DNA of 64,000 nt from Gammaproteobacteria bacterium (GTDB taxonomy: Bacteria; Pseudomonadota; Gammaproteobacteria; Steroidobacterales; JABDKV01). Positions within the stretch are counted from its first letter, which is position 1; every line of letters begins with the position of its first letter. The notes beneath the pieces were generated by a model, which saw only the letters and a program-made list of their open reading frames with translations, made no database searches and was not told the DNA's origin. This document shows, one piece after another, positions 1-64,000 of this stretch. The stretch is from contig JABDJB010000056.1 in NCBI GenBank assembly GCA_013003425.1, forward strand, positions 62,001 through 126,000. The letters are read 5' to 3'. The position numbers and the translations under genes were made by a program.

Positions 1-657
1 AGTATCTTCAAGAAGCGTCACGGGGTGTAGTGCAACAAGGCTGAGTGCTTCTTCCAGCCTGCAACCGAGCTGGCCCTCAAGCTGGTCGCGGGTGAGCAAA
101 ACCTGGTTGCGCAGCGTATCGAGCGACGGAGCACCGGTTGCGTGTACGCGCCAGGCTTCCTCGCCCATGGCGATGACTCGCTGGCGGGCGACATCCGTGG
201 GCGTGAAGTGCAGGTGCGCCATTTTGGTAATGGCGTTACGTACAGCATCGTCAATCGCACCCGTACTGATTTCGCCACCCTCGATATGCGCGATGGGAAT
301 GCGCAGTGCAAGCGCTGCCGCAGCAGGCGCCAGCAGCTCGTAGCGGTCGGCTATCAGCAGTAGCACATCGGGCCGGATCTGGCTGAACAGGTCAGCCAGC
401 CCCAGGGTTGCGAGGCCTATGGTTTTGGCCATGCCGACGTCGCTGTCCGAGCTGAGCAGGTTCTCATTGACGTGATCGACCGTGAACCCTGCAGCGCGAA
501 TTTCATCGATGCTGTAGCCGAATTCGGATGACAGGTGGGCGCCGCTGACGATCAGTTCCGCGTTGAGCCCCGGATGCTCAATGATCCGCTGCAGTGGCCA
601 CCGCAGGTGGGAAAAGTCGGCACGCGAAGTGGTCAGTACGGCAATGTGCCGGCTCAT
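1..657 (-). CDS. neuC: UDP-N-acetylglucosamine 2-epimerase (hydrolysing), NeuC family, 3' end cut by window edge
   Basis: Partial gene: 219 codons are visible and the C-terminal part lies outside the window. The N-terminus (MSRHIAVLTTSRADF) and the block HIEGGEISTGAIDDAVRN followed by ITKMAHLHF are characteristic of hydrolysing UDP-GlcNAc (or GDP-GlcNAc) 2-epimerases of the NeuC/LegG type, which make ManNAc or its diacetamido analogue for sialic, legionaminic or related nonulosonic acids on the cell surface. The start is the ATG at 657; an in-frame TGA lies ten codons upstream. A short overlapping frame from the previous gene region ends in ATGA at this start, so translation may be coupled. 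The partner synthase and cytidylyltransferase would be expected to the left, outside the window. The exact sugar substrate cannot be told from sequence. Confidence 0.82.
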   Translation of the reverse strand, partial: MSRHIAVLTTSRADFSHLRWPLQRIIEHPGLNAELIVSGAHLSSEFGYSIDEIRAAGFTVDHVNENLLSSDSDVGMAKTIGLATLGLADLFSQIRPDVLLLIADRYELLAPAAAALALRIPIAHIEGGEISTGAIDDAVRNAITKMAHLHFTPTDVARQRVIAMGEEAWRVHATGAPSLDTLRNQVLLTRDQLEGQLGCRLEEALSLVALHPVTLLEDT

Positions 658-732
658 TGCTGTGCCAGCCAGGCAACTTGCCGGTCAATGGTGTCTCGCG
701 ACAGCAGGCGCCCGAACCCCGGCAGGGCTGAC

Positions 733-2295
733 TTAATTATGGCCAAACAGCGCATAGGCCATTACATGAAAGATGTAGTGTTGTTCGTGCACGCCCTGGA
801 ACAGCCACGCACCGGGACCATCGGCATAGATTGCAACATCTGTGCCCGAGTGCGTTTCATAGCTCAGCGGTACCGCGCTTTCCTGCAGGTAGTCGAGGTG
901 TTCCGTGTCGACTGTTGTCAGGTCGGGTCGGCCGCCGGTTATTGCGCCATGCTGCGAGCCGGAGTGAGGGTGTTTCTTGACGCCCTCCGGCTGCTTGTCG
1001 GACGGTGCCACGTGTCCGGGCCCGTTGCCGTAAACCAGGGTTGTATAAGGCTTGCCGCTGGCGTCGCGGGCGTATTCGGCCGATTTGCCGCCATCCGCCG
1101 CGATGCTGACGACTTTGCCCAGGATCGGGTTGCCACGGTAAGGGTAGCCGGCAATTTCCATCACGTGACCATGATCGGCGGTTACCACAATCAGCGTATC
1201 GTCCGCGCTTGTAAGATTGCGTGCCGCTGCCACCGCGTCAGCCATGGCAATGGTGTCATGCAGGGCGCGGTAGGCGTTGCTGCCATGATGGGCATGATCG
1301 ATGCGGCCGCCCTCCACCAGCAGGAAAAAGCCGCGCTCCGATTTCTGCAGCATCTTCACAGCCGTGGTGACCATGTCGGACAGCGATGGCTCGCCTGCGG
1401 CACTGTCGTCACGATCAGCTTCGTATTGCATGTGCGAGGGCTCGAACAGGGCCAGCACCCGGTCATGACGCGACAGGTCCAGCCCGTCAAACTGGCCCTT
1501 GTTCCAGACGTAGGCGGCACGATCGCCGTGACGCTGCTGCCACTCAGAAATAAGGTCGCGGCCGTCGTCGCGCCGCCCGCTGCGATCGGGATACTCCGGG
1601 TCGGCAGTATTTAGCGGCATGAAATTGGAGCGGCCCCCGCCCATCACGACTTCCGGCGTGTCGCCATGAGTAAACGCAATAAGCTGCGCGGCGATCCCGG
1701 GGCAGTCGGGTGTCGCGAGTGATTCCCAGCCGCGCTCGGCCACGTGAGCAAAGGCGGCGGCCGGGGTCGCATGCGTGATTCTCGTCGTCGTGACCACGCC
1801 GGTTGCCATACCGGCATCTTCGGCATGCTCCAGCAGGGAGGGAACCGAGCTGCCGGCCACGCTGGTGCAGTCACCACGCCGCACACGGTCATCGACACCG
1901 ACGACGCCAATCTGGGTTTTTACACCGCTGAGCATTGCGGTCGCCGTGCCTGCTGAATCGGGCACCTGGGCGTTGGTGTTGTAGGTTTTGGCCAGTGCGA
2001 CGTAGGGGAACTGCTCGAACGACAGGCGATTCTCCTCGCCGCTGTTGCCGGCGAGCTGGCCCTGCCTGATCCGTGCCGCCGTCACAGTCGCCAGGCTCAT
2101 GCCGTCGCCGACGAAGAGAATGACGTTTTGCGCACGCGCCGGCACGCTGCGTTTCAAAGCTGCCTGCAGGTCGGCCCGCGCCTCGAGGTACCAGGTGTTA
2201 TCCAGCACCGGTAACGGGGTGCGGTGGATGTCCGGTGGCGCCATCGTCGTACAGGCACCGAGCAGCAATGACAGCAACAGGCAATTTATACGCAT
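733..2295 (-). CDS. alkaline phosphatase, PhoA superfamily, lipoprotein
   Basis: A 520-residue alkaline phosphatase (phosphomonoesterase) predicted to be anchored in the envelope. The start at 2295 is chosen because AAAGGAGG precedes it at good spacing and it begins a lipoprotein signal with lipobox LLGAC (Cys15). VILFVGDGMS contains the metal-binding Asp64. QVPDSAGTATAM contains the nucleophile Ser114 in the family DS-A-x-T context. VTADHGHV and SGSQHGAI carry further metal-binding Asp and His residues. A longer in-frame reading upstream lacks any signal and is not preferred. The alpha/beta hydrolase gene lies 82 bp upstream on the same strand, so the two may be cotranscribed. I see no clear Pho box. 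Confidence 0.9.
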   Translation of the reverse strand: MRINCLLLSLLLGACTTMAPPDIHRTPLPVLDNTWYLEARADLQAALKRSVPARAQNVILFVGDGMSLATVTAARIRQGQLAGNSGEENRLSFEQFPYVALAKTYNTNAQVPDSAGTATAMLSGVKTQIGVVGVDDRVRRGDCTSVAGSSVPSLLEHAEDAGMATGVVTTTRITHATPAAAFAHVAERGWESLATPDCPGIAAQLIAFTHGDTPEVVMGGGRSNFMPLNTADPEYPDRSGRRDDGRDLISEWQQRHGDRAAYVWNKGQFDGLDLSRHDRVLALFEPSHMQYEADRDDSAAGEPSLSDMVTTAVKMLQKSERGFFLLVEGGRIDHAHHGSNAYRALHDTIAMADAVAAARNLTSADDTLIVVTADHGHVMEIAGYPYRGNPILGKVVSIAADGGKSAEYARDASGKPYTTLVYGNGPGHVAPSDKQPEGVKKHPHSGSQHGAITGGRPDLTTVDTEHLDYLQESAVPLSYETHSGTDVAIYADGPGAWLFQGVHEQHYIFHVMAYALFGHN

Positions 2296-2377
2296 GGGCA
2301 GACCTCCTTTGGGCGACCTATTGCAACACAGCGCGCCGCGCCGCGGTACCGGCAGGCGTATCCGGCCCGGCCGCCGG

Positions 2378-3187
2378 CTATCGCGCCAGGAATTCCCGCA
2401 GCGCCTCGAAATAGTGCATTCCGGAAACAAGGTGTGCATCGCTGTGCCCGCCCTTCAGGGTAACCAGGCGGGCATTCCTGCTCGCTGCGGACAGCAGCTG
2501 CTCACTCATGTGATAAGGGATAGTCTCATCAGCATCGCTGTGAAGCAGCAGCAGAGGGCTGGTAATCGCAGCGATGCGTGACCTGGTGTCATAGCGGATG
2601 CGCGCGAGCGAGGAGGGCAGGAATGGGTAGACTTCGCGCGCCATGGCCGGAACGGAGGTAAAAGTAGATTCGAGGATTACCCCGGCCGGCGTAACCTGCG
2701 CGGCCAGCCAGGCGGCAACGGCACCACCGAGCGAACGGCCGAAAATCACGATGTCGCCGGGTGCAATCCGGCGTTTAACAGTGAGATGGTCCCAGGCGGC
2801 CTGTGCATCGCGGTAGGTACCGGTTTCGTCCGGCTTTCCACCGCTGCGGCCGTAACCGCGATAATCGATAATAAAGACATTGGCGCCGAGCCGGTTAAAG
2901 ATGGCAATCGACTCCAGCCGGTGAGAAATATTGCCGGCGTTACCGTGGAAAAACAGGATGGTGCGCGTGTCGCGTCCCGGAACATACCAGCCATGCAGAG
3001 CTACGCCATCGCTGGTTGTCAGCGCGACATCCTCGTAAGGCATGCCGGCATCGAGCGGCGTGGCCTGAAGCTGGCGTGTCGGTATGTCGGGGAAATACAG
3101 GAAGCGGCCCTGGAATCGCCAGACATAGGCAGCGATTCCGGCATAGAGCAGGGCAGCGAGCCCTAATAAGAGGAATAATGTGCGCAT
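2378..3187 (-). CDS. membrane-anchored alpha/beta hydrolase (Bem46/ABHD13-like)
   Basis: A 269-residue serine hydrolase with one N-terminal membrane segment (about residues 3-21) that would hold the catalytic domain at the membrane, probably on the periplasmic side. The fold markers are in order: oxyanion motif FFHGNAGN, a second block IIDYRGYGRSGG, nucleophile elbow GRSLGG, acid residue in LLHSDADETIP and the catalytic His in LKGGHSDAH. This arrangement is typical of the Bem46/ABHD13/YqkD-like group. The physiological substrate is not known for most members and cannot be read from sequence. It is divergent from the zinc peptidase, with only 18 bp between the start codons. Confidence 0.85.
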   Translation of the reverse strand: MRTLFLLLGLAALLYAGIAAYVWRFQGRFLYFPDIPTRQLQATPLDAGMPYEDVALTTSDGVALHGWYVPGRDTRTILFFHGNAGNISHRLESIAIFNRLGANVFIIDYRGYGRSGGKPDETGTYRDAQAAWDHLTVKRRIAPGDIVIFGRSLGGAVAAWLAAQVTPAGVILESTFTSVPAMAREVYPFLPSSLARIRYDTRSRIAAITSPLLLLHSDADETIPYHMSEQLLSAASRNARLVTLKGGHSDAHLVSGMHYFEALREFLAR

Positions 3188-3205
3188 CGGTAAGGGTAAC
3201 TATTA

Positions 3206-3889
3206 ATGCATATTGTACTGCTGCTCGTCGTTGTACTCACCATCCTGGTTGGCCCGTCGATCTGGGTGCGGTCGGTACTGAGGAAATACAGCCAGCCGGC
3301 AGACCGCTATAGCGGCACCGGTGGCGAGCTGGCCCGCCATTTGCTCGACAACCTGGGCTTGTCAGATGTTGCCGTCGAGACGACGGAGGCAGGCGACCAC
3401 TACGACCCGGCAGATTGCGCCGTGCGGCTCACCCCCGACAAGCACGACGGCCGCTCGCTGACCGCTATTACAGTGGCGGCCCACGAGGTGGGTCATGCGA
3501 TGCAGGACCGCGACCGCTTCGCCCCGCTGCGCTGGCGCACGCGCCTGGTGGGCGTAGCAGCGGCTGGCGAGAAAGTCGGTGCCGGAATGCTGATGGTGGC
3601 CCCGGTGGCGGGGCTGCTGACGCGTGCCCCGATAACAGCGCTGTTGTTTGCCGGCGGCGGCCTGCTGAGCCTGGCTTCGGTTGCTGCGGTACACCTGGTG
3701 ACATTGCCGACCGAGTTCGATGCCAGCTTTACCCGGGCACTGCCAATCCTGGAAGGCGGTGATTACCTGCAACCCGGAGACGCGCCGCACGCTCGCAAAA
3801 TTCTTACTGCTGCGGCGCTGACCTATGTCGCGGCGGCGCTGATGAGCCTGCTCAACGTTGGTCGGTGGCTGGCGATTTTGCGGCGCTGA
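3206..3889 (+). CDS. membrane zinc metallopeptidase, YugP family
   Basis: A 227-residue membrane protein of the neutral zinc metallopeptidase family (Zn_peptidase_2, YugP-like). An N-terminal membrane segment (residues 2-20) precedes AAHEVGHAMQ, where His93, Glu94 and His97 form the HExxH zinc site. Hydrophobic stretches follow at about 120-165 and 205-222. The family's conserved pattern of an early peptidase motif followed by membrane helices and a PTEFDAS block is present. Its substrate is unknown. The last 38 bp overlap the 3' end of the convergent DUF192 gene. Confidence 0.85.
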   Translation: MHIVLLLVVVLTILVGPSIWVRSVLRKYSQPADRYSGTGGELARHLLDNLGLSDVAVETTEAGDHYDPADCAVRLTPDKHDGRSLTAITVAAHEVGHAMQDRDRFAPLRWRTRLVGVAAAGEKVGAGMLMVAPVAGLLTRAPITALLFAGGGLLSLASVAAVHLVTLPTEFDASFTRALPILEGGDYLQPGDAPHARKILTAAALTYVAAALMSLLNVGRWLAILRR

Positions 3890-4355
3890 CGCGCGAGAAT
3901 GCGCGGTAGATCACACGATCACCCGGAGCCAGCCCAAGCCGCTTACTTGTTCCGGCGTTAAGCTCAAGCACCGCAACGGCATCACCCGCTGAACGGATCG
4001 ATGCCAGCGAATGCGGCACCGTGTCCGCCTCGATATTGACGATAGTGCCGTCGGCGCGAATAAACAGCATGTCCAGCGACAGCAATGTGTTTTTCATCCA
4101 CATGCTGATCTGTTGTGGCTGGTCATACAGAAACAGCATGCCGTAGTCGTCGGGTAGTGATTTCACATGCATCAGGCCGCGAGCCTTCTGCTGTCCTGTC
4201 AGTGCGAGATAGGCGACAAACCGGTGGGTGTCGCCAGCGGCGGTTTCAATGTGCAGTGGCGTGGCAAAAAAGCCGGCCAGGGCCGGGTCACGCTCGCCAG
4301 CTCCGGCGCATGCGTGCAGTGCCACGAGGGCTATCAGTAGCAATCGGATGATCAC
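3852..4355 (-). CDS. DUF192 family exported protein
   Basis: A 167-residue protein with an N-terminal signal (MIIRLLLIALVALHACAGAG; possible lipobox around Cys16) followed by a DUF192 domain. Family markers include GLMHVKSLPDDYGMLFLY, MWMKNTLLSLDMLFI and the C-terminal NAGTSKRLGLAPGD. The start codon is GTG at 4355. DUF192 proteins are small beta-rich envelope proteins of unknown biochemical role. The gene overlaps the convergent peptidase gene by 38 bp. The porin gene follows upstream on the same strand, but the strong terminator between them suggests a separate transcript. Confidence 0.85.
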   Translation of the reverse strand: MIIRLLLIALVALHACAGAGERDPALAGFFATPLHIETAAGDTHRFVAYLALTGQQKARGLMHVKSLPDDYGMLFLYDQPQQISMWMKNTLLSLDMLFIRADGTIVNIEADTVPHSLASIRSAGDAVAVLELNAGTSKRLGLAPGDRVIYRAFSRVSAAKSPATDQR

Positions 4356-4403
4356 GATGCTTTGTTCGACACCTGTCGCTGTCCGCGGTTCGTCAAAAAA
4401 AGA

Positions 4404-4433
4404 AAAGCCCGGCAGCAGCCGCTGCCGGGCTTT
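4404..4433 (-). terminator. Rho-independent terminator of the porin gene
   Basis: A perfect 13-bp stem (AAAGCCCGGCAGC) with a 4-base loop is followed on the minus strand by a T-rich run (TTTTCTTTTTTT). It lies 21 bp after the porin stop codon. On the plus strand it is followed by a shorter T run, so it could act in both directions. Confidence 0.9.
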
Positions 4434-4454
4434 ATTTTACCTGCTACGCGCCCT

Positions 4455-5741
4455 TCAGTTGAGGATGCGCAGCTCCACACGGCGGTTACGGATGCGTCCC
4501 GGACGCGTGGAGTTGTCGGCGACTGGCTCGGATTCACCGTAGCCTTTCGCCGTGATGTTGTCGGCATTCACGCCCCTGGAGATCAGGTAGCGGCGTACCG
4601 ATTCGGCACGGCGCTGCGACAGGTCACGGTTGAACTCGGCCGGGCCCGACGTATCGGTGTGGCCGGCGGCCTCCACTCGCAGGTCAGGGTTCCGGCGCAG
4701 GGTTTCCGCAGCCTCTTTGAGGATCGCAGTCGATTCATCAACCAGCTTGGCCGAGCTCAGCTCAAACTGCACGCCAGGCAGATCGATTTTGTCGCGAATC
4801 TCGCAGCCACGGACATCGATGCGCACGCCCATGGTTGTGTTCGGGCAGCTGTCGAGACTGTCGACGACGCTGTCGCCGTCGCTGTCGACCTCGCAGCCAT
4901 CAGCCCCGACCTTTACCGAACGCGGAGTGCCGGGGCACTTGTCCATGTCGTCGGTAACGCCGTCACCATCGTTGTCAGCCGCCGGCGGGCAGCCACGCGC
5001 GTCAACTTTGGTGCCACGCGCGGTGTCCGGGCAGCGATCCTTGCTGTTGGCAACGCCATCGTTGTCACTGTCGAGCTCGCAGCCGTACTGGTCAACGCTG
5101 CTGCCCGCGGTGGTAGCCGGGCACAGATCGACATCATCGGCGACGCCGTCACCGTCGGCATCAGGCAGTGTCTTTGGTGTGCGTGCCGGCGCTTCACCCA
5201 GCGGCATGTAAAAGCCGATGGTTGTCAGCAAGTCGCCAAAGCTGCTCGGGTCATGCAGATCGAGCCGGTAGCGCACTTCGGCGCGGAAGCGCGACGCCGC
5301 ATCGCCCAGCGGGGCAACCAGGCCCAGGCCAACCGAGCCCATAAAATTGTCGTAGTCCAGCTCACCAGCGACACTCGGATGCTCGACGATATCGTCGCGG
5401 ATCCAGCCGGTGCCAAGCAGAACGTATGGCGTGACCAGGCCGCTGGTGTTGAGGCTGCGCAGGAAATCAACGCCGATTCCCATCATGTTCTGTTCGTTGA
5501 ACCCGTCGTGCTGGCCGCCAAAAGCGGAAAACTCCAGTGCCCAGGCTTCGGCGATTTGCCTGCCGAGCCCGAGACTGACCGCCACGCCGGGATCAGCCGC
5601 GCGGTCCTTGTCTTCCCAGTTCATGCCAACCATCGGCGAGAAGTACCACTGCCCTTCGGGAACTATCCAGTCGGTTGCGGAAGCCGACTGAAGGGTCAGA
5701 AAACTGAGAAGTACAGTTGCCAGGACCATACATCTGTTCAT
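4455..5741 (-). CDS. OmpA/OprF-family outer-membrane protein with thrombospondin type 3 repeats
   Basis: A 428-residue outer-membrane protein. A signal peptide (residues 1-22, cleavage after SASA) is followed by an eight-stranded beta-barrel region (to about residue 190). Next come four Asp-rich thrombospondin type 3 / Ca-binding repeats (DADGDGVADDVDLCP, DSDNDGVANSKDRCP, DNDGDGVTDDMDKCP, DSDGDSVVDSLDSCP). The C-terminal OmpA domain binds peptidoglycan (AGHTDTSGPAEFNRDLSQRRA and GYGESEPVADN). This is the OprF-like arrangement: barrel, Ca-binding hinge, peptidoglycan anchor. Its expected role is envelope stability and slow general diffusion. A CRP-like half-site lies about 95 bp upstream. Confidence 0.92.
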   Translation of the reverse strand: MNRCMVLATVLLSFLTLQSASATDWIVPEGQWYFSPMVGMNWEDKDRAADPGVAVSLGLGRQIAEAWALEFSAFGGQHDGFNEQNMMGIGVDFLRSLNTSGLVTPYVLLGTGWIRDDIVEHPSVAGELDYDNFMGSVGLGLVAPLGDAASRFRAEVRYRLDLHDPSSFGDLLTTIGFYMPLGEAPARTPKTLPDADGDGVADDVDLCPATTAGSSVDQYGCELDSDNDGVANSKDRCPDTARGTKVDARGCPPAADNDGDGVTDDMDKCPGTPRSVKVGADGCEVDSDGDSVVDSLDSCPNTTMGVRIDVRGCEIRDKIDLPGVQFELSSAKLVDESTAILKEAAETLRRNPDLRVEAAGHTDTSGPAEFNRDLSQRRAESVRRYLISRGVNADNITAKGYGESEPVADNSTRPGRIRNRRVELRILN

Positions 5742-5833
5742 AGGTTTGCTCCGTTATTCCTTGACTGACGTACCGCTTCGTACGCCTTGCACGATCGATG
5801 TGGCGCAAATGTACCACAAGGCTGCCAACAAAT

Positions 5834-5849
5834 AATGCTTCTGATCACA
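5834..5849 (-). promoter_or_regulatory. possible CRP half-site upstream of the porin gene
   Basis: On the minus strand this reads TGTGATCAGAAGCATT: a perfect left half (TGTGATC) and a poor right half of the CRP site. A weak -10 candidate (TACATT) follows such that the site centre would fall near -40. The evidence is weaker than for the symmetric sites elsewhere in the window. Confidence 0.3.
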
Positions 5850-5931
5850 TTCCTGCGGCTGGCCGGGAGTTCGCTTTTTTCAGCCGGGCGGCGGTGAAAC
5901 ATGCTGGCTGCTGACCAGTTTGTTTCACGGC

Positions 5932-6870
5932 TCAGCTGCCCTGGCGGCCGACTACCGGTTGGGCGCGCACGGCCGCGGCCATGATTGAGCCGATGACTAC
6001 CATCACGGCGCCACCTATCTTCAATCCGTCAAGTGGCTCTTCGAGGTCAAACCCCGGGAGCACGGCACCCAGCACCACCATCGCGACCAGCGTAAGTAAG
6101 GGAGCGATGGCGATAATGGCACTGACCCGTGAGGCTTCCAGGTGTTCGAGGGCTTCGGCAAACGCACCATAGGCGATCAGCGTGTTGATCGAGGCAAATG
6201 CCAGAAGCATCAGCGTAAGCCCGTCGACCTTGCTGATCTGCCCCGGATCCGAGCCGGGAAGAAAAATGAATACCGCTGCAATATAGATACACAGCAGGAT
6301 GCTGTCCGAGCGCATGGTCCTGAGCAGCTGCTTCTGTGCCAGGGCATATCCGGCCCAGACTACGGCGGACAGGGCAACCAGCCAGATACCCTGCGACTGG
6401 TTGCCCGGGGCAAAGAACTCGCCCAGCTGCCGGTTGAAAAACAGCACCTGGCCGGACAGGAACACCCCCAGTCCGGCCCACTGCAGCGGGGAGAACCGCT
6501 CATTAAATACCAGCAATGCTCCAAGCAGCAGCAACACCGGTGCCAGCTGGACCACGATCTGTGCGGTGCCCGGTGTGACGTAATCCAGGCCCAGCAGGTA
6601 GAACAGGTAGTTGCCACACAGGCCGAGGATGGCGATGGACAGCAGCAGCCAGCCGGTCAGGCCCAACTGGCGCAGCCGCGGCCACCTGCGCCGGCGAAAG
6701 GCAAAGGCACCCAGCACCAATGTCGCCAGCAGGAAGCGGTACCAGGTAATGGTGACAGCATCCATCTGTTGCAGGGTAATTTTGAGCGCGATAGGCAACA
6801 CGCCCCACATCAGGGCTGTTGTCAGGGCGAGCAGGGCGCCCAGCCTCCAGCGGCCGGAAGTCTCGTGCAC
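5932..6870 (-). CDS. EamA/DMT-family transporter
   Basis: A 312-residue integral membrane protein with about ten hydrophobic segments and two EamA repeats, for example LGALLALTTALMWGVLPIAL in the first half and WLVALSAVVWAGYALAQK in the second. DMT transporters usually export small metabolites; the substrate is unknown. The start is GTG at 6870, just after the stop codon of the upstream kinase gene (6888) and preceded by a G-rich ribosome site; a longer reading frame would run back into that gene. The two genes form a likely operon. Confidence 0.88.
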   Translation of the reverse strand: MHETSGRWRLGALLALTTALMWGVLPIALKITLQQMDAVTITWYRFLLATLVLGAFAFRRRRWPRLRQLGLTGWLLLSIAILGLCGNYLFYLLGLDYVTPGTAQIVVQLAPVLLLLGALLVFNERFSPLQWAGLGVFLSGQVLFFNRQLGEFFAPGNQSQGIWLVALSAVVWAGYALAQKQLLRTMRSDSILLCIYIAAVFIFLPGSDPGQISKVDGLTLMLLAFASINTLIAYGAFAEALEHLEASRVSAIIAIAPLLTLVAMVVLGAVLPGFDLEEPLDGLKIGGAVMVVIGSIMAAAVRAQPVVGRQGS

Positions 6871-6887
6871 TGTCTGACCCCCGGGTT

Positions 6888-8498
6888 CTAGTCGCCGGTT
6901 TCCCGGCCGAGCTTGCGCCATATCTCGCCAACCACGCGCAACGGGTCGGCGGCTGCAGCGGTGTCGATGTTTATGGCAAACACCCGCTCTTCGTCTGTCA
7001 GTGGCTGGGCATTGCGCTGCTGATACCCGAGCACCTCGACATCTGCCTCTGAAGCATCGCCGCCGTCCCACGCGCGCTGCGTGATGCGCTCACGCAGCGT
7101 GGTCGGGTCAGCAACGCATTCGAGGATGACGAGGCTGGCGGTCGACTGGCGGGCGAGATCGACAAACAGGCCACGCTGCTCCGACGTTAGCAAGGCGGCA
7201 TCGACGATTACGTCAAAGCTGGCCGCAAGCACGTCGGCCGCGCGATCGCGCAGGTACCGGTAGGTTTGCTGCGTCGCTTCGGCGGTGTAGATGCCGGCGC
7301 CAGGGGCACTGTTGCTGGTATCCAGCGCGTCGATACCGTGCAGCCGCTTGCGCTCGATGTCGGAGCGCAGGCGGATTGCGGGTATCACGCTGGCCAGTCG
7401 CGAGGTGAGCCAGGTCTTGCCCGACCCGGTCAGTCCGTTGGTAATGATCAGCGCCGGAAAGCGTGGCCGGATAGCTCGTTCCGCCAGCGCCAGGTGCATG
7501 CGGTAGTGCCGCGCTGCGTCCATGTAGACCTGGCTGCCTGGTTCGTTTTGCTCAGCGCGAATTGCAGCGATCTTTGCCCGCACCATCGACGCATAAACAA
7601 TGTAGAAACGCAGCAGGGCAGTACCGTTGTAATCGCCGGTCAGTTCCAGGTAACGGTTGAGAAAGCGCCACGCCATGTCGACGCGCTGCCGTGCCGCCAG
7701 GTCCATCACGAGGAAACCAACCTCTGACATGCAATCGCGCCAGCGCAGTGCCGGATCGAATTCTATGCAATCGAAGGCCACGATCTGGTTGTCGTACGCG
7801 GCCAGGTTCGACAGGTGCAGGTCGCCGTGATTCTCGCGTATCCGGCCGTCATGACGGCGCTGTTCGAAGCGCGGCCGCAGCAGTGCTACCTGGGTGGCGG
7901 TCCACTCGCCCAGCCGCAGCAGCGTGGAACGATCACCAGCATCATCGACCAGCGTATCCAGCGTGGTGAAATTGGCCATTGCTGGTTGCGCGATCGCTTC
8001 GACAGTGCCCCGGTCACTGGTGTCATCGGCCACTTTTGCCTGGTCGTGCATGGCGGCAACGGCAGCGGCAAGCTTGTCCATGTCGCCCAGTTCCAGGGAG
8101 CCGGCCAGCAGCTGCCGGTCGAGCTGGGAGTCCTGCTTGAACTCGCGCATCCGCACGGCATACTCGATTGCTTCAGGCGCGCTGCTGTCAGCGGCGACCT
8201 TCGGTGCCGATTCGCTGCCGGTGATGGCCACTACGGACTCGTAAAGCTGCGGGGATAAACGCTGGTTCAGGCGCAGTTCCTCTTCGCAAGCCTGGCGGCG
8301 CTGCCCGAGAGTGCTGAAGTCGAGAAAGCCGAGGGTGACCGGGCGCTTTATCTTGTAGGCATATTCACCGGTCAGCAGGACCCAGGAGACATGGGTTTCT
8401 ATTGCCCGTACCTCGCTGACCGGGTGTGGCCACGCCTCGGGGCTGCACAGCCCCCGGATGAGCGGGGGCAGATTCTGGTGCGCTGCGTCGCTATGCAT
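6888..8498 (-). CDS. bifunctional aminoglycoside-phosphotransferase-like / P-loop kinase protein
   Basis: A 536-residue two-domain protein. The N-terminal half (to about 330) looks like the APH/choline-kinase fold: YAYKIKRPV for the ATP-binding Lys, then the catalytic-loop block GDLHLSNLAAYDNQIVAFDCIEFDP. The C-terminal half has a P-loop near residue 354 (NGLTGSGKT) and resembles small-molecule kinases of the COG0645 type. This fusion (COG2187 plus COG0645) is common in proteobacteria. No substrate is established and it should not be read as an antibiotic-resistance gene. It is divergent from korC with only 37 bp between starts. Confidence 0.82.
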   Translation of the reverse strand: MHSDAAHQNLPPLIRGLCSPEAWPHPVSEVRAIETHVSWVLLTGEYAYKIKRPVTLGFLDFSTLGQRRQACEEELRLNQRLSPQLYESVVAITGSESAPKVAADSSAPEAIEYAVRMREFKQDSQLDRQLLAGSLELGDMDKLAAAVAAMHDQAKVADDTSDRGTVEAIAQPAMANFTTLDTLVDDAGDRSTLLRLGEWTATQVALLRPRFEQRRHDGRIRENHGDLHLSNLAAYDNQIVAFDCIEFDPALRWRDCMSEVGFLVMDLAARQRVDMAWRFLNRYLELTGDYNGTALLRFYIVYASMVRAKIAAIRAEQNEPGSQVYMDAARHYRMHLALAERAIRPRFPALIITNGLTGSGKTWLTSRLASVIPAIRLRSDIERKRLHGIDALDTSNSAPGAGIYTAEATQQTYRYLRDRAADVLAASFDVIVDAALLTSEQRGLFVDLARQSTASLVILECVADPTTLRERITQRAWDGGDASEADVEVLGYQQRNAQPLTDEERVFAINIDTAAAADPLRVVGEIWRKLGRETGD

Positions 8499-8535
8499 GA
8501 TCGAGCCCTTCGTTCCCCTGTGAAACTACATTAAT

Positions 8536-10377
8536 ATGGACCGACAAGACGGCTGGTGCCCGTGGGGCGGCAATAACGTGAAGCCTACCGATACCTCTGA
8601 TCCCGACTATTTCCACAAGGTGGTGGATTGTCAATGGGCCTGCCCGGCGCACACCAATGTACCGGAGTATATCCGGCTGATCGCGCAGGGTCGCTACACC
8701 GATGCGTACCTGCTCAATCGTGAGTCGAATGTCTTTCCCGGAATCCTCGGCCGGGTGTGCGACCGTCCCTGCGAACCGGCCTGTCGTCGTGCCCGGGTGG
8801 AAGACAAGCCGGTTGCCATTTGTCGCCTCAAGCGGGTCGCCGCGGATCTTAGTGACGAAGTTGCAGATCAGTTACCCCGGCGCCCGGCGCAGGGTAACGG
8901 CAAACGCGTTGCCCTGATCGGCGCCGGCTGTGCATCGCTGACCGTGGCCAATGACCTTTTGCCGCTGGGTTACGAGGTCGTTATATACGAGAAGCTGGGC
9001 GAAACCGGCGGGCTGATGCGCAGCAATATCCCGCGTTTTCGCCTGCCGCCGGAAATTCTCGACACCGAAATCAATGCCATAGTCGAAATGGGCGCAGAGC
9101 TGCGACTAAACGCACCTGTCGAGAGTCTCAAGGGTCTGCTGGACGAAGGATTCGACGCGGTATTCGTTGGCACCGGCGCGCCGCACGGCAAGAACCTCGA
9201 GTTGCCGGGTCGTTACGACACCGATCGCATCCATATCGGTATCGCCTGGCTCGAATCGGTGGCGTTCCAGCATATCGAGAGCATCGGTGAAAAGGTGCTG
9301 ATTATCGGCGGCGGAAATACAGCAATGGACTGCTGCCGCAGCTCGCTGCGGCTCGGTGGCAAAGACGTCAAGGTCATGGCGCGCAAGCCGCGTCACCTGC
9401 TGAAGGCCTCTGACTGGGAGCTGGAAGACGCCGAAGAGGAGCAGGTTGAGCTGCTGCTGAACCATTCGCCGGAAGAATTTATCGTTGAAGACGGCCGGTT
9501 GACCGGTATGAAATTTGCGCGCGTCGAGTGGCACGATGACGGCAGTGGCCGGTTAAAAGCAAAAACACTCGATCACGTTGTTATTCCGTGCGATGACGTG
9601 ATCCTGGCGATCGGCCAGGAAAATGCTTTTCCGTGGATCGAGCGCGATATGGGCATTGAATTCGATGAGTGGAATGTGCCGGTCGTCGACAAGAATACGT
9701 TTGAATCCACCAGGCCGGGCGTATTTTTTGGTGGTGATTCCGCCTTTGGCCCGAAGAATATCATCTGGGCCGTCGAGCATGGTCACCAGGCAGCGATTTC
9801 GATTCACAAGTACTGCCAGGGCGAATCGATGACCGAGCGGCTGCCGTATGGCATGAACCTGGCCAGCACAAAGATGAGCATTCATGAGTGGAGTTACAGC
9901 AACGACTTTGACCCGGCTGAGCGCCGGCTGATGCCCCATGTGAGCCTCAAGGAACGTTTCAAAAACCTCGATATTGAAGTTGAGCTGGGTTTTTCCTACG
10001 AACAGACGCTGACCGAAGTTGAGCGCTGCCTCAATTGCGATATCCAGACCGTGTTTGCTGCGAAACTGTGTATCGAATGCGATGCCTGCATCGACATCTG
10101 CCCGGTGGATTGCCTGACTATCACGCAGAACGGCGCCGAGCAGGAGTTGCGCACGCGGCTCAGCGCACCGGCAGAAAACACCAGCCAGGATCTTTACGTA
10201 TCGGAAGACCTGCCACACACCGGGCGCGTGATGGTGAAAGACGAAAACCTCTGCGTGCACTGTGGCTTGTGCGCCGAACGTTGTCCCACGGCTGCGTGGG
10301 ACATGCAGAAATCCGAGTTGATCATTCCGTACGCTACTGACGAGGCGCAATGTCCGAAGGAACAAAAAGCCGGGTAA
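8536..10377 (+). CDS. korC: KorC: GltD-like NADPH/FAD oxidoreductase with C-terminal ferredoxin domain
   Basis: A 613-residue flavoprotein. The N-terminal GltD-type Fe-S domain has Cys32, Cys36, Cys75, Cys79, Cys83 and Cys96. An FAD Rossmann motif follows (ALIGAGCASLTVA, about 123-135), then an NADPH motif (LIIGGGNTAMDC, about 255-266) and FFGGDSAFG. The C-terminus carries two [4Fe-4S] motifs (CIECDACIDICP from Cys512; CVHCGLCAERCP from Cys573). It overlaps korA by 28 bp. Together the three genes match the 2-oxoglutarate:NADP+ oxidoreductase described in Azoarcus evansii and Thauera aromatica, where KorC passes electrons between KorAB and NADP(H). The role is inferred from architecture and operon. 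Confidence 0.85.
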   Translation: MDRQDGWCPWGGNNVKPTDTSDPDYFHKVVDCQWACPAHTNVPEYIRLIAQGRYTDAYLLNRESNVFPGILGRVCDRPCEPACRRARVEDKPVAICRLKRVAADLSDEVADQLPRRPAQGNGKRVALIGAGCASLTVANDLLPLGYEVVIYEKLGETGGLMRSNIPRFRLPPEILDTEINAIVEMGAELRLNAPVESLKGLLDEGFDAVFVGTGAPHGKNLELPGRYDTDRIHIGIAWLESVAFQHIESIGEKVLIIGGGNTAMDCCRSSLRLGGKDVKVMARKPRHLLKASDWELEDAEEEQVELLLNHSPEEFIVEDGRLTGMKFARVEWHDDGSGRLKAKTLDHVVIPCDDVILAIGQENAFPWIERDMGIEFDEWNVPVVDKNTFESTRPGVFFGGDSAFGPKNIIWAVEHGHQAAISIHKYCQGESMTERLPYGMNLASTKMSIHEWSYSNDFDPAERRLMPHVSLKERFKNLDIEVELGFSYEQTLTEVERCLNCDIQTVFAAKLCIECDACIDICPVDCLTITQNGAEQELRTRLSAPAENTSQDLYVSEDLPHTGRVMVKDENLCVHCGLCAERCPTAAWDMQKSELIIPYATDEAQCPKEQKAG

Positions 10378-12164
10378 ACGACTTCGTCATCAAGCTGGCC
10401 AACGTTAATGGCACCGGCTCGGCCAGTGCCAACAGCCTGCTGATGAAGGCCATATTCCGCATGGGTATACCGGTGATGGGGAAAAACTATTTCCCGTCCA
10501 ATATCCAGGGATTGCCGACATGGTATGAAGTTCGTGTTACCAGTGACGGGCACACCGCGCGGTCCGGCAGTGTCGATTTTGCCGTTGCCATGAACGCCCA
10601 GACCTACCCGCAGGACCTTGCCGAAGTGTCGCCGGGCGGCTACCTGCTCTATGACTCCACCTGGCCACGTAGTCGCGTTTTGCAGCGCGACGACATCACT
10701 GTGCTGGGCGTGCCGCTGGCGCAGCTGTGCAACGAGACGTTTGACGGGGCACGGGCGCGCATACTGATGAAGAACGTTTGCTACGTTGGCGCGCTGGCCG
10801 CATTGCTCGACCTGGATCTCGACGTGATACGGCAATTGCTGGAGGAAACTTTTGCCAGCAAGAAAGCGTTGGTGGCCGGAAACCTGACGGCAATTCAGCT
10901 CGGTTACGACTACGCTCGTGAAAACTTCGACTGCCCGCTGCCGCTGCGCGTCGAGCCGCTGGACAGGACTGCCGGCCATATCATGATCGATGGTAATACC
11001 GCGGCGGCGCTCGGGTGTGTTTATGCCGGTGCAACCGTTGGCGCGTGGTATCCGATTACGCCGTCGACCTCGCTGATGGATGCATTCAAGGCATTCTGCT
11101 ATCGCTTCCGGCGTGACCCGGAAAGCGGCGAAAAGAATTACTGCATCGTGCAGGCCGAGGATGAACTGGCCGCCATAGGCATGGTGCTTGGTGCAGGATG
11201 GAACGGCGCACGCGCATTTACGCCAACAAGCGGGCCCGGCATTTCACTGATGAACGAGTTTATCGGCTTTGGCTATTTTGCCGAGATTCCTGCGGTGCTG
11301 TTCAATGTGCAGCGGGTTGGGCCGTCGACCGGGATGCCCACACGCACCCAGCAGTGCGACCTCACGACCTGCGCCTACGCTTCGCATGGTGACACCCGCC
11401 ACCCGTTGCTGTTGCCCGCCGATCCGCGGGAGTGCTTCGAATTTGCTGTAAACGCATTCGACCTGGCCGAGCGTCTGCAGACGCCGGTGTTTGTGCTCAG
11501 CGATTTGGATATCGGCATGAACGACTGGATGGTGCCGGAGCTGCAGTGGGACGACTCCTACGTGCCGGATCGTGGCAAGGTGCTGAGTTCGGCAGAACTC
11601 GAGCAGGCAGAGCAGTTTTACCGCTACACCGATGTGGATGGCGATGGCATCTGCTATCGCAGCCTGCCTGGTGTGCACCCGAAAGGAGCCTATTTTCTGC
11701 GTGGTTCCGGTCACAACGAGCGCGCGGAATACACCGAGGATGCGGAAGAATACAAAGCGGTTGTCGATCGCCTGTTGCGCAAGTGGGAAACGGCTAAAGA
11801 ACTGGTGCCGGAGCCGGTCGTATCCGGGGCAGGCAACCGCCTGGGAATTATCTCCGTTGGCTCGTGCGACGGAGCCGTACGTGAGGCAACCGAGTTGCTG
11901 GCACAGAAGGGCGTGCCGCTGGACTACCTGCGTGTGCGGGCATTCCCGTTCCATGAAAGCGTTCGTCAATTTATCGATGAGCACGAGCGGATCTATGTAA
12001 TCGAGCAGAACCGTGACGGGCAGCTGCGCACATTGATTATTAACGAGCTGGAACCTGACCTGGCCAAACTGGTGCCGCTGCTGCATTACAGCGGGCTGCC
12101 GATCGACTGTCGTTTTATAGTCAGGGAAATTGAGTCGGATATTGCCGCGGGGGTGGCAGCATGA
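10350..12164 (+). CDS. korA: 2-oxoacid:acceptor oxidoreductase, fused gamma-alpha subunit (KorA)
   Basis: A 604-residue fused subunit. Residues 1 to about 190 form the gamma domain (VIKLANVNGTGSASANSLL, IPVMGKNYFPSN). The remainder is the alpha subunit, with the diagnostic YPITPSTSLMDAF near residue 233, then QAEDELAAIGMVLGA, TPTSGPGISLMNEF and a C-terminal YVIEQNRDGQL block. This gamma-alpha fusion without a separate delta ferredoxin subunit defines two-subunit KorAB enzymes, which decarboxylate 2-oxoglutarate to succinyl-CoA with thiamine diphosphate. GAGG precedes the ATG inside the end of korC. The korB start overlaps the stop codon (ATGA). Confidence 0.88.
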   Translation: MSEGTKSRVNDFVIKLANVNGTGSASANSLLMKAIFRMGIPVMGKNYFPSNIQGLPTWYEVRVTSDGHTARSGSVDFAVAMNAQTYPQDLAEVSPGGYLLYDSTWPRSRVLQRDDITVLGVPLAQLCNETFDGARARILMKNVCYVGALAALLDLDLDVIRQLLEETFASKKALVAGNLTAIQLGYDYARENFDCPLPLRVEPLDRTAGHIMIDGNTAAALGCVYAGATVGAWYPITPSTSLMDAFKAFCYRFRRDPESGEKNYCIVQAEDELAAIGMVLGAGWNGARAFTPTSGPGISLMNEFIGFGYFAEIPAVLFNVQRVGPSTGMPTRTQQCDLTTCAYASHGDTRHPLLLPADPRECFEFAVNAFDLAERLQTPVFVLSDLDIGMNDWMVPELQWDDSYVPDRGKVLSSAELEQAEQFYRYTDVDGDGICYRSLPGVHPKGAYFLRGSGHNERAEYTEDAEEYKAVVDRLLRKWETAKELVPEPVVSGAGNRLGIISVGSCDGAVREATELLAQKGVPLDYLRVRAFPFHESVRQFIDEHERIYVIEQNRDGQLRTLIINELEPDLAKLVPLLHYSGLPIDCRFIVREIESDIAAGVAA

Positions 12165-13216
12165 GCTTTATTCGCAAGCCCGATATCCGCTACAAGGGCC
12201 AGCGTACCAACGCGCTCGGCCTGACGCTGCGTGACTATGAGGGTGGCATGTCCACGCTGTGCGCAGGCTGCGGTCATGACTCCATAACTTCGGCGCTGGT
12301 GCAGGCTTTTTTCGAGCTCGATATTGAGCCATACCGTGTTGCCAAGCTGTCCGGTATTGGCTGCTCGTCAAAAACGCCGGCATATTTTCTCAGCCAGGCG
12401 CACGGGATTAACGCGGTCCACGGCCGTATGCCGGCTGTTGCCACAGGCGCCAACGCCGCTGCGCGTGACCTCTACTACATCGGTGTGTCTGGTGATGGCG
12501 ATTCGCTGTCGATCGGGTTGGGGCAGTTTGCCCATGCCATGCGGCGCAACCTGCACATGCTGTACCTGATCGAAAACAACGGCGTCTATGGCCTGACAAA
12601 GGGCCAGTTTTCCGCCAGTGCCGATATCGGCAGCAAGGCGAAGAAAGGCGAAATAAACGAGCAGCGCCCGATTGACCCGGTCAAGACGGCCCTGGCCATG
12701 GGCGGTACATTTGTCGCGCGTGGATTCTCCGGCGACAAGGATCAGCTGCTGCCGATGCTCAAGGCGGGCCTCAAGCACGACGGCTTTGCCATGATCGATG
12801 TGCTGTCGCCCTGCGTGACCTTCAACGATCACGAGGACTCGACCAAGAGCTACGCTCATACCCGGCAGTTCTATCATCCGGCTGTGCATGCCGATTTTAT
12901 CCCGCCTGCGGAACCGATCCGCGCGGGCTACGACGAGGGAGAAGCGGTGCCGGTGCAGCTGCACGACGGCAGCCAGGTGCTGCTGCGGAAAGTCGCGCCG
13001 GATTACGACCCGCACGATCGCGCGGCTGCAATGTCTTATCTCGAGCGCCACGAACAGGCCGGCGAAATTGTTACCGGCCTGCTGTATATCGAAGAGCATC
13101 GGCCGACCATGCATGCTATCAATCAGACCGCCGCGACGGCATTACGCGATCTCGATTACTCCGTGCTGAATCCGGGCGCGGCAGCATTGGCTGAGTTGCA
13201 GAAGCGATTTCGCTAA
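12161..13216 (+). CDS. korB: 2-oxoacid:acceptor oxidoreductase, beta subunit (KorB)
   Basis: A 351-residue thiamine-diphosphate-binding beta subunit. CAGCGHDS and GCSSKTPAYF supply cluster-binding Cys residues. The TPP motif is GDGDSLSIG followed by ENNGVYGLTKGQFS. The HGR block after the second Cys motif is also conserved in the family. It starts by a 4-bp overlap with korA, so the three genes are almost certainly one transcript. The neighbouring citrate synthase gene is 25 kb away, so KorAB probably serves the oxidative (or reversible) 2-oxoglutarate step, but other 2-oxoacids cannot be excluded from sequence alone. Confidence 0.88.
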   Translation: MSFIRKPDIRYKGQRTNALGLTLRDYEGGMSTLCAGCGHDSITSALVQAFFELDIEPYRVAKLSGIGCSSKTPAYFLSQAHGINAVHGRMPAVATGANAAARDLYYIGVSGDGDSLSIGLGQFAHAMRRNLHMLYLIENNGVYGLTKGQFSASADIGSKAKKGEINEQRPIDPVKTALAMGGTFVARGFSGDKDQLLPMLKAGLKHDGFAMIDVLSPCVTFNDHEDSTKSYAHTRQFYHPAVHADFIPPAEPIRAGYDEGEAVPVQLHDGSQVLLRKVAPDYDPHDRAAAMSYLERHEQAGEIVTGLLYIEEHRPTMHAINQTAATALRDLDYSVLNPGAAALAELQKRFR

Positions 13217-13260
13217 AAGAATAATCGTCGGGCGCTGCCGGTTCGACTCCTTAGAATTGC

Positions 13261-13346
13261 ATCGTGCGGGTTTGTTCGCGGCTGAAGCCGCTCCTGCACG
13301 TATGAATTACATCGTGCGGGATTTGTTCGCGGCTGAAGCCGCTCCT
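13261..13346 (-). repeat. two tandem REP-like repeats (about 50-bp unit)
   Basis: Two copies, 50 bp apart, of a unit that on the minus strand reads GGAGCGGCTTCAGCCGCGAA followed by CAAA(T)CCCGCACGATG. The core GCGGCTTCAGCCGC is a near-perfect palindrome. The same GTAGGAGCGGCTTC core occurs again at 58.9 kb. The upstream copy begins at the TAG stop codon of the aminopeptidase gene. Similar elements are widespread REP repeats in Pseudomonas and Xanthomonas relatives. Confidence 0.85.
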
Positions 13347-15975
13347 ACTGACGGTTTGCGTCCGCCTGCACCATCGCAAGGCAACGGCGGTCACCTTCCA
13401 GGGTATCGCGCAGCCCGCGTTCCAGTATCGGGTGCAGCTTGCCGGGCTGCGCCAGCGCTCCCTGCAGACGCTGGATACTGGTGTCACTGCAGCCACGCGG
13501 TATCAAACGGACGAATTCGCGCAGAAAGGCATCGTCACGACTGTCGCCAAGCCGGCCGAGCGCCGACAGCAGTTGATCGGCAAACATTTCGTGCAGTGCA
13601 CGCTGATGCAGCGGAAACAATGCGCGCATGCCGTAGCGCAGCTGACCGAGCGGCATGAAATCCGCTTTCCCGAGGATGCCATCAATCCAGGCCTTCTTTA
13701 TCTGTGCATCGGGCCGGATGACGTTGGCGCTTATCGCGCGGTGGCGGCCACGGTCGGACTGATCGCGCAACGACTGGACATCTGTGCGCGCCACATGATC
13801 GCCAAAGGCGAATGCATTGAGGCGTGTGAGGATATCCCAGCGGCGGTCGGTATCGATGTCGATGCCTGGCGGAATCCGGTGACCATCGAGAAATGCTTCC
13901 AGGTGCTGCAGATGCGAGGGCGTCATTGCCAGCCGTACGAAGGCGTCGAGCCAGATCTTCTGGCGCTGGCTGCCAGCAGGTGCCGCTGTCAGGGCCTGCC
14001 ATGCAGCTGCCTCCAGCTGCTGCAGGGCCGCTGCAGCAAGAGGCTTGCGGTCGTCGGCAGCGCGCAGCAGAAAATGCTGCATATCGCCCATGCTGCGTGA
14101 CAGCTGCAGCGCCAGCAGATTGTCCTGCTCGTTAATGGCATGCTGCGCGACCATGTTGGTATAAGCACTTAGAGAAAAGCGGGCGTTGCGCACCATTTCC
14201 GCCAGGCTCTGCCACAGCATCGCGCGCGCAAGAGCATCGTCGATCCGGATGATAGTCGTGCCGAAGTTGCGCAGCGTCGTGCTATCGAGGTCAGTGCGCA
14301 CGAAGCTCCAGTCGCCATGGTTGACCAGCGTCATGGCCGGGCATTGCTGTCCGGCTGCCGCATCGATGGCGGTGTGCTCGCCTTCTGCCGCCACGGCAAT
14401 GACAGTTGACCGGCCGGAATGATCAAACAGGGCGACCTGTAGCCGGTGCGGGCGCAGCGGAACCCCACCGGGGGCCGACTGCTCCAGTACCAGTGAGCTG
14501 ATCCGGCCATTCTGGCACTGCAGCTTTGCAGAAAGCGTATTGACGCCAGCCTGTCGCAGCCAGGCCTCCTTCCATTCGGCAAGATCGATGCCGGCACTTT
14601 GTTCCAGTGCCGTAATGAAGTCTTCCAGCGTGGTATTGCCGCCAGCATGATCGGCAAGATACCGTCGTGACCCGGCGGCAAACGCATCGGCGCCGACGAA
14701 GTGCGACAACTGCGTCAGAGCGGCAGCACCTTTCTGGTAGGTGATGGCGTCGAAGTTGGCGAATGCTATATGAGTATCCTCGACCTGCACATCGATCGGG
14801 TGACGGCTCTGGCGCTCGTCAGCGCGGTACCCTCTTTGCTTCGCGCCGGCAAAGAAGCGCTGCGCCGGGTTGTCGAAATCGGTTGTTGCCTGCAGTGCAA
14901 GATTTGATACGTGGGTGGCAAAGGCCTCTTTCAGCCACAGCCCGTCCCACCAGCGTGGTGTAACCAGGTTGCCAAACCACATGTGCGCCATTTCGTGCAG
15001 TAACACTTCCGCATGACGCTGGCGTTGTTCTGCTGTTGGTGTGGTGCGGGTTACGTAGAATTCGTTGTAGGTAACCGCGGCAACGTTTTCCATCGCGCCG
15101 ATATTGAGGTCCGGCACGATCAGCTGGTCGTATTTGCCAAACGGATAAGCGATGCCAAACAGTTTTTCGTAAAACCCGAAACCATTGCGGGTCAGTTCGA
15201 ACCATTCATCGGCGTTTACGTAACGTGCCAGCGTAGGCCGCGCGAAAAGACGCAGCGGCACTGAACCGGACTGAGCCTCCCATACGGTATATGGCCCGGC
15301 ATGCAGGGCAAAAAGGTAGGTACTGAAGGGCTGTGACTCGGCAAATTCCCATTCGCGGATACCGGGGCTCATGATGGTGACCGCGCTGGCGCTGGTGGCA
15401 CTGACTACCTCCCAGTCGGCAGGGGCAGAAACCGTGAGGCGATATCGTGCCTTGAGATCCGGCTGGTCAAAACACGGAAAGAGCCGGTTCGCGTCGTATG
15501 GCTCAAAATGGGTGTAAACGTAGACCCGGCCATCTTCTGAATCGCGGGTCCGCTGCAGCCCGGCGCCATCGCTGCTATAGGGATGTGAATAGTGGATGAC
15601 GACCTTGTTCCGGCCGGCCTGCAGATACTGCGACTCGAGTCCGATCCATGCGCCGTTGTAGCTGACTTTGCTCTCAATACTATTTATTTCAACTGCGTAA
15701 ACAGTGCCGCCCTTGAAGTCCAGCGACAGCTGCGACCGGGCGGTGGCCAGCGTAAATTCGGCGACTACGGTGCCGATGTATTCCGGCGCGTCCGCATCCA
15801 GCGCCAGGTCGATGTGATAGCGCACATCGGAAACGAGGCCGCTCCGGTAGCGCGCCTGCTCTGCGGTCAGAACCGGTGAGCTATCGCGCTGCACGATTGC
15901 TGATTGCGTTGATAGCGAGCATGCCTGGCACTGTATGACCAGTAGCGCTACCGCGAGGACTCGTGGCTTTGGCAT
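13345..15975 (-). CDS. M1 family aminopeptidase, lipoprotein
   Basis: An 876-residue zinc aminopeptidase. The N-terminal signal ends in a lipobox-like CQAC (Cys19). The catalytic region contains the substrate-binding GAMEN motif, HEMAHMWFGNLVT (zinc ligands His327 and His331, catalytic Glu328) and the downstream WLKEAFA with the third ligand Glu. A long helical C-terminal domain (about 560-876) resembles the ERAP1-C/PepN-like domain. It should trim N-terminal residues from peptides in the envelope. The stop codon TAG lies at the first base triplet of a REP repeat. It is convergent with korB and has no relation to the second M1 enzyme at 34.3 kb beyond family. Confidence 0.9.
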   Translation of the reverse strand: MPKPRVLAVALLVIQCQACSLSTQSAIVQRDSSPVLTAEQARYRSGLVSDVRYHIDLALDADAPEYIGTVVAEFTLATARSQLSLDFKGGTVYAVEINSIESKVSYNGAWIGLESQYLQAGRNKVVIHYSHPYSSDGAGLQRTRDSEDGRVYVYTHFEPYDANRLFPCFDQPDLKARYRLTVSAPADWEVVSATSASAVTIMSPGIREWEFAESQPFSTYLFALHAGPYTVWEAQSGSVPLRLFARPTLARYVNADEWFELTRNGFGFYEKLFGIAYPFGKYDQLIVPDLNIGAMENVAAVTYNEFYVTRTTPTAEQRQRHAEVLLHEMAHMWFGNLVTPRWWDGLWLKEAFATHVSNLALQATTDFDNPAQRFFAGAKQRGYRADERQSRHPIDVQVEDTHIAFANFDAITYQKGAAALTQLSHFVGADAFAAGSRRYLADHAGGNTTLEDFITALEQSAGIDLAEWKEAWLRQAGVNTLSAKLQCQNGRISSLVLEQSAPGGVPLRPHRLQVALFDHSGRSTVIAVAAEGEHTAIDAAAGQQCPAMTLVNHGDWSFVRTDLDSTTLRNFGTTIIRIDDALARAMLWQSLAEMVRNARFSLSAYTNMVAQHAINEQDNLLALQLSRSMGDMQHFLLRAADDRKPLAAAALQQLEAAAWQALTAAPAGSQRQKIWLDAFVRLAMTPSHLQHLEAFLDGHRIPPGIDIDTDRRWDILTRLNAFAFGDHVARTDVQSLRDQSDRGRHRAISANVIRPDAQIKKAWIDGILGKADFMPLGQLRYGMRALFPLHQRALHEMFADQLLSALGRLGDSRDDAFLREFVRLIPRGCSDTSIQRLQGALAQPGKLHPILERGLRDTLEGDRRCLAMVQADANRQ

Positions 15976-16124
15976 AAATTAATCGACTGGTTGTCGGCAT
16001 CGGCAGATACAAACACAATTCAATGCAGCGGGAAAGCATGATTGGTGCAGTGCGGTGTCGGTCGCCCGGGCGGGCCGCGCGAAAATGCGATCATAGGCCT
16101 GGCGGCCGGAAACCGGAGATTGGC

Positions 16125-16553
16125 ATGCGAGTTGCTACGTTGTTACTGGTTGTATTGTTACCGGCCTGCGCCACCGTGCCTGACGCGGTTGAATTGCAGG
16201 AGCAGGTGGCCGCGATCGAGCGGGGATTCGCCGCCACCATGCGCGAGCGTAACTTTGCAGCTTTTCAGTCTTATCTCGCCGATGACGCGATATTCATGGC
16301 CGGCAAACAGCCCTTGCGTGGCAAGGCGGCGGTGTCTGAAGTGTGGGCGCGTTATTTTGAGGGCGCGGCTGCGCCGTTTTCGTGGCAGCCGGAAACAGTG
16401 GTGGTGCAGGATTCCGGCCGTCTCGCGCTGAGTACCGGACCGGTCTACGGCCGCGACGGTGAGCAAGCCGGTATATTCACCTCGATCTGGCGCCGCCAGG
16501 CCGATGGCCACTGGCGCATCATTTTCGACAAGGGCGGCTGTGTCTGCAACTGA
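16125..16553 (+). CDS. SnoaL/NTF2-like (DUF4440-type) lipoprotein
   Basis: A 142-residue protein. The ATG at 16125 is preferred because it begins a lipoprotein signal with lipobox LPAC (Cys14). The rest is a single cone-fold domain of the DUF4440/SnoaL type: DDAIFMAGKQPLRGKAAV, then SWQPETVVVQDSGRLAL and a final IWRRQADGHWRIIFDKGG. Such domains bind or shelter small molecules; no catalytic residues can be assigned. It ends 21 bp before fetB on the same strand, so the two are probably cotranscribed. Confidence 0.75.
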   Translation: MRVATLLLVVLLPACATVPDAVELQEQVAAIERGFAATMRERNFAAFQSYLADDAIFMAGKQPLRGKAAVSEVWARYFEGAAAPFSWQPETVVVQDSGRLALSTGPVYGRDGEQAGIFTSIWRRQADGHWRIIFDKGGCVCN

Positions 16554-16574
16554 CGATACCCGGAGAGAAACCCG

Positions 16575-17300
16575 ATGAATACCACGATACAGGCGATTTC
16601 CACTGCCGGCCTGGCAATTTCTTTTGTGCCGGCCGTTCTGGTTGTGGCGATCCTGTATCGCTGGTGTAGTACGGGTGGGGATGCGATATACGCGCTGGTG
16701 CGTATGCTGATCCAGCTACTGCTGATCGGCTTTGTGCTGGTGTATATCTTCGCGGCCGAAAATGCCTGGCTGATACTGGGTGTGCTCTCAGTGATGCTGG
16801 TTGCCGCAAGCTGGATCGCAATGCGTCCGCTGCGCAAGAAACGGCCCGGGCTTTACCTGCACGCAGGCGTGGCGATTCTGGCAGGCGGCGGTGCGACGCT
16901 GGCGCTGGTCACGCAGCTGGTACTCGACCTGCAGCCATGGTTCATGCCGCAGTACGTGGTGCCGCTGGCAGGGATGATCTTCGCCAATTCCATGAACGCG
17001 GTCAGCCTGGCCGGCGAAAGGTTCGAGTCTGACCTGGCCGGTGGTAAAGACCCGGATGGCTGCCGGGCCGCCGCGCTGCAGGCGGCAATGATCCCGGTCA
17101 TCAACTCATTGTTCGCCGTTGGTATCGTGGCATTGCCGGGGATGATGACGGGTCAGATACTCTCTGGCGTATCGCCATTTATTGCCGCCAAGTACCAGAT
17201 CGTGGTCATGTGCATGATCTTCGGCTCTGCCGGTCTCTCGGCGGCAATTTACCTGTTCATGACCGAAGCAATGCCGCCAGAGGATGCGGCGACCGCGTGA
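16575..17300 (+). CDS. fetB: FetB-like (UPF0014) ABC transporter permease
   Basis: A 241-residue membrane protein with about seven hydrophobic segments. UPF0014/FetB markers include VRMLIQLLLIGFVL, the block VPLAGMIFANSMNAVSLAGERF, and ALQAAMIPVINS before LPGMMTGQILSG. In Escherichia coli FetAB is an iron exporter made of this permease and the FetA ATPase. No ATPase gene lies next to it here; the neighbours are an NTF2-like lipoprotein and the convergent lon gene. The ATPase may be encoded elsewhere. Confidence 0.85.
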   Translation: MNTTIQAISTAGLAISFVPAVLVVAILYRWCSTGGDAIYALVRMLIQLLLIGFVLVYIFAAENAWLILGVLSVMLVAASWIAMRPLRKKRPGLYLHAGVAILAGGGATLALVTQLVLDLQPWFMPQYVVPLAGMIFANSMNAVSLAGERFESDLAGGKDPDGCRAAALQAAMIPVINSLFAVGIVALPGMMTGQILSGVSPFIAAKYQIVVMCMIFGSAGLSAAIYLFMTEAMPPEDAATA

Positions 17301-17324
17301 TGGTTGCGGTCGGGTCCGCCCCCG

Positions 17325-19715
17325 CTAGCCGGGGAAGATGATTTCGCCGACCTGGGTGAAATCAGCGACGAAGTGAGCGGTGATGCCACGCCGGACGTAG
17401 TCCGGCAGCTCTTCGAAGTCGCCCTCGTTGGCTTCCGGCATGATGATGCGCTTTATTTTTGCGCGGCGGGCGGCAACGACTTTTTCGCGTATACCGCCGA
17501 CCGCCAGTACCTTACCCGTCAGTGTCATCTCGCCGGTCATCGCCAGTGCCGCGGGAATACGCCGGCGCGATGCCAGTGAAAGTAATGCGGTGGTCATGGT
17601 GATGCCCGCACTGGGGCCATCCTTCGGGGTCGCGCCGGCCGGAACATGCAGGTGGATGTAGGCCTTTTCGAAAAAATCGTGGTCGATATCGAATCGTTCC
17701 GCGTGTGAAATTGAATAGCTGTAGGCAATCTCGGCGGATTCGCGCATCACATCGCCAAGCTGGCCGGTCAGCTTGAAACCACGGCTGAACTCGTGAATAC
17801 GTGTCGCCTCGATCGCCAGCGTATCGCCGCCAAGCGGCGTCCATGCCAGCCCGGTAACCACGCCAACGCCGCTCATGCGTTTGCTTTCGCGAAACACCGG
17901 CCGGCCGAGGTATTCCAAAACATCAGCCTTGCGTACCCGTATCGGTGGTTTTGTCTTTTCCAGCAGTTTGATCACCGCCTTGCGCACGATGGTGCCCAGC
18001 TGTTTTTCCAGCTTGCGCACGCCGGCCTCGCGCGCATAACCCTCGATCAACAATCGCACGGCAGCGCGGTCGATACGCAGCTTGCTCTTGTCGATGCCGG
18101 CCCGTTGCAGCTGACGCGGCAGCAGGTGGCGGCTGGCGATGGCAAGTTTTTCAGTGGTCAGGTAGCCGGACAGGCGAATTGTCTCCATGCGGTCCAGCAG
18201 CGGGCCGGGAATCGTGTCGAGCTGGTTTGCGGTACAGATAAACAGCACTTTGGAAAGATCGAAGCGCACGTCGAGATAGTGATCCAGAAATGAATCGTTT
18301 TGCTCCGGGTCCAGTACCTCAAGCAGCGCGGACGCCGGGTCACCACGATACGACGCGCCGATCTTGTCTATTTCATCGAGCATGATCACCGGGTTGGCCG
18401 AACCGGTTTCCTTGATGCCCTGGATGAACTTGCCCGGCATGGCGCCGATGTAGGTGCGACGGTGGCCCTTGATCTCGGCTTCGTCGCGCATGCCGCCGAC
18501 AGAGAAACGGTAGAAGTCCCGTCCCAGCGCCTCGGCAATGGACCGTCCCAGCGATGTCTTGCCGACGCCGGGCGGGCCCACCAGCAGCAGGATCGAGCCG
18601 GCGATTTCGCCACGCATGATGCCGACACCGAGAAACTCGATGATGCGCTGTTTTACGTCGTCCAGCGCCTCGTGGTCGCGGTCGAGCACCTTGCGGGCCC
18701 GGGCCAGATCGAACTGATCGTCGGTGTACACACCCCACGGCAGCGAGGTGAGCCAGTCGAGGTAGTTGCGGGTTACGGCGTACTCGGGCGAACCGGTTTC
18801 GAGCATGCCGAGTTTTTTCATCTCCTCGTCGAGGCGCGTTTTTGCATGCTCGGGAAACTCGCGCGCCGCGATGCGCTCGCGGAACTCGTCCAGCTCGGCG
18901 GTGCGGTCATCCTTTGAGATGCCCAGCTCTTTCTGGATTGCCTTCAGTTGCTCACGCAGGAACATTTCGCGCTGGCGGCCCTGCAGTTCTTCCTCGACCT
19001 GCTTGCGTATGGCCATCTGTGAGCGTGCGACTTCAAGCTCTTTGTTCATCAGGCTCAAGACCCGCTCGAGCCGCGGCAGGATACGCACTGTTTCCAGAAC
19101 TTCCTGCAGTTCCTTGCGGCTGGCAGTGGTCATTGCTGCGGCAAAATCGGCGAGCTGCGAGGGCTCGTTGGGATTAAAGTGCTGCAGGAACACCTGCAGC
19201 TCCTCGCCGTAAAGCGGGTTCAGCGGCAGCAGTTCCTTGATGGTGTTGATAATCGCAACGGCATAGCCTTTTATTTCTTCGGCTCGCGCATAACGGGTTT
19301 CGGGGAAATAGGTCACGCTGGCGGTATAGGGTTGTTTACGTGATATCCAGTCGCCGATACGAAAGCGCTGCAGCCCCTCGAGCAGTACCTGCAGCTGGCC
19401 ATCGGCGCGCTGCACCCGGTGCAGCCGGCAGGCGGTCCCCATGCGGTGAAAATCAGTCGGTACCGGCGGCTGCGCGGCGCCGTCACGCAACAGCACAATC
19501 CCTACTATCTTTTGCTCAGTCTCGAGCACCGCGCGTATCGTGGCTTCCCATTGCTCATTTATTACCAGCGGTATCGCCTGTCCGGGAAAGAACGGCCGCG
19601 CCTCGACGGGCAGCAGGCTGATCGACGGTGGCAGAGTCTCGGAGGCAAGAATGATGCCGCTGCCGGGGCCCGGTTGTTCGGTGGTTTCTGTGTCTGAATC
19701 CTGTTCAATATCCAT
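17325..19715 (-). CDS. lon: ATP-dependent protease Lon (LonA type)
   Basis: A 796-residue ATP-dependent serine protease of the cytoplasm that removes damaged and regulatory proteins. An N-terminal LON domain (about 30-225) leads through a helical linker to the AAA+ module: Walker A GPPGVGKTS, Walker B VIMLDEID. The protease domain has the catalytic Ser702 in KDGPSAGI and Lys745 in GGIREKVVAA, the standard 43-residue spacing. Length and order match LonA. It stands alone, not beside clpX or hupB as in many proteobacteria. I see no clear heat-shock promoter in the 30 bp before its start, so it may be read through from the Mut7-C gene upstream. Confidence 0.95.
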   Translation of the reverse strand: MDIEQDSDTETTEQPGPGSGIILASETLPPSISLLPVEARPFFPGQAIPLVINEQWEATIRAVLETEQKIVGIVLLRDGAAQPPVPTDFHRMGTACRLHRVQRADGQLQVLLEGLQRFRIGDWISRKQPYTASVTYFPETRYARAEEIKGYAVAIINTIKELLPLNPLYGEELQVFLQHFNPNEPSQLADFAAAMTTASRKELQEVLETVRILPRLERVLSLMNKELEVARSQMAIRKQVEEELQGRQREMFLREQLKAIQKELGISKDDRTAELDEFRERIAAREFPEHAKTRLDEEMKKLGMLETGSPEYAVTRNYLDWLTSLPWGVYTDDQFDLARARKVLDRDHEALDDVKQRIIEFLGVGIMRGEIAGSILLLVGPPGVGKTSLGRSIAEALGRDFYRFSVGGMRDEAEIKGHRRTYIGAMPGKFIQGIKETGSANPVIMLDEIDKIGASYRGDPASALLEVLDPEQNDSFLDHYLDVRFDLSKVLFICTANQLDTIPGPLLDRMETIRLSGYLTTEKLAIASRHLLPRQLQRAGIDKSKLRIDRAAVRLLIEGYAREAGVRKLEKQLGTIVRKAVIKLLEKTKPPIRVRKADVLEYLGRPVFRESKRMSGVGVVTGLAWTPLGGDTLAIEATRIHEFSRGFKLTGQLGDVMRESAEIAYSYSISHAERFDIDHDFFEKAYIHLHVPAGATPKDGPSAGITMTTALLSLASRRRIPAALAMTGEMTLTGKVLAVGGIREKVVAARRAKIKRIIMPEANEGDFEELPDYVRRGITAHFVADFTQVGEIIFPG

Positions 19716-19745
19716 CGGCGCGATTGTAACAGAGCTGTCGGCGTC

Positions 19746-20501
19746 TCAGATTTGATCCAGCAGCAATTCCAGCTGCCGGTAGTGCGAGCCTTTCCAGTAA
19801 ACCTGCTGGCAGCTTTCGCACTGCCAGAATTCGTCGAAGGCAACGAGCACCGAAAAGGGAACGCGATCGATAATGTCGCCGTCATCGGCAACACGCAGGG
19901 CGCCATTGCATTCCATGCAGCGCGAGAACGGCCGCAGGCTGCGGCGCAGGTCAAAGGTGTCGACGATTTCGCGCAGCTGCTCCGGCGGGTCCGTATCGCG
20001 CACCCAGTAGCCATGCGTCACCCGGGCATGCTTCAGTATTCCCTTGTCGCGCGTCAGTATCGTGCGTTTGTCGCGACCGGCGATTTCGATGATCTCCAGG
20101 TCATCCAGGTCATTGCGGTAGACGCTGTCGAATCCGGCCAGCCGCAGCAGCCGCGCCAGCTTGCCGAGGTGCACATCCAGCACAAAGCGCAGTTGGCGCA
20201 GTGGTCGCGGCCGCAGCCGCGTGGCGGGAGAGATATCGAGGCGTTCGAATACCGGAAAGACGGCAACACGCTCACCGCCTTCCAGCCGGTGAGAAAACTC
20301 GACCGGGATATCGCCTACCAATATCAGGTCGACTTCGGTGTGCGGCACGCCCAGCGCCTCGATAGCGTCCTTGACCGCCGGTGTGCCGCTGAACTCATGG
20401 ACGAATGAGAGCCGCTGTTTGTCTGCAGGCAAAAAGTCGTTCAGTTCCTCGTAGAATCGGAATTCGGCGCGTCGTGTTTTCGGGGCGTGCGGGTCAGTCA
20501 T
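19746..20501 (-). CDS. Mut7-C RNase domain protein with N-terminal ubiquitin-like domain
   Basis: A 251-residue protein. Residues about 10-90 form a ubiquitin/ThiS-like domain of the Ub-Mut7C type (FRFYEELNDFLP, DLILVGDIPVEFSHRLEGGERVAVFP). Residues about 100-250 are the Mut7-C/PIN-like domain, with DVHLGKLARLLRLAGFD, the acidic block DDLEIIEIAGRDKRTILTRD and a zinc ribbon (CMECNG and CESCQQ). Predicted to be an RNase or RNA-binding protein; no substrate is known. It ends 30 bp before the lon start on the same strand. Confidence 0.85.
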   Translation of the reverse strand: MTDPHAPKTRRAEFRFYEELNDFLPADKQRLSFVHEFSGTPAVKDAIEALGVPHTEVDLILVGDIPVEFSHRLEGGERVAVFPVFERLDISPATRLRPRPLRQLRFVLDVHLGKLARLLRLAGFDSVYRNDLDDLEIIEIAGRDKRTILTRDKGILKHARVTHGYWVRDTDPPEQLREIVDTFDLRRSLRPFSRCMECNGALRVADDGDIIDRVPFSVLVAFDEFWQCESCQQVYWKGSHYRQLELLLDQI

Positions 20502-20512
20502 CAGGCACTAAA

Positions 20513-20537
20513 AAGCCAGGCCCTGTGGGCCTGGCTT
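20513..20537 (-). terminator. Rho-independent terminator of the YdcH-like gene
   Basis: An 11-bp perfect stem (AAGCCAGGCCC, loop TGT on the plus strand) followed on the minus strand by TTTTT. It lies 20 bp after the YdcH-like stop codon and just upstream of the Mut7-C gene. Confidence 0.88.
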
Positions 20538-20557
20538 CTGATTGACGTCTGGAAAAA

Positions 20558-20830
20558 TCAGCTTCGCAAAAACGCATACAGCCTGTCTTTGTGCACCAGG
20601 CGCTTCTTTTTCAGTTCTTCGAGATAAAAATGATCGCGCGGTTCGACACACTGCTCGATGCGGATGACTTCTCTGTTTATTCGTGTGTAGTTTTCGACCA
20701 ATCGCGCAAAGTCGAGGTCTGCTGTCTTCAGCTTGTCAATTTGTTCGGTGTGTTCCGGGAATTCGTGGTAGATGTCGTGATTCTGACCATACATGCTGTC
20801 GAGGTTCATCCCCTCCGATTCTGCGAGCAT
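20558..20830 (-). CDS. YdcH family (DUF465) small coiled-coil protein
   Basis: A 90-residue protein, mostly helical. Typical YdcH features are HEFPEHTEQIDKLK at the N-terminal side, a central heptad-rich stretch, and the basic C-terminus LEELKKKRLVHKDRLYAFLR. The start at 20830 is chosen because AGGAGG sits nine bases upstream; the ATG seven codons later has GGAGG almost touching it. Function is unknown in the family. It is transcribed alone and ends at a strong terminator. Confidence 0.85.
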   Translation of the reverse strand: MLAESEGMNLDSMYGQNHDIYHEFPEHTEQIDKLKTADLDFARLVENYTRINREVIRIEQCVEPRDHFYLEELKKKRLVHKDRLYAFLRS

Positions 20831-20946
20831 ATATCGCGCCCTCCTGTATTGGTTTGAAAAGGCGTGCGGCACCGGGGCCGCTCCAGCTGCTGACGCGCCG
20901 GCAACGCGTCTGCTCCCGAGTGTAATGCAAAGCCCGCGCTGGCCAA

Positions 20947-20963
20947 ATATTGCAGCGCAATAT
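20947..20963. promoter_or_regulatory. palindrome ATATTGC-AGC-GCAATAT
   Basis: Perfect 7-bp arms around a 3-base centre, about 117 bp upstream of the YdcH-like start. AT-rich in a GC-rich setting, as operators or promoter boxes often are. No T run follows, so it is not a terminator. The binding protein is unknown. Confidence 0.35.
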
Positions 20964-21006
20964 CGGCGGCGGTCAGCCGGGAAAGGACGTGGATGACGGC
21001 GACGTG

Positions 21007-21030
21007 AAAACCCCGCCGCCGTAGACGGCG
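21007..21030 (-). terminator. weak terminator candidate after the ankyrin gene
   Basis: A short stem CGCCG-TAGA-CGGCG right after the ankyrin stop codon, with GGGGTTTT downstream on the minus strand. The stem is short and the T run has four bases only. Confidence 0.35.
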
Positions 21031-21031
21031 C

Positions 21032-21595
21032 TCAGCCGCGGCGGAAGCCGCGCAGCAGCGTCACGATTTCTTCGCGGTTTTCGGCGTGGCTGGATTTGGC
21101 CTGCAGGGCTTCGGCGTAGCCGAGGGAATCCAGGCCGCTGAAGAACTTCATCACAGCGTTGTTGCCGGCTTCGATGGTCACCGATACATCGGCGCCGTGA
21201 GCCAGCAGGAAACGCACGACATCAGGTTCGTTGTAGAGGATGGCCTCGTGCAGCGGCGTGTGCCCGGTCAGGCTGCGCTGGTTAAGGTCACATCCCAGTG
21301 CAATCAGGTGGCCGGCGGTTGCCAGCACACGATGCGGGTCGAAACCTTCGACACCATAGCCACGCAAGGTCTGGCCGAGTGCGTTGACGTCGCGGTCCAT
21401 AACCGGGCAGCTGGTCCAGGACTCGACCCGCCAGCCGGCCAGCGTGCGCGGCAGCAGTGGAACCCTGTCACTGGCAGAGAAACTCAGCACCGTGTTGGCG
21501 TCGGCCTTGTACACCATGGTTACGGCCATCGCGGTATAGCCAATCGTACCGAGCACAGCTGCGGCCGTCACAGTCATTAAGAGTTTCTTCAGCAT
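21032..21595 (-). CDS. exported ankyrin-repeat protein
   Basis: A 187-residue protein starting at the ATG at 21595, which follows AAAGGA at good spacing and opens a signal/anchor segment (LLMTVTAAAVLGTIGYTAMA). The C-terminal part contains ankyrin repeat units, best seen in LTGHTPLHEAILYNEPDVVRFLLAHGADV and the preceding GHLIALGCDLNQR half-repeat. Ankyrin repeats bind proteins; the partner is unknown. The middle region (about 30-90) has no recognisable domain. Divergent from the DUF819 gene across a 228-bp AT-richer region. Confidence 0.75.
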   Translation of the reverse strand: MLKKLLMTVTAAAVLGTIGYTAMAVTMVYKADANTVLSFSASDRVPLLPRTLAGWRVESWTSCPVMDRDVNALGQTLRGYGVEGFDPHRVLATAGHLIALGCDLNQRSLTGHTPLHEAILYNEPDVVRFLLAHGADVSVTIEAGNNAVMKFFSGLDSLGYAEALQAKSSHAENREEIVTLLRGFRRG

Positions 21596-21823
21596 CCTCA
21601 AGATTCCTTTCAGTGAAGTGCGCGAACAATACCGCAGCACACCAGTTTTGTCTGCGAACCAATACTAAATATCGTCATAAAACGTGCCGGCTTTAGACAT
21701 TCTGTTAAGTCAAAAACACGTAGTTGCTGCAGTTGAAAGTAGAACATTCACCCGCAGGGCGACCTGTTATGTTGAATTACAACTGTCTTTGATGGACGAT
21801 TCAGCAGGCGCATGGGAGGGCTT

Positions 21824-23041
21824 ATGAATACACCGCTCATTGAATCGCCGGCCGGCGTGATGACCGTGCTGATCGCCGTGGTCGGATTCTGGTTCTGGCT
21901 GGAGAAGGCCACGCGATGGAAAGTGTTCAACTACCTGCCGCCGCTGATATTCATCTATGCAACACCGGTTTTCCTGTCGAACCTGGGCCTGATCCCGTTC
22001 AAGAACGGTGCGTACGACTTCCTGCGTACCTACGGGCTGCCGTTGTTTATTGTGCTGATGCTGATAAAGGTCGACGTCGTCGGCGCGGTGCGCATCATGG
22101 GCAAGGGCGTGTTCGTCATGCTGATTGGCAGCATCGGCGTCGTGCTCGGCGGGGTGGTGGCGTACACGCTTGGCCAGCTGCTGACCACGCCGGACGGCTT
22201 TGTCCTGAAGTTCCCGTTACCCGAGGACAGCTGGAAGGCTTTCGGCACGCTGTCGGGCAGCTGGATCGGAGGTACCGGCAACATGACAGCAGCGCATGCT
22301 GCACTGGACGGTACCGGCGAGCACATGACAATGGCCGCTGCCGCAGACCAGCTGGTGTACCTGGTGTGGCTGCCGATACTGCTCGGTTCGAAAGCCTTTG
22401 CCGAGCGCTTTAATCGCTGGGCCCGCGTGTCGCCTGATCGCATTGCCATGATGGACCAGGCTGCTGCGGAGCTGGACCACAGCGAGGATGCGCCCACCAT
22501 GACCTCGCTGCTTTACCTGGCACTGCTGGCGCTGGCCATTACCTGGGTATCGATGGCGCTGTCAGACAAGCTGCCGCCCGTTTACCTTGCCGGCGCACAG
22601 GTGATCAGCGCCAGCACCTGGCTGATCCTGCTGGTGACCACATTCGCCCTTGTGGCATCGACTACGCCGGCGCGCTCGCTGCCGGCTGCACACCCGATCG
22701 CCATGGCAATAATCTATGTGTACGTCGCGCGTATCGGTGCAACGATGGACCTGAGCAACGCCAGTCTCGAATCCATCGGTGCCTTTGCCCTGATGGCCTA
22801 CGTGTGGATTTTTATTCACGGCGCATTCGTGCTGGCGGCCGCCTGGTTTTTCCGTGTCGACGTGCACACATTGGCGATTGCTTCGGCCGCCAACATTGGT
22901 GGTGCCGCGTCTGCACCGATTGTCGCGGCACATCACCGCGAATCGCTGGTGCCCGCATCCATACTGATGGCGATGATCGGTTACGCACTGGGCAATTACC
23001 TGGCGATACTCACCGGCAGGCTGGGGCAGGTATTGGGCTGA
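21824..23041 (+). CDS. DUF819 family membrane protein (YjcL-like)
   Basis: A 405-residue integral membrane protein with about ten hydrophobic segments and the DUF819 hallmarks: GTLSGSWIGGTGNMTAAHAAL in the middle and ASAANIGGAASAPIVAA near the C-terminus, which look like an inverted pair of transporter motifs. The family is thought to be transporters, but no substrate is established. The start at 21824 is chosen for GGGAGGG immediately upstream; an in-frame ATG four codons earlier overlaps that site. Only 2 bp separate its stop codon from that of the convergent EF-G paralogue. Confidence 0.82.
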   Translation: MNTPLIESPAGVMTVLIAVVGFWFWLEKATRWKVFNYLPPLIFIYATPVFLSNLGLIPFKNGAYDFLRTYGLPLFIVLMLIKVDVVGAVRIMGKGVFVMLIGSIGVVLGGVVAYTLGQLLTTPDGFVLKFPLPEDSWKAFGTLSGSWIGGTGNMTAAHAALDGTGEHMTMAAAADQLVYLVWLPILLGSKAFAERFNRWARVSPDRIAMMDQAAAELDHSEDAPTMTSLLYLALLALAITWVSMALSDKLPPVYLAGAQVISASTWLILLVTTFALVASTTPARSLPAAHPIAMAIIYVYVARIGATMDLSNASLESIGAFALMAYVWIFIHGAFVLAAAWFFRVDVHTLAIASAANIGGAASAPIVAAHHRESLVPASILMAMIGYALGNYLAILTGRLGQVLG

Positions 23042-23043
23042 CG

Positions 23044-25092
23044 TCAGTCGTCGTTGCCGGGCTGAAATGCCGACTGCAGATCTTTCTGCGTTTGTGGCGG
23101 TACCGGGTCGTAGTGACTGAAGTTCATCGTGTAGGAGCCTTCGCCGCCCGTGATGGATTTCAGCCGCGACTGGTAATCGTTCAGTTCAGCCAGCGGTACC
23201 TGACCGGCAATAGCCACTTCGCCACTCGGCCGCACGGTGTTGCCGCTGATGCGGCCACGACGCGCTGACAGGTCACCGGCGATATCGCCCATGGAATCGC
23301 TCGGGGCCAGGATCTCGATATTAACGATGGGTTCAAGCAAAACCGGTTTGGCCTTGCTGACCGCCCCGGTAAAGGCCTTTTTGCCGGCTGCTACAAAAGC
23401 GACTTCCTTGGAATCGACCGGGTGGTGTTTGCCGTCGTAAACGGTGACCCGGATATCCTGCAGCGGAAAACCGGCGACCGCCCCTTCCGCAAGCACCTGG
23501 CGGACCCCTTTTTCAACCGCCGGAATAAACTGTGATGGTATCGAGCCGCCTACGACCTTGTTCTTGAACTCAAAGCCCTCATCGCGTGCGAGCGGCTCTA
23601 TGCGCAGGAAGACTTCACCAAACTGGCCGGCACCGCCGGTCTGTTTCTTGTGACGGTGATGCCCTTCCGCACTGGTGCGAATGGTCTCGCGGTACGGAAT
23701 GCTCGGGGGGTGAGTCTCTATCTCAACGTTGTAGCGCTCCTTCATGCGCTCCATCACGATGCGCAGATGCAGCTCTCCCATACCGCGCAGCACAGTCTCG
23801 TTTGCCACGGCGTTGTGCTCGATTACCAGGGTCGGGTCTTCCGCCGCCAGCTTGTGCAGCGCTTCGGAAATCTTCTGTTCGTCACCACGGCGTGTCGGCT
23901 CGATGGCCAGGCCATACATCGGCGGTGGCGCTGCAGCTGGTTCGAGGTGGTAATTATCTTCGTCGTGCGAATCGTGCAGCACCGAATCGAATTCGATCTC
24001 GTCAATCTTGGCTACGGCGCGTATGTCGCCGGGGATGCCACGTGATACTTCTACGTGCTCCTTGCCCTGCAGCGCCAGCAGATGCGCCACCTTGAACGGC
24101 TTGCGGGCATCGCCGATGTACAGCTGTGTATTTGGTGTGATCGTGCCCTGGTGGATACGGAAGATGCCGAGCTTGCCGACAAACGGGTCGACGGTTACCT
24201 TGAACACGTGCGCCAGCGCGTGCTTGTCGGGGTCAGGCGCAACATCGACGGGAACGGCTTCGCTGCCTTCGCCCTTGAGAAAATGCGGTGGATTGCCTTC
24301 CATCGGGTTTGGCATCAACTTTTCAAAAACATTCAGCAGTTGCTTCACGCCGACACCGGTCTCGGCCGAAGTAAAACAGATCGGCACCAGGTGTCCCGAA
24401 CGCAGCGCCTGCTCGAAGGGATCGTGCAGCTGCTCCAGACTCAGTTCTTCGCCCTGTTCCAGGTAGATCTCCATCAGTTTTTCGTCGACCTCGACAACCT
24501 GGTCGATCATCTCGGTATGAGCGGCCGCCACCGAGGCGAAGTCGGTTTCTTCCTCTGACATCTCGAAAAAGCAGTCGGCAACTTTGGAGCCACCGCCAGC
24601 CGGCAGGTTCAGCGGCAGGCATTCATTGCCGAATACTTCTCTCACCTGTCGCAATACGCCGTGCAGGTCGGCATCGGGCGCGTCGATCCGGTTGATAATC
24701 ACCATGCGGCACATACCGTATCCTGCGGCTGCCTCCATGATGCGCTGTGTCGAAAGCTCCACGCCCGACTGCGCGTTGACCACAACTGCGACGGTCTCGG
24801 CGGCCGGCAGTACTGCGATTGAGCGGCCGAGGAAATCGGGGTAACCCGGCGTGTCGATCAGGTTTACGTGGATATTATCGTGGTCAAAGTGACACAGTGA
24901 AGTTTCCAGCGAGTGACCGAGTTCTTTTTCCTTCGGGTCAAAGTCGCACACCGTAGTGCCGCGACTGAGTTCACCTTTGCTGGGGATGGCACCGGCTGCT
25001 TCCAGCAACGATTCGGCCAGCAGGGTTTTTCCGGCGCCGGCATGGCCGGCGAGCACAATGTTGCGAATTTGCTGCGAGGTGTATTTGCTCAC
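23044..25092 (-). CDS. elongation factor G paralogue (EF-G2 type)
   Basis: A 682-residue translational GTPase. GTP-binding motifs are G1 GHAGAGKT, G3 DTPGYPD and G4 NRID, followed by EF-G domains II to V (SIPYRETIRTSAEGHHRHKKQTGG in domain IV; APSDSMGDIAGDLSARRGRI in domain V). The G1 and G4 motifs differ from canonical EF-G (GHVDHGKT-like and NKxD), typical of the EF-G2/FusA2 group rather than the ribosomal-operon fusA. GTG start at 25092; a longer frame upstream has no family similarity. It stands alone, away from rpsL/rpsG/tuf, consistent with an accessory paralogue of unclear function. Confidence 0.88.
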   Translation of the reverse strand: MSKYTSQQIRNIVLAGHAGAGKTLLAESLLEAAGAIPSKGELSRGTTVCDFDPKEKELGHSLETSLCHFDHDNIHVNLIDTPGYPDFLGRSIAVLPAAETVAVVVNAQSGVELSTQRIMEAAAGYGMCRMVIINRIDAPDADLHGVLRQVREVFGNECLPLNLPAGGGSKVADCFFEMSEEETDFASVAAAHTEMIDQVVEVDEKLMEIYLEQGEELSLEQLHDPFEQALRSGHLVPICFTSAETGVGVKQLLNVFEKLMPNPMEGNPPHFLKGEGSEAVPVDVAPDPDKHALAHVFKVTVDPFVGKLGIFRIHQGTITPNTQLYIGDARKPFKVAHLLALQGKEHVEVSRGIPGDIRAVAKIDEIEFDSVLHDSHDEDNYHLEPAAAPPPMYGLAIEPTRRGDEQKISEALHKLAAEDPTLVIEHNAVANETVLRGMGELHLRIVMERMKERYNVEIETHPPSIPYRETIRTSAEGHHRHKKQTGGAGQFGEVFLRIEPLARDEGFEFKNKVVGGSIPSQFIPAVEKGVRQVLAEGAVAGFPLQDIRVTVYDGKHHPVDSKEVAFVAAGKKAFTGAVSKAKPVLLEPIVNIEILAPSDSMGDIAGDLSARRGRISGNTVRPSGEVAIAGQVPLAELNDYQSRLKSITGGEGSYTMNFSHYDPVPPQTQKDLQSAFQPGNDD

Positions 25093-25238
25093 TCTTGTCT
25101 CTTCAGATAGTTCGATAACGGCGGGTCGCGCCACCCCCTGACGCGAACAGTCAATACTACGCTGCGCGCACACGGTCGCCAAGATTCCCCGGTGCCGCTT
25201 GACGCAGCGCGGAAAATCCGGGCAAAGTAGTGCGGAAA

Positions 25239-25289
25239 CGTGATCATGGTCACGAAATACCCTGTTTTTTCAGGCATATACTCGGAACA
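25239..25289 (+). promoter_or_regulatory. CRP-type site and class II promoter for the two-gene operon
   Basis: CGTGATCATGGTCACG (25239-25254) is a fully symmetric GTGA-N6-TCAC site. A good -10 box TATACT follows at 25277-25282 with no convincing -35. With the start point near 25289 the site centre falls at about -42.5, close to the class II activator position of -41.5. The encoded CRP at 37.5 kb is the obvious candidate. The site also lies 147 bp upstream of the divergent EF-G2 gene. Confidence 0.6.
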
Positions 25290-25318
25290 GGGTGTTTACC
25301 GCGGAGTCTAAACAGGCA

Positions 25319-25936
25319 ATGGGTGACAAGACCAGGGTAGTTACAGTCGCGAACCTGCGTGAGTTCTTTCACGACTCACTGGATGCCGCGCTCGCCAATC
25401 AGCGGGTAGCAGCGGCAGACCAGACTGCCTATTACATCGTCAACCTGCTTACACTATTTTCGCGGTCCGAAGAACTCTACGACGAAGCAGACGCTGGTGG
25501 TCGCTCGATCCGTCCGCTCGCTTTCATGCTGGCCGATGCCCTCGAAGCCAACTCGGTACATGACCGTGACCGCGCATTGCGCAGGCTCGGCGATGTTGCG
25601 CTTTTCATGGCTGGCTTTTTTGCGCACAGTTTCAGCCGCCGGCTGGTCGACGTCGACTACTACATCTCGATGGGCGGCGGTGCCTATGGCCATCTTTCCG
25701 AGAGCACCCGCGATTTTTCCGCTTTCCGCGAAGTCTTTGTCGAATTGGCGGAGAAGTTTCCCGCTTTTGTCGATGTATTGAATGAAGTCAGCGCGATGGC
25801 GTGCGGCAATAATGACGAAGACGTGTTGCGGTTGTACGAGATCTGGATACGTACCGGCAGCCCACGGGCGGCGGCGCAGTTGCGCTGCCTGGGTGTAGAG
25901 CCCAGTTTCTTTGCGGTAAGCCTGAGCTCCCAGTGA
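25319..25936 (+). CDS. uncharacterised protein, first gene of a two-gene operon
   Basis: A 205-residue protein I do not recognise. It has no signal peptide or membrane segment and looks mostly helical and acidic, so it is probably cytoplasmic. Notable stretches are NLREFFHDSLDAAL at the N-terminus, a hydrophobic VALFMAGFFAHSF block and DVDYYISMGGGAYGHL, which could be a binding loop. ATG at 25319 is preferred to an upstream GTG at 25292 because the promoter's predicted start point is about 25289. The stop overlaps the next start (GTGA), so both proteins are probably made together and may interact. Confidence 0.7.
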   Translation: MGDKTRVVTVANLREFFHDSLDAALANQRVAAADQTAYYIVNLLTLFSRSEELYDEADAGGRSIRPLAFMLADALEANSVHDRDRALRRLGDVALFMAGFFAHSFSRRLVDVDYYISMGGGAYGHLSESTRDFSAFREVFVELAEKFPAFVDVLNEVSAMACGNNDEDVLRLYEIWIRTGSPRAAAQLRCLGVEPSFFAVSLSSQ

Positions 25937-26610
25937 ACGCTCAGGCCAATCTGCCGGGCGGCATCCAGCAGCTGTTGCAACAGATCTACGATGTGTCGGC
26001 CGGACATGATGTGGCCGATTTCCTGATCACCGACCGCGGCCTGGCTGACGCGCTGCACGGCGCCGCGGGCCATCGCGCGGTTAAGGAAAAACTTCTGGTC
26101 GCCGAAGATGGCGAGTATGTCGACCTGAGTCTTTACCTGGATGCCGGTCTGCTGCGACGTTTGCAGGCGCGCAATCCACTGGTCGACCTGCATCATCTCA
26201 ACCTGGCGGATTTCTGCCTGGTCGTCGAAGGCATCAGCCATTTTCTGTACCTGGCCTGGAATGCACGCCACGACAAGAGCGTCACGCTCATGGAGCTGGA
26301 GATGCAGGCCGAAATCGACAAGTTCGTCATGGCGCTGCACCTGCTGTCGCGCCAGGGAGCTGGCGATGCCGGCGAGCTGCATCGCCGCCTGTTCGACACG
26401 CCGCGTTTCGATCCACAGCTCGGTGAGCAGGCGCTGGAGCGCTATCGTCACGCCAGCATGTACGCCGGCAAATACTGCAGGGCGCTGTATCGCCGCTTTC
26501 TGCGCCGGGTACGGCGGCCGGGAATGCTGTGTGAGCTGCGGCGGTTTTACCGGCTGCCGCAATCCGCCAAGATACGCCATATAGAAGACGCTTTCTGCGC
26601 CGCCGGCTGA
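25933..26610 (+). CDS. uncharacterised protein, second gene of a two-gene operon
   Basis: A 225-residue soluble protein without recognised domain. It begins at a GTG that overlaps the previous stop codon by four bases. It looks helical, with a conserved-looking acidic segment DVADFLITDRGLADAL, the aromatic stretch LADFCLVVEGISHFLYLAW, and a basic C-terminal part (KYCRALYRRFLRRVRRPG) that could contact nucleic acid or membrane. Codon usage and base composition match the neighbours, so it does not look recently acquired. Function cannot be assigned; the only clue is the predicted CRP control of the operon. Confidence 0.7.
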   Translation: MNAQANLPGGIQQLLQQIYDVSAGHDVADFLITDRGLADALHGAAGHRAVKEKLLVAEDGEYVDLSLYLDAGLLRRLQARNPLVDLHHLNLADFCLVVEGISHFLYLAWNARHDKSVTLMELEMQAEIDKFVMALHLLSRQGAGDAGELHRRLFDTPRFDPQLGEQALERYRHASMYAGKYCRALYRRFLRRVRRPGMLCELRRFYRLPQSAKIRHIEDAFCAAG

Positions 26611-26682
26611 ATCGCGCCCGCGCTTAAACCCCGGGGGGGCGAGGTGCATCCTACCTCTGTAACCGAACCACGGAGAGAGCTC

Positions 26683-27432
26683 ATGCGTACCCTGTCATTA
26701 CTGGTTATCGGATTGTTGTGCGGTGCGAGCGCCCACGGCTGGGAGCAGTGCAAATACGAAGCTGTCAGCAGCGACAGCATCAGGCTGGGTCGCGCGAAGC
26801 TGGTCGAGATCAACGCGCTGGCCGGATCTCTGGAGGTTGTCGGCGAGAAAGGCGCAAAACAGATCACGGTTGATGCGACGGCCTGCGCAACCAAAGAGGC
26901 GCTGCTCGACGACGTGCAGTGGGGCCTGAAGAGCAAGGGCCGGAAAATTATTCTCGACACTGATTTGCCGCGCGACTACACGGACGACTATGCAGCGCTC
27001 AACCTGGTCGTCACGGTGCCGGCAGGCATCGATGTCAATATCGACGACACCAGTGGCTCGATGAAAGTACGGCGCGTCGGCGCGCTGGAAGTGCGTGACC
27101 GGTCCGGCAGCATCACGATTATTGATGCCGGTGGCGCGGTGACCATAGACGATTCTTCCGGCTCGATAACGGTCGAAAATGTGCGTGGCAACCTGCGCGT
27201 CGATGACAGCTCTGGCTCCATCGATATCGAAGAGGTAACCGGCTCGGTGCTGGTCAAGGATGGTTCCGGCAGTATCCGGATAGATGATGTCGGCGGTAGC
27301 GTCGAAATTGTCGACGATGGTTCCGGGTCTATCTCGGTTGCCGATGTCGGCGGCGATTTCCTGGTGGGCGACGACGGCAGCGGCAGTATTTCCCATCGCC
27401 GTGTAGCCGGCACTGTGCGTCTACCCGACTGA
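26683..27432 (+). CDS. exported DUF4097-type beta-repeat protein
   Basis: A 249-residue protein with a signal peptide (MRTLSLLVIGLLCGASAHG) and a C-terminal two thirds made of about seven 19-20-residue repeats with the pattern (I/V)DDSSGSI-x-(I/V)-x-x-V-G. This is the beta-strand repeat of the DUF4097 (adhesin-like/beta-helix) class. The start at 26683 follows GGAGAG at good spacing. Each repeat would add one coil to a right-handed beta structure with the SGSI turn on the same face. Its ligand is unknown. The last 12 bp overlap the convergent peroxiredoxin-like gene. Confidence 0.75.
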   Translation: MRTLSLLVIGLLCGASAHGWEQCKYEAVSSDSIRLGRAKLVEINALAGSLEVVGEKGAKQITVDATACATKEALLDDVQWGLKSKGRKIILDTDLPRDYTDDYAALNLVVTVPAGIDVNIDDTSGSMKVRRVGALEVRDRSGSITIIDAGGAVTIDDSSGSITVENVRGNLRVDDSSGSIDIEEVTGSVLVKDGSGSIRIDDVGGSVEIVDDGSGSISVADVGGDFLVGDDGSGSISHRRVAGTVRLPD

Positions 27433-28269
27433 TTCTTCCAGGGCGGCGATGAATGTCGCGGGCTCGGGTCGTATCCGGTAGTTGTCGGTCTGGTCCGCAA
27501 GCACAATGCGGCCAGCGCTGTCGATAACGATGGCAGTAGGCAAAACGCTTTCCGAGCGGTAACCAAGCAGCTGCATGCCAAAGGGCAGGGCGTGCTGCCA
27601 TGCAATCCCCAGCTGGCGCGCGATGGCGTTATTGCGGTCTACGACAAAACGCATGGGCGCATCAAAGCGCCGCGCCAGCCGGGCTGTTTTTTCGGGCGAC
27701 TGCGAGCTGATCAGCACAACTTCGATGTCGCGCTCGGCAAGCTGCCGATAGCTGGCGGCAATTTCCCTGACCTGCGCCATACACAGCGGGCACCAGTTGC
27801 CGCGAAAAAACAGCAGCACCGCGGGCCTGCCGGCCAGGTCTGCCGGGCTGAAGCTGTCGCCAGTGCTGTCGACAGCGCTGAAGTCAGGCAGTTTTCGGCC
27901 TGGTTGCAAGGCGCCGGCCGGCGATCGGCTGAACTGTGAATACCACAACAGGTAAATCAGGTAACCGACCAGCGCGACGATGCCCATCACCCCGGCGACG
28001 CTGTTGTTCGCGAAGAATCCGTAGGCGGCGATAACCGCCCCAGTGGCGGTGAGCGCAGTTGTCGTTGGCAGCCAGCGATGTGAGCGTGGCAGGTTTTTCA
28101 GCAGCAGCAGGCGCGAAAAAAGCACCGCCATCGGCAGGTGGGCGAGGGCCGCGCCCGACCAGGCAAGGTCAAAACCGCGCTGTAACGCCAGCAAAGCCGT
28201 CAGCGCACCGGCAAATATATAGGCGGCATAGACGCTGATAAAAATCGACTTGAGCAGGTTCGAGCTCAT
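27421..28269 (-). CDS. AhpC/TSA-family thiol peroxidase-like protein with N-terminal membrane domain
   Basis: A 282-residue protein. The first half has about four membrane segments (IFISVYAAYIFAGALTALLA through GVMGIVALVGYLIYLLW). The C-terminal half is a peroxiredoxin/thioredoxin-like domain: LPDFSAVDSTGDSF, then FFRGNWCPLCMAQVREI with a CPLC pair in the peroxidatic position, and PTAIVIDSAGRIV. A role in reducing peroxides or disulfides at the membrane is likely. The start is ATG at 28269. A longer open frame upstream overlaps the divergent gene and is not supported. The divergent methyltransferase-like gene begins 41 bp away. Confidence 0.8.
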   Translation of the reverse strand: MSSNLLKSIFISVYAAYIFAGALTALLALQRGFDLAWSGAALAHLPMAVLFSRLLLLKNLPRSHRWLPTTTALTATGAVIAAYGFFANNSVAGVMGIVALVGYLIYLLWYSQFSRSPAGALQPGRKLPDFSAVDSTGDSFSPADLAGRPAVLLFFRGNWCPLCMAQVREIAASYRQLAERDIEVVLISSQSPEKTARLARRFDAPMRFVVDRNNAIARQLGIAWQHALPFGMQLLGYRSESVLPTAIVIDSAGRIVLADQTDNYRIRPEPATFIAALEESVG

Positions 28270-28310
28270 CTGGCATATTCTAGCGCCGCCATCTCGCCCC
28301 GGAGCAGGAA

Positions 28311-29141
28311 ATGCTGAATAGAACACTACTGGCACTGTGCGCCGCACTACTGATGATTGCTGCTTCGCATGCGGCCCACCATCGCGGCGACACGCACGCG
28401 ATCCAGGCCACCCTGACACGACTGGCTGTTGGCCAGCATCGTTCTGCCGCCAATGTGGCGCGCAATCAGTTCCGGCACCCGGTAGAGACGCTGATGTTCT
28501 TTGGTATACGTCCGGACATGACCGTTGTGGAGGTATCGCCGGGCGGTGGCGGCTGGTACACGGAAATATTGGCGCCGTTTCTGCGCGAGTCAGGTGCATA
28601 CTACGCCGGCAGCTACGATCCCGAGTCGGAGCGCGAGTATTACCGTCGCAATGCAGTGCGGTACCAGGAGAAGCTGGCTGCGCACCCGGAGCATTACGAT
28701 CGGGTCAAGGTGACAGTCTTTGCACCGCCCGGGCATGTCGATCCGGCACCGGCAGGGTCAGCTGACCTGGTCCTTACGTTTCGCAACACGCACAACTGGC
28801 TACGCAGCGAAGGGGCTGCAGAAGCAGCCTTCGCCGGGTTTCATCGGATGCTCAAGCCCGGTGGGGTGTTGGGAGTGGTGCAGCATCGCGCCAGACCGGG
28901 TACGCCGCTGGATGCCGCAAAAGGCTATATCACCGAGGCGAAGGTAGTCGGCCTGGCGGAAGCCGCCGGGTTTCGCCTGGCAGCAAAAAGCGAAATAAAC
29001 GCCAACCCGAAGGACACCGCAGATCACCCCGAGGGCGTCTGGACGCTGCCGCCGTCATTGCGGCTGAAAGATGTGGATCGCGAAAAGTACATGGCTATCG
29101 GCGAAAGCGACCGGATGACGCTCAGGTTCGTACGCGAATGA
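28311..29141 (+). CDS. exported SAM-methyltransferase-like protein (COG4798 type)
   Basis: A 276-residue protein with a clear signal peptide (residues 1-21, ALLMIAASHAA) and a class I methyltransferase-like core: MTVVEVSPGGGGWYTEILAPFL as the SAM motif region, ADLVLTFRNTHNW, and FHRMLKPGGVLGVVQHRA. The family is predicted as methyltransferases although an exported SAM-dependent enzyme is odd because SAM is cytoplasmic, so the true chemistry is uncertain. CGGAG precedes the ATG. The next small gene follows with a 1-bp gap. Confidence 0.8.
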   Translation: MLNRTLLALCAALLMIAASHAAHHRGDTHAIQATLTRLAVGQHRSAANVARNQFRHPVETLMFFGIRPDMTVVEVSPGGGGWYTEILAPFLRESGAYYAGSYDPESEREYYRRNAVRYQEKLAAHPEHYDRVKVTVFAPPGHVDPAPAGSADLVLTFRNTHNWLRSEGAAEAAFAGFHRMLKPGGVLGVVQHRARPGTPLDAAKGYITEAKVVGLAEAAGFRLAAKSEINANPKDTADHPEGVWTLPPSLRLKDVDREKYMAIGESDRMTLRFVRE

Positions 29142-29142
29142 G

Positions 29143-29403
29143 GTGATCTGGCTGGTTGCAGGGCTGATCGGCGTCATCGTGGTGGCGCTGTACACTGCTG
29201 CCGTAAACCGCGAGTTCCTGCGTTGTCCGCATTGCCGCAAGATCGGCAGCTGGCGCTTCGACAATAGCGGCCCGGCGTCCGCTGAATTCGATGCCGACGG
29301 TGAACTGGTCGGATCCGTGCAGCCGCAGGTGTGCCGCCGTTGTGGCGAGCAGGTGCTGCAGGAATGGACCGACCACACCGGCCGCACGATTCGCAAAGCC
29401 TGA
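29143..29403 (+). CDS. small membrane protein with zinc-ribbon motif
   Basis: An 86-residue protein. One N-terminal membrane segment (WLVAGLIGVIVVALYTAA) is followed by a cytoplasmic or periplasmic zinc ribbon built from CPHC and CRRC. The start is a GTG one base after the preceding stop codon, so it is translated from the same message as the methyltransferase-like gene. No known family name; a structural or signalling partner role is possible. Confidence 0.65.
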   Translation: MIWLVAGLIGVIVVALYTAAVNREFLRCPHCRKIGSWRFDNSGPASAEFDADGELVGSVQPQVCRRCGEQVLQEWTDHTGRTIRKA

Positions 29404-29471
29404 CAACGTTTTTGTAAAATCCCGGGCCCCCCGGCGACCAGATTTCCGTGCTATATAGCGTGGCAGGTTGA

Positions 29472-29520
29472 GTCAAGTGTGCTTGACATCCAGAGTGAAA
29501 AATGTAAAGGTAACCTTACA
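29472..29520 (+). promoter_or_regulatory. promoter/operator of the membrane-protein/Xre pair
   Basis: Two palindromes lie in the 70 bp before the membrane-protein gene: GTCAAG-TGTG-CTTGAC (29472-29487), which contains a perfect TTGACA -35 box (29483-29488), and the 18-bp near-palindrome TGTAAAGGTAACCTTACA (29503-29520) where the -10 should fall. The second overlaps the core promoter, as expected for an operator of the Xre-type protein encoded second in the operon. The -10 itself is poor. Confidence 0.55.
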
Positions 29521-29540
29521 TTATTTCAAGGGAGCTTGTC

Positions 29541-29963
29541 ATGGGGTTCAACTTTTCTTCCAGGCCCAATCGCCGCTACCTCATCCGGCTCGGTAGCTCG
29601 ATGGCTGTAGTGCTGGTCGCTCTCGCCATAGCCCGGTACCTCACGACGAATGCACTCGTTGATGGCCCTCTGGTCTGGGTGCTCGCTCTGATTCCCGGAT
29701 TTGCCATGCTCGGCGCCTTCTATGCTTTCGGCATGCTGATCATCGAGCAGAAAGATGAATTCATCCGCATGCTGGTTATCCGCCAGTGGATTATCGCCAC
29801 CGGCATTGCGCTCTCGTTTGCAACAGTCTGGGGGTTCCTTGAGGAGTTTGAGCTCGTCGCGCATCTGAAACCCCTCTATTTCGTGGTCATGTGGTTTGTT
29901 GGCTTTGCATTTGGTGGTCTGGTCAACAGGCTCACGCATGGCGCGTGGGGAGAAATGGGTTGA
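29541..29963 (+). CDS. four-helix membrane protein encoded with an Xre regulator
   Basis: A 140-residue integral membrane protein with four predicted segments (about 18-35, 45-68, 82-102 and 110-128). Acidic loops include EQKDEFIRML and GFLEEFELV. The gene follows AGGGAGC and starts a two-gene unit: its stop codon overlaps the TTG start of the Xre gene by four bases. Small membrane proteins paired with YozG-like Xre regulators are common across bacteria, but the role is not known. Confidence 0.75.
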   Translation: MGFNFSSRPNRRYLIRLGSSMAVVLVALAIARYLTTNALVDGPLVWVLALIPGFAMLGAFYAFGMLIIEQKDEFIRMLVIRQWIIATGIALSFATVWGFLEEFELVAHLKPLYFVVMWFVGFAFGGLVNRLTHGAWGEMG

Positions 29964-30184
29964 AGAACCGGCTCAAGGTCCTGCGCGCTGAGCGCAACTG
30001 GAGGCAAGAGGATCTGGCCCGGCAGCTGGACGTCTCTCGTCAAAGCGTAAACGCAATTGAAACGGGCAAGTACGATCCGTCCTTACCACTCGCGTTCCGC
30101 ATTGCCGAAGTTTTCGCCTTGCCGATCGAGCAGATCTTTGTGCGCGACCAGGATGACGAATCCGCAAAAACGGTGGCCCAATGA
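29960..30184 (+). CDS. small Xre-family (Cro/CI-type) helix-turn-helix regulator
   Basis: A 74-residue protein that is little more than a helix-turn-helix domain: LKVLRAERNWRQEDLARQL, then DVSRQSVNAIETGKYDPSL and AFRIAEVFALPIEQIF. This matches the YozG/YgzD-type single-domain Xre regulators. The start is TTG at 29960, overlapping the previous stop codon (TTGA); no ATG in this frame gives a full first helix. It probably binds the palindromes before the operon and controls its own expression. Confidence 0.85.
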   Translation: MKNRLKVLRAERNWRQEDLARQLDVSRQSVNAIETGKYDPSLPLAFRIAEVFALPIEQIFVRDQDDESAKTVAQ

Positions 30185-30230
30185 CCTGAACGATGACCCT
30201 GACGACGCACCCGGGCGGGCGGTAGCCTGC

Positions 30231-31166
30231 TCAGCCAGCAAGTGCTGAGTCAATTCGCCTCAGAACATCATCACCGAGGCTGACACCGGCGGCGCCGGCA
30301 TTGTCGATTACCTGCTGTGGCCGGCTGGCGCCGATAATTGCGGACGCGACGTTGTCCTGCTGCAGCACCCATGCCAGCGCCAGCTGTGCCATGGAAAGAT
30401 CGAGTTCCTTTGCAATGGGCCTGAGACGCTGCACGCCTTCGAGTACACTTTCTTTGGTGAGCCAGCCAATAAACTCGTTCATGCTGTCGTTGGCCGCGCG
30501 CGAATCCTGCGGCGGCGGAGATCCGGGCCGGTATTTTCCCGTCAGTACACCCTGGGCCAGCGGTGACCAGACGATCTGGCTGATACCGTTCGCTGCACAC
30601 AGCGGCATGACTTCCGCCTCGGGATCGCGCCACAGCATTGAGTACTGCGGCTGGCTCGATACAAAGCGCGTCACGTCAGGGATATCGAGCGCCGCCTGTA
30701 TCTGTTGCGGTCGCCATTCGCTGAAGCCGATATAGCGCGCCTTGCCTGCCGCAACGACTTCGGTCAGCGCCTGCATGGTCTCGTCCAGCGGCGTGTCCTC
30801 GTCGTAGCGGTGACACTGGTACAGGTCGACGTAGTCGGTTTGCAGGCGTTGCAGGGAGGCATCGATTTGCTTGTGTATCTGCTGCGCAGACAAGCCGCGA
30901 TCGGTGTCCGACATCGGAAAGTACAGTTTGGTTGCCAGCACATAGTCGCTGCGCGGGTAAGCTTTTAGTACGTCGCCCAGGAAAGACTCGGCGGCACCCT
31001 GCGCGTACACATTGGCTGTGTCAATGAAGTTGATGCCGCAGTCGAAAGCCTGGCTGACACAGGCACGTGCCGTGTCGGCTTCGATTCCGGCACCGTAAGT
31101 GAGCCAGGAGCCCAGCGCGATTTCGGACACCTGCAGGTCGCTGCTGCCAAGACGGCGATATTTCAT
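30231..31166 (-). CDS. aldo/keto reductase (AKR, voltage-gated K-channel beta-like)
   Basis: A 311-residue NADPH-dependent reductase. Catalytic residues of the TIM barrel are visible: Asp49 and Tyr54 in IDTANVYAQGAAE, Lys80 in VLATKLYFP and His119 in YQCHRYDEDTP. The NADPH-binding end SPLAQGVLTGKYRPG and IIGASRPQQVIDN is typical of the Kv-beta/YghZ-like group. It reduces aldehydes or ketones; the natural substrate cannot be predicted. It is a single gene between a convergent Xre unit and the GGDEF-EAL gene. Confidence 0.9.
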   Translation of the reverse strand: MKYRRLGSSDLQVSEIALGSWLTYGAGIEADTARACVSQAFDCGINFIDTANVYAQGAAESFLGDVLKAYPRSDYVLATKLYFPMSDTDRGLSAQQIHKQIDASLQRLQTDYVDLYQCHRYDEDTPLDETMQALTEVVAAGKARYIGFSEWRPQQIQAALDIPDVTRFVSSQPQYSMLWRDPEAEVMPLCAANGISQIVWSPLAQGVLTGKYRPGSPPPQDSRAANDSMNEFIGWLTKESVLEGVQRLRPIAKELDLSMAQLALAWVLQQDNVASAIIGASRPQQVIDNAGAAGVSLGDDVLRRIDSALAG

Positions 31167-31207
31167 GTATGGGAGTGTAGCGTAGCCGGCAGGCGCGCGC
31201 GGTGTGG

Positions 31208-33640
31208 TCAGGCGAGCTGGGCGATATTGGCTTCGTTGGTCTCTGTTGCGTTTGTCTCCAGCATGTTCAACATCATGGCAGCGTTGAGCGGCCGGCTGAA
31301 CATGAAACCCTGCATAAAGACACAGCCGCGATTGCGCAACGCATGCGCCTGTTCCATCGTCTCGACGCCTTCTGCAATGACATCGCGCTTCAGCGAGCGA
31401 GCCATGGCGATGATTGACGCGGTAATAGCGGCGTCGTCGGGGTCGGTGGTGATGTCCTTCACGAACGAGCGATCGATCTTGATAACGTCGATGGGAAAAC
31501 GCTTGAGGTAACTGAGCGAGGAATAGCCTGTGCCGAAATCGTCCACCGAGATGTGCATGCCCATGGATTTCAGCTCTGTCAGGGTGAACACCGTATCTTC
31601 AGCATTGCGCATGATCGTGCCTTCGGTGAGTTCCAGTTCAAGCGCGGCCGGATCGAGGCCCGATTTCGCCAACGCCTGGGAAACGACCAGCACCAGGGTG
31701 TTCTGCCGGAACTGTCGTTCCGACAGGTTGACCGCCATCTTGAACTCGGTAAAGCCGGCGTCATGCCACAACCTGGCCTGGTTGCAGGCTTCCTGCAGCA
31801 CCCATTGACCGATCGGGATAATCAGCCCGGTTTCTTCGGCCAGCGGTATGAACTCTGCCGGCGACACCGTGCCGCGTTCGGGGTGGTGCCAGCGCAGCAG
31901 TGCCTCGGCACCGAAGATGCGCCCGGTGCGGATATCGACCTGTGGCTGGTAGAACAACTCGAACTGGTTTCTTTCGAGTGCCTTGCGCAGGTCGCTCTCG
32001 AGGTCGAGGCGGCTTAGCGTCACCGGTGACATCGACTCGTTGTAGAACTTGTAGTTGTTGCGTCCTGCGTCTTTGGCGTGATACATGGCCGTATCGGCAT
32101 TTTTCAGCAGGGTGTGTACATCTTCGCCGTCACGCGGGTACTGCGAGATGCCGATGCTGGTGCTGCAGAAAACATCCTGGTCGCCAAGGGTAAACGGCTC
32201 CGAAAATGTGTCCAGCAATCCCTGTGCTACCCGGCGTATTTCCATGATCTGGGTAACGTCATCCAGGGCCAGGGCGAATTCGTCGCCACCGAGCCGTGCG
32301 AGGATGCCACCCAGGGGGCGTGAGTGGTCGAGCGACACGATGTCATGATCGTCCAGCAGCACGCTCAATCGATTGGCCACGCAGCACAACAGCTCATCTC
32401 CGGCATCATGACCCAGGGTGTCATTGATACGCTTGAAACGATCGACGTCGAAATAAAGCACCGTAACCGTCTTGTTGGCATGGCGCGCCTCTTCCAGAGT
32501 GGCGGCGAGCCGCTCATCAAAGAAAAGCCGGTTGGGCAGCTTGGTGAGTGAGTCGTTGTAGGCCAGGAAGCGGATACGTTCCTCGGCCTCCTTGCGGGCG
32601 GATATGTCGCAAAGCACGTATATCAGGGCCTGCGTCTTGCCGCCCTCATGCAGTACCGATGCCGACATGCTCAGAGTCAGCGGTTCGCCGTTGGGGTGAC
32701 GAAAGCGTGTTTCGACATTGCGCAGAGTTTCGCCACGCGCCAGCCGCTCGCGTGTCTCGCTGTCGCGCTGTAGCTGCTGGCCAGGTTGAAACGAGGTGTC
32801 GAGCAGCTCTTCTTCAGGTGCGCCCAGCAGTTCGCACGCTGCCGGGTTGAGCAGCCTGATAATTCCGTCGGCATCAGTGACGACCAGCGCATCAGTCATG
32901 GTGTCGATGATTCGCTGCCCAGCCAGGGCAGCCGTGATGTCGTAGAGACGGTAGTTCCATGTAACGTAGGCAATTACACAGAACAGGAACAGGATCATCG
33001 AAAACCCGACCGGGTACGAAGGCACTCCGACGGTGGCCAGAAAGTCGACGCTGCTGGCACTGGCCACTGCTATTCCGACCATCAGCAGGCGCACCCGGTT
33101 GCGTTGTGTGTCGCCTTTACTGGCAGCGCGGAAGGTAAGCCACAGCAGACCCACACACAGGCTGAGCACAACCGCCACGTAAAGCATGAACAGAATGCCG
33201 ATTGAGCCATAGCGCGGGTAGAAGCCCCACCAGCGCAGTTCGACGGATGAAATATGGTGTGGTGAGAGAAATGCCGTTATGACAAAAACCGTTGATATTG
33301 CACAACAGGCCCAGGCCAGCCGCCGCAAGCGTGGACCCGCATCGATAACGACATTGGTAAACAGCAGTGCCGCGGCCGGGGTAAAGACGACGCCGATAGT
33401 GCCAAAGCGCGCCCAGAAATCAGCAGCAGACGGTGTGGCTGCGAGGTACATGATTGTCGATCCGATCATCCAGGTAAACATGGCGACCGCAACGACAGCG
33501 AATGCGGGTGCCGCAGGTGAGCGCGCCTCCCGCACCAGCGTGGCCAGGCTGACGCCAAAAACGACGGCCACCGCGGCTGCGGTCGGCAGCGCGTGCACGT
33601 TGAACGCGTAGCTGGCGGTTTGTAACAATTCGCCCGTCAT
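31208..33640 (-). CDS. 7TM-PAS-GGDEF-EAL c-di-GMP turnover protein
   Basis: An 810-residue membrane signalling protein. The N-terminus is a seven-helix HisKA_7TM-type sensor region (to about 225), then a PAS domain (DALVVTDADGIIRLLNPAACEL), a GGDEF domain with intact LGGDEF and an EAL domain with intact EALLRWHHPERG and DDFGTGYSSLSYLKRFP. Both cyclase and phosphodiesterase motifs look complete, but the usual RxxD inhibitory site before GGDEF is missing. The start at 33640 is preferred because the following sequence aligns from its first residue with the paralogue at 59.1 kb (MTGELLQTASYAF versus MLAQIFQAQAYAF). A symmetric CRP-like site lies 87 bp upstream. Confidence 0.92.
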   Translation of the reverse strand: MTGELLQTASYAFNVHALPTAAAVAVVFGVSLATLVREARSPAAPAFAVVAVAMFTWMIGSTIMYLAATPSAADFWARFGTIGVVFTPAAALLFTNVVIDAGPRLRRLAWACCAISTVFVITAFLSPHHISSVELRWWGFYPRYGSIGILFMLYVAVVLSLCVGLLWLTFRAASKGDTQRNRVRLLMVGIAVASASSVDFLATVGVPSYPVGFSMILFLFCVIAYVTWNYRLYDITAALAGQRIIDTMTDALVVTDADGIIRLLNPAACELLGAPEEELLDTSFQPGQQLQRDSETRERLARGETLRNVETRFRHPNGEPLTLSMSASVLHEGGKTQALIYVLCDISARKEAEERIRFLAYNDSLTKLPNRLFFDERLAATLEEARHANKTVTVLYFDVDRFKRINDTLGHDAGDELLCCVANRLSVLLDDHDIVSLDHSRPLGGILARLGGDEFALALDDVTQIMEIRRVAQGLLDTFSEPFTLGDQDVFCSTSIGISQYPRDGEDVHTLLKNADTAMYHAKDAGRNNYKFYNESMSPVTLSRLDLESDLRKALERNQFELFYQPQVDIRTGRIFGAEALLRWHHPERGTVSPAEFIPLAEETGLIIPIGQWVLQEACNQARLWHDAGFTEFKMAVNLSERQFRQNTLVLVVSQALAKSGLDPAALELELTEGTIMRNAEDTVFTLTELKSMGMHISVDDFGTGYSSLSYLKRFPIDVIKIDRSFVKDITTDPDDAAITASIIAMARSLKRDVIAEGVETMEQAHALRNRGCVFMQGFMFSRPLNAAMMLNMLETNATETNEANIAQLA

Positions 33641-33726
33641 TTTGACCCTGTTGATAGCGGTATATTTGTGCATCCCAGTGGCACATATATACGAACCAGA
33701 TCATCTCAATTGCACAGAACAGGGTC

Positions 33727-33742
33727 CGTGATGGGCATCACA
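33727..33742. promoter_or_regulatory. CRP-type site between GGDEF-EAL and FHA genes
   Basis: CGTGATGGGCATCACA matches TGTGA-N6-TCACA at nine of ten positions. On the minus strand a weak -10 (GATGAT, rc of 33700-33705) would place the centre at exactly -41.5 for the GGDEF-EAL gene. On the plus strand a weak -10 (TATGGT, 33787-33792) would place it near -64.5 for the FHA gene. Confidence 0.55.
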
Positions 33743-33858
33743 GCAAAAGCCGTTATTTCGTGGCAATCCGCACAGTTCCGGGCACTTATGGTATCTTTTG
33801 GCCAGTTGCGGCGGCGTGTCAGCGTCGGCCGACAGCCTGGCGGCAATTCAACATAAAT

Positions 33859-34221
33859 ATGGTCCAGCCTACCGACACGGTGACATCCGATATACCCGAG
33901 CGCCCACAACGCACCGGCGGCGCCCGGATTGTGGTTACCTATAAGGGTAAGCGCATCGCCAAGTACCGGCTGGCAAAACGTAAAATCATGATTGGCCGGC
34001 GGCACGACTGCGATATCCGTATCAACTCGCGTAGTGCAAGCCGCCACCATGCACAGATTTTCTCGGTGCTCGATGAGGACTACGTGCTGGACCTCGACAG
34101 CAAAAACGGCACGTTCGTCAATGCGCGACGCGTCAAGAAACATACGCTCGAAGACGGCGATGTGGTCAGCATTGGCGGATTCGACCTGGCCTATTCACGA
34201 GCGACTACCCCATCTGAGTAA
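33859..34221 (+). CDS. FHA domain protein
   Basis: A 120-residue protein with one forkhead-associated domain that binds phosphothreonine peptides. Domain landmarks are KIMIGRRHDCDIRI, the SRSASRHHAQI loop and the LDSKNGTFVNARRV block, which contain the conserved Gly-Arg, Ser-x-x-His and Asn residues. The first 25 residues are polar linker. The start at 33859 has only a weak ribosome site; an upstream in-frame ATG would add an unconvincing extension. It is divergent from a GGDEF-EAL gene and shares a CRP-like site with it; no Ser/Thr kinase lies nearby. Confidence 0.85.
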   Translation: MVQPTDTVTSDIPERPQRTGGARIVVTYKGKRIAKYRLAKRKIMIGRRHDCDIRINSRSASRHHAQIFSVLDEDYVLDLDSKNGTFVNARRVKKHTLEDGDVVSIGGFDLAYSRATTPSE

Positions 34222-34254
34222 GCCGGCCCGCTCTCCATTCCAGAGGATTTACCG

Positions 34255-36171
34255 ATGCGACTGATGCATTGCCTGTTGTGTTCCGTTGTATTTCTGGCTG
34301 CCTGTGTGAAGCCTGCGCCCGATAGCGAACAACCAGAGCCGCAAAAGCCGGAAGCAGCACAGGCCCTTGAGTTACCACCGGGGTACGACCATCACTCATT
34401 TGCAAACCCGAATGAGGCGCACCTGACGCATGTGTCGCTCGACCTCACGGCCGATTTTGCACAGCAAATCCTGAAGGGAACGGCGACCCTGACGGTGCAG
34501 CGCGTTGCGCCGGCAGCGGCGATGGTTGTGCTGGATACACGGGCGCTCGATATCCAGGATGTCCAGGTGCGGCAGACGGATGGCTCATGGCGCCAGACCT
34601 GGTATGAGCTGTCGCCGGCCGATCCAAACCTGGGTGCTGCGCTGCGCGTCGAGCTTCCGGGAGAGGGCGACCAGTTCGTTGTGCGCGTGCGTTATCGCAC
34701 ATCGCCCGCAGCTTCCGGTCTGCAGTGGCTGACACCGGTGCAGACGGCTGGCAAACGGCACCCGTTTCTTTTTACCCAGTCGCAGGCAATACACGCGCGT
34801 AGCTGGATACCCTTGCAGGACACGCCCGCGGTACGGGTCACCTACGATGCTGTGGTGCGTACCCCACCGGAGCTGCTGGCGGTAATGAGTGCCTCGAACG
34901 AGCTGAACACACCGCGTGATGGCGTGTACGAGTTTTCGATGCCGCAGCCAATCCCGTCGTATCTCATTGCCCTGGGTATAGGCGACCTGGTCTTCGAGCC
35001 CATGGGGCAGCGCACGGGCGTTTATGCCGAGCCATCGCTGGTTGCGGCCGCCGCCAACGAGTTTGCTGAAACCGAGCAGATGCTGATAGCAACGGAGCAG
35101 ATGTACGGCCCGTATCGCTGGGGCCGGTATGATCTGCTGATTTTGCCGCCGAGTTTTCCGTTCGGCGGTATGGAAAACCCGCGGCTGTCGTTTATCACGC
35201 CGACCGTCATCGCTGGTGATCGCAGCCTGGTGTCACTCATCGCCCACGAGCTGGCTCATTCATGGTCAGGGAACCTGGTCACTAACGCAGCATGGCGCGA
35301 CCTGTGGCTGAACGAGGGTTTCACCAGCTATCTCGAGGCGCGGATCATGGAGGAGATCTATGGCGAGCGCCGGGCCAGCATGGAAAATGTGCTGGGTTAC
35401 CAGAAGGTGATGCAACAGATTGAAGAGCTCCCGGATAGTGCAGAGATCCTGGCCATCGACCTGCGCGGTAAAGACCCGGATGACGTGTTTTCCAATATCC
35501 CCTACACCAAGGGCCAGCTGTTCCTGACAACGCTGGAGCACGCATACGGGCGGGATCGCTTCGACGCATTCCTGCAGCAGTATTTTGACGCGTTTGCGTT
35601 TCGCAGCATCACCACCGAGGTGTTCCTGGAATACCTCGAGAAAAACCTGCTGGACGCATATCCCGGCGTGATGGATATGGAGGCCATCCGGACATGGGTT
35701 TATAAGCCCGGCATGCCGTCAAACGTCGTCGTGCCGGAATCAGATGCGTTCGAACGGGTTGCGGCTCAGAGCGCGGACTGGCTGGCTGGCGAGGTGAAGG
35801 CCAGCGATATCCGCACCGGGCAATGGACCGTGCATGAGTGGCTTTATTTCCTGAACAATCTTCCCGCCAGGCTGGGCAGCGATCAGCTCAACGAGCTGGA
35901 TACCGCTTTCACACTGACGCAGTCGGCAAATAACGAGATTGCCCACAGCTGGCTGCTGATTGCTGTGCGTAACGATTATGAGCCTGCTTACGAACGGTTG
36001 GAGAAATACCTGGTTTCGATCGGCCGGCGCAAACTTATTACGCCGCTGTACGAAGAGCTGGTGAAAAGCGACAAGGGCGCGGCTTTTGCGCGTCGCGTCT
36101 ACGCTGTTGCGCGTCCCGGCTATCACCCGCTCGCGGTGCGTACCGTCGACGGCATACTTGCCGGTGACTAA
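34255..36171 (+). CDS. M1 family metallopeptidase, leukotriene-A4-hydrolase-like lipoprotein
   Basis: A 638-residue zinc peptidase. The signal ends in lipobox LAAC (Cys17). The enzyme has the N-terminal beta saddle, PFGGMENPRLSF (GGMEN exopeptidase motif), HELAHSWSGNLVT (His331, Glu332, His335) and LWLNEGFTSYLE with the third zinc ligand. The short C-terminal helical domain and length are those of LTA4H-like aminopeptidases rather than PepN. It probably removes N-terminal residues from peptides in the periplasm. Its stop codon shares bases with that of the convergent HDAC-family gene (36168-36171). Confidence 0.9.
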   Translation: MRLMHCLLCSVVFLAACVKPAPDSEQPEPQKPEAAQALELPPGYDHHSFANPNEAHLTHVSLDLTADFAQQILKGTATLTVQRVAPAAAMVVLDTRALDIQDVQVRQTDGSWRQTWYELSPADPNLGAALRVELPGEGDQFVVRVRYRTSPAASGLQWLTPVQTAGKRHPFLFTQSQAIHARSWIPLQDTPAVRVTYDAVVRTPPELLAVMSASNELNTPRDGVYEFSMPQPIPSYLIALGIGDLVFEPMGQRTGVYAEPSLVAAAANEFAETEQMLIATEQMYGPYRWGRYDLLILPPSFPFGGMENPRLSFITPTVIAGDRSLVSLIAHELAHSWSGNLVTNAAWRDLWLNEGFTSYLEARIMEEIYGERRASMENVLGYQKVMQQIEELPDSAEILAIDLRGKDPDDVFSNIPYTKGQLFLTTLEHAYGRDRFDAFLQQYFDAFAFRSITTEVFLEYLEKNLLDAYPGVMDMEAIRTWVYKPGMPSNVVVPESDAFERVAAQSADWLAGEVKASDIRTGQWTVHEWLYFLNNLPARLGSDQLNELDTAFTLTQSANNEIAHSWLLIAVRNDYEPAYERLEKYLVSIGRRKLITPLYEELVKSDKGAAFARRVYAVARPGYHPLAVRTVDGILAGD

Positions 36172-37100
36172 GCCTGGCCTGCGGCAAGCAGCTCGCTGAC
36201 ATGGCGTGACACGCAGCGCCCCAGTGCGGCGGTGTCATAACCGCCCTCCAGCGTCGAAACCATGCGGCCGTTGCAAAGTTCACCGGCCAGCGCCGCGAGC
36301 TGGCGCGTAACCCAGCTAAAGTCGTCATCGTCCAGCAGCAAGCCGCCAAGAGGGTCGTCGCGATGCGCGTCGAACCCTGCTGAGACAAAAATCATCTGTG
36401 GCTGCTGCCGCCGTAGTGCCGGCAGCCAGTCGCGTTCGATGGCGGTGCGAAACTCGCTGCTGCCCGAGCCTGTCGGCAGTGGCGAATAGACGACATTGTC
36501 GCCGGGATTGCTGATATCGGTGTAGGGATAAAAAGGATGCTGGAAACTGGAGCAGAACAGTACCCGCGACTCATCGCGAAAAATGTCTTCGGTACCGTTG
36601 CCGTGATGCACGTCGAAATCGACTATGGCAACGCGATCCAGCTGATGCCGCTGCAGGGCGTATGCTGCGCCGGCAGCCACATTGCCAAACAGGCAAAAGC
36701 CCATGGCGCGACCGTATTCCGCATGATGCCCCGGTGGTCGGGCGCAGCAAAAAGCGTTATCGAGTCTGCCGCTTAGTACGCGTTCGGTTGCGTCGATTAC
36801 GGCGCCAGCTGCCAGCAGCGCACTCTGCAATGAATGCGGGTTCATTGCGGTATCGCCGTCGAGATGCACCAGGCCGCTGGATGGCGCCGTCGAAAAAATC
36901 TTCTCCACATAGGCCGGGTCGTGTATTGCGACCAGGTCTTCGCGTTGTGCAACCGGCGGCTCGAGCAGCAGGACCTGCTCCAGCAGCTTGTCAGTCTCCA
37001 GTTGTTTTTCGATTGCCTGCAGCCGTGACGGGCTTTCCGGGTGTCCTGGTCCGGCATCATGGAGCAGACATAACTTGTGTCGATACAGTGCAGTGGTCAC
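36168..37100 (-). CDS. histone deacetylase family amidohydrolase
   Basis: A 310-residue zinc amidohydrolase of the class II histone-deacetylase/acetylpolyamine group. Motifs are CARPPGHHAEYGRAMGFCLFG with the charge-relay His pair, DFDVHHGNGTED with zinc ligands Asp and His, SAGFDAHRDDPLGG with the third ligand Asp, and LEGGYD with the catalytic Tyr region. In bacteria such enzymes deacetylate small molecules such as acetylpolyamines or acetylated proteins; the substrate here is unknown. It is convergent with, and overlaps by 4 bp, the M1 peptidase gene. Confidence 0.9.
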   Translation of the reverse strand: MTTALYRHKLCLLHDAGPGHPESPSRLQAIEKQLETDKLLEQVLLLEPPVAQREDLVAIHDPAYVEKIFSTAPSSGLVHLDGDTAMNPHSLQSALLAAGAVIDATERVLSGRLDNAFCCARPPGHHAEYGRAMGFCLFGNVAAGAAYALQRHQLDRVAIVDFDVHHGNGTEDIFRDESRVLFCSSFQHPFYPYTDISNPGDNVVYSPLPTGSGSSEFRTAIERDWLPALRRQQPQMIFVSAGFDAHRDDPLGGLLLDDDDFSWVTRQLAALAGELCNGRMVSTLEGGYDTAALGRCVSRHVSELLAAGQA

Positions 37101-37117
37101 ATTTTTTTTCCGCCAGG

Positions 37118-37135
37118 TGTGAACGGTGTCTCACA
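37118..37135. promoter_or_regulatory. TGTGA-N8-TCACA palindrome
   Basis: TGTGAACGGTGTCTCACA has the CRP half-sites but with an 8-bp, not 6-bp, spacer. It lies between the HDAC-family start (37100) and a small gene (37219). CRP rarely tolerates this spacing, so another dimeric regulator is as likely. Confidence 0.3.
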
Positions 37136-37218
37136 AGACTTAAAGCAGGTATTGCGGCCGCCGGTTTTTGCGGCCTTGTTCACAGTACGTTCAGGGGCAC
37201 TCTAATAATTTGTGCCAT

Positions 37219-37416
37219 ATGGAGGAAAAGTATTACACACATTTCCTTGTTGTGGACGGTAGCCAGGACGGTTACAGCGAGTTCAGCGGCATCGTCGAAG
37301 TGATGCGTTATTCCGAGTCGGAATTCGAAGATGCTGACGTGCGCAATATGCTGGCCGATAACCTGGAGGTTGAAGCTGATGATCTCACCGTTCTGCAATG
37401 GTCACGCGTGCACTGA
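37219..37416 (+). CDS. small acidic protein of unknown function
   Basis: A 65-residue, strongly acidic protein (MEEKYYTHFLVVDG, then SESEFEDADVRNML and LEVEADDLTVLQW). It looks like a small alpha-beta fold. There is no recognised domain or signal. The start ATG at 37219 has no clear Shine-Dalgarno sequence. A longer in-frame start exists at 37168 but its extra residues look non-coding. It precedes the CRP gene by 79 bp on the same strand and could share its message. Confidence 0.55.
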   Translation: MEEKYYTHFLVVDGSQDGYSEFSGIVEVMRYSESEFEDADVRNMLADNLEVEADDLTVLQWSRVH

Positions 37417-37495
37417 ACCACCGCACCCGGTGGCCGGTCATTCCGAACCGCTATATGAAGTGCTCAGCTTGGGTGTGTGCGCCCATGGAGCCTAG

Positions 37496-38155
37496 ATGAA
37501 AAGCCCACCGACCGGCAGGCTGGACGGCGGTACCCTGTCGCAGTTTCTCGCCCACTGTCGCACCCGTGAGGTGTCGGCAAAAACCATGATCATCAAGGTC
37601 AATGACCTGCCGGACCGGTTGTTCTACCTGCTCGAAGGCTCGGTGGAAGTGATTATTGAAGACGAACGTGGCCGCGACATGGTGCTTGCCTATCTCAACA
37701 GCGGCCACTTTTTTGGCGAGATGGGTTTTTTCAACGAACAACAATCATCGCGTAGCGCCTGGGTTCGTGCACGCACAGATTGCGTTATCGGTGAACTGGG
37801 CTACAGCCGCTTCAAGGCGCTGGCGCATAGCAATCCTGACCTGGTGGTGGAAATTGCTACTCAGATGGCGATCCGGTTACAACGCACCGACGCCAAACTC
37901 GGCGACCTGGCTTTTCTTGACGTGACCGGGCGGGTCGCACATGTCCTGCTGCGACTATGCGAAGAGCCGGATGCTGAAGTTGTCGATGAGGGTCGTCGGG
38001 TGCGGGTGACGCGGCCGCAGCTTGCCCGCCTGACCGGCTGCTCGCGCGAGATGGTCTGCCGGGTGTTGAAAAATCTGCAATCCGACGGGCTGATCTGCGA
38101 TCAAAAGGGCGGTATCGTCGTGCGCAACAAGTCGTACGCCACCGATCCGGCCTGA
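37496..38155 (+). CDS. crp: cAMP receptor protein (CRP/Vfr type)
   Basis: A 219-residue regulator closely similar to CRP/Vfr. The cyclic-nucleotide pocket keeps Gly74, Glu75 (HFFGEMGFF) and Arg86, Ser87 (SSRSAWVRA), and Thr131, while the neighbour that is Ser128 in E. coli is Asp132. The hinge DLAFLDVTGRVAHVLLRL is nearly identical to CRP. The recognition helix GCSREMVCRVLKNL retains Arg184, Glu185 and Arg189, which read TGTGA. GGAG precedes the start. It is not the Xanthomonas Clp type, which has replaced the Arg-Ser pair. Matching DNA sites occur in several intergenic regions of this window. Confidence 0.92.
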   Translation: MKSPPTGRLDGGTLSQFLAHCRTREVSAKTMIIKVNDLPDRLFYLLEGSVEVIIEDERGRDMVLAYLNSGHFFGEMGFFNEQQSSRSAWVRARTDCVIGELGYSRFKALAHSNPDLVVEIATQMAIRLQRTDAKLGDLAFLDVTGRVAHVLLRLCEEPDAEVVDEGRRVRVTRPQLARLTGCSREMVCRVLKNLQSDGLICDQKGGIVVRNKSYATDPA

Positions 38156-38215
38156 CGCCTGACGGCTTTGCCGCGACAGGTTTTTTCATCTGACGGCGGC
38201 TGCCGGGCACCAGTC

Positions 38216-38234
38216 AACGCTGCGCTGCAGCGTT
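38216..38234. other. hairpin AACGCTGC-GCT-GCAGCGTT after crp
   Basis: Perfect 8-bp stem with a 3-base loop 60 bp after the crp stop codon. No T run follows on either strand, so it is not a standard terminator; it could be a transcript-stabilising hairpin or an operator. Confidence 0.35.
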
Positions 38235-38290
38235 GCACCGCGATCAAGTACTCCTGCCAGTTTGATGGCGCGATTGCGCGCCCTGAGCTA

Positions 38291-38318
38291 TTGACTGCGC
38301 CCGCAACGCCGCTGTAAG
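38291..38318 (+). promoter_or_regulatory. candidate sigma-70 promoter of gltA
   Basis: TTGACT (38291-38296) and TGTAAG (38313-38318) with a 16-bp spacer, about 110 bp before the citrate synthase start. The -35 matches at five of six positions and the -10 at four. Confidence 0.4.
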
Positions 38319-38429
38319 TCTGTGTAAGCTGATCGTCAGGTCGATAAATTTCCTCATTGCAGGCTGCTTGTTTATTATTACCGCCCCACGCGATGGCAGG
38401 GCAGCCGCGCGTCCTGACGAAGGTACGAA

Positions 38430-39719
38430 ATGGCAAACAAGACAATTACCCTGACAGACAACACCACCGGCAAATCAGTGGAATTGCCGCTGCTCGATGG
38501 CACCTGCGGGTCTCCCGTGCTCGACGTGCGGTCGATCCAGAAGGAGCTCGGCTGTTTTACCTTCGATCCGGGGTTCAAGGCCACCGCCAGCTGCCGCAGC
38601 GAAATCACTTATCTTGATGGCGCCAAGGGCGAACTGCTTTATCGCGGCTACCCGATCGAGCAGCTGGCCGAGCAATGCAGTTTTCTCGAAGTGTGTTACC
38701 TGCTGCTGCATGGTGATTTGCCGGGTCGCGACGAACGCGACACGTTTGTCGACAAGATCCGTTCGCATACCATGATTAATGAAGGGCTGCGCAGTTTCCT
38801 CAGCGGCTTCCGCTATGATGCCCATCCGATGGCGATTCTCACCAGCGTCGTGGGTTCGCTGTCAGCGTTTTATCATGACTCGCTCAATATTCACGATCCG
38901 GAGCAGCGGCTGACTACGGCGCATCGCCTGATTGCAAAAATGCCGACCATAGCGGCGGCAGCCTACAAGCACTCCAAGTCCGAGCCTGTGCTCTATCCAC
39001 GCAACGAACTGAGCTACACCGGAAATTTCCTGTGGATGATGTGGGGCAAGCCGACCGAGCAGTACGAACCCGATCCGGTAGCGGAAAGAGCGCTGGATGT
39101 GCTGTTCCTGCTGCATGCCGACCACGAGCAGAATGCGTCGACCTCGACGGTGCGCCTCGCCGGGTCATCGCAGACAAATCCGTTTGGTGCGATCGCCGCC
39201 GGAACCGCCAGCCTGTGGGGGCCGGCGCATGGCGGTGCGAACGAGGCGGTGCTGCGGATGCTCGACGAAATTGGCAGCGTCGCGAACATCGAGAAGTTCA
39301 TCGCCCGGGCCAAGGACAAGGACGACCCGTTTCGCCTGATGGGCTTTGGTCACCGCGTCTACAAGAATTTTGATCCGCGTGCCCGCATCATCAAGAAGAT
39401 GGCCGACCAGGTGCTGGAGAAGTACGGTGACGATCCACGTATGGAACTGGCCATGCGGCTCGAGGAGATCGCGCTCAAGGACGATTACTTCGTCGAACGC
39501 AAGCTCTATCCCAACGTCGATTTCTATTCCGGCATCATCTACCAGGCACTTGGCTTCCCTTACGAGATGTTTACCGTCATGTTCGCCATCGGCCGGACGG
39601 TAGGCTGGATCTCGCACTGGATGGAAATGGTGTCGGATCCGCGCATGGTCATTGGCCGGCCGCGTCAGCTGTACTGTGGCGCCGCCCAGCGGGATGTACC
39701 ACCGCTCGATTCGCGCTAG
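38430..39719 (+). CDS. gltA: citrate synthase (type II, GltA)
   Basis: A 429-residue citrate synthase that condenses acetyl-CoA and oxaloacetate in the TCA cycle. Features are the N-terminal extension typical of NADH-regulated Gram-negative enzymes, [17 protein letters not shown] (catalytic His), [16 protein letters not shown] (second catalytic His and Arg) and the C-terminal [10 protein letters not shown]. Length fits the 420-430 residue Gram-negative type. GAAGG precedes the ATG. The stop codon shares four bases with the convergent hydantoinase gene. It complements KorCAB in central metabolism. Confidence 0.95.
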
Positions 39720-42700
39720 GGCCTGCCATAGCCGCCGCCACCCGGCGTCTCGATAATTATTGCATCGCCGGCGCTGACCGCCGCAGTGGCAGTCGACCCC
39801 AGTTCCTCAACGGTGCCGTCACTGCGCCGGATGCAATTGCGGCCGGTTGCGGCCTGGCCGCCACCGGCCAGCCCGAAGGGTGCGACGCGGCGATGATTGG
39901 AGAGGATCGACAGACTCATTGGTTCGCGCGCTTCGATAACACGGCGCACACCGTCGCCACCGCGCCAGCGCCCGGCGCCACCCGAATCCGGCCGTAACGC
40001 AAACTCGCGCACCACGACCGGGTAGCGCCACTCAAGTATTTCCGGGTCGGTCAGGCGTGAATTGGTCATGTGGCTGTGCACCGCAGCGGTACCGGCAAAA
40101 CCAGGGCCCGCACCGGTTCCGCCGCAAATAGTTTCGTAGTACTGGTAACGCTCGTTGCCAAACGTCAGGTTGTTCATTGTGCCCTGGGCAGCGGCCATGA
40201 CCCCGAGCGCGCCGTACAGCGCATCGACGATGCACTGTGAGGTTTCCACATTGCCGGCAACCACCGCGGCCGGGTAGGCCGGATCGAGCAGACTGCCCTG
40301 CGGTACCAGCAGCCTGATGTGACGCATGCAACCGGCGTTCATCGGTATCGGGTCGTCGACCAGCGTACGAAACACGTACAGCACGGCAGCGCGGCACACC
40401 GGCAGCGGGGCATTGAAATTGCTGTCGCTCTGTGGCGACGTGCCGTCAAAATCGATTTCGGCGGTTCCCGAGTCACGATCGACGCGGATCGCAACTTGTA
40501 TATGCAGGCCGTTATCCAGCTCGTAGCGGAAGCTGCCGTTGCGCAGTTTGCTGATGACCCGTCGCACCGACGCGGCCGCGTTGTCCTGCACGTGCTGCAT
40601 GTAGGCACGCACCGTAGCCAGGCCATGGTGCCCGATGGCGGCGCGCAGCTCGCTGACGCCACGCTCATTGGCCGCAACCTGGGCCTTGAGATCGGCAACG
40701 TTCTGGTCCGGATCGCGTGCCGTCCAGCGGCCGGAACCCAGCAGCTCGCGCACGGCGGCCTCGCGGAATCTGCCGTCGCGTACCAGCAGGAAATTGTCGA
40801 TGAGTATGCCTTCCTGGTCGACATGCGTGCTGTCAGGCGGCATCGAACCCGGTGTAATGCCGCCGATATCGGCATGGTGGCCACGCGATGCGACGAAGAA
40901 CAGGCGTTCGCCGGCAGAGGAGAATACCGGGGTAACGACGGTGATATCCGGCAGGTGGGTACCACCGTTGTAGGGCGCATTGAGCGCGTATACATCGCCG
41001 GCGCGGATCTGCTTTCCGTTGGCGGCAATGACGGCACGCACGCTTTCGCCCATCGAACCCAGGTGCACCGGCATGTGCGGTGCATTGGCCACCAGGCTGC
41101 CGCTGGTATCAAATACCGCACAGGAAAAATCCAGGCGTTCCTTGATATTTACCGACTTGGCAGTGCGCGCCAGCACCGCACCCATTTGTTCAGCGATATG
41201 CATGAACAGGTGATTGAAAATTTCGAGCAGCACGGGGTCGGCATCGGTTCCGGCCGCGTGTGCCGGTGGCCGTGCGGCTGTCCGCTGCAACAGCAGTGAG
41301 CCTTCGGGCAGGACGTCGGCTTGCCAGCCGGGCTCTACCAGGGTTGTCGCGTTGTCCTCGACGATAACCGCCGGCCCGCTGATTTGCTGTTTCGCCGCAA
41401 GCTGGTCTCTGCGAAAAAATGGCGTCTGCTTTTGTTCACCGGCAAATACGACCGGGTGAAATGCAGCGGGCCGCGCCGGTTGGGTTCCTGTTGCGGTCAG
41501 CTGTGCGACAGGCTGCGCGGTGCGCCCGACGATTCCGACCTCCACGCTGTCTATAACTGCCGCTGTTGAAGGCAGTGTGAAGCCGAACAGCTGCTGGTGT
41601 GCCACGCTGAACTGCTGCTCTACGGCGGAGCACTCGCCGGCAGGGACCGGTAACGCAGTATCGGCGCCGCGGTAACGTACCAGCAGGGTCACTGTTGTTG
41701 ACTGGTGCTCGACAGCCACTTGCTGGTCGTGCATTTCCGCCGCCAGTTCACCGGCCATTGCGGCAACCTGTGACGCCAGTCCGGCGAGGCCCGTTTCGGT
41801 TAATTCGATACCGACGGTCTGCTGGCGCGAACCACGCAGGTCGGCCAGACCCATGCCGTAAGCAGACATCAGCCCGGCGAGCGGATGTACCAGGATGCGC
41901 GTTGCCCCTATTGCATCGGCGACCTGGCAGGCATGCTGGCCGCCGGCACCACCAAAACAGCCAAGCGTGAAGTCGCGCGTGTCGTGGCCACGCCGGGTCG
42001 ATATCCGGCGAATCGCGTTTGCCATCGTTTGTACTGCGATGCGCACGAAGCCGGATGCAACAGTGGCGGCGTCAACCGGCGTGCTGCCTGCCGCGGTGAT
42101 CTGCTTTGCCAGCTGTCCGAACCGCTCCTGTACCACGGTCACGTCGAGGGGTTCATCGCCGTCAGCGCCGAATACGGCCGGAAAGTATTCCGGGCGCAGC
42201 CTGCCGAGCATGACGTTGGCATCTGTCAGGGTCAGCGGGCCGTCGTTGCGATAACAGGCCGGGCCGGGATCGGCGCCGGCGGAGGCCGGACCGACCTGCA
42301 TGCGTCCATCGGCGTACCGCAGCACCGAGCCACCACCGGCAGCAACGGTATGAATTTGCATCATCGGTGCGCGCAGGCGTACCCCGGCGACGTGGGTCTC
42401 ATAGCTGCGTTCGTAGTGACCGTCGTACAGCGATACGTCAGTCGAGGTGCCACCCATATCGAAGCCGATTACCCGCGACTCTCCCAGCCGCGCCGCGGTT
42501 TGCGCCATGCCGACCACGCCCGCGGCCGGACCGGACAGAATCGCATCCTTGCCGCGGAAACGGCCGGCATCGGTCAGGCCGCCGCTGCTCTGCATGAACA
42601 TCAGCCGGGCTGCAGCATCAGTCTCGATACCGAGCCGCGATGTAATTCCGTTAACGTAGTTGCGGATCAACGGTGACAGGTAGGCGTCGACCACGGTGGT

Positions 42701-43327
42701 ATCGCCACGACCGACCAGCTTGATCAGTGCCCCGACCTCGTGCGAGACCGACACCTGGCTGAAACCACAGGCGCGGGCGATTTCAGCTGCCTCGACCTCG
42801 TGCTGCGGATAACGCCAGGCATGCATGAACACTATGGCAGCCGCATCGATGCCGCTGGCCCGGACCGCGCGCAGCTTTGACTCGAGCGCAGCATGATCGA
42901 GTTCAGCGAGCACCGTGCCATCTGCAGCGATGCGTTCGGACGCTTCTATAACTTCGCTGTGCAGCAGATCGGGCAGGACCACCTGGCGGGCAAAAATATC
43001 CGGGCGATTCTGGTAGCCAATACGCAATGCATCGCCAAAGCCATGTGTGGTAACCAGCACGGTTTTCGCACCCTCGCGTTCGAGCAGGGCATTGGTGGCG
43101 ATGGTGGTGCCCATTTTCACCGCTGCCAGCCGCTCAGCCGGCAGCGTGGTCTCGTCTTCGGGAAGGCCAAGTATCTGGCAAATTCCGGCCACCGCGGCAT
43201 CCTTGTAGCGGCGCGGATTGACCGATAGCAGTTTGCGGGTGGTGAGCGCACCGTCGGGGCTGCAGGCGATGACATCGGTAAATGTACCGCCGCGGTCGAT
43301 CCAGAATTGCCAGCGGCCGTCACTCAT
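39716..43327 (-). CDS. 5-oxoprolinase / hydantoinase A+B fusion
   Basis: A 1203-residue fusion. The HyuA (5-oxoprolinase N-terminal) part runs to about residue 700 and has the ATP-binding phosphate loop DRGGTFTD (11-18), [16 protein letters not shown] and [12 protein letters not shown]. The HyuB part (about 700-1203) shows [27 protein letters not shown]-like and [13 protein letters not shown] blocks. ATP-dependent ring opening of 5-oxoproline or a hydantoin is expected; the exact substrate is not certain because fused AB enzymes of this size include both. It is divergent from a solute symporter with 57 bp between starts, suggesting uptake and use of the same compound. Confidence 0.9.
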
Positions 43328-43384
43328 TGACAGAAAGTAAAGCGCGCATGCGTGTCAATCAAGTGTCTGCTATGGTCTGCGGCG

Positions 43385-44785
43385 ATGAGCAAGGCCCAGG
43401 TAATCCTGTTTACTCTCATCGCCTACAAGGTAGCGCTGGTGGCGATTGGCTTGTGGGCGCAGCGCCGCACTCGTGACAACACCGATTTTTTTCTCGGCGG
43501 GCGCCAGCTGGGGCCGGTGGTTGCAGCGATCAGTGCATCGGCAAGCTCATCATCAGCGTGGACCTTGCTGGGTGTCAGCGGTTTTGCGTTTGCTTTTGGC
43601 ATTTCAGCGGTGTGGCTGTTCCCGGCAACGGTCGGCGGCTTCCTGATCAACTGGCTGTGGGTGGCGCCACGGCTCATGCCGGCGGCACGCGACCGCGGCA
43701 GTATTACGCTGCCGGAGTTTATTGCCAGTGACAATGCCGCCGGCCCGGCGGTGCTGCGGCTGTCGGTGGTGATTATTCTTTTCTCATTCATGTTTTACGT
43801 CGCGGCGCAGTTCCAGGCCGCCGGTGATGCGTTTGCCAGCACCTTTGATTTGCCAATGCATACAGCTGTTCTCATCGGCGCCGCGATTGTGCTTTTCTAC
43901 ACGCTGCTCGGCGGATTCTGGGCGGTGAGCGTGACTGACACGCTGCAGGGTCTGCTGATGGCGCTAACCTCGATCATCCTGCCGGTTGCAGCACTGATCG
44001 CCGTCGGCGGTTTTGGCGATTTGCTGTCCGGTCTGGCGCAAAGTCACGACGTGGTTGCGTTGTCACCTACTGGCAAGTACACCGGGATAGCCGCACTGGG
44101 TTTTGTCATCGGCTTGCTGGGTATCGGGTTGGGTTACCCCGGGCAGCCGCATGTCGTGAACCGCTTCATGGCGCTGCGCGATGACCGGGCGTTGGCCCGT
44201 GCGCGGGTCATTGCCATCGGTTGGGCAGTCGTTGTTTACGCCGGCATGCTGCTGCTGGGTTTGTGCGGTCGCGTGCTTCTCGGTGAGCTGGAGTCCGGTG
44301 AGCAGGTGTTTTTTGTGCTGTCAGAGCAGCTTTTCCCGCCGGTAATTGCCGGCATCATGATTGCCGCGGTCCTGTCGGCGATCATGTCCACCGCTGACAG
44401 CCAGCTGCTGGTTGCAGCGTCCTCAGTAGGTTATGACTGGGAGGTTGCGCGTGGCGCATCACGACCGGACCTGTTGCGCACCCGCATCGTTGTCGCGGTC
44501 CTGAGCGTTGCTGCAGTCGCCGTCGCGTTGCTGGCACCGGAGACTATCTTCAACCGCGTGCTGTTTGCCTGGCACGCTGTTGGTTCTGCCTTTGGGCCGG
44601 CGTTGCTGTTGCGTCTTGGCGGGTTTCGCCTGGGTGCAAGGTCGCTGCTGGCCAGTATGCTGACGGGTTTTGTGCTCACAATAGTGCTGTACTGGCGCCC
44701 GGATACCCCCGGTGATATCGCTGAACGCCTGCTACCGTTCCTTCTGGCCCTGGTGATTGCGCGCTTTGGCGCGCGGCGGGTCTGA
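43385..44785 (+). CDS. sodium:solute symporter (SSS family, PutP-like)
   Basis: A 466-residue transporter with about 13 hydrophobic segments. SSS signatures include TDFFLGGRQLGPVVAAIS, SASSSSAWTLLGVSGFAF, and the conserved AAVLSAIMSTADSQLL in the helix that contributes the sodium site. PutP-like members bring in proline or related amino acids with sodium. The divergent 5-oxoprolinase gene suggests pyroglutamate or a similar compound as cargo, but this is inference. The start at 43385 aligns with family N-termini; the extra upstream ATG has no ribosome site. Confidence 0.85.
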   Translation: MSKAQVILFTLIAYKVALVAIGLWAQRRTRDNTDFFLGGRQLGPVVAAISASASSSSAWTLLGVSGFAFAFGISAVWLFPATVGGFLINWLWVAPRLMPAARDRGSITLPEFIASDNAAGPAVLRLSVVIILFSFMFYVAAQFQAAGDAFASTFDLPMHTAVLIGAAIVLFYTLLGGFWAVSVTDTLQGLLMALTSIILPVAALIAVGGFGDLLSGLAQSHDVVALSPTGKYTGIAALGFVIGLLGIGLGYPGQPHVVNRFMALRDDRALARARVIAIGWAVVVYAGMLLLGLCGRVLLGELESGEQVFFVLSEQLFPPVIAGIMIAAVLSAIMSTADSQLLVAASSVGYDWEVARGASRPDLLRTRIVVAVLSVAAVAVALLAPETIFNRVLFAWHAVGSAFGPALLLRLGGFRLGARSLLASMLTGFVLTIVLYWRPDTPGDIAERLLPFLLALVIARFGARRV

Positions 44786-44787
44786 CC

Positions 44788-45015
44788 GTGTTTACGAGGA
44801 TTGCCTATTCGACTGATATCGGCCAGTACGTGCTGATGGCATCGCTGTTGCGCGACAGCGATATCGAGGTGCTGGACATGATGCGCGCGGGTCACGTATC
44901 TATCGCCGGTGTCGATCACGGCTTCTATGTACAGGTGCCGCGAAGCCAGGAAATTCGCGCGCGTCGAATTCTCGCGGACAGCGAATTCCGCCATTGCATC
45001 GTCGAAAAAAAATAG
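44788..45015 (+). CDS. small conserved-looking hypothetical protein
   Basis: A 75-residue soluble protein starting with GTG two bases after the symporter stop codon, so it is cotranscribed. The pattern (YSTDIGQYVLMASLLRDSDIEVLDMM, then VDHGFYVQVPRSQEIRARRILADSEF) resembles the alpha-beta-beta-alpha fold of DUF2007-type signal-transducing proteins, but the match is loose. No function can be assigned. Confidence 0.5.
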   Translation: MFTRIAYSTDIGQYVLMASLLRDSDIEVLDMMRAGHVSIAGVDHGFYVQVPRSQEIRARRILADSEFRHCIVEKK

Positions 45016-45028
45016 CCGCAACCGTTTT

Positions 45029-45114
45029 TGTGACGCAGGTCACGCTTCAGGGCAGTTCAAAGCGGCATTTGTGTGACGCACGTCCCGCAGTCTGTGACAT
45101 TTCAGCGACAGAAT
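45029..45114 (+). promoter_or_regulatory. cluster of CRP-type sites before a small TPR gene
   Basis: TGTGACGCAGGTCACG (45029-45044) matches TGTGA-N6-TCACA at nine of ten positions. TGTGACGCACGTCCCG (45072-45087) and TGTGACATTTCAGCGA (45093-45108) add two further TGTGA half-sites. A -10-like CAGAAT at 45109-45114 would put the second site exactly at -41.5 from a start near 45121. The first site would then be at -84.5. Confidence 0.5.
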
Positions 45115-45162
45115 CGGTCAGGTGTTCTGTCAAGTGCGCGTTGGTGCACGAGGCAATTCAGG

Positions 45163-45390
45163 ATGAAAGTAAAATCTGCGCTTGAAATCTCAGATCGACT
45201 GGTGTCGTGGCGTATGCTCGATGATGCTTCAGACGTGCTGGTGCGTTGTCTTGATGCGCATCCGTTTCATCCCAGGCTGTTGCGGCGTCTGGGCCGGATC
45301 CGTCTCGCCCAGGGGCGGCCTGAAGAAGCGGCACCGCTGCTGGAGCAGGCACTGGCTCACCAGCGCCTGATGCAGGACGTGCACGGCTAG
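45163..45390 (+). CDS. small TPR-like protein, paralogue of 61765-62007
   Basis: A 75-residue protein, mostly helical, with a TPR-like core in the order LVSWRMLDDASDVLVRCLDAHP, then LRRLGRIRLAQGRPEEAAPLLEQAL. The second helix pair is nearly identical in pattern to the paralogue near 62 kb (LRRLGKVRLFQGRPHDAVPLLSRAL). GAGG precedes the ATG at 45163. It has no signal and is probably a soluble adaptor. The upstream region carries CRP-type sites. It ends 6 bp from the convergent ppnN gene. Confidence 0.7.
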   Translation: MKVKSALEISDRLVSWRMLDDASDVLVRCLDAHPFHPRLLRRLGRIRLAQGRPEEAAPLLEQALAHQRLMQDVHG

Positions 45391-45396
45391 CGTGTA

Positions 45397-46836
45397 TTAA
45401 CCGGCCAGCCTGTAGCAGGGCTGGTACTCGGCACCGGCCAGCTTCATGCGGTTCTGGGCCACGAAGGCGGCCAGCAGCTTGTCCAGCGACTGCATGATCT
45501 TGCGGTCACCTGACAGCTCGAAAGGCCCGTGCTCCTCGATCGCGTGAATCCCGTTTTCCTTCACGTTGCCGGCGACGATGCCGGAAAACGCGCGACGCAG
45601 GTCCGCGGCCAGCTCGTAGGTTTCCTGGTCGCGCGACAGGTTCAGTGCGGCCATGTTTTCGTGTGTCGGGTCGAACGGCAGCTGGAACCGGGGTTCGATC
45701 TTCAGCATCCAGTTAAAATAAAACGCATCGCTGGTCTGCAGGCGGTAGTCGGTGACAACCCCGATGCCGTCACGCACCTTGCGGGCAACTTCCACCGGGT
45801 TGTCGGTAATGATCTGGTACAGCGAGCGGGCTTCGTCGCCGAGCGTGGCACCAATAAACTCGTCGAGCGTATTGAAATAGTCCGCAGCTTCTGCCGGTCC
45901 GGTGAAAATCAGCGGCATCGGCACATCCCGGTTTTCCGGGTGCAGCATGATGCCGAGTATGTACAGGATCTCCTCGGCAGTGCCAACGCCACCCGGAAAC
46001 ACCACGATGGCATGCCCGGCCCGCACGAACGCTTCAAGGCGTTTTTCGATGTCCGGCATGATCACCAGGTGGTTGACTATCGGGTTGGGTGACTCTGCCG
46101 CAATGATGCCCGGTTCGGTGATGCCGATGTAACGGCCACGCGGTATGCGCTGCTTTGCATGACCGATCGTTGCGCCTTTCATCGGCCCTTTCATCGCGCC
46201 GGGTCCACAGCCGGTGATCGGGTTGAGGCTGCGCAGGCCGAGCTCGTAGCCGACGTCCTTGGTGTAGTCATATTCGTAGCGGCTGATCGAGTGTCCGCCC
46301 CAGCACACCACCAGGTCCGGTTTGATACGGGTACGCAGAACGTCGGAGTTGCGCAGGATGTGGAAAACAGCGTTGGTGATATCAACAGAGTCGTTGAGAT
46401 CGTACTTGCTGCGTTCGTGGATTTCCCGGTTGACGTACAGGACGTCACGCAGAACTGCAAACAGGTGTTCCTGAATGCCCTTGATCATCTGGCCGTCGAC
46501 AAAGGCGCTGCGCGGCGCGTTTGTAAGATCGAGCTTCAGGCCGCGCTCCTGCTGCTGCACCTTCACATCAAAATTGCGGTGCTGCTCAAGTACCATGCGC
46601 GCATCGTCAATATGTACGCCGCAGTTCAGCACCGCCAGCGCACAGCGTCGGAACATGTCGTACAGACCATCACGACTCATGTCGCGCAGCTGGTTTACTT
46701 CCTGCTGCGACAGCAATTCGAGGCTCCCCAGCGGGCGTACCGATGCATCGAGGCCGCGGTAGGGCTCACCGGGGCGATAGTTGCGCAGTTCTTCCGATTC
46801 CGAGCGCGAGCCGGTCACTGTGTGGCTTTTGTCCAA
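45397..46836 (-). CDS. ppnN: pyrimidine/purine nucleotide 5'-monophosphate nucleosidase (PpnN, LOG family)
   Basis: A 479-residue member of the YgdH/PpnN branch of LOG proteins, which hydrolyse the N-glycosidic bond of nucleoside monophosphates and in E. coli are stimulated by (p)ppGpp. The central Rossmann-like core has GCGPGAMKGPMKGA and the diagnostic PGGVGTAEEILYILG. The N-terminal region (PLGSLELLSQQEVNQLRDM) and the C-terminal tail also match E. coli PpnN and distinguish it from short LOG proteins. TTG start at 46836, one base after the exonuclease stop, so the two genes form an operon. Confidence 0.9.
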   Translation of the reverse strand: MDKSHTVTGSRSESEELRNYRPGEPYRGLDASVRPLGSLELLSQQEVNQLRDMSRDGLYDMFRRCALAVLNCGVHIDDARMVLEQHRNFDVKVQQQERGLKLDLTNAPRSAFVDGQMIKGIQEHLFAVLRDVLYVNREIHERSKYDLNDSVDITNAVFHILRNSDVLRTRIKPDLVVCWGGHSISRYEYDYTKDVGYELGLRSLNPITGCGPGAMKGPMKGATIGHAKQRIPRGRYIGITEPGIIAAESPNPIVNHLVIMPDIEKRLEAFVRAGHAIVVFPGGVGTAEEILYILGIMLHPENRDVPMPLIFTGPAEAADYFNTLDEFIGATLGDEARSLYQIITDNPVEVARKVRDGIGVVTDYRLQTSDAFYFNWMLKIEPRFQLPFDPTHENMAALNLSRDQETYELAADLRRAFSGIVAGNVKENGIHAIEEHGPFELSGDRKIMQSLDKLLAAFVAQNRMKLAGAEYQPCYRLAG

Positions 46837-46837
46837 G

Positions 46838-47734
46838 TCAGGCGCGATCCGAGTAGCGATTGAAGGCCGTTATCTTATCGATCGGCAGCTTGATGTCACG
46901 TTTGTATATCTCAGTTTCGAGATATTCCTGCTCGCTGGCGCAGTCTTCCTCATCAACTTCCGCGTACCAGGCTTTATGACGTCCGTCAGTGCCGTTATTC
47001 CAGCGATAACCACGCGCGCGCAGCAGGTCTTTGGCCTCGAACGGCGAGTTGAGCGCCCACAGCCGGTAGGTGGTCCGGCGTGCATTGTCCAGCAGCGCGG
47101 CAAGGGCCGGGCGGCCGCTGGCCGGCAGCGACCGGGTCAGCAGATGGATGCCGGCCAGGCAGTCGGCGCCGGCGCGATGGCCGTCGTAGAAAAAACCGTA
47201 GCGATACGCCAGGTATTCCTGCTTGGGGCTTTCCAGTCCTTCCTCGCTCCAGGGTATCTCGCGCATGGAGCAGGCCCAGGCACGCTGCTCGAAAGCCTCG
47301 CAGCGCGCCTCGACGAAACGCCGGTCAAAGCCGGCGTTGTGGGCAATGACCAGGTCCGCGGCTGCGGCATAGTCCGCGACGGCCGACCAGTCGATTTCCT
47401 GACCGGCAACGTCTTCATCGCGGATCCCGGTCAGCTGCGTTACTTTTTCGGGAATCGGCCGGCCGGGGTCATCGTATTGTTCGTAGCCATCGCCAACCTC
47501 GCAGATGCTGCCATCACGGGTGAAAGTGAACGGCACGAGGGCCAGCTGGATGATCGCATCGGTGGCGGCATCGAGGCCGGTGGTTTCGACGTCGACGAAC
47601 AGCCCGCGCCGCAGCTGCGCCGTATCCTCCGGGTCCGGCCGGTAACGGGGTCGTGCCCGCAGCCGGCGTACCACGCGGTAGTCCTGGTGGGCCTCCAGCT
47701 GGCGCGCCAGTTCTTCCAGTTCATCTTTTTTCAT
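46838..47734 (-). CDS. DEDDh-type 3'-5' exonuclease
   Basis: A 298-residue nuclease. The ExoI motif is FVDVETTGLD (first Asp and Glu), ExoII is HNAGFDRRFVE, and ExoIII is YDGHRAGADCLAG, giving a DEDDh active site. Such proteins resemble the epsilon/DnaQ superfamily and degrade single-stranded DNA or RNA ends. The C-terminal part (YRLWALNSPFEAKDLLRARGYRWNNGTD) contains a small extra domain seen in some RNase T/DnaQ-like proteins. The start at 47734 is chosen over a longer frame that lacks similarity. It is divergent from zapG and cotranscribed with ppnN. Confidence 0.85.
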   Translation of the reverse strand: MKKDELEELARQLEAHQDYRVVRRLRARPRYRPDPEDTAQLRRGLFVDVETTGLDAATDAIIQLALVPFTFTRDGSICEVGDGYEQYDDPGRPIPEKVTQLTGIRDEDVAGQEIDWSAVADYAAAADLVIAHNAGFDRRFVEARCEAFEQRAWACSMREIPWSEEGLESPKQEYLAYRYGFFYDGHRAGADCLAGIHLLTRSLPASGRPALAALLDNARRTTYRLWALNSPFEAKDLLRARGYRWNNGTDGRHKAWYAEVDEEDCASEQEYLETEIYKRDIKLPIDKITAFNRYSDRA

Positions 47735-47778
47735 ACCGGATCGAAATCCCCGTTGTTGCGATCGTGCCACCAGCACGC

Positions 47779-47790
47779 ATTGTTAACAAT
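47779..47790. promoter_or_regulatory. perfect palindrome ATTGTTAACAAT
   Basis: A 12-bp perfect palindrome in the 127-bp divergent region between the exonuclease and zapG genes. AT-rich in a GC-rich setting and placed where an operator would act on both genes. No regulator can be named. Confidence 0.4.
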
Positions 47791-47861
47791 GACGCAGCGG
47801 GGTACGCTTGGTTGCAATAAGCCTGATAATGACACCATCAAGATACCGTAACGAGGTGGGA

Positions 47862-48299
47862 ATGTACGACTTCGCTTCCGCTGATTTCTGGATTATTGCC
47901 GCGATGGGCCTTGCAGTCGGTCTGTTCATCGGCTGGCTCGTAACGCTGCTGTTTCACCGCCGTCGTGACGGCGGCAAGAATGTGCACCAGCTGCGCAAGG
48001 AGATGGACGACTATCGCGAGGAGGTGAACGGTCATTTCGCGCGCACCGCCGAGCTGTTCAAGGAATCGACAGAAAAATATCGTGACCTGTACGAGCACCT
48101 GGCCGGTGGCGCGCAGGGTTTGTGCAGCGACCTGCCGGACCGCACCCGCGTGGAATTCCGGCCGGGCAAGCTGCTGTCTGATCACAGCGTCGGGGAAGAC
48201 GTTGCTGCGGCCGAAACGCCGGCTGAGACGCTGCCCGAAACACCAGCCGAGACGCTGACCGAAAAGGCGGGCGAAAAAGCACCACAGCCCGGGCTCTGA
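47862..48299 (+). CDS. zapG: YhcB/ZapG (DUF1043) family cell-envelope protein
   Basis: A 145-residue inner-membrane protein with one N-terminal segment (about 8-31) followed by RRRDGGKNVHQLRKEMDDYREEV and a coiled coil (HFARTAELFKESTEKYRDLYEHLA). This is the YhcB/ZapG family, linked in E. coli to the divisome and the control of cell shape. The C-terminal tail is a Thr-Pro-Glu-rich linker. GAGGTGGGA precedes the ATG at 47862. It overlaps nothing; its stop is one base from the convergent desulfhydrase-like gene. Confidence 0.85.
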   Translation: MYDFASADFWIIAAMGLAVGLFIGWLVTLLFHRRRDGGKNVHQLRKEMDDYREEVNGHFARTAELFKESTEKYRDLYEHLAGGAQGLCSDLPDRTRVEFRPGKLLSDHSVGEDVAAAETPAETLPETPAETLTEKAGEKAPQPGL

Positions 48300-48300
48300 T

Positions 48301-49380
48301 TCAGGCATCCAGCGGCTGCACGGGCCGTTCGAAATATTGATGAAAGTCGCGGGGTAACTCGCGATAGTCGAGCCCGGCGATGCGCGGCCGCAGGTCGACG
48401 GCGTTGTAGGTATGCCAGTACAGGACGTTCTTGCCGGCCAGACGGCCGGCATCGCGATCGGCCAGAAGCGCAGCAACGGCTTTTGCCGTGTAGGTGCCCT
48501 CGAGCGCAATACCGCAGCGCTGCGCCAGCAGCTGTTTTGCCGCCATGCCGTCTTCGGTGAATACAGCATACTTGCGGCCAAACTGTTCGTGTCTGATCTC
48601 GGCGACGTCGAAATCCAACAGCGGAAACGCGGGGTCGGCCTCGTGCAGCAGGGTGTTGGTTGCTGCGAACAGGCGCTGCATTGCGGCCAGGTTGCCAATG
48701 TCATCGCGGACAACGCGTACCGGCACAACTTCAGTTGCGCGGCCGCAGGCGCGCAGTCCGAGCAGCAGTCCGGCGGCCGTGCCCATCGTCCCGAGAGCAA
48801 CGTACAGCCGGTCAGGTTCGGGCAGAACCCCATGATCAATCTGCGTCGACAGTTCCAGGCCGGCGTTTACAAAACCGACGGTTCCCAGCGGTGAAGAACC
48901 GCCGCCGGCAATGATCAGCGGGGCTATACCGCTGTTATGCCGGTGACGCAGTTGCTGGTAGCGCGCACCGAGGCGCGCGGCGGACTCGCTTGAGTAGTGA
49001 TGCAACTCGGCATTGGTCGACAGCGCCGCCAGCAGGTTCTTTGCAACGTAACCCGCATTGGTCTGGGGCGTGAGTATCGAAATACAGCGCAGTCCCTGTT
49101 GCTCGGCATAAAGCGCCGTGGCAAGAGCGTGATTGGAGCCGGCCACGCCGAAGGTGATGACTTCGCTGCGACCTTGTCGCGCAGCGTCGGCCAGCAGGAA
49201 CTCCAGCTTGCGTACCTTGTTGCCGCCGTACAGTGAGCCACTGGCGCCGTCATTTTTCAGAAAAATTTCGCAATCACTCTCAAGTTCGCTCAAGCGCGTT
49301 ACCGGGGTGGGCCAGCGACCCAGGGAGCACCAGGGCAGCCTGTCTGCCAGACGCGGGAACCTGCGAAACAGTTCGATCAT
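48301..49380 (-). CDS. D-cysteine desulfhydrase / ACC deaminase-like PLP enzyme
   Basis: A 359-residue PLP-dependent enzyme of the ACC deaminase/D-cysteine desulfhydrase family. SLYGGNKVRKLEF contains the PLP lysine Lys55, and GTMGTAAGLLLGL forms the phosphate-binding Gly-rich loop. Family members split D-cysteine to pyruvate, sulfide and ammonia or deaminate ACC; distinguishing the two would need the second active-site residue set, so the activity is left open. The start at 49380 begins MIELFRRFP; the upstream open frame has no similarity and runs under the divergent gene. Confidence 0.85.
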   Translation of the reverse strand: MIELFRRFPRLADRLPWCSLGRWPTPVTRLSELESDCEIFLKNDGASGSLYGGNKVRKLEFLLADAARQGRSEVITFGVAGSNHALATALYAEQQGLRCISILTPQTNAGYVAKNLLAALSTNAELHHYSSESAARLGARYQQLRHRHNSGIAPLIIAGGGSSPLGTVGFVNAGLELSTQIDHGVLPEPDRLYVALGTMGTAAGLLLGLRACGRATEVVPVRVVRDDIGNLAAMQRLFAATNTLLHEADPAFPLLDFDVAEIRHEQFGRKYAVFTEDGMAAKQLLAQRCGIALEGTYTAKAVAALLADRDAGRLAGKNVLYWHTYNAVDLRPRIAGLDYRELPRDFHQYFERPVQPLDA

Positions 49381-49451
49381 TGCAATAGCGAGAATAACAT
49401 TGCAGCGGTGGCTATCTGGTATGGTTGCGGCCCGGTTTCGAGGAGCAAACA

Positions 49452-50543
49452 GTGCGTGTAGTTGTAGCGGGCGGCGGTTATGGCGGGCTGGCCTGCCTGG
49501 CCGAACTGTCGCGGTGTTGTCGTGACGTCGAGATGGTGCTGGTCGATCCGGGTGCAGATCACGTAAAGCAAACGCACCTGCACGAAACGGTGCGCCGGCC
49601 ACTGGCGCGGTTTCGTATCCCGTACAAACAGCTCGCCTCGCGCTTCGGGTTCCGGCACGTGCAGGCCAGCGCTGACCTGTCCGACCTCGGCGCCACCGCG
49701 CAGCGCGGTGTGCTGCAGCTCGACGAAGGCAATGAACCATTCGATTTTCTCGTCGTGGCCACCGGCGCCAGTGCGCCGCCGTTGCCAAAGTGCCAGGGCG
49801 TCTATGACCGTGCCGACCTGCGCGCGCTGGAGACTCGCGCGCTGCTCGATGATTTCCTGGCAGATGATGCCAGGCCGCCGACACTGACCGTCGTCGGCGG
49901 CGGACCCACCGGTATCCAGTTCCTGTTCGAGCTGTCCGACGCGGTATCGCGTGCGGCCCGCCCGCTGAAATTGCGACTGGTCGATCGTGAGCCGGCGTTG
50001 CTGCGCGAGCACCCGGCTGCTCTGGGCGACTACGTGAGTAAAAAGATCGCGCAAAAGGACATCGAATATCTGCCAGGCACTGAGTATGCCGGTTGCGAAC
50101 CCGGACTGCTGCAGCTGCGTGGCCCGTCCGGTGAGAAGCAAACGGTGGAGTCTGGCCTGACGCTGCTGTTGCCGGGCGTGCGGCCGTCTCCACTTGTTAA
50201 CGTCAACCGGTTCGGGCATCTCGCCGCGCATGAAAATATCTTTGCAGCCGGTGACTGCGCCCGTTATGACGCCAGGGGCGATGATTTCATGACGGCGCAG
50301 GTGGCGGTACGGCAGGCCAAGCTGGTCGCGCGCAACATCGATCGGCTGTCGCGTGGAGTGCGTCCTCTTGAATACTTCTTTCGCGAGCTGGGTTACGTCG
50401 TGAGCCTGGGGCCGGTCGACGCAGTCGGGTGGCTGCTGCTGAAGGACCAGGTGGTCAGCGGTCTGCCGGCCTTTGCGATCAAGGAGGTAGTCGAGGCGCA
50501 GTACGACCTGTTTGTCGCCGGGCTCGACACCTACCTTGTTTGA
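49452..50543 (+). CDS. NDH-2-like FAD-dependent NAD(P)H oxidoreductase
   Basis: A 363-residue flavoprotein with two dinucleotide folds: an FAD motif right at the N-terminus (VVAGGGYGGLACLAEL) and an NAD(P)H motif TLTVVGGGPTGIQFLFEL in the middle. FAAGDCARYD is the second FAD motif. The plan fits type II NADH dehydrogenases and related membrane-peripheral oxidoreductases, but the C-terminal membrane-binding part is short. The start is GTG at 49452, with GAGGAG seven bases upstream. Electron acceptor is unknown. It ends directly against the stop of the convergent gpmA. Confidence 0.82.
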   Translation: MRVVVAGGGYGGLACLAELSRCCRDVEMVLVDPGADHVKQTHLHETVRRPLARFRIPYKQLASRFGFRHVQASADLSDLGATAQRGVLQLDEGNEPFDFLVVATGASAPPLPKCQGVYDRADLRALETRALLDDFLADDARPPTLTVVGGGPTGIQFLFELSDAVSRAARPLKLRLVDREPALLREHPAALGDYVSKKIAQKDIEYLPGTEYAGCEPGLLQLRGPSGEKQTVESGLTLLLPGVRPSPLVNVNRFGHLAAHENIFAAGDCARYDARGDDFMTAQVAVRQAKLVARNIDRLSRGVRPLEYFFRELGYVVSLGPVDAVGWLLLKDQVVSGLPAFAIKEVVEAQYDLFVAGLDTYLV

Positions 50544-51290
50544 CTAGCGTGCGCGACCCTGCGCGGCGACCTCCGCTGCCTTGCGTTTTATTTCCGCGGC
50601 ATCGCCCAGATAACGCTTGTCGATTGGCTTGAGGTCGGCATCTAGCTGGTATACCAGCGGCACCCCGGTGGGAATATTCAGATTGGGGATGTCGTCCTGC
50701 GAAATCCCGTCGAGCTCCTTGACCAGCGCGCGCAGGCTGTTGCCATGTGCCGCAATAATGATTCGCTTGCCGGAACGTATCGCCGGTGCAATCGTGTCAG
50801 TCCAGTACGGCTGCATGCGGTCTATGACGTCTGCCAGGCATTCGCCTTCCGGCATTTCTTCCTCGGAAAGCGAATCATAGCGGCGGTCGCAGCGAGGATG
50901 ACGCTTGTCGCCCTGTTCCATCTCTGGCGGTTTGACGTCGTAAGAACGGCGCCAGATATGCACCTGCTCGTCGCCGTGTTTCGCCGCCGTTTCGGCCTTG
51001 TTCAGGCCCTGCAGGGCGCCGTAGTGGCGTTCGTTGAGCTTCCACGAGCGTTCCACCGGCAGCCACAGCCGGTTCATCTCATCCATTACGATCCACAGGG
51101 TGCGGATGGCGCGCGTGAGCACCGAGGTGTAGGCAAAATCGAAATCGATGCCCGCTTCGAGCAGCAGGCGGCCGGCTTCGGCCGCCTCGGCACGGCCCTG
51201 TTCGGTCAGGTCGACGTCGGTCCAGCCGGTAAAGCGGTTTTCCTTGTTCCACAGACTCTGGCCGTGGCGCAGCAGAACGAGTGTGTGCAT
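50544..51290 (-). CDS. gpmA: 2,3-bisphosphoglycerate-dependent phosphoglycerate mutase
   Basis: A 248-residue glycolytic/gluconeogenic enzyme that interconverts 3- and 2-phosphoglycerate. [20 protein letters not shown] holds the phosphorylated His9; [14 protein letters not shown] and [12 protein letters not shown] are the other active-site blocks. Length and motifs fit GpmA rather than the cofactor-independent GpmI. GGGAG precedes the ATG. The gene is isolated and convergent with an NDH-2-like gene. Confidence 0.95.
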
Positions 51291-51315
51291 GAGGGCTCCC
51301 GGAGCGGTGGCGGAA

Positions 51316-51342
51316 GCGACGCATTGTACCTATTTGCGTCGC
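51316..51342. promoter_or_regulatory. inverted repeat GCGACGCA-N11-TGCGTCGC
   Basis: Perfect 8-bp arms with an 11-bp spacer, between the gpmA start (51290) and the dockerin-like gene (51398). The geometry fits a dimeric regulator. No T run follows. The factor is unknown. Confidence 0.45.
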
Positions 51343-51397
51343 GACCGCTAGGAGCTATGCTTGGGGTGATTGACAAAGCAATGTGAGGGCTGCGCTA

Positions 51398-51931
51398 ATG
51401 AAAACAACAGGTTACGCAAGTTTAGCTGCTTTGCTGCTGTTGGCAGGCGCCCATGCCGGCGAAATGAGCAGCGCCAATTATTCGATTTCCTGGGACGTCA
51501 CAGACGGCGGTGGGGGCCTGATGACGTCTGCCAGCTACGTGCTGGTCGATTCAGTCGGCCAGCCTTCGGCCATCGGGGCCAGCTCCAGTGCCAGTTATAT
51601 TCTGACCGCCGGATTCCATGCTGCGCCGGATACGGATACTGACCTGGTGCGCGATTTCCTCGACAACTGCAGTCTCGACCCGAACAGCGATCAGTTCGAC
51701 AGCAACAGCGATGGCTTTGGCAATATCTGCGATGCCGATCTCAATGACGATGGCTTTGTCGACCTGCAGGACCTGGCTGTGCTGCGGACGGTTTTTCTCA
51801 CGCAGCCCGGCAATCCGGCGTGGAATCCCGATGCTGATTTCAACAATGACGGCGCAGTCGACCTGATTGACGCGTCAATCATGCGCGTGAGATTCCTGCA
51901 GGCGCCCGGCCCCAGCGGTATCGCGCCGTAG
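51398..51931 (+). CDS. exported protein with dockerin-like Ca-binding repeats
   Basis: A 177-residue secreted protein. The signal peptide ends at HAGEM (about residue 20). The N-terminal half (SSANYSISWDVTDGGGGL, then SYVLVDSVGQPSA and SASYILTAGF) is a small beta domain seen at the start of other surface proteins. The C-terminal half has an Asp-rich stretch and two dockerin/EF-hand-like loops (DADLNDDGFVDLQDLAVL and DADFNNDGAVDLIDASIM). It ends in FLQAPGPSGIAP, a tail shared with the large protein at 56.2 kb. No partner cohesin is in the window. Confidence 0.75.
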   Translation: MKTTGYASLAALLLLAGAHAGEMSSANYSISWDVTDGGGGLMTSASYVLVDSVGQPSAIGASSSASYILTAGFHAAPDTDTDLVRDFLDNCSLDPNSDQFDSNSDGFGNICDADLNDDGFVDLQDLAVLRTVFLTQPGNPAWNPDADFNNDGAVDLIDASIMRVRFLQAPGPSGIAP

Positions 51932-51933
51932 AT

Positions 51934-52371
51934 TCAGTCCAGCGAGTCGATCGCTGCCAGGATCTCTTTTTTCGCTTGCTCGATCGCCGCATCGATAGCC
52001 GCCAGGCTGTCAGCTGAGCCGGCCAGCGTCGCCCAGTTTTGCTGCCATACCAGGTAGAGCTCTGCAGCAGATTCCTGCACCGCGGCCGGCATGGGGTAGG
52101 CCAGGTCCCGTATTGCGATTACGTGGGTCCAGCCCACCCGCGGGTTGCCGCGCTCGTCATCCATATCGTAATGGCTGAGCAACACGACCTGCTGCAGTCC
52201 GGCGATTTCCTGCATTAGCTGAAAACCGGCGCTGCGGACATTGCGATTGGCTTCAGTCTGTTCATTGCGCCAGGTGTTGTACCCGAGGCTGCTGATAGCC
52301 ACCACCAGGCTGATCAGCGCGACGGCATTGCGCCGCAGTTGTTCGCGGATTGATGCATCCCTGTCAGACAC
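51934..52371 (-). CDS. single-pass membrane protein of unknown function
   Basis: A 145-residue protein with one N-terminal hydrophobic segment (ALISLVVAISSLGYN) and a long, mostly helical C-terminal part (AELYLVWQQNWATLAG, AIEQAKKEILAAIDSLD) likely to lie outside the cytoplasm. It has no recognised domain. It is separated by 9 bp from the next gene on the same strand, so the two form an operon. It sits 2 bp from the convergent dockerin-like gene. Confidence 0.6.
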   Translation of the reverse strand: MSDRDASIREQLRRNAVALISLVVAISSLGYNTWRNEQTEANRNVRSAGFQLMQEIAGLQQVVLLSHYDMDDERGNPRVGWTHVIAIRDLAYPMPAAVQESAAELYLVWQQNWATLAGSADSLAAIDAAIEQAKKEILAAIDSLD

Positions 52372-52380
52372 GTCGGTCTC

Positions 52381-52752
52381 CTAGAGCAGTGGCAGCGTGT
52401 AGAGCGCAGCGCCAAACACAAACAGCACAAAAAAGGACAGCGATGCCGCACTCTTGTTGAAGAAAACCAGCTGCTGTGCAGCACGCAGCGCCCACACGAC
52501 GGCAATCCCGCCCGTCACGACGCGGCCAAGATCAGTGCCCGCCATCGCGTCAGCGTAGGCAATGGATATCCATGCGAACAGGATGAATACCGTGGTAAGC
52601 GTGAGGTTCATCACCTGCATGACAGCACGATTGATCGGGCTGAGTTTCGGCAGCTGCTCTTTCCAGTTGAAAAGGCGCCAGAACGCCAGGTGAAATATTG
52701 CGAAACCTGCCGTGTAGATGCCGCCGGCAAAAAGCCATTGTTGAGCTGTCAC
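52381..52752 (-). CDS. four-helix membrane protein of unknown function
   Basis: A 123-residue integral membrane protein with four hydrophobic segments (about 6-28, 45-65, 75-92 and 100-122). It starts with ATG at 52752. No family is recognised with confidence. Followed 9 bp later by a second membrane-protein gene, with which it is likely cotranscribed and may form a small complex. Confidence 0.6.
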   Translation of the reverse strand: MTAQQWLFAGGIYTAGFAIFHLAFWRLFNWKEQLPKLSPINRAVMQVMNLTLTTVFILFAWISIAYADAMAGTDLGRVVTGGIAVVWALRAAQQLVFFNKSAASLSFFVLFVFGAALYTLPLL

Positions 52753-52797
52753 AATCTTCTCCGCTACGATGCCATTCTAGTCCAGACCACAGTAATT

Positions 52798-53919
52798 ATG
52801 ACGCACGCTATTGCCGTATTGGGTGCCGGGATGGTTGGTCGCGCCATCGTGGCTGACCTGTGCCCCGAATTCGATGTTACCGCCGTCGACGCCGATGCCG
52901 AGCGGTTGGCGCTGCTCGAGCGCCACTATGCCGTACCAGCCCACCAGGCGGACCTGTCGCAGCCGGCAATTGTGAGTGAGATTGCCGGGCAGGCCGACCT
53001 GGTTGTCTGTGCCGTGCCGGGATTCCTGGGCTACGATGCGCTGGCCGCCGTCATTGCCAGTGGCACCAATGTTGTTGATATTTCTTTTTTCAATGACGAT
53101 CCGTTCAAACTGGACGAACTGGCAAAAACCAATAGCGTGATTGCCATAACCGATTGCGGCGTTGCGCCCGGCATGCCAAACATGATTGCCGGCTATCATG
53201 ATGCAAATATGCAGGTCGATCGCTTCGAGTACGTAGTTGGGGGGCTGCCCGTCGAGCGCAAGTGGCCGTACGAGTACAAAGCGCCGTTTTCGCCGATCGA
53301 TGTGATGGAAGAGTATGTGCGTCCGGCGCGGCTGCGGGAAAATGGAAAAATTGTGACTCGCCCGGCGCTGTCCGACGCCGAGTTGCTCGACATCGAGCCG
53401 GTCGGTCAGCTCGAAGCATTCAATACCGACGGACTGCGCACCTTGCTGCAGACAACGGCCATCCCCGAAATGCGCGAACGCACGCTGCGCTACCCTGGTC
53501 ATATCGAACTGATGCGGGTGTTGCGTGAAAGCGGGTTCTTTTCAACGACACCGGTTGTGGTAAAGGGCCAGAGCATCGCGCCGCGCGATCTGACTGCCGC
53601 GCTGTTGTTCCCGCTGTGGCAGCCGGAGCCGGGTGAACGGGCGTTCACGGTGATGGTTATAGACGTGGAAGGAACAGCGGAAGGCAACAACGTCAGTTAC
53701 CGCTATCACCTTTATGATGAAGACGACGCTGCCACGGGACTCAGCTCGATGGCGCGCACGACAGGGTTCACCGCAACTGCTGCGGCCCGGCTGGTGCTGC
53801 AGGGGCACTACACCCGGACCGGCATCTCGCCGCCGGAGTATCTGGGCGCGGCGCCAGGCTGTCTTGATCGCATTCTGGCGATGCTTGCCGAGCGCAACGT
53901 AATTTACCGGCGTAGTTGA
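52798..53919 (+). CDS. saccharopine dehydrogenase-like / lysine 6-dehydrogenase-like oxidoreductase
   Basis: A 373-residue Rossmann-fold protein. The NAD(P)-binding motif VLGAGMVGRAIVADL lies right at the N-terminus, followed by ADLVVCAVPGF. The C-terminal catalytic half has ITDCGVAPGMPNMIAGY and GGLPVERKWPYEYKAPFSP. The layout is that of saccharopine dehydrogenase C-terminal and lysine 6-dehydrogenase-like enzymes acting on amino acids. The start at 52798 is the ATG that begins the Rossmann motif; a longer upstream frame overlaps the divergent membrane-protein gene. Substrate undetermined. Confidence 0.82.
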   Translation: MTHAIAVLGAGMVGRAIVADLCPEFDVTAVDADAERLALLERHYAVPAHQADLSQPAIVSEIAGQADLVVCAVPGFLGYDALAAVIASGTNVVDISFFNDDPFKLDELAKTNSVIAITDCGVAPGMPNMIAGYHDANMQVDRFEYVVGGLPVERKWPYEYKAPFSPIDVMEEYVRPARLRENGKIVTRPALSDAELLDIEPVGQLEAFNTDGLRTLLQTTAIPEMRERTLRYPGHIELMRVLRESGFFSTTPVVVKGQSIAPRDLTAALLFPLWQPEPGERAFTVMVIDVEGTAEGNNVSYRYHLYDEDDAATGLSSMARTTGFTATAAARLVLQGHYTRTGISPPEYLGAAPGCLDRILAMLAERNVIYRRS

Positions 53920-53974
53920 AGCCGGCTGTGGCGGCACTGCTAGAATGCTCACGCCGAATAACTGAAGGAGCAGC

Positions 53975-55366
53975 ATGAAGCCGACGATCACTTTCCATGG
54001 CGGTGCCGGTACCGTGACCGGCTCGAAGTACCTGCTCGATACCGGCAAGACCCGCGTTTTAATTGACGCAGGAATGTTCCAGGGGCTGAAAAAACTTCGG
54101 CTGATGAACTGGCGTGAACCGCCGTTTGATATCGACAGGATCGATGCGGTGCTGCTGACCCACGCCCATATCGATCATGGTGGCTACCTGCCGCGACTGA
54201 CCCGGCTGGGCTACTCGAATCCTGTTTATATTACGCCGGCATCCATGGACCTTGCTTTTTTGCTGCTGAAGGATGCAGCGAAGATCCAGGAGGAAGATGC
54301 CGCCTACGCCAACCGCAAGGGATACAGTAAGCACCGCCCGGCGCTGCCGTTGTACACGGCCGAAGATGCCGAGGCGGCCTGCGCGCTGATGCAGCCGGTG
54401 AAGTTTGGCGACTGGCTCGAAGTCAGTGACGATGTCAGGGCCCGTTTTCTTAATATGGGTCACATACTCGGTTCGGCCATGATCCAGCTGGAAATTGCCA
54501 ACGGCAAAAAGCCGACCCGGATTGTATTCAGTGGCGATGTCGGCCGTTACGACGTGCCGCTGCATTCGAACCCCGACCCGCTGCCGTCCTGTGACTACCT
54601 GGTGGTCGAGTCGACTTATGGCGATCGCGATCACAATCACGCCCCGGTCGAGGAGCAGATACGCGACGCCCTGATCCGCTGCATCGAGCGTGGTGGCACG
54701 ATATTGATACCGTCGTTTGCGGTCGGTCGAACGCAGCTGATTACTTTTACGCTGCGCCAGCTGATCAGGGAGGGACGGCTGCCGGACGTACCGATTCATA
54801 TTGACAGCCCGATGGCAATTGATGCCACAAAGCTGTACAGCAAGCACATCAAGGATCTGTCGCTGGATGGATCACTGACCGAGGATGGCCGTAGCCGTCT
54901 GTTTCCGGACAATGTGCATTTCTCACGTACCGTCCGCGATTCAAAGGCGCTGAACAAGATGCGTGGCCCGCGTGTGGTCGTTTCGGCAAGTGGCATGCTT
55001 ACTGCAGGTCGCGTACTGCATCATCTGAAGCGCCTTTTGCCCGATCCAAAAAACCTGGTGATGCTTGTTGGCTACCAGGCCGCCGGCACCCGTGGCCGCA
55101 AGATGATGGAAGGCGGCAAGACGATAAAGGTGCATGGTGAACACGTTCCGGTGCGCGCCGAATTCATTCCGCTGGGCGGGCTGTCCGCGCACGCCGACCG
55201 CGGCGAACTGTTGCGCTGGATCCGGTCCGGCAAAGAACAGCCCGAAACAGTTTTTGTAACCCACGGTGAGGAAGATTCACAGGAGGCATTCGCCGGTCTG
55301 CTGCGCAGGGAGCTGGGCTGCACTGCCTGTACGCCGGAGCTGGACGAGTCTTTCGAGCTGGAATGA
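53975..55366 (+). CDS. MBL-fold beta-CASP RNA nuclease
   Basis: A 463-residue metallo-beta-lactamase/beta-CASP nuclease. The zinc motif LTHAHIDHGGYLP gives His63, His65, Asp67 and His68. GHILGSAMI and GDVGRYDVPL belong to the MBL core. The beta-CASP region has VVESTYGDRDHN, IPSFAVGRTQ and SASGMLTAGRVLHH, ending in PLGGLSAHADRGELLRWI. This resembles the bacterial RNA-processing exonucleases related to CPSF73/archaeal homologues but without KH domains. AAGGAG precedes the ATG. AlaX follows after 4 bp, so cotranscription is likely. Confidence 0.9.
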   Translation: MKPTITFHGGAGTVTGSKYLLDTGKTRVLIDAGMFQGLKKLRLMNWREPPFDIDRIDAVLLTHAHIDHGGYLPRLTRLGYSNPVYITPASMDLAFLLLKDAAKIQEEDAAYANRKGYSKHRPALPLYTAEDAEAACALMQPVKFGDWLEVSDDVRARFLNMGHILGSAMIQLEIANGKKPTRIVFSGDVGRYDVPLHSNPDPLPSCDYLVVESTYGDRDHNHAPVEEQIRDALIRCIERGGTILIPSFAVGRTQLITFTLRQLIREGRLPDVPIHIDSPMAIDATKLYSKHIKDLSLDGSLTEDGRSRLFPDNVHFSRTVRDSKALNKMRGPRVVVSASGMLTAGRVLHHLKRLLPDPKNLVMLVGYQAAGTRGRKMMEGGKTIKVHGEHVPVRAEFIPLGGLSAHADRGELLRWIRSGKEQPETVFVTHGEEDSQEAFAGLLRRELGCTACTPELDESFELE

Positions 55367-55370
55367 AGCC

Positions 55371-56075
55371 ATGACCGATGAACTGTTTCGCGACGATGCT
55401 TATCTGAAGTCATGCAGCGCAACAGTAGTCGCGGCAGGCGAAGCGGGCATCGTGCTGGACCGTACGGTGTTCTACCCGACCGGCGGTGGCCAGCCCGGCG
55501 ACAGCGGCCGGTTGGAATTGCCCGACGGTACATCGTTGACGATCACCGGCACGCGCAAAGGGGACGAGGGCATTGTCCATGAGACAGATACCGGCGCTGA
55601 CATGCCGCCGGTGGGCACAGCGGTCACTGCCGTTATCGACTGGGATCGTCGCTATGCACACATGCGGATGCACACCGGGCTGCACCTGCTTGGCGCAGTG
55701 CTGCGGTTTGGTGTGACCGGCGGTTCCATCAGTGCCGGCCGGAGCCGGCTGGACTTTGACATGCAGGACCCGGTCGACAAGCCGGCAGTTGCAAAAGAAC
55801 TGAATGAACTCATCGCGGCCGATCATCCGGTGTTGACCCGCTGGATAACGGATGCGGAACTTGCCGCGCAGCCGGAATTAATCCGCACCATGTCAGTCCA
55901 GCCGCCGCGTGGCGCAGGCCGGGTGCGGCTGCTGGAGATTCCCGGGGTCGATCTGCAGCCTTGCGGTGGCACGCACGTATCCCGCACCGGGGAAATCGGC
56001 CGGCTGCGTCTGGGCAAGGTCCAGAAAAAAGGCGCGCGCAATCGCCGCGTCAATATCCTGTTCGATCCGGACTGA
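55371..56075 (+). CDS. alaX: AlaX-type alanyl-tRNA editing protein
   Basis: A 234-residue free-standing editing domain that removes Ser or Gly from mischarged tRNA-Ala. The metal site consists of His101 and His105 in MHTGLHLLGA and Cys198 and His202 in QPCGGTHVSRTGEIG. FYPTGGGQPGDSG near the N-terminus is the second family hallmark. The start at 55371 follows the nuclease stop by 4 bp; a longer reading frame would overlap that gene. Confidence 0.9.
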   Translation: MTDELFRDDAYLKSCSATVVAAGEAGIVLDRTVFYPTGGGQPGDSGRLELPDGTSLTITGTRKGDEGIVHETDTGADMPPVGTAVTAVIDWDRRYAHMRMHTGLHLLGAVLRFGVTGGSISAGRSRLDFDMQDPVDKPAVAKELNELIAADHPVLTRWITDAELAAQPELIRTMSVQPPRGAGRVRLLEIPGVDLQPCGGTHVSRTGEIGRLRLGKVQKKGARNRRVNILFDPD

Positions 56076-56129
56076 CCGTCCCTTGCGCCACGGTATATGG
56101 CGCTATGAGGGTTCAAAGCCCCGGCGGTT

Positions 56130-56158
56130 TTGGCAAAACGACCCCTGCTCTTTACAAT
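56130..56158 (+). promoter_or_regulatory. sigma-70 promoter of the choice-of-anchor B gene
   Basis: TTGGCA (56130-56135) and TACAAT (56153-56158) with the optimal 17-bp spacer. Each hexamer matches the consensus at five of six positions. It lies 62 bp before the start codon. Confidence 0.65.
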
Positions 56159-56220
56159 GCAGAGACCGGCAGCACTCTTGTGCATCGCAATACAATGATC
56201 AGCCGGATCCTGGGGGATAC

Positions 56221-58896
56221 ATGAAAATCTGTCGCGGGCGAATCGGCCTGAAATCACTGCTGGCTGCGGCAGTTGCTGTCCTGACGGTGGCGGGGGCCTG
56301 GGCATGCCCGGTGCCGCAGGGCGCTGATTCTGCCTATCACACGCTGTCCCGGCTGGTGCAAAAAGCACCGCGGCTGGGCGTGGCCAGCACGGCCGGGCCT
56401 GCGACCCGCCGTGATCCGGCGAACGCATCGGCCTGCGAAGGCGGTATCGCCGATATCTATCCGTGCAGCAATGTCGATTTGCTGTCACACCTGCCGCTGA
56501 GTGCGATCGGCGGCGGCGAGGGCAGCGACATCTGGGGCTGGACAGATCCGCAAACAGGCAAGGAATACGCGCTGATTGGCAAGACCAACGGTACCGCGTT
56601 TGTCGATATCAGTGACCCGGAGAATGCCCAATACCTTGGCATGCTGCCGGCCTATACCAGCAGTTCGCCGTGGCGTGACCTGAAGACTTACAGTGACCAC
56701 GTTTACATCGTAAGCGAGGCCGTCGGGCACGGGCTGCAGGTGTTTGACCTTACTCAGCTACGGACCGTCACCACGCCGCAGGTATTCGCCGCTACCTCGC
56801 ACTACGCCGGATTCGGCTCCGCTCACAACATTGCGATAAATGAACAAAGCGGATTCGCCTACGCAGTGGGTACCCGTAATTCAGAAGACGGTTGTGGCGG
56901 TGGACTGCACATGATGGATCTCAGCCGGCCCGGCGCGCCCGAGTTTGCCGGATGTTATGCCGGCGACGGCTACACGCATGATGCGCAGTGCGTCACCTAC
57001 AGCGGCCCTGATACCGCCTACCAGGGCAGCGAGATTTGCTTCAATTACAACGAAGATACGTTGACTATCGTTGACGTCAGCAACAAGGCGGCGCCTGCGC
57101 TGCTTGCCCGCATGCCATACAGCGGCTCGAGTTACACCCACCAGGGGTGGCTGACCGATGACCAGGTGTTCCTGCTGCTGGACGACGAGGGCGATGAATT
57201 ATCGTTCGGTCACAATACGCGCACATATATCTGGGATGTGAGCGATCTCGATAACCCGCAGGTGCTCGGCAGCTACCTCGCGCCGACCCCTGCTATAGAC
57301 CACAACCTTTACATCAAGGGTGATTTTGCCTACCAGGCCAACTATCGTGCCGGTCTGCGCATCATCGACCTGACAAATATTGCTGCGGGCAGTCTGGTGC
57401 AGAACGGGTTTTTCGATATCTATCCAAACAATGACTCTGCCGACTTTAACGGCTCCTGGAGCGTTTACCCGTATTTCGACAGCGGCGTAGTCATCATGAG
57501 TGGTATCGAGCAGGGGTTGTTCGTGTTGCAGCCGACGGCGCTCGAGCCAGGCTTTATGCTCAGCGCCAGCCAGGACAACCTGGCCGTTTGCGGCGATGGC
57601 AAGAGCAGTGCGTTTATCGCGGTGGATCCGGTGGGCAGCTATACCGGCGAGGTGGCGCTGGCCGCTTCCGGTGCGCCCGCTGGTGCCACCATCAGCTTTA
57701 CCCCACAGCTGGTTTCACCGCCGGCCAACTCGATCGTTTCCGCGAGCGTTGCCGGCGCTGCCGCGGGAGTCTATCCGATCACCATAACCGGTCAGGATGG
57801 CGCGCTGCAGTTCGACCAGCCATTGACGCTCGAGGTATCGCAGGTCAGCCCGGAGCAGCCGCAGCTGTTACTGCCGACCAGCGGTGCGTCGGGAATCTCG
57901 GGTATCCAGACGCTGTACTGGAGTGCCAGCGAAGGAGCCTTCAGCTACGATCTGCAAGTCGCTACAGACACCGGCTTCAACGACATTGTTCTTTCCGTTG
58001 CCGGCACCCGGCAGAGATATTTCACTCCGCCGGAGGCATTGGCCGACAATGCAACGTACTTCTGGCGCGTGACTGCAAACAACGCCTGCGGATCCATCAC
58101 CTCGGCCACCGGCAGTTTTGCCACCACTGGTTCGTCATGCGCGTTATACACAAGCAATGATGTGCCGATAGACATACCTGGCGCGTCAACCGGAACCGTA
58201 GTCTCGACAATCTCAAGCGATGCGGCCGGAACTGTGGTCGACGTAAACGTTGTTGGCGTGCAGCTGACTCACACCTGGATTAATGACATCGACCTGCGTC
58301 TGGAAGGCCCGGTGACGTCCGGTACCAGCCGTCATCCGGAACGACCCAGTGTGCTGATCATGGCGCAGATCTGCAATAACGAGGACAACCTCGACGTAAG
58401 CTTTGACGACGAAGCTGCGCCAGGCCCGCTGCCGTGTCCGCCAACCGACGGTGGAACTTATCAGCCCACCAATCCGCTGGCCGCATTTGACGGTTCCAGC
58501 GGCACTGGCGACTGGAATCTGCTCGTAACCGACAATTTTGTTTCCGATGGCGGTGCACTCGACGCCTGGGCACTGGAAATATGCACCGCGCCCGATGCGC
58601 TCATCCTGGATCTCGATAACGACACGGTCGATGACCGCATTGATAACTGCACGGAAGTTTCCAACCCGGCGCAGCGTGACACCGATAACGATGGATTCGG
58701 CAACATGTGTGATGGTGATTTCAACAACGACGGTATTGTCGATCTGATCGACGTTGCAATCATGCGTGCGGATTTCCTGCTCAGCGGCGACCTGGTAACG
58801 GACCTGAACGGAGACAGCGTGGTTGATCTGGCCGATATCGCGATGTTGCGGCTGACGTTTCTCGCAGCGCCCGGCCCGAGTGCCACGGCACAGTAG
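56221..58896 (+). CDS. choice-of-anchor B secreted protein with P-domain and dockerin-like tail
   Basis: An 891-residue secreted protein. A signal peptide (ending AGAWA, about residue 27) is followed by a choice-of-anchor B region with LVIVD-type repeats (GTAFVDISDPENAQYLG, LTIVDVSNKAAPALLARMPY, YIWDVSDLDNPQVLGSY). Next are Ig/fibronectin-like strands (SPEQPQLLLPTSG), a proprotein-convertase P-domain (LTHTWINDIDLRLEGPV, SGTGDWNLLVTD) and a thrombospondin-type/dockerin stretch (DTDNDGFGNMCDGDFNND, DLNGDSVVDLADIAM). The tail LAAPGPSATAQ parallels the protein at 51.4 kb. GGGGG precedes the ATG. Likely surface attached; function unknown. The stop codon TAG lies at the start of a REP repeat. Confidence 0.85.
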   Translation: MKICRGRIGLKSLLAAAVAVLTVAGAWACPVPQGADSAYHTLSRLVQKAPRLGVASTAGPATRRDPANASACEGGIADIYPCSNVDLLSHLPLSAIGGGEGSDIWGWTDPQTGKEYALIGKTNGTAFVDISDPENAQYLGMLPAYTSSSPWRDLKTYSDHVYIVSEAVGHGLQVFDLTQLRTVTTPQVFAATSHYAGFGSAHNIAINEQSGFAYAVGTRNSEDGCGGGLHMMDLSRPGAPEFAGCYAGDGYTHDAQCVTYSGPDTAYQGSEICFNYNEDTLTIVDVSNKAAPALLARMPYSGSSYTHQGWLTDDQVFLLLDDEGDELSFGHNTRTYIWDVSDLDNPQVLGSYLAPTPAIDHNLYIKGDFAYQANYRAGLRIIDLTNIAAGSLVQNGFFDIYPNNDSADFNGSWSVYPYFDSGVVIMSGIEQGLFVLQPTALEPGFMLSASQDNLAVCGDGKSSAFIAVDPVGSYTGEVALAASGAPAGATISFTPQLVSPPANSIVSASVAGAAAGVYPITITGQDGALQFDQPLTLEVSQVSPEQPQLLLPTSGASGISGIQTLYWSASEGAFSYDLQVATDTGFNDIVLSVAGTRQRYFTPPEALADNATYFWRVTANNACGSITSATGSFATTGSSCALYTSNDVPIDIPGASTGTVVSTISSDAAGTVVDVNVVGVQLTHTWINDIDLRLEGPVTSGTSRHPERPSVLIMAQICNNEDNLDVSFDDEAAPGPLPCPPTDGGTYQPTNPLAAFDGSSGTGDWNLLVTDNFVSDGGALDAWALEICTAPDALILDLDNDTVDDRIDNCTEVSNPAQRDTDNDGFGNMCDGDFNNDGIVDLIDVAIMRADFLLSGDLVTDLNGDSVVDLADIAMLRLTFLAAPGPSATAQ

Positions 58897-58999
58897 GAGC
58901 GACCCGTGGGAGCGGCTTCCAGCCGCGACAGCTTGCGACCATGTTTCCTGTAGGAGCGGCTTCAGGACGGACTCGATGGAGCCGACCGTCGCGGCTGAG
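58893..58999 (+). repeat. REP-like repeat cluster, degenerate
   Basis: Three related copies of the GTAGGAGCGGCTTC element (58893, 58906 and 58950), the middle one with its palindromic partner CAGCCGCGAC, and an inverted GTCGCGGCTGAGG end at 58988-58999. The first copy begins at the stop codon of the choice-of-anchor B gene. Same element as at 13.3 kb but more decayed. Confidence 0.75.
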
Positions 59000-59022
59000 G
59001 GTGGATTGGCAGGGTAAAAGCA

Positions 59023-59047
59023 GTCGAACCGGCCGGACCGGTTCGAC
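59023..59047. terminator. bidirectional terminator between convergent genes
   Basis: Perfect 10-bp stem GTCGAACCGG with a 5-base loop. It is followed by AATTGTTT on the plus strand and by TGCTTTTA on the minus strand. It lies between the choice-of-anchor B gene (plus) and the GGDEF-EAL gene (minus). Confidence 0.65.
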
Positions 59048-59053
59048 AATTGT

Positions 59054-61522
59054 TTATGAGGTCTCGCAGGCGGGGCGGGTAAAGGCGAGGACGGTACCAG
59101 TGTCCTCCGCGCTGGCTGCAGTCTCCGCCTGCTCACGCAAACGCTGCCCGAACTGCTCAGCGCTCATCGGGCGACCAAACATGTAGCCCTGCATCCTGTG
59201 GCAACCCTGGCCGCGCAGGAACTCCATCTGTTCAATGGTCTCTACACCCTCGGCGATTACGTCAAGCTTCAGGCTGCGAGCCATGGCAATGATCGCGCTG
59301 GTTATCGCGGCATCGTCGGTATTTGTTGCAACTTCGCGAATGAACGAGCCATCCACCTTCAGCACGTCAATCGGGAACCGTTTCAGGTAACTCAATGAGG
59401 AATAGCCGGTGCCGAAGTCATCAACCGATATCTTGATCCCCATCAGCTTCAGCGCTTCCAGCGTTTCAATGGTGGCTGCTGCGTTTTGCATGATGATGCT
59501 CTCGGTCAGTTCCAGATCAAGAAAGTCTGGCGACATGCCTGAGGCGCGAAGTGCATTCGCAACCACCTGCAGGAGGTTGTTGCGGCGAAACTGCCGTTCA
59601 GAGAGATTAACGGCAATCGTCAGACCGTCGAAGCCTGACTGGTGCCACAGAGCGGTCTGGTGACAAGCCTGGGCGAGCACCCATTCGCCAATCGGCGCGA
59701 TCAGTCCGGTTTCTTCTGCCAGCGGAATGAATTCACCGGGCGATACCATGCCGCGTGTGGGGTGGTGCCAGCGCAGTAGCGCCTCAGCGCCAAAAATCTG
59801 TTGTGATTCCTGATCCACCTGGGGCTGGTAGGCCAGCGTAAATTCTTCCCGGTCGAGTGCCTTGCGCAGGTCGGCCTCCAGCGACAGGCGCTCCAGCGCA
59901 GCTCCGCTCATCGCCGCGTCGTAGAACATGAAGTTGTCGCGGCCATTGTCCTTGGCGCGATACATTGCCGTGTCTGCGTTCTTCAGCAAGGACTGTACGT
60001 CGCAGCCGTCGTCGGGAAAACGGCTGACACCGATACTGGCGGTAATGAAGACTTCGTGTTTGCCCAGCTGGAACGGGTCGGAGAGTGCTGCCAGGATGCG
60101 TCTGGCGACCCGGTCTATATCCTGTTGGGTGCTCACATCAAACAGGCAGATGATGAACTCATCACCACCCAGACGGGCGACAAAACTCTGCGCTCCTGCC
60201 GGGTGGGCTTCTGCCAGCAGGTCACATTCGCGCACGCACCCGCGCAGGCGTTCCGCGACCTGTCGCAACAGCACGTCGCCGGCGCTGTGACCCAGCGTAT
60301 CGTTGATACGTTTAAAGCGATCGAGGTCGATAAACAGAGTCGCTACCGGAATGTTTTCCGCTGCGGCTATCTCCAGGCAGCGATGCAGCTGCTCATTCGA
60401 CTGTGTTCTGTTTGGCAGGCTGGTCAGGTCGTCAAAATATGCCAGCTGCCGTATCCGGTCCTCGGCCCGCTTGCGGTGGCTGATGTCGCGTAACGTATAG
60501 ACGAATGCGACCGGCATGCGGTAACGGTCGTGCATCATCGATGCGCTGAGGCTGATGGTCGTAGTCTGCCCGTCCTTGTTGACCACGGTTGACTCGATAT
60601 CGCGCAGCGGCTCGCCACCAGCGAGCTGCTCCAGATGAGCGCCAAGACTCTCGCCGAGACAGGCGGTGACCGTTTCGCCCACCATCTCTTCCTCTTCACG
60701 GCCAAGCAGGCGACAAGTGGCTTCATTGGTCAGGCGGATGATGCCATCGCGATCCATCACGATCAGCGCGTCGGTCATCGTGTCAGTTATCTGCTGACCG
60801 ACAAAAGAGGGGGTCAGGTCGACCAGTCGATATCGCCAGGTAACATAGGTAGTAATAGCAAACAGGCAAAGCATGGTGACTTTGCCGATCGGAAACACGT
60901 CCAGGCCATACATCGGCATGAAGTCAACGACGCTGGCAGCACCGACGCATGATGCGACGAGGAACAGCTTCGAGCGGCGATGCAGCGCCGTGTCCCGCGG
61001 TGAGCAACGCATCGCATTGAAAAACACTATGATGCAGGTAGTCACCAGCAGCACCAGGAACACGATAAACATGCTGCCGATTGCTCCGTAACGCGGATAT
61101 TGGCCCCACCAGTGCTGCTGCATGCCGATGATGAATTCCGGCGACACAAAGGCCAGCACCAGGAACATTGCCGACACCGATGCGGCAAAAGTCAGGCTGC
61201 GCCCGGGCGCGAATGAACTCTTGCCTACGACGCGGGCTGCAAAGTACAAGGCAGCGGTTGGAATAAACACAATTCCCGCATGTGCAAACCGGGCCCACCA
61301 TAATGCCGCTGCGGTTGTCCTGGCGCAGTACATGACGCCGAAACCCACAAGCCAGAATGCGGTTGCCAGCGCCATCAGGAAAAGGGGAACTGCCACCCGC
61401 GAACCCCGTTCGTGTGTCAGCGTCAGCGCAGACATGAACAGTATCAGGCCCGCTGCTGCGAACAGCGGCAGCGCATGGCTGTTGAAAGCATATGCCTGAG
61501 CCTGAAAAATCTGTGCGAGCAA
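59054..61522 (-). CDS. 7TM-PAS-GGDEF-EAL c-di-GMP turnover protein, paralogue of 31208-33640
   Basis: An 822-residue membrane protein with the same plan as the copy at 31.2 kb: N-terminal 7TM sensor (starting MLAQIFQAQAYAFNSHALP), PAS domain (DALIVMDRDGIIRLTNEATCRL), GGDEF with intact RLGGDEFII and EAL with intact AEALLRWHHPTRG and DDFGTGYSSLSYLKRFP. Both catalytic motifs look intact. As in the paralogue, the RxxD inhibitory site is not visible and extra residues (AHPAGAQSF) stand where it would be. The start is TTG at 61522, preceded by GGGAGAG. The terminator and the REP cluster follow its stop codon. Confidence 0.92.
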   Translation of the reverse strand: MLAQIFQAQAYAFNSHALPLFAAAGLILFMSALTLTHERGSRVAVPLFLMALATAFWLVGFGVMYCARTTAAALWWARFAHAGIVFIPTAALYFAARVVGKSSFAPGRSLTFAASVSAMFLVLAFVSPEFIIGMQQHWWGQYPRYGAIGSMFIVFLVLLVTTCIIVFFNAMRCSPRDTALHRRSKLFLVASCVGAASVVDFMPMYGLDVFPIGKVTMLCLFAITTYVTWRYRLVDLTPSFVGQQITDTMTDALIVMDRDGIIRLTNEATCRLLGREEEEMVGETVTACLGESLGAHLEQLAGGEPLRDIESTVVNKDGQTTTISLSASMMHDRYRMPVAFVYTLRDISHRKRAEDRIRQLAYFDDLTSLPNRTQSNEQLHRCLEIAAAENIPVATLFIDLDRFKRINDTLGHSAGDVLLRQVAERLRGCVRECDLLAEAHPAGAQSFVARLGGDEFIICLFDVSTQQDIDRVARRILAALSDPFQLGKHEVFITASIGVSRFPDDGCDVQSLLKNADTAMYRAKDNGRDNFMFYDAAMSGAALERLSLEADLRKALDREEFTLAYQPQVDQESQQIFGAEALLRWHHPTRGMVSPGEFIPLAEETGLIAPIGEWVLAQACHQTALWHQSGFDGLTIAVNLSERQFRRNNLLQVVANALRASGMSPDFLDLELTESIIMQNAAATIETLEALKLMGIKISVDDFGTGYSSLSYLKRFPIDVLKVDGSFIREVATNTDDAAITSAIIAMARSLKLDVIAEGVETIEQMEFLRGQGCHRMQGYMFGRPMSAEQFGQRLREQAETAASAEDTGTVLAFTRPACETS

Positions 61523-61764
61523 AGTCTCTCCCTGCGCGTGCCGGGCGTTTTTTCATAATGGCGCCCTGGCGTTTCAGTAACACGAGGATGGTCGCAGGGT
61601 TGATTGTTTGTTTCGTTGCCGCCTGTCTCATTTCGCTTCAAATAGACGGCGCTGCGTTTTACATATACGAGCGGCAAGTACTATTATGTTGGCAATCTGC
61701 TGATTGATCGGTTTGTGATGCAACTCTTGGCAATTTGCCGGCTGATCCCGTAATGTTTCGCACC

Positions 61765-62007
61765 ATGGCAAAACGCAACAGACAAAGAGCATTCGCATTA
61801 GCCATCCAGAGCTCAGACCACCTGGTAGTCGAGAAACACTACGCAGCGGCAGCCAGTATTCTCGAGCGTTATCTTCATATACACCCGCCGCATGCCAGCG
61901 TCTTGCGCCGGCTGGGTAAAGTGCGGCTGTTCCAGGGCAGGCCACACGACGCGGTGCCGCTACTGTCGCGCGCGTTGCAGATGGAGACCATTCTCAGCGC
62001 AGCCTGA
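61765..62007 (+). CDS. small TPR-like protein, paralogue of 45163-45390
   Basis: An 80-residue protein with the core ALAIQSSDHLVVEKHYAAAAS, then LRRLGKVRLFQGRPHDAVPLLSRALQ, matching the paralogue near 45 kb in pattern and spacing over about 55 residues. It looks like one and a half TPR units. The start is uncertain: ATG at 61765 and at 61753 are both possible and neither has a good ribosome site. It lies upstream of the Atl gene by 51 bp and divergent from a GGDEF-EAL gene. Confidence 0.6.
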   Translation: MAKRNRQRAFALAIQSSDHLVVEKHYAAAASILERYLHIHPPHASVLRRLGKVRLFQGRPHDAVPLLSRALQMETILSAA

Positions 62008-62058
62008 GGATCTTGCGTTACCACCGGCCTGCCAGGCCCGGTGCTAGAATTCCACATC

Positions 62059-62409
62059 ATGACTACAAGGCCGGTTGCCGAAATCAACCGCCACATCTGG
62101 CGCGTGGTAGAACAAATACCATCGGGCAGCGTGGCCACCTACGGGCAGGTTGCCGACGCTGCCGGTCTGGGGCGGGCAGCCCGGCGTGTCGGGCGTGCCT
62201 TGCGTGATCTGCCTTCGGGGTCAAAGGTACCGTGGTACCGCGTGCTGCGCGCAGGCGGAGCATTAGCCTTTACACCCGGTAGCGCTGCATTCAAGCGCCA
62301 GCGCGACCGGCTGTCTGCAGAAGGCGTGCCGCTGGTTAACGGGCGGGTTAATTTGCAGGTCTACGGCTGGGTGCGCTCGCTGGACGAGTTATTGTGGAAG
62401 CCTGATTAA
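62059..62409 (+). CDS. atl: alkyltransferase-like protein (Atl, MGMT family)
   Basis: A 116-residue protein of the O6-alkylguanine alkyltransferase fold (WRVVEQIPSGSVATYGQVADAAGL; RRVGRALRDLPSG). The alkyl-acceptor motif PCHR of true MGMT is replaced by VPWYRV, with Trp in place of Cys. Such Atl proteins cannot transfer the alkyl group but bind damaged bases and hand them to nucleotide excision repair. It starts with ATG at 62059. The downstream gene is not part of repair as far as can be seen. Confidence 0.88.
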   Translation: MTTRPVAEINRHIWRVVEQIPSGSVATYGQVADAAGLGRAARRVGRALRDLPSGSKVPWYRVLRAGGALAFTPGSAAFKRQRDRLSAEGVPLVNGRVNLQVYGWVRSLDELLWKPD

Positions 62410-62460
62410 CCGTTCCGTGGACTCAGCCGGGATTCCACAGCGCGCGGGAGAGTCTGGGTT

Positions 62461-63789
62461 ATGAAGTTGCCAAGTTCGCTGCTTGCGTCTGTCCTTGTCA
62501 GCCCGCTGACCCGGCGCAGTATCAGCGGATGGCACGAGGCCAGGCGCCGGTTTCGGCGCCGCCCGCACCGGATTGTCTTTTATCACCGTGTTACTGATGC
62601 CTGGTCCTGGCTCCTGGCGCAGCTGTTGCCGCGCGTGTTGCAACAGTACGAAGTCGAGCTCGAGACGCAGCTGGTGGCGGCACTGCCGATCGATTGTGTA
62701 AGTGATCCGCAGCGTCTGGATAACTATTCTGCTTATGACGCGATGCGGCTGGCGCGCGCCTGGCAACTGCGATTCCCCGACGCTGCGACGCCTCCCGCCG
62801 CCGACCTCGCACATCTCGCCGGGCGCGTAATCCTGGCGCAGCCTCAATCATTGTCCCGGCTGTTACAAGCGACCGCTGCGGCGTGGGATGGTGACAGCCA
62901 GCAGCTGGCAGCAATGGCCAGGGATGATGGCGCGGCCGACGAGCAGACCACTGCAGCGCTGCTTGGTCTTGCCAGCACGCAGCTGGCACGGCAGGGCCAT
63001 TATCTTGGCGCCATGCTGTATTTTCAGGGTGAGTGGTTCTGGGGACTGGACCGCCTCGGCCTGCTGGAGCAGCGGCTTGCCGCGCGCGGGCTGAGGCGCA
63101 ATGAAGAGCCGCCTGTCAGCGAGCAGTTCCAGCCGATCGAGCGGCAGGCAGCCGGCATGGCGCAGGCGCTGGACCTCGAGTTCTACTTTTCGTTTCGCAG
63201 CCCCTATTCCTGGCTCGGTGCCTGCCGCGTTGTGGAGCTGGCCGACCGCCTCGGTCTCAACCTGCAGCTGCGTCCGCTGTTGCCGATGGTAATGCGTGGC
63301 ATTCCGGTGCCACGGCGCAAGCTGCGCTACATCATTACCGATGTTGCGCGCATCGCCAGGCGCGACAACATACCGTTCGGCCCCGTCCGGGATCCATTGG
63401 GCAAAGGTGTCGAGCGGGCGCTTGCGGTATTCGACGCGGCGAATCGCCGGGACCGGGGCCGCGACTTCATGCTGGCCGCAATGCGCGCGATCTGGTGTCA
63501 GGCAGCTGACCTGACCAGCACGCGTACATTGAACCGCCTGGCCGCGGTCGCCGGACTGGATGCCGCAGAGGTGGAGCAGGCGCTGCAGTCGAACAGCTGG
63601 CGCGCCGGTGTGGAGGCCAATGCGGCGGCACTGGCGGTGTTGGGGATTTGGGGCGTGCCGGCCATGTGCCTGCGCGACCCGGATGCGCGCGCCGCCACGA
63701 TCGCCTGGGGTCAGGACCGGATGTGGGCGATAGAGCGGGCGGCGCTGGGTATCGATGTAGCCATGCCACCCCCCCGTCTGGTGCAATAA
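62461..63789 (+). CDS. tandem DsbA/2-hydroxychromene-2-carboxylate-isomerase-like protein
   Basis: A 442-residue protein made of two DsbA-like thioredoxin-fold domains in a row. The first (about 35-220) starts RIVFYHRVTDAWSWLLAQLL. The second (about 235-440) starts DLEFYFSFRSPYSWLGAC. Both have the HCCA-isomerase/GST-kappa layout; neither has the CxxC of true DsbA. The second domain also has the family GIWGVPAMCL block near its C-terminus. It may be a two-domain isomerase or glutathione-dependent enzyme for aromatic or xenobiotic compounds; this is inference. It precedes an SDR gene with 29 bp between. Confidence 0.75.
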   Translation: MKLPSSLLASVLVSPLTRRSISGWHEARRRFRRRPHRIVFYHRVTDAWSWLLAQLLPRVLQQYEVELETQLVAALPIDCVSDPQRLDNYSAYDAMRLARAWQLRFPDAATPPAADLAHLAGRVILAQPQSLSRLLQATAAAWDGDSQQLAAMARDDGAADEQTTAALLGLASTQLARQGHYLGAMLYFQGEWFWGLDRLGLLEQRLAARGLRRNEEPPVSEQFQPIERQAAGMAQALDLEFYFSFRSPYSWLGACRVVELADRLGLNLQLRPLLPMVMRGIPVPRRKLRYIITDVARIARRDNIPFGPVRDPLGKGVERALAVFDAANRRDRGRDFMLAAMRAIWCQAADLTSTRTLNRLAAVAGLDAAEVEQALQSNSWRAGVEANAAALAVLGIWGVPAMCLRDPDARAATIAWGQDRMWAIERAALGIDVAMPPPRLVQ

Positions 63790-63818
63790 GCGTACCGCTC
63801 TGGACGGAGGCAGTACTG

Positions 63819-64000
63819 GTGACCGATTTCAAAGACAGTGGCGTGGTCCTCACGGGCGCCGCCAGTGGCATTGGCCGGCTGATGGCACTACGTATCGCTG
63901 CCGCGGGTGGTCGTGTGGCGTTGTGGGACATCGATGAAGCCGGCCTGGCCCGGGTGCGCGACGAGATCGCTGCCGCCGGAGGACAGGCTGTTGCGATTCC
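63819..64000 (+). CDS. short-chain dehydrogenase/reductase, 3' end cut by window edge
   Basis: Partial gene: 60 codons are visible. It begins at a GTG preceded by CGGAGG at eight bases. The N-terminus contains the SDR cofactor motif TGAASGIGRLMA and the strand VALWDID with the acidic residue that favours NAD. The catalytic Tyr and Lys lie beyond the window. It follows the tandem DsbA-like gene by 29 bp, so both are probably cotranscribed. Confidence 0.85.
   Translation, partial: MTDFKDSGVVLTGAASGIGRLMALRIAAAGGRVALWDIDEAGLARVRDEIAAAGGQAVAI

Follow-up and report, generated by a model that had tools for sequence, protein, structure and literature searches.

KorCAB enzymes are usually discussed as electron suppliers for anaerobic ring reduction. 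The enzyme of Azoarcus evansii is reportedly a 2-oxoglutarate:NADP+ oxidoreductase (KorABC), and to our knowledge the KorAB 2-oxoglutarate:ferredoxin oxidoreductases (6n2n, Hydrogenobacter, Thauera, M. tuberculosis) have no dedicated KorC FAD/NADP subunit. A preliminary description of the DNA analysed here had named the same gene set as an NADP+ enzyme in both A. evansii and Thauera aromatica; the NADP+ enzyme is reportedly that of A. evansii. The second part is imprecise, as the T. aromatica enzyme is cited as a ferredoxin-linked 2-oxoglutarate oxidoreductase, KorAB (PMC9973337), in a source that also records korAB for two strains of R. palustris. For the use of a 2-oxoacid oxidoreductase of this kind (KOR) in an aerobic, oxidative TCA cycle, M. 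tuberculosis Rv2454c-Rv2455c provides a precedent (Baughn et al. 2009, PMC2773412), and plasmid 2 of Aromatoleum aromaticum EbN1 carries korCAB in the same gene order as the locus described below (NC_006824 4890-9594). A term look-up in a few Woeseiales/Woeseiaceae papers found no mention of oxoglutarate or ketoglutarate and, judged from search listings, the open-licence literature yielded nothing on this point under korCAB/korABC and related terms.

Organization of the korCAB locus and domain architecture

The window, that is, the whole stretch of 64,000 nucleotides that was analysed, contains the three genes and their upstream surroundings as follows:

6888-8498, - strand: gene divergent from korC (ORF map)
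8499..8577, no strand: short divergent intergenic stretch (ORF map and sequence); likely promoters of korC and of the opposite gene (predicted)
8536..10377, + strand: korC, 613 aa; Fer4_20, Pyr_redox_2, Fer4_7; likelier start at GTG 8578, giving 599 aa
10350..12164, + strand: korA, 604 aa; gamma-alpha fusion (POR, POR_N; TIGR03710 above cut-off); YPITP at 234-238, R322, T327
12161..13216, + strand: korB, 351 aa; TPP subunit (TPP_enzyme_C, PFO_beta_C); Cys 34, 37, 68 and 218 for one [4Fe-4S]; K71, L145

As first described, korC and korA overlap by 28 bp (10350-10377) and korA and korB by 4 bp (12161-12164), and the subunit identities proposed then were confirmed by the domain matches (Fer4_20-Pyr_redox_2-Fer4_7 for KorC, POR-POR_N for KorA, TPP_enzyme_C and PFO_beta_C for KorB). 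Among 143 loci examined, gene order and strand were identical in all 96 in which the three genes were found; the other 47 were incomplete, the locus or contig leaving at most 1.2 kb beyond the last gene found. Since order and strand are kept in 96/96 complete loci, the arrangement is not due to chance, and korCAB is a real, conserved operon. When neighbouring genes were searched for one revealing a pathway, the commonest besides korCAB was a dihydroorotase-like gene (a name judged from sequence, without a family search), present in 7 of 33 loci, none of them outside the order to which the genome belongs.

The profile search placed Fer4_20 at residues 31-107 of KorC, Pyr_redox_2 at 124-416 and Fer4_7 at 512-587. 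In an alignment of 143 rows, residues 1-14 were unconserved, with a gap at residue 8 in 138/143 rows, and KorC relatives start at the position matching GTG 8578, so that this codon is probably the true start and ATG 8536 would lie 14 codons too early. Sixteen cysteines outside the FAD/NADP module (32, 36, 75, 79, 83, 96, 498, 501, 512, 515, 518, 522, 573, 576, 579 and 583) were kept in at least 142 of the 143 rows. The Fer4_20 match begins at profile position 31 of 113, the first 30 positions being missing, and presumably this missing part includes the first CxxC of Fer4_20 (ligand assignment after dihydropyrimidine dehydrogenase); because of this truncation, the N-terminal clusters of KorC are probably fewer than those of GltD. 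An identity of KorC as GltD was rejected, with scores far under cut-off for the GltD models TIGR01316, TIGR01317 and TIGR01318 and with korA and korB, not GltB, encoded downstream; scores were below cut-off for all 25 NCBIfam families listed (of 53 matched). An AlphaFold model of KorC built with 15 close sequences had a mean pLDDT of 50.4 and was of too low a quality to be used.

R283, in the second nucleotide (Rossmann) motif of KorC, was invariant (143/143). This motif reads ARKPR, with basic residues, in the clade of the window, as against VRSxF in the Aromatoleum/Variovorax-type group (VRSGF in EbN1) and YRGxR in three rows from family f14, so that cofactor preference is not simply transferable from the Aromatoleum-type clade. 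KorA showed POR at residues 21-187 followed by POR_N at 222-389, i.e. the gamma-alpha order, and scored 561.2 bits against TIGR03710, above the cut-off of 482.75; KorB scored 210.9 bits against TIGR02177, under its cut-off of 261.9. The nearest solved structures by E-value were 6n2n for KorA and 5b48 for KorB.

KorCAB and 2-oxoglutarate dehydrogenase in the genome and its relatives

The preliminary description had left open whether KorCAB replaces or supplements 2-oxoglutarate dehydrogenase and had proposed a genome search for sucAB-lpd and bcr/bad genes. In the genome containing the window (3.26 Mb, 115 contigs, 95.5% complete; G000) this search found a complete sucA-sucB-lpd operon on contig C38, and KorCAB is therefore an addition to 2-oxoglutarate dehydrogenase in this genome. 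Replacement is ruled out here by the intact operon and is plausible only in relatives. Benzoyl-CoA reductase was not found, with 0 matches to PF06050 (benzoyl-CoA-reductase-type) in the whole genome; the earlier statement that the window holds no benzoyl-CoA pathway gene was thus upheld and widened, and a benzoyl-CoA context for KorCAB is ruled out in this genome. Citrate synthase is encoded inside the window (38430-39719), pyruvate dehydrogenase genes lie on C67 (names from sequence and an E1 family match), and SucC and four COX1 matches were also found. The same genome encodes related enzymes: C103 carries a second KorA/KorB-like set that could do the same job as KorCAB and is accompanied by an HdrA-like flavoprotein, on C60 a 1647-aa PFOR-like protein adjoins an RnfB-like gene, and C56 has a fused indolepyruvate oxidoreductase.

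The analysis was extended to 147 genomes of the order, scoring KorC as present at E below 1e-170 (fragments counted, in G036 and G092) and SucA at E <= 1e-3 (taking in 5 genomes under cut-off, and with six SucA-negative genomes, G115, G118, G123, G127, G139 and G146, assigned by absence from the match list). KorC was present in 127 and SucA in 121, with 104 genomes having both, 23 KorC only, 17 SucA only and 3 neither. KorC being near-universal in the order, its presence showed no association with SucA absence beyond the base rate (Fisher P = 1.0 for the 147 genomes and also for the 113 with completeness of 90% or more and contamination of 5% or less), and a statistical tie between the two was rejected. 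SucA was missing from 11 of these 113 genomes, 10 of which had KorC (the exception being G094). In all ten, KorA lies next to KorC, and citrate synthase, COX1 (heme-copper oxidase) and SucC (scoring above its cut-off) are present too, which makes it plausible that KorCAB replaces 2-oxoglutarate dehydrogenase in SucA-less relatives, as distinct from the genome studied here. SucA was absent from 11/11 genomes of family f14 (1.1-1.6 Mb, 64-92% complete), 3/3 of f16/g17, 2/2 of f16/g49, the single-contig genome G087 and several f6 genomes, and at least three changes of SucA state are needed on the korCAB tree, which is a gene tree and not a species tree. Heme-copper oxidases were detected in 24 of 27 order members tested, and no benzoyl-CoA-reductase-type protein in the 34 tested for it, including the genome of the window. 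Named relatives in this order with near-universal KorCAB are largely marine Gammaproteobacteria MAGs: nearly all of the best 80 of 201 relatives (L017-L096; contig scan) were MAGs, 22/80 bearing the record name Woeseiaceae and 37/80 that of unplaced Gammaproteobacteria.

The streamlined family f14 was represented by G013 (92% complete), of which 1,425,299 bases were searched, the queries being taken from E. coli K-12 and from the genome of the window. AceE, AceF, Lpd, citrate synthase, Icd, SdhA, SdhB, SucC, SucD, PntA and PntB were found, together with a GabD-like protein, a partial isocitrate lyase and KorCAB; Mdh gave a weak partial match only. No match was obtained to SucA, a separate SucB, PFOR or indolepyruvate oxidoreductase with these queries, nor to AcnA/AcnB, FumA/FumC or malate synthase A with the E. 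coli K-12 queries. Two aconitase-like matches were rejected as aconitase, scoring as LeuC (the C4 one under the TIGR00170 cut-off). A loose motif scan found no fumarase-like or ArgH-like signature, and as the ArgH-like motif is missing too, the assembly probably has gaps. KorCAB was the sole match to the 2-oxoacid:acceptor oxidoreductase queries used, and is the only CoA-dependent 2-oxoglutarate route found in G013, where the cycle is incomplete as detected and the semialdehyde bypass only partly covered. PntAB may provide this organism with an outlet for surplus NADPH.

In a sample of 398 genomes from the phylum, KorC occurred at E <= 1e-90 in 25, counting the genome of the window and one outlier at 36% identity. 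SucA was present in 23 of the other 24, the exception being this outlier, which indicates that outside the order KorCAB is an addition to the dehydrogenase. PF06050 was found in one of 58 genomes examined (G337, on another contig than its KorC), so that KorCAB mostly occurs apart from benzoyl-CoA reductase.

A tentative reading of this distribution, which we judge somewhat less probable than not, is that KorCAB is the order's ancestral NADPH-making oxidiser of 2-oxoglutarate in an aerobic TCA cycle, the dehydrogenase having been lost several times so as to leave KorCAB as the sole route, including in the streamlined family of 1.1-1.6 Mb. If KorCAB is a TCA enzyme, the 2-oxoglutarate step becomes a source of NADPH and needs neither lipoate nor E2/E3 machinery, and cycle closure in SucA-less relatives is explained; TCA-cycle annotation relying on SucA alone would then mislead.

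Proposed reaction and alternative readings

KorCAB likely functions as an NADP-linked 2-oxoglutarate oxidoreductase, and from the genes and their distribution we infer its substrate, use of NADP+, direction and complex formation. The reading that we favour, with fair but not high confidence, is that of a soluble, oxidative 2-oxoglutarate:NADP+ oxidoreductase working in parallel to 2-oxoglutarate dehydrogenase here, serving as a core enzyme of the order and being maybe the sole route in some relatives. The net reaction would be 2-oxoglutarate + CoA + NADP+ -> succinyl-CoA + CO2 + NADPH. The 2-oxoacid would be decarboxylated by TPP at the KorA/KorB interface, and electrons would pass to the [4Fe-4S] cluster of KorB, to the two clusters of the KorC ferredoxin domain, and on through the N-terminal Fe-S domain of KorC and FAD to NADP+.

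Substrate-site residues were examined in alignments restricted to rows with 90% query coverage (101 rows for KorA and 92 for KorB, reference included). KorA T237 (in YPITP), R322 and T327 were each invariant (101/101) and correspond in pairwise alignments to Sulfolobus Thr256a, Arg344a and Thr349a; Arg344a and Thr256a bind the 2-oxoacid carboxylate, and Asp468a is described as also required for 2-oxoglutarate (PMC5020499). The Asp468a position is S453 in KorA here, with Ser in 82 and Thr in 17 of the 101 rows. KorB K71, corresponding to Sulfolobus Lys49b, was Lys in 91/92 rows, the exception being the outlier L175 (36% identity), and L145, corresponding to Leu123b, was kept in 92/92. In the same source, the K49I mutant of Sulfolobus lost 2-oxoglutarate activity, and pyruvate-specific PFOR is given as having Ile at the Lys49b position and Asn at that of Leu123b (PMC5020499). 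Cys 34 and 37 of KorB were present in 91/92 rows (one gap) and Cys 68 and 218 in 92/92. As far as residue mapping goes, the site would be mostly compatible with 2-oxoglutarate (K71, L145, R322, T237), with one position, S453, that does not fit.

This position, together with the nature of TIGR03710 as a subfamily model without a substrate and the description of Sulfolobus enzymes that take both pyruvate and 2-oxoglutarate (PMC5020499), leads to a reading that we regard as unlikely, in which the main substrate is another 2-oxoacid (pyruvate, 2-oxobutyrate or branched), as in the broad Sulfolobus enzymes. K71 and L145 speak against it, differing from the Ile and Asn of PFOR, as do the pyruvate dehydrogenases already present in this genome and in G013. 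SucA-less relatives, too, would have to convert 2-oxoglutarate, provided that their citrate synthase and SucC operate within a cycle.

Less probable still is that electrons go mainly to ferredoxin, or that KorC acts as an NADPH:ferredoxin reductase, in a low-potential supply as in anaerobic aromatic degraders. The ferredoxin dependence of T. aromatica KorAB (PMC9973337) and the PFOR-like protein adjoining an RnfB-like gene in the genome are in line with such a role, against which stand the dedicated subunit KorC, with its FAD/NADP(H) and ferredoxin domains, beside KorAB in all 96 complete loci and the absence of a benzoyl-CoA-reductase-type protein from 57 of the 58 genomes tested.

The potential of the 2-oxoglutarate/succinyl-CoA couple is about -0.49 V and that of NADP+/NADPH about -0.32 V, so that NADP+ would be readily reduced by the oxidation of 2-oxoglutarate to succinyl-CoA, and the reductive carboxylation of succinyl-CoA with NADPH is uphill by more than 30 kJ/mol for two electrons. 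Enzymes of the superfamily are generally reversible, and the preliminary description had suggested reductive running with NADPH, but as a main role this carbon-fixation direction is rejected as extremely improbable, since NADPH is too weak a donor at these potentials. In addition, no citrate-synthase-domain frame of ATP-citrate lyase length was seen in 27 genomes, where PF00285 frames all measured 372-464 aa.

Comparison with known systems

The KorCAB type is already known, and its order-wide distribution is the interesting part. Compared with the A. evansii KorABC type, for which EbN1 korCAB was the nearest set checked, the three subunits and the gene order are alike, with identities to EbN1 of 58% for KorC, 59% for KorA and 57% for KorB. 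The locus differs from the EbN1 type in the lack of benzoyl-CoA reductase in its genome, in the KorC motif (ARKPR against VRSGF) and in belonging to a separate clade: in a korCAB tree of 52 hand-chosen rows, made by a quick method and with L058 dropped because its KorB is cut, the branch setting apart the Aromatoleum-type group (17 rows) had an SH-aLRT of 99, and the korCAB of the window grouped with its own family (support 100).

With the KorAB ferredoxin enzymes (6n2n, Hydrogenobacter, T. aromatica, M. tuberculosis Rv2454c-Rv2455c), the locus shares the KorA gamma-alpha fusion and a KorB that is the TPP subunit with one [4Fe-4S]. KorC resembles the GltD/NfnB/PRK12771 family in its N-terminal Fer4_20 and FAD/NAD(P) module, and differs in having an additional C-terminal dicluster ferredoxin and in lacking the first 30 Fer4_20 positions. 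The overall outcome, succinyl-CoA from 2-oxoglutarate, would be the same with KorCAB as with SucA-SucB-Lpd; KorCAB is unrelated to this dehydrogenase, which is lipoate-dependent, NAD+-linked and encoded elsewhere in the same genome.

Surroundings of korCAB

Two copies of a REP-like palindromic element are located shortly 3' of korB:
13275-13294, REP-like palindromic element, 20 bases, copy 1
13326-13345, REP-like palindromic element, 20 bases, copy 2

These copies were identical, with 0 expected from shuffles. Upstream, the divergent gene at 6888-8498, separated from the likely korC start by 79 bases, includes an AAA_33 P-loop kinase domain at its C-terminal end. A citrate synthase gene of this genome (38430-39719) is found in the same window as korCAB.

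Related proteins on other contigs of the genome

Two further loci, on contigs C60 and C103, respectively, were considered:
L011 (C60), 211-6032, PFOR-like protein of 1647 aa and adjoining RnfB-like gene
L012 (C103), 4832-8741, split KorA-KorB-gamma set, the second in this genome, and HdrA-like protein

The PFOR-like protein scored below the cut-off of TIGR02176, a model of 1167 positions, shorter than the protein itself; it is adjoined by an RnfB-like gene. The KorA of the C103 set passed the PRK08659 model, and an HdrA-like FAD/Fe-S protein accompanies this set.

Other genomes

The genome G094 belongs to the same order and is 95% complete; neither KorC nor SucA was found in it, and SucC was represented by a fragment only. 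In Aromatoleum aromaticum EbN1, korCAB is carried by a plasmid classed as conjugative (NC_006824), where it follows a CBS-domain gene (locus L157, 4389-9594).
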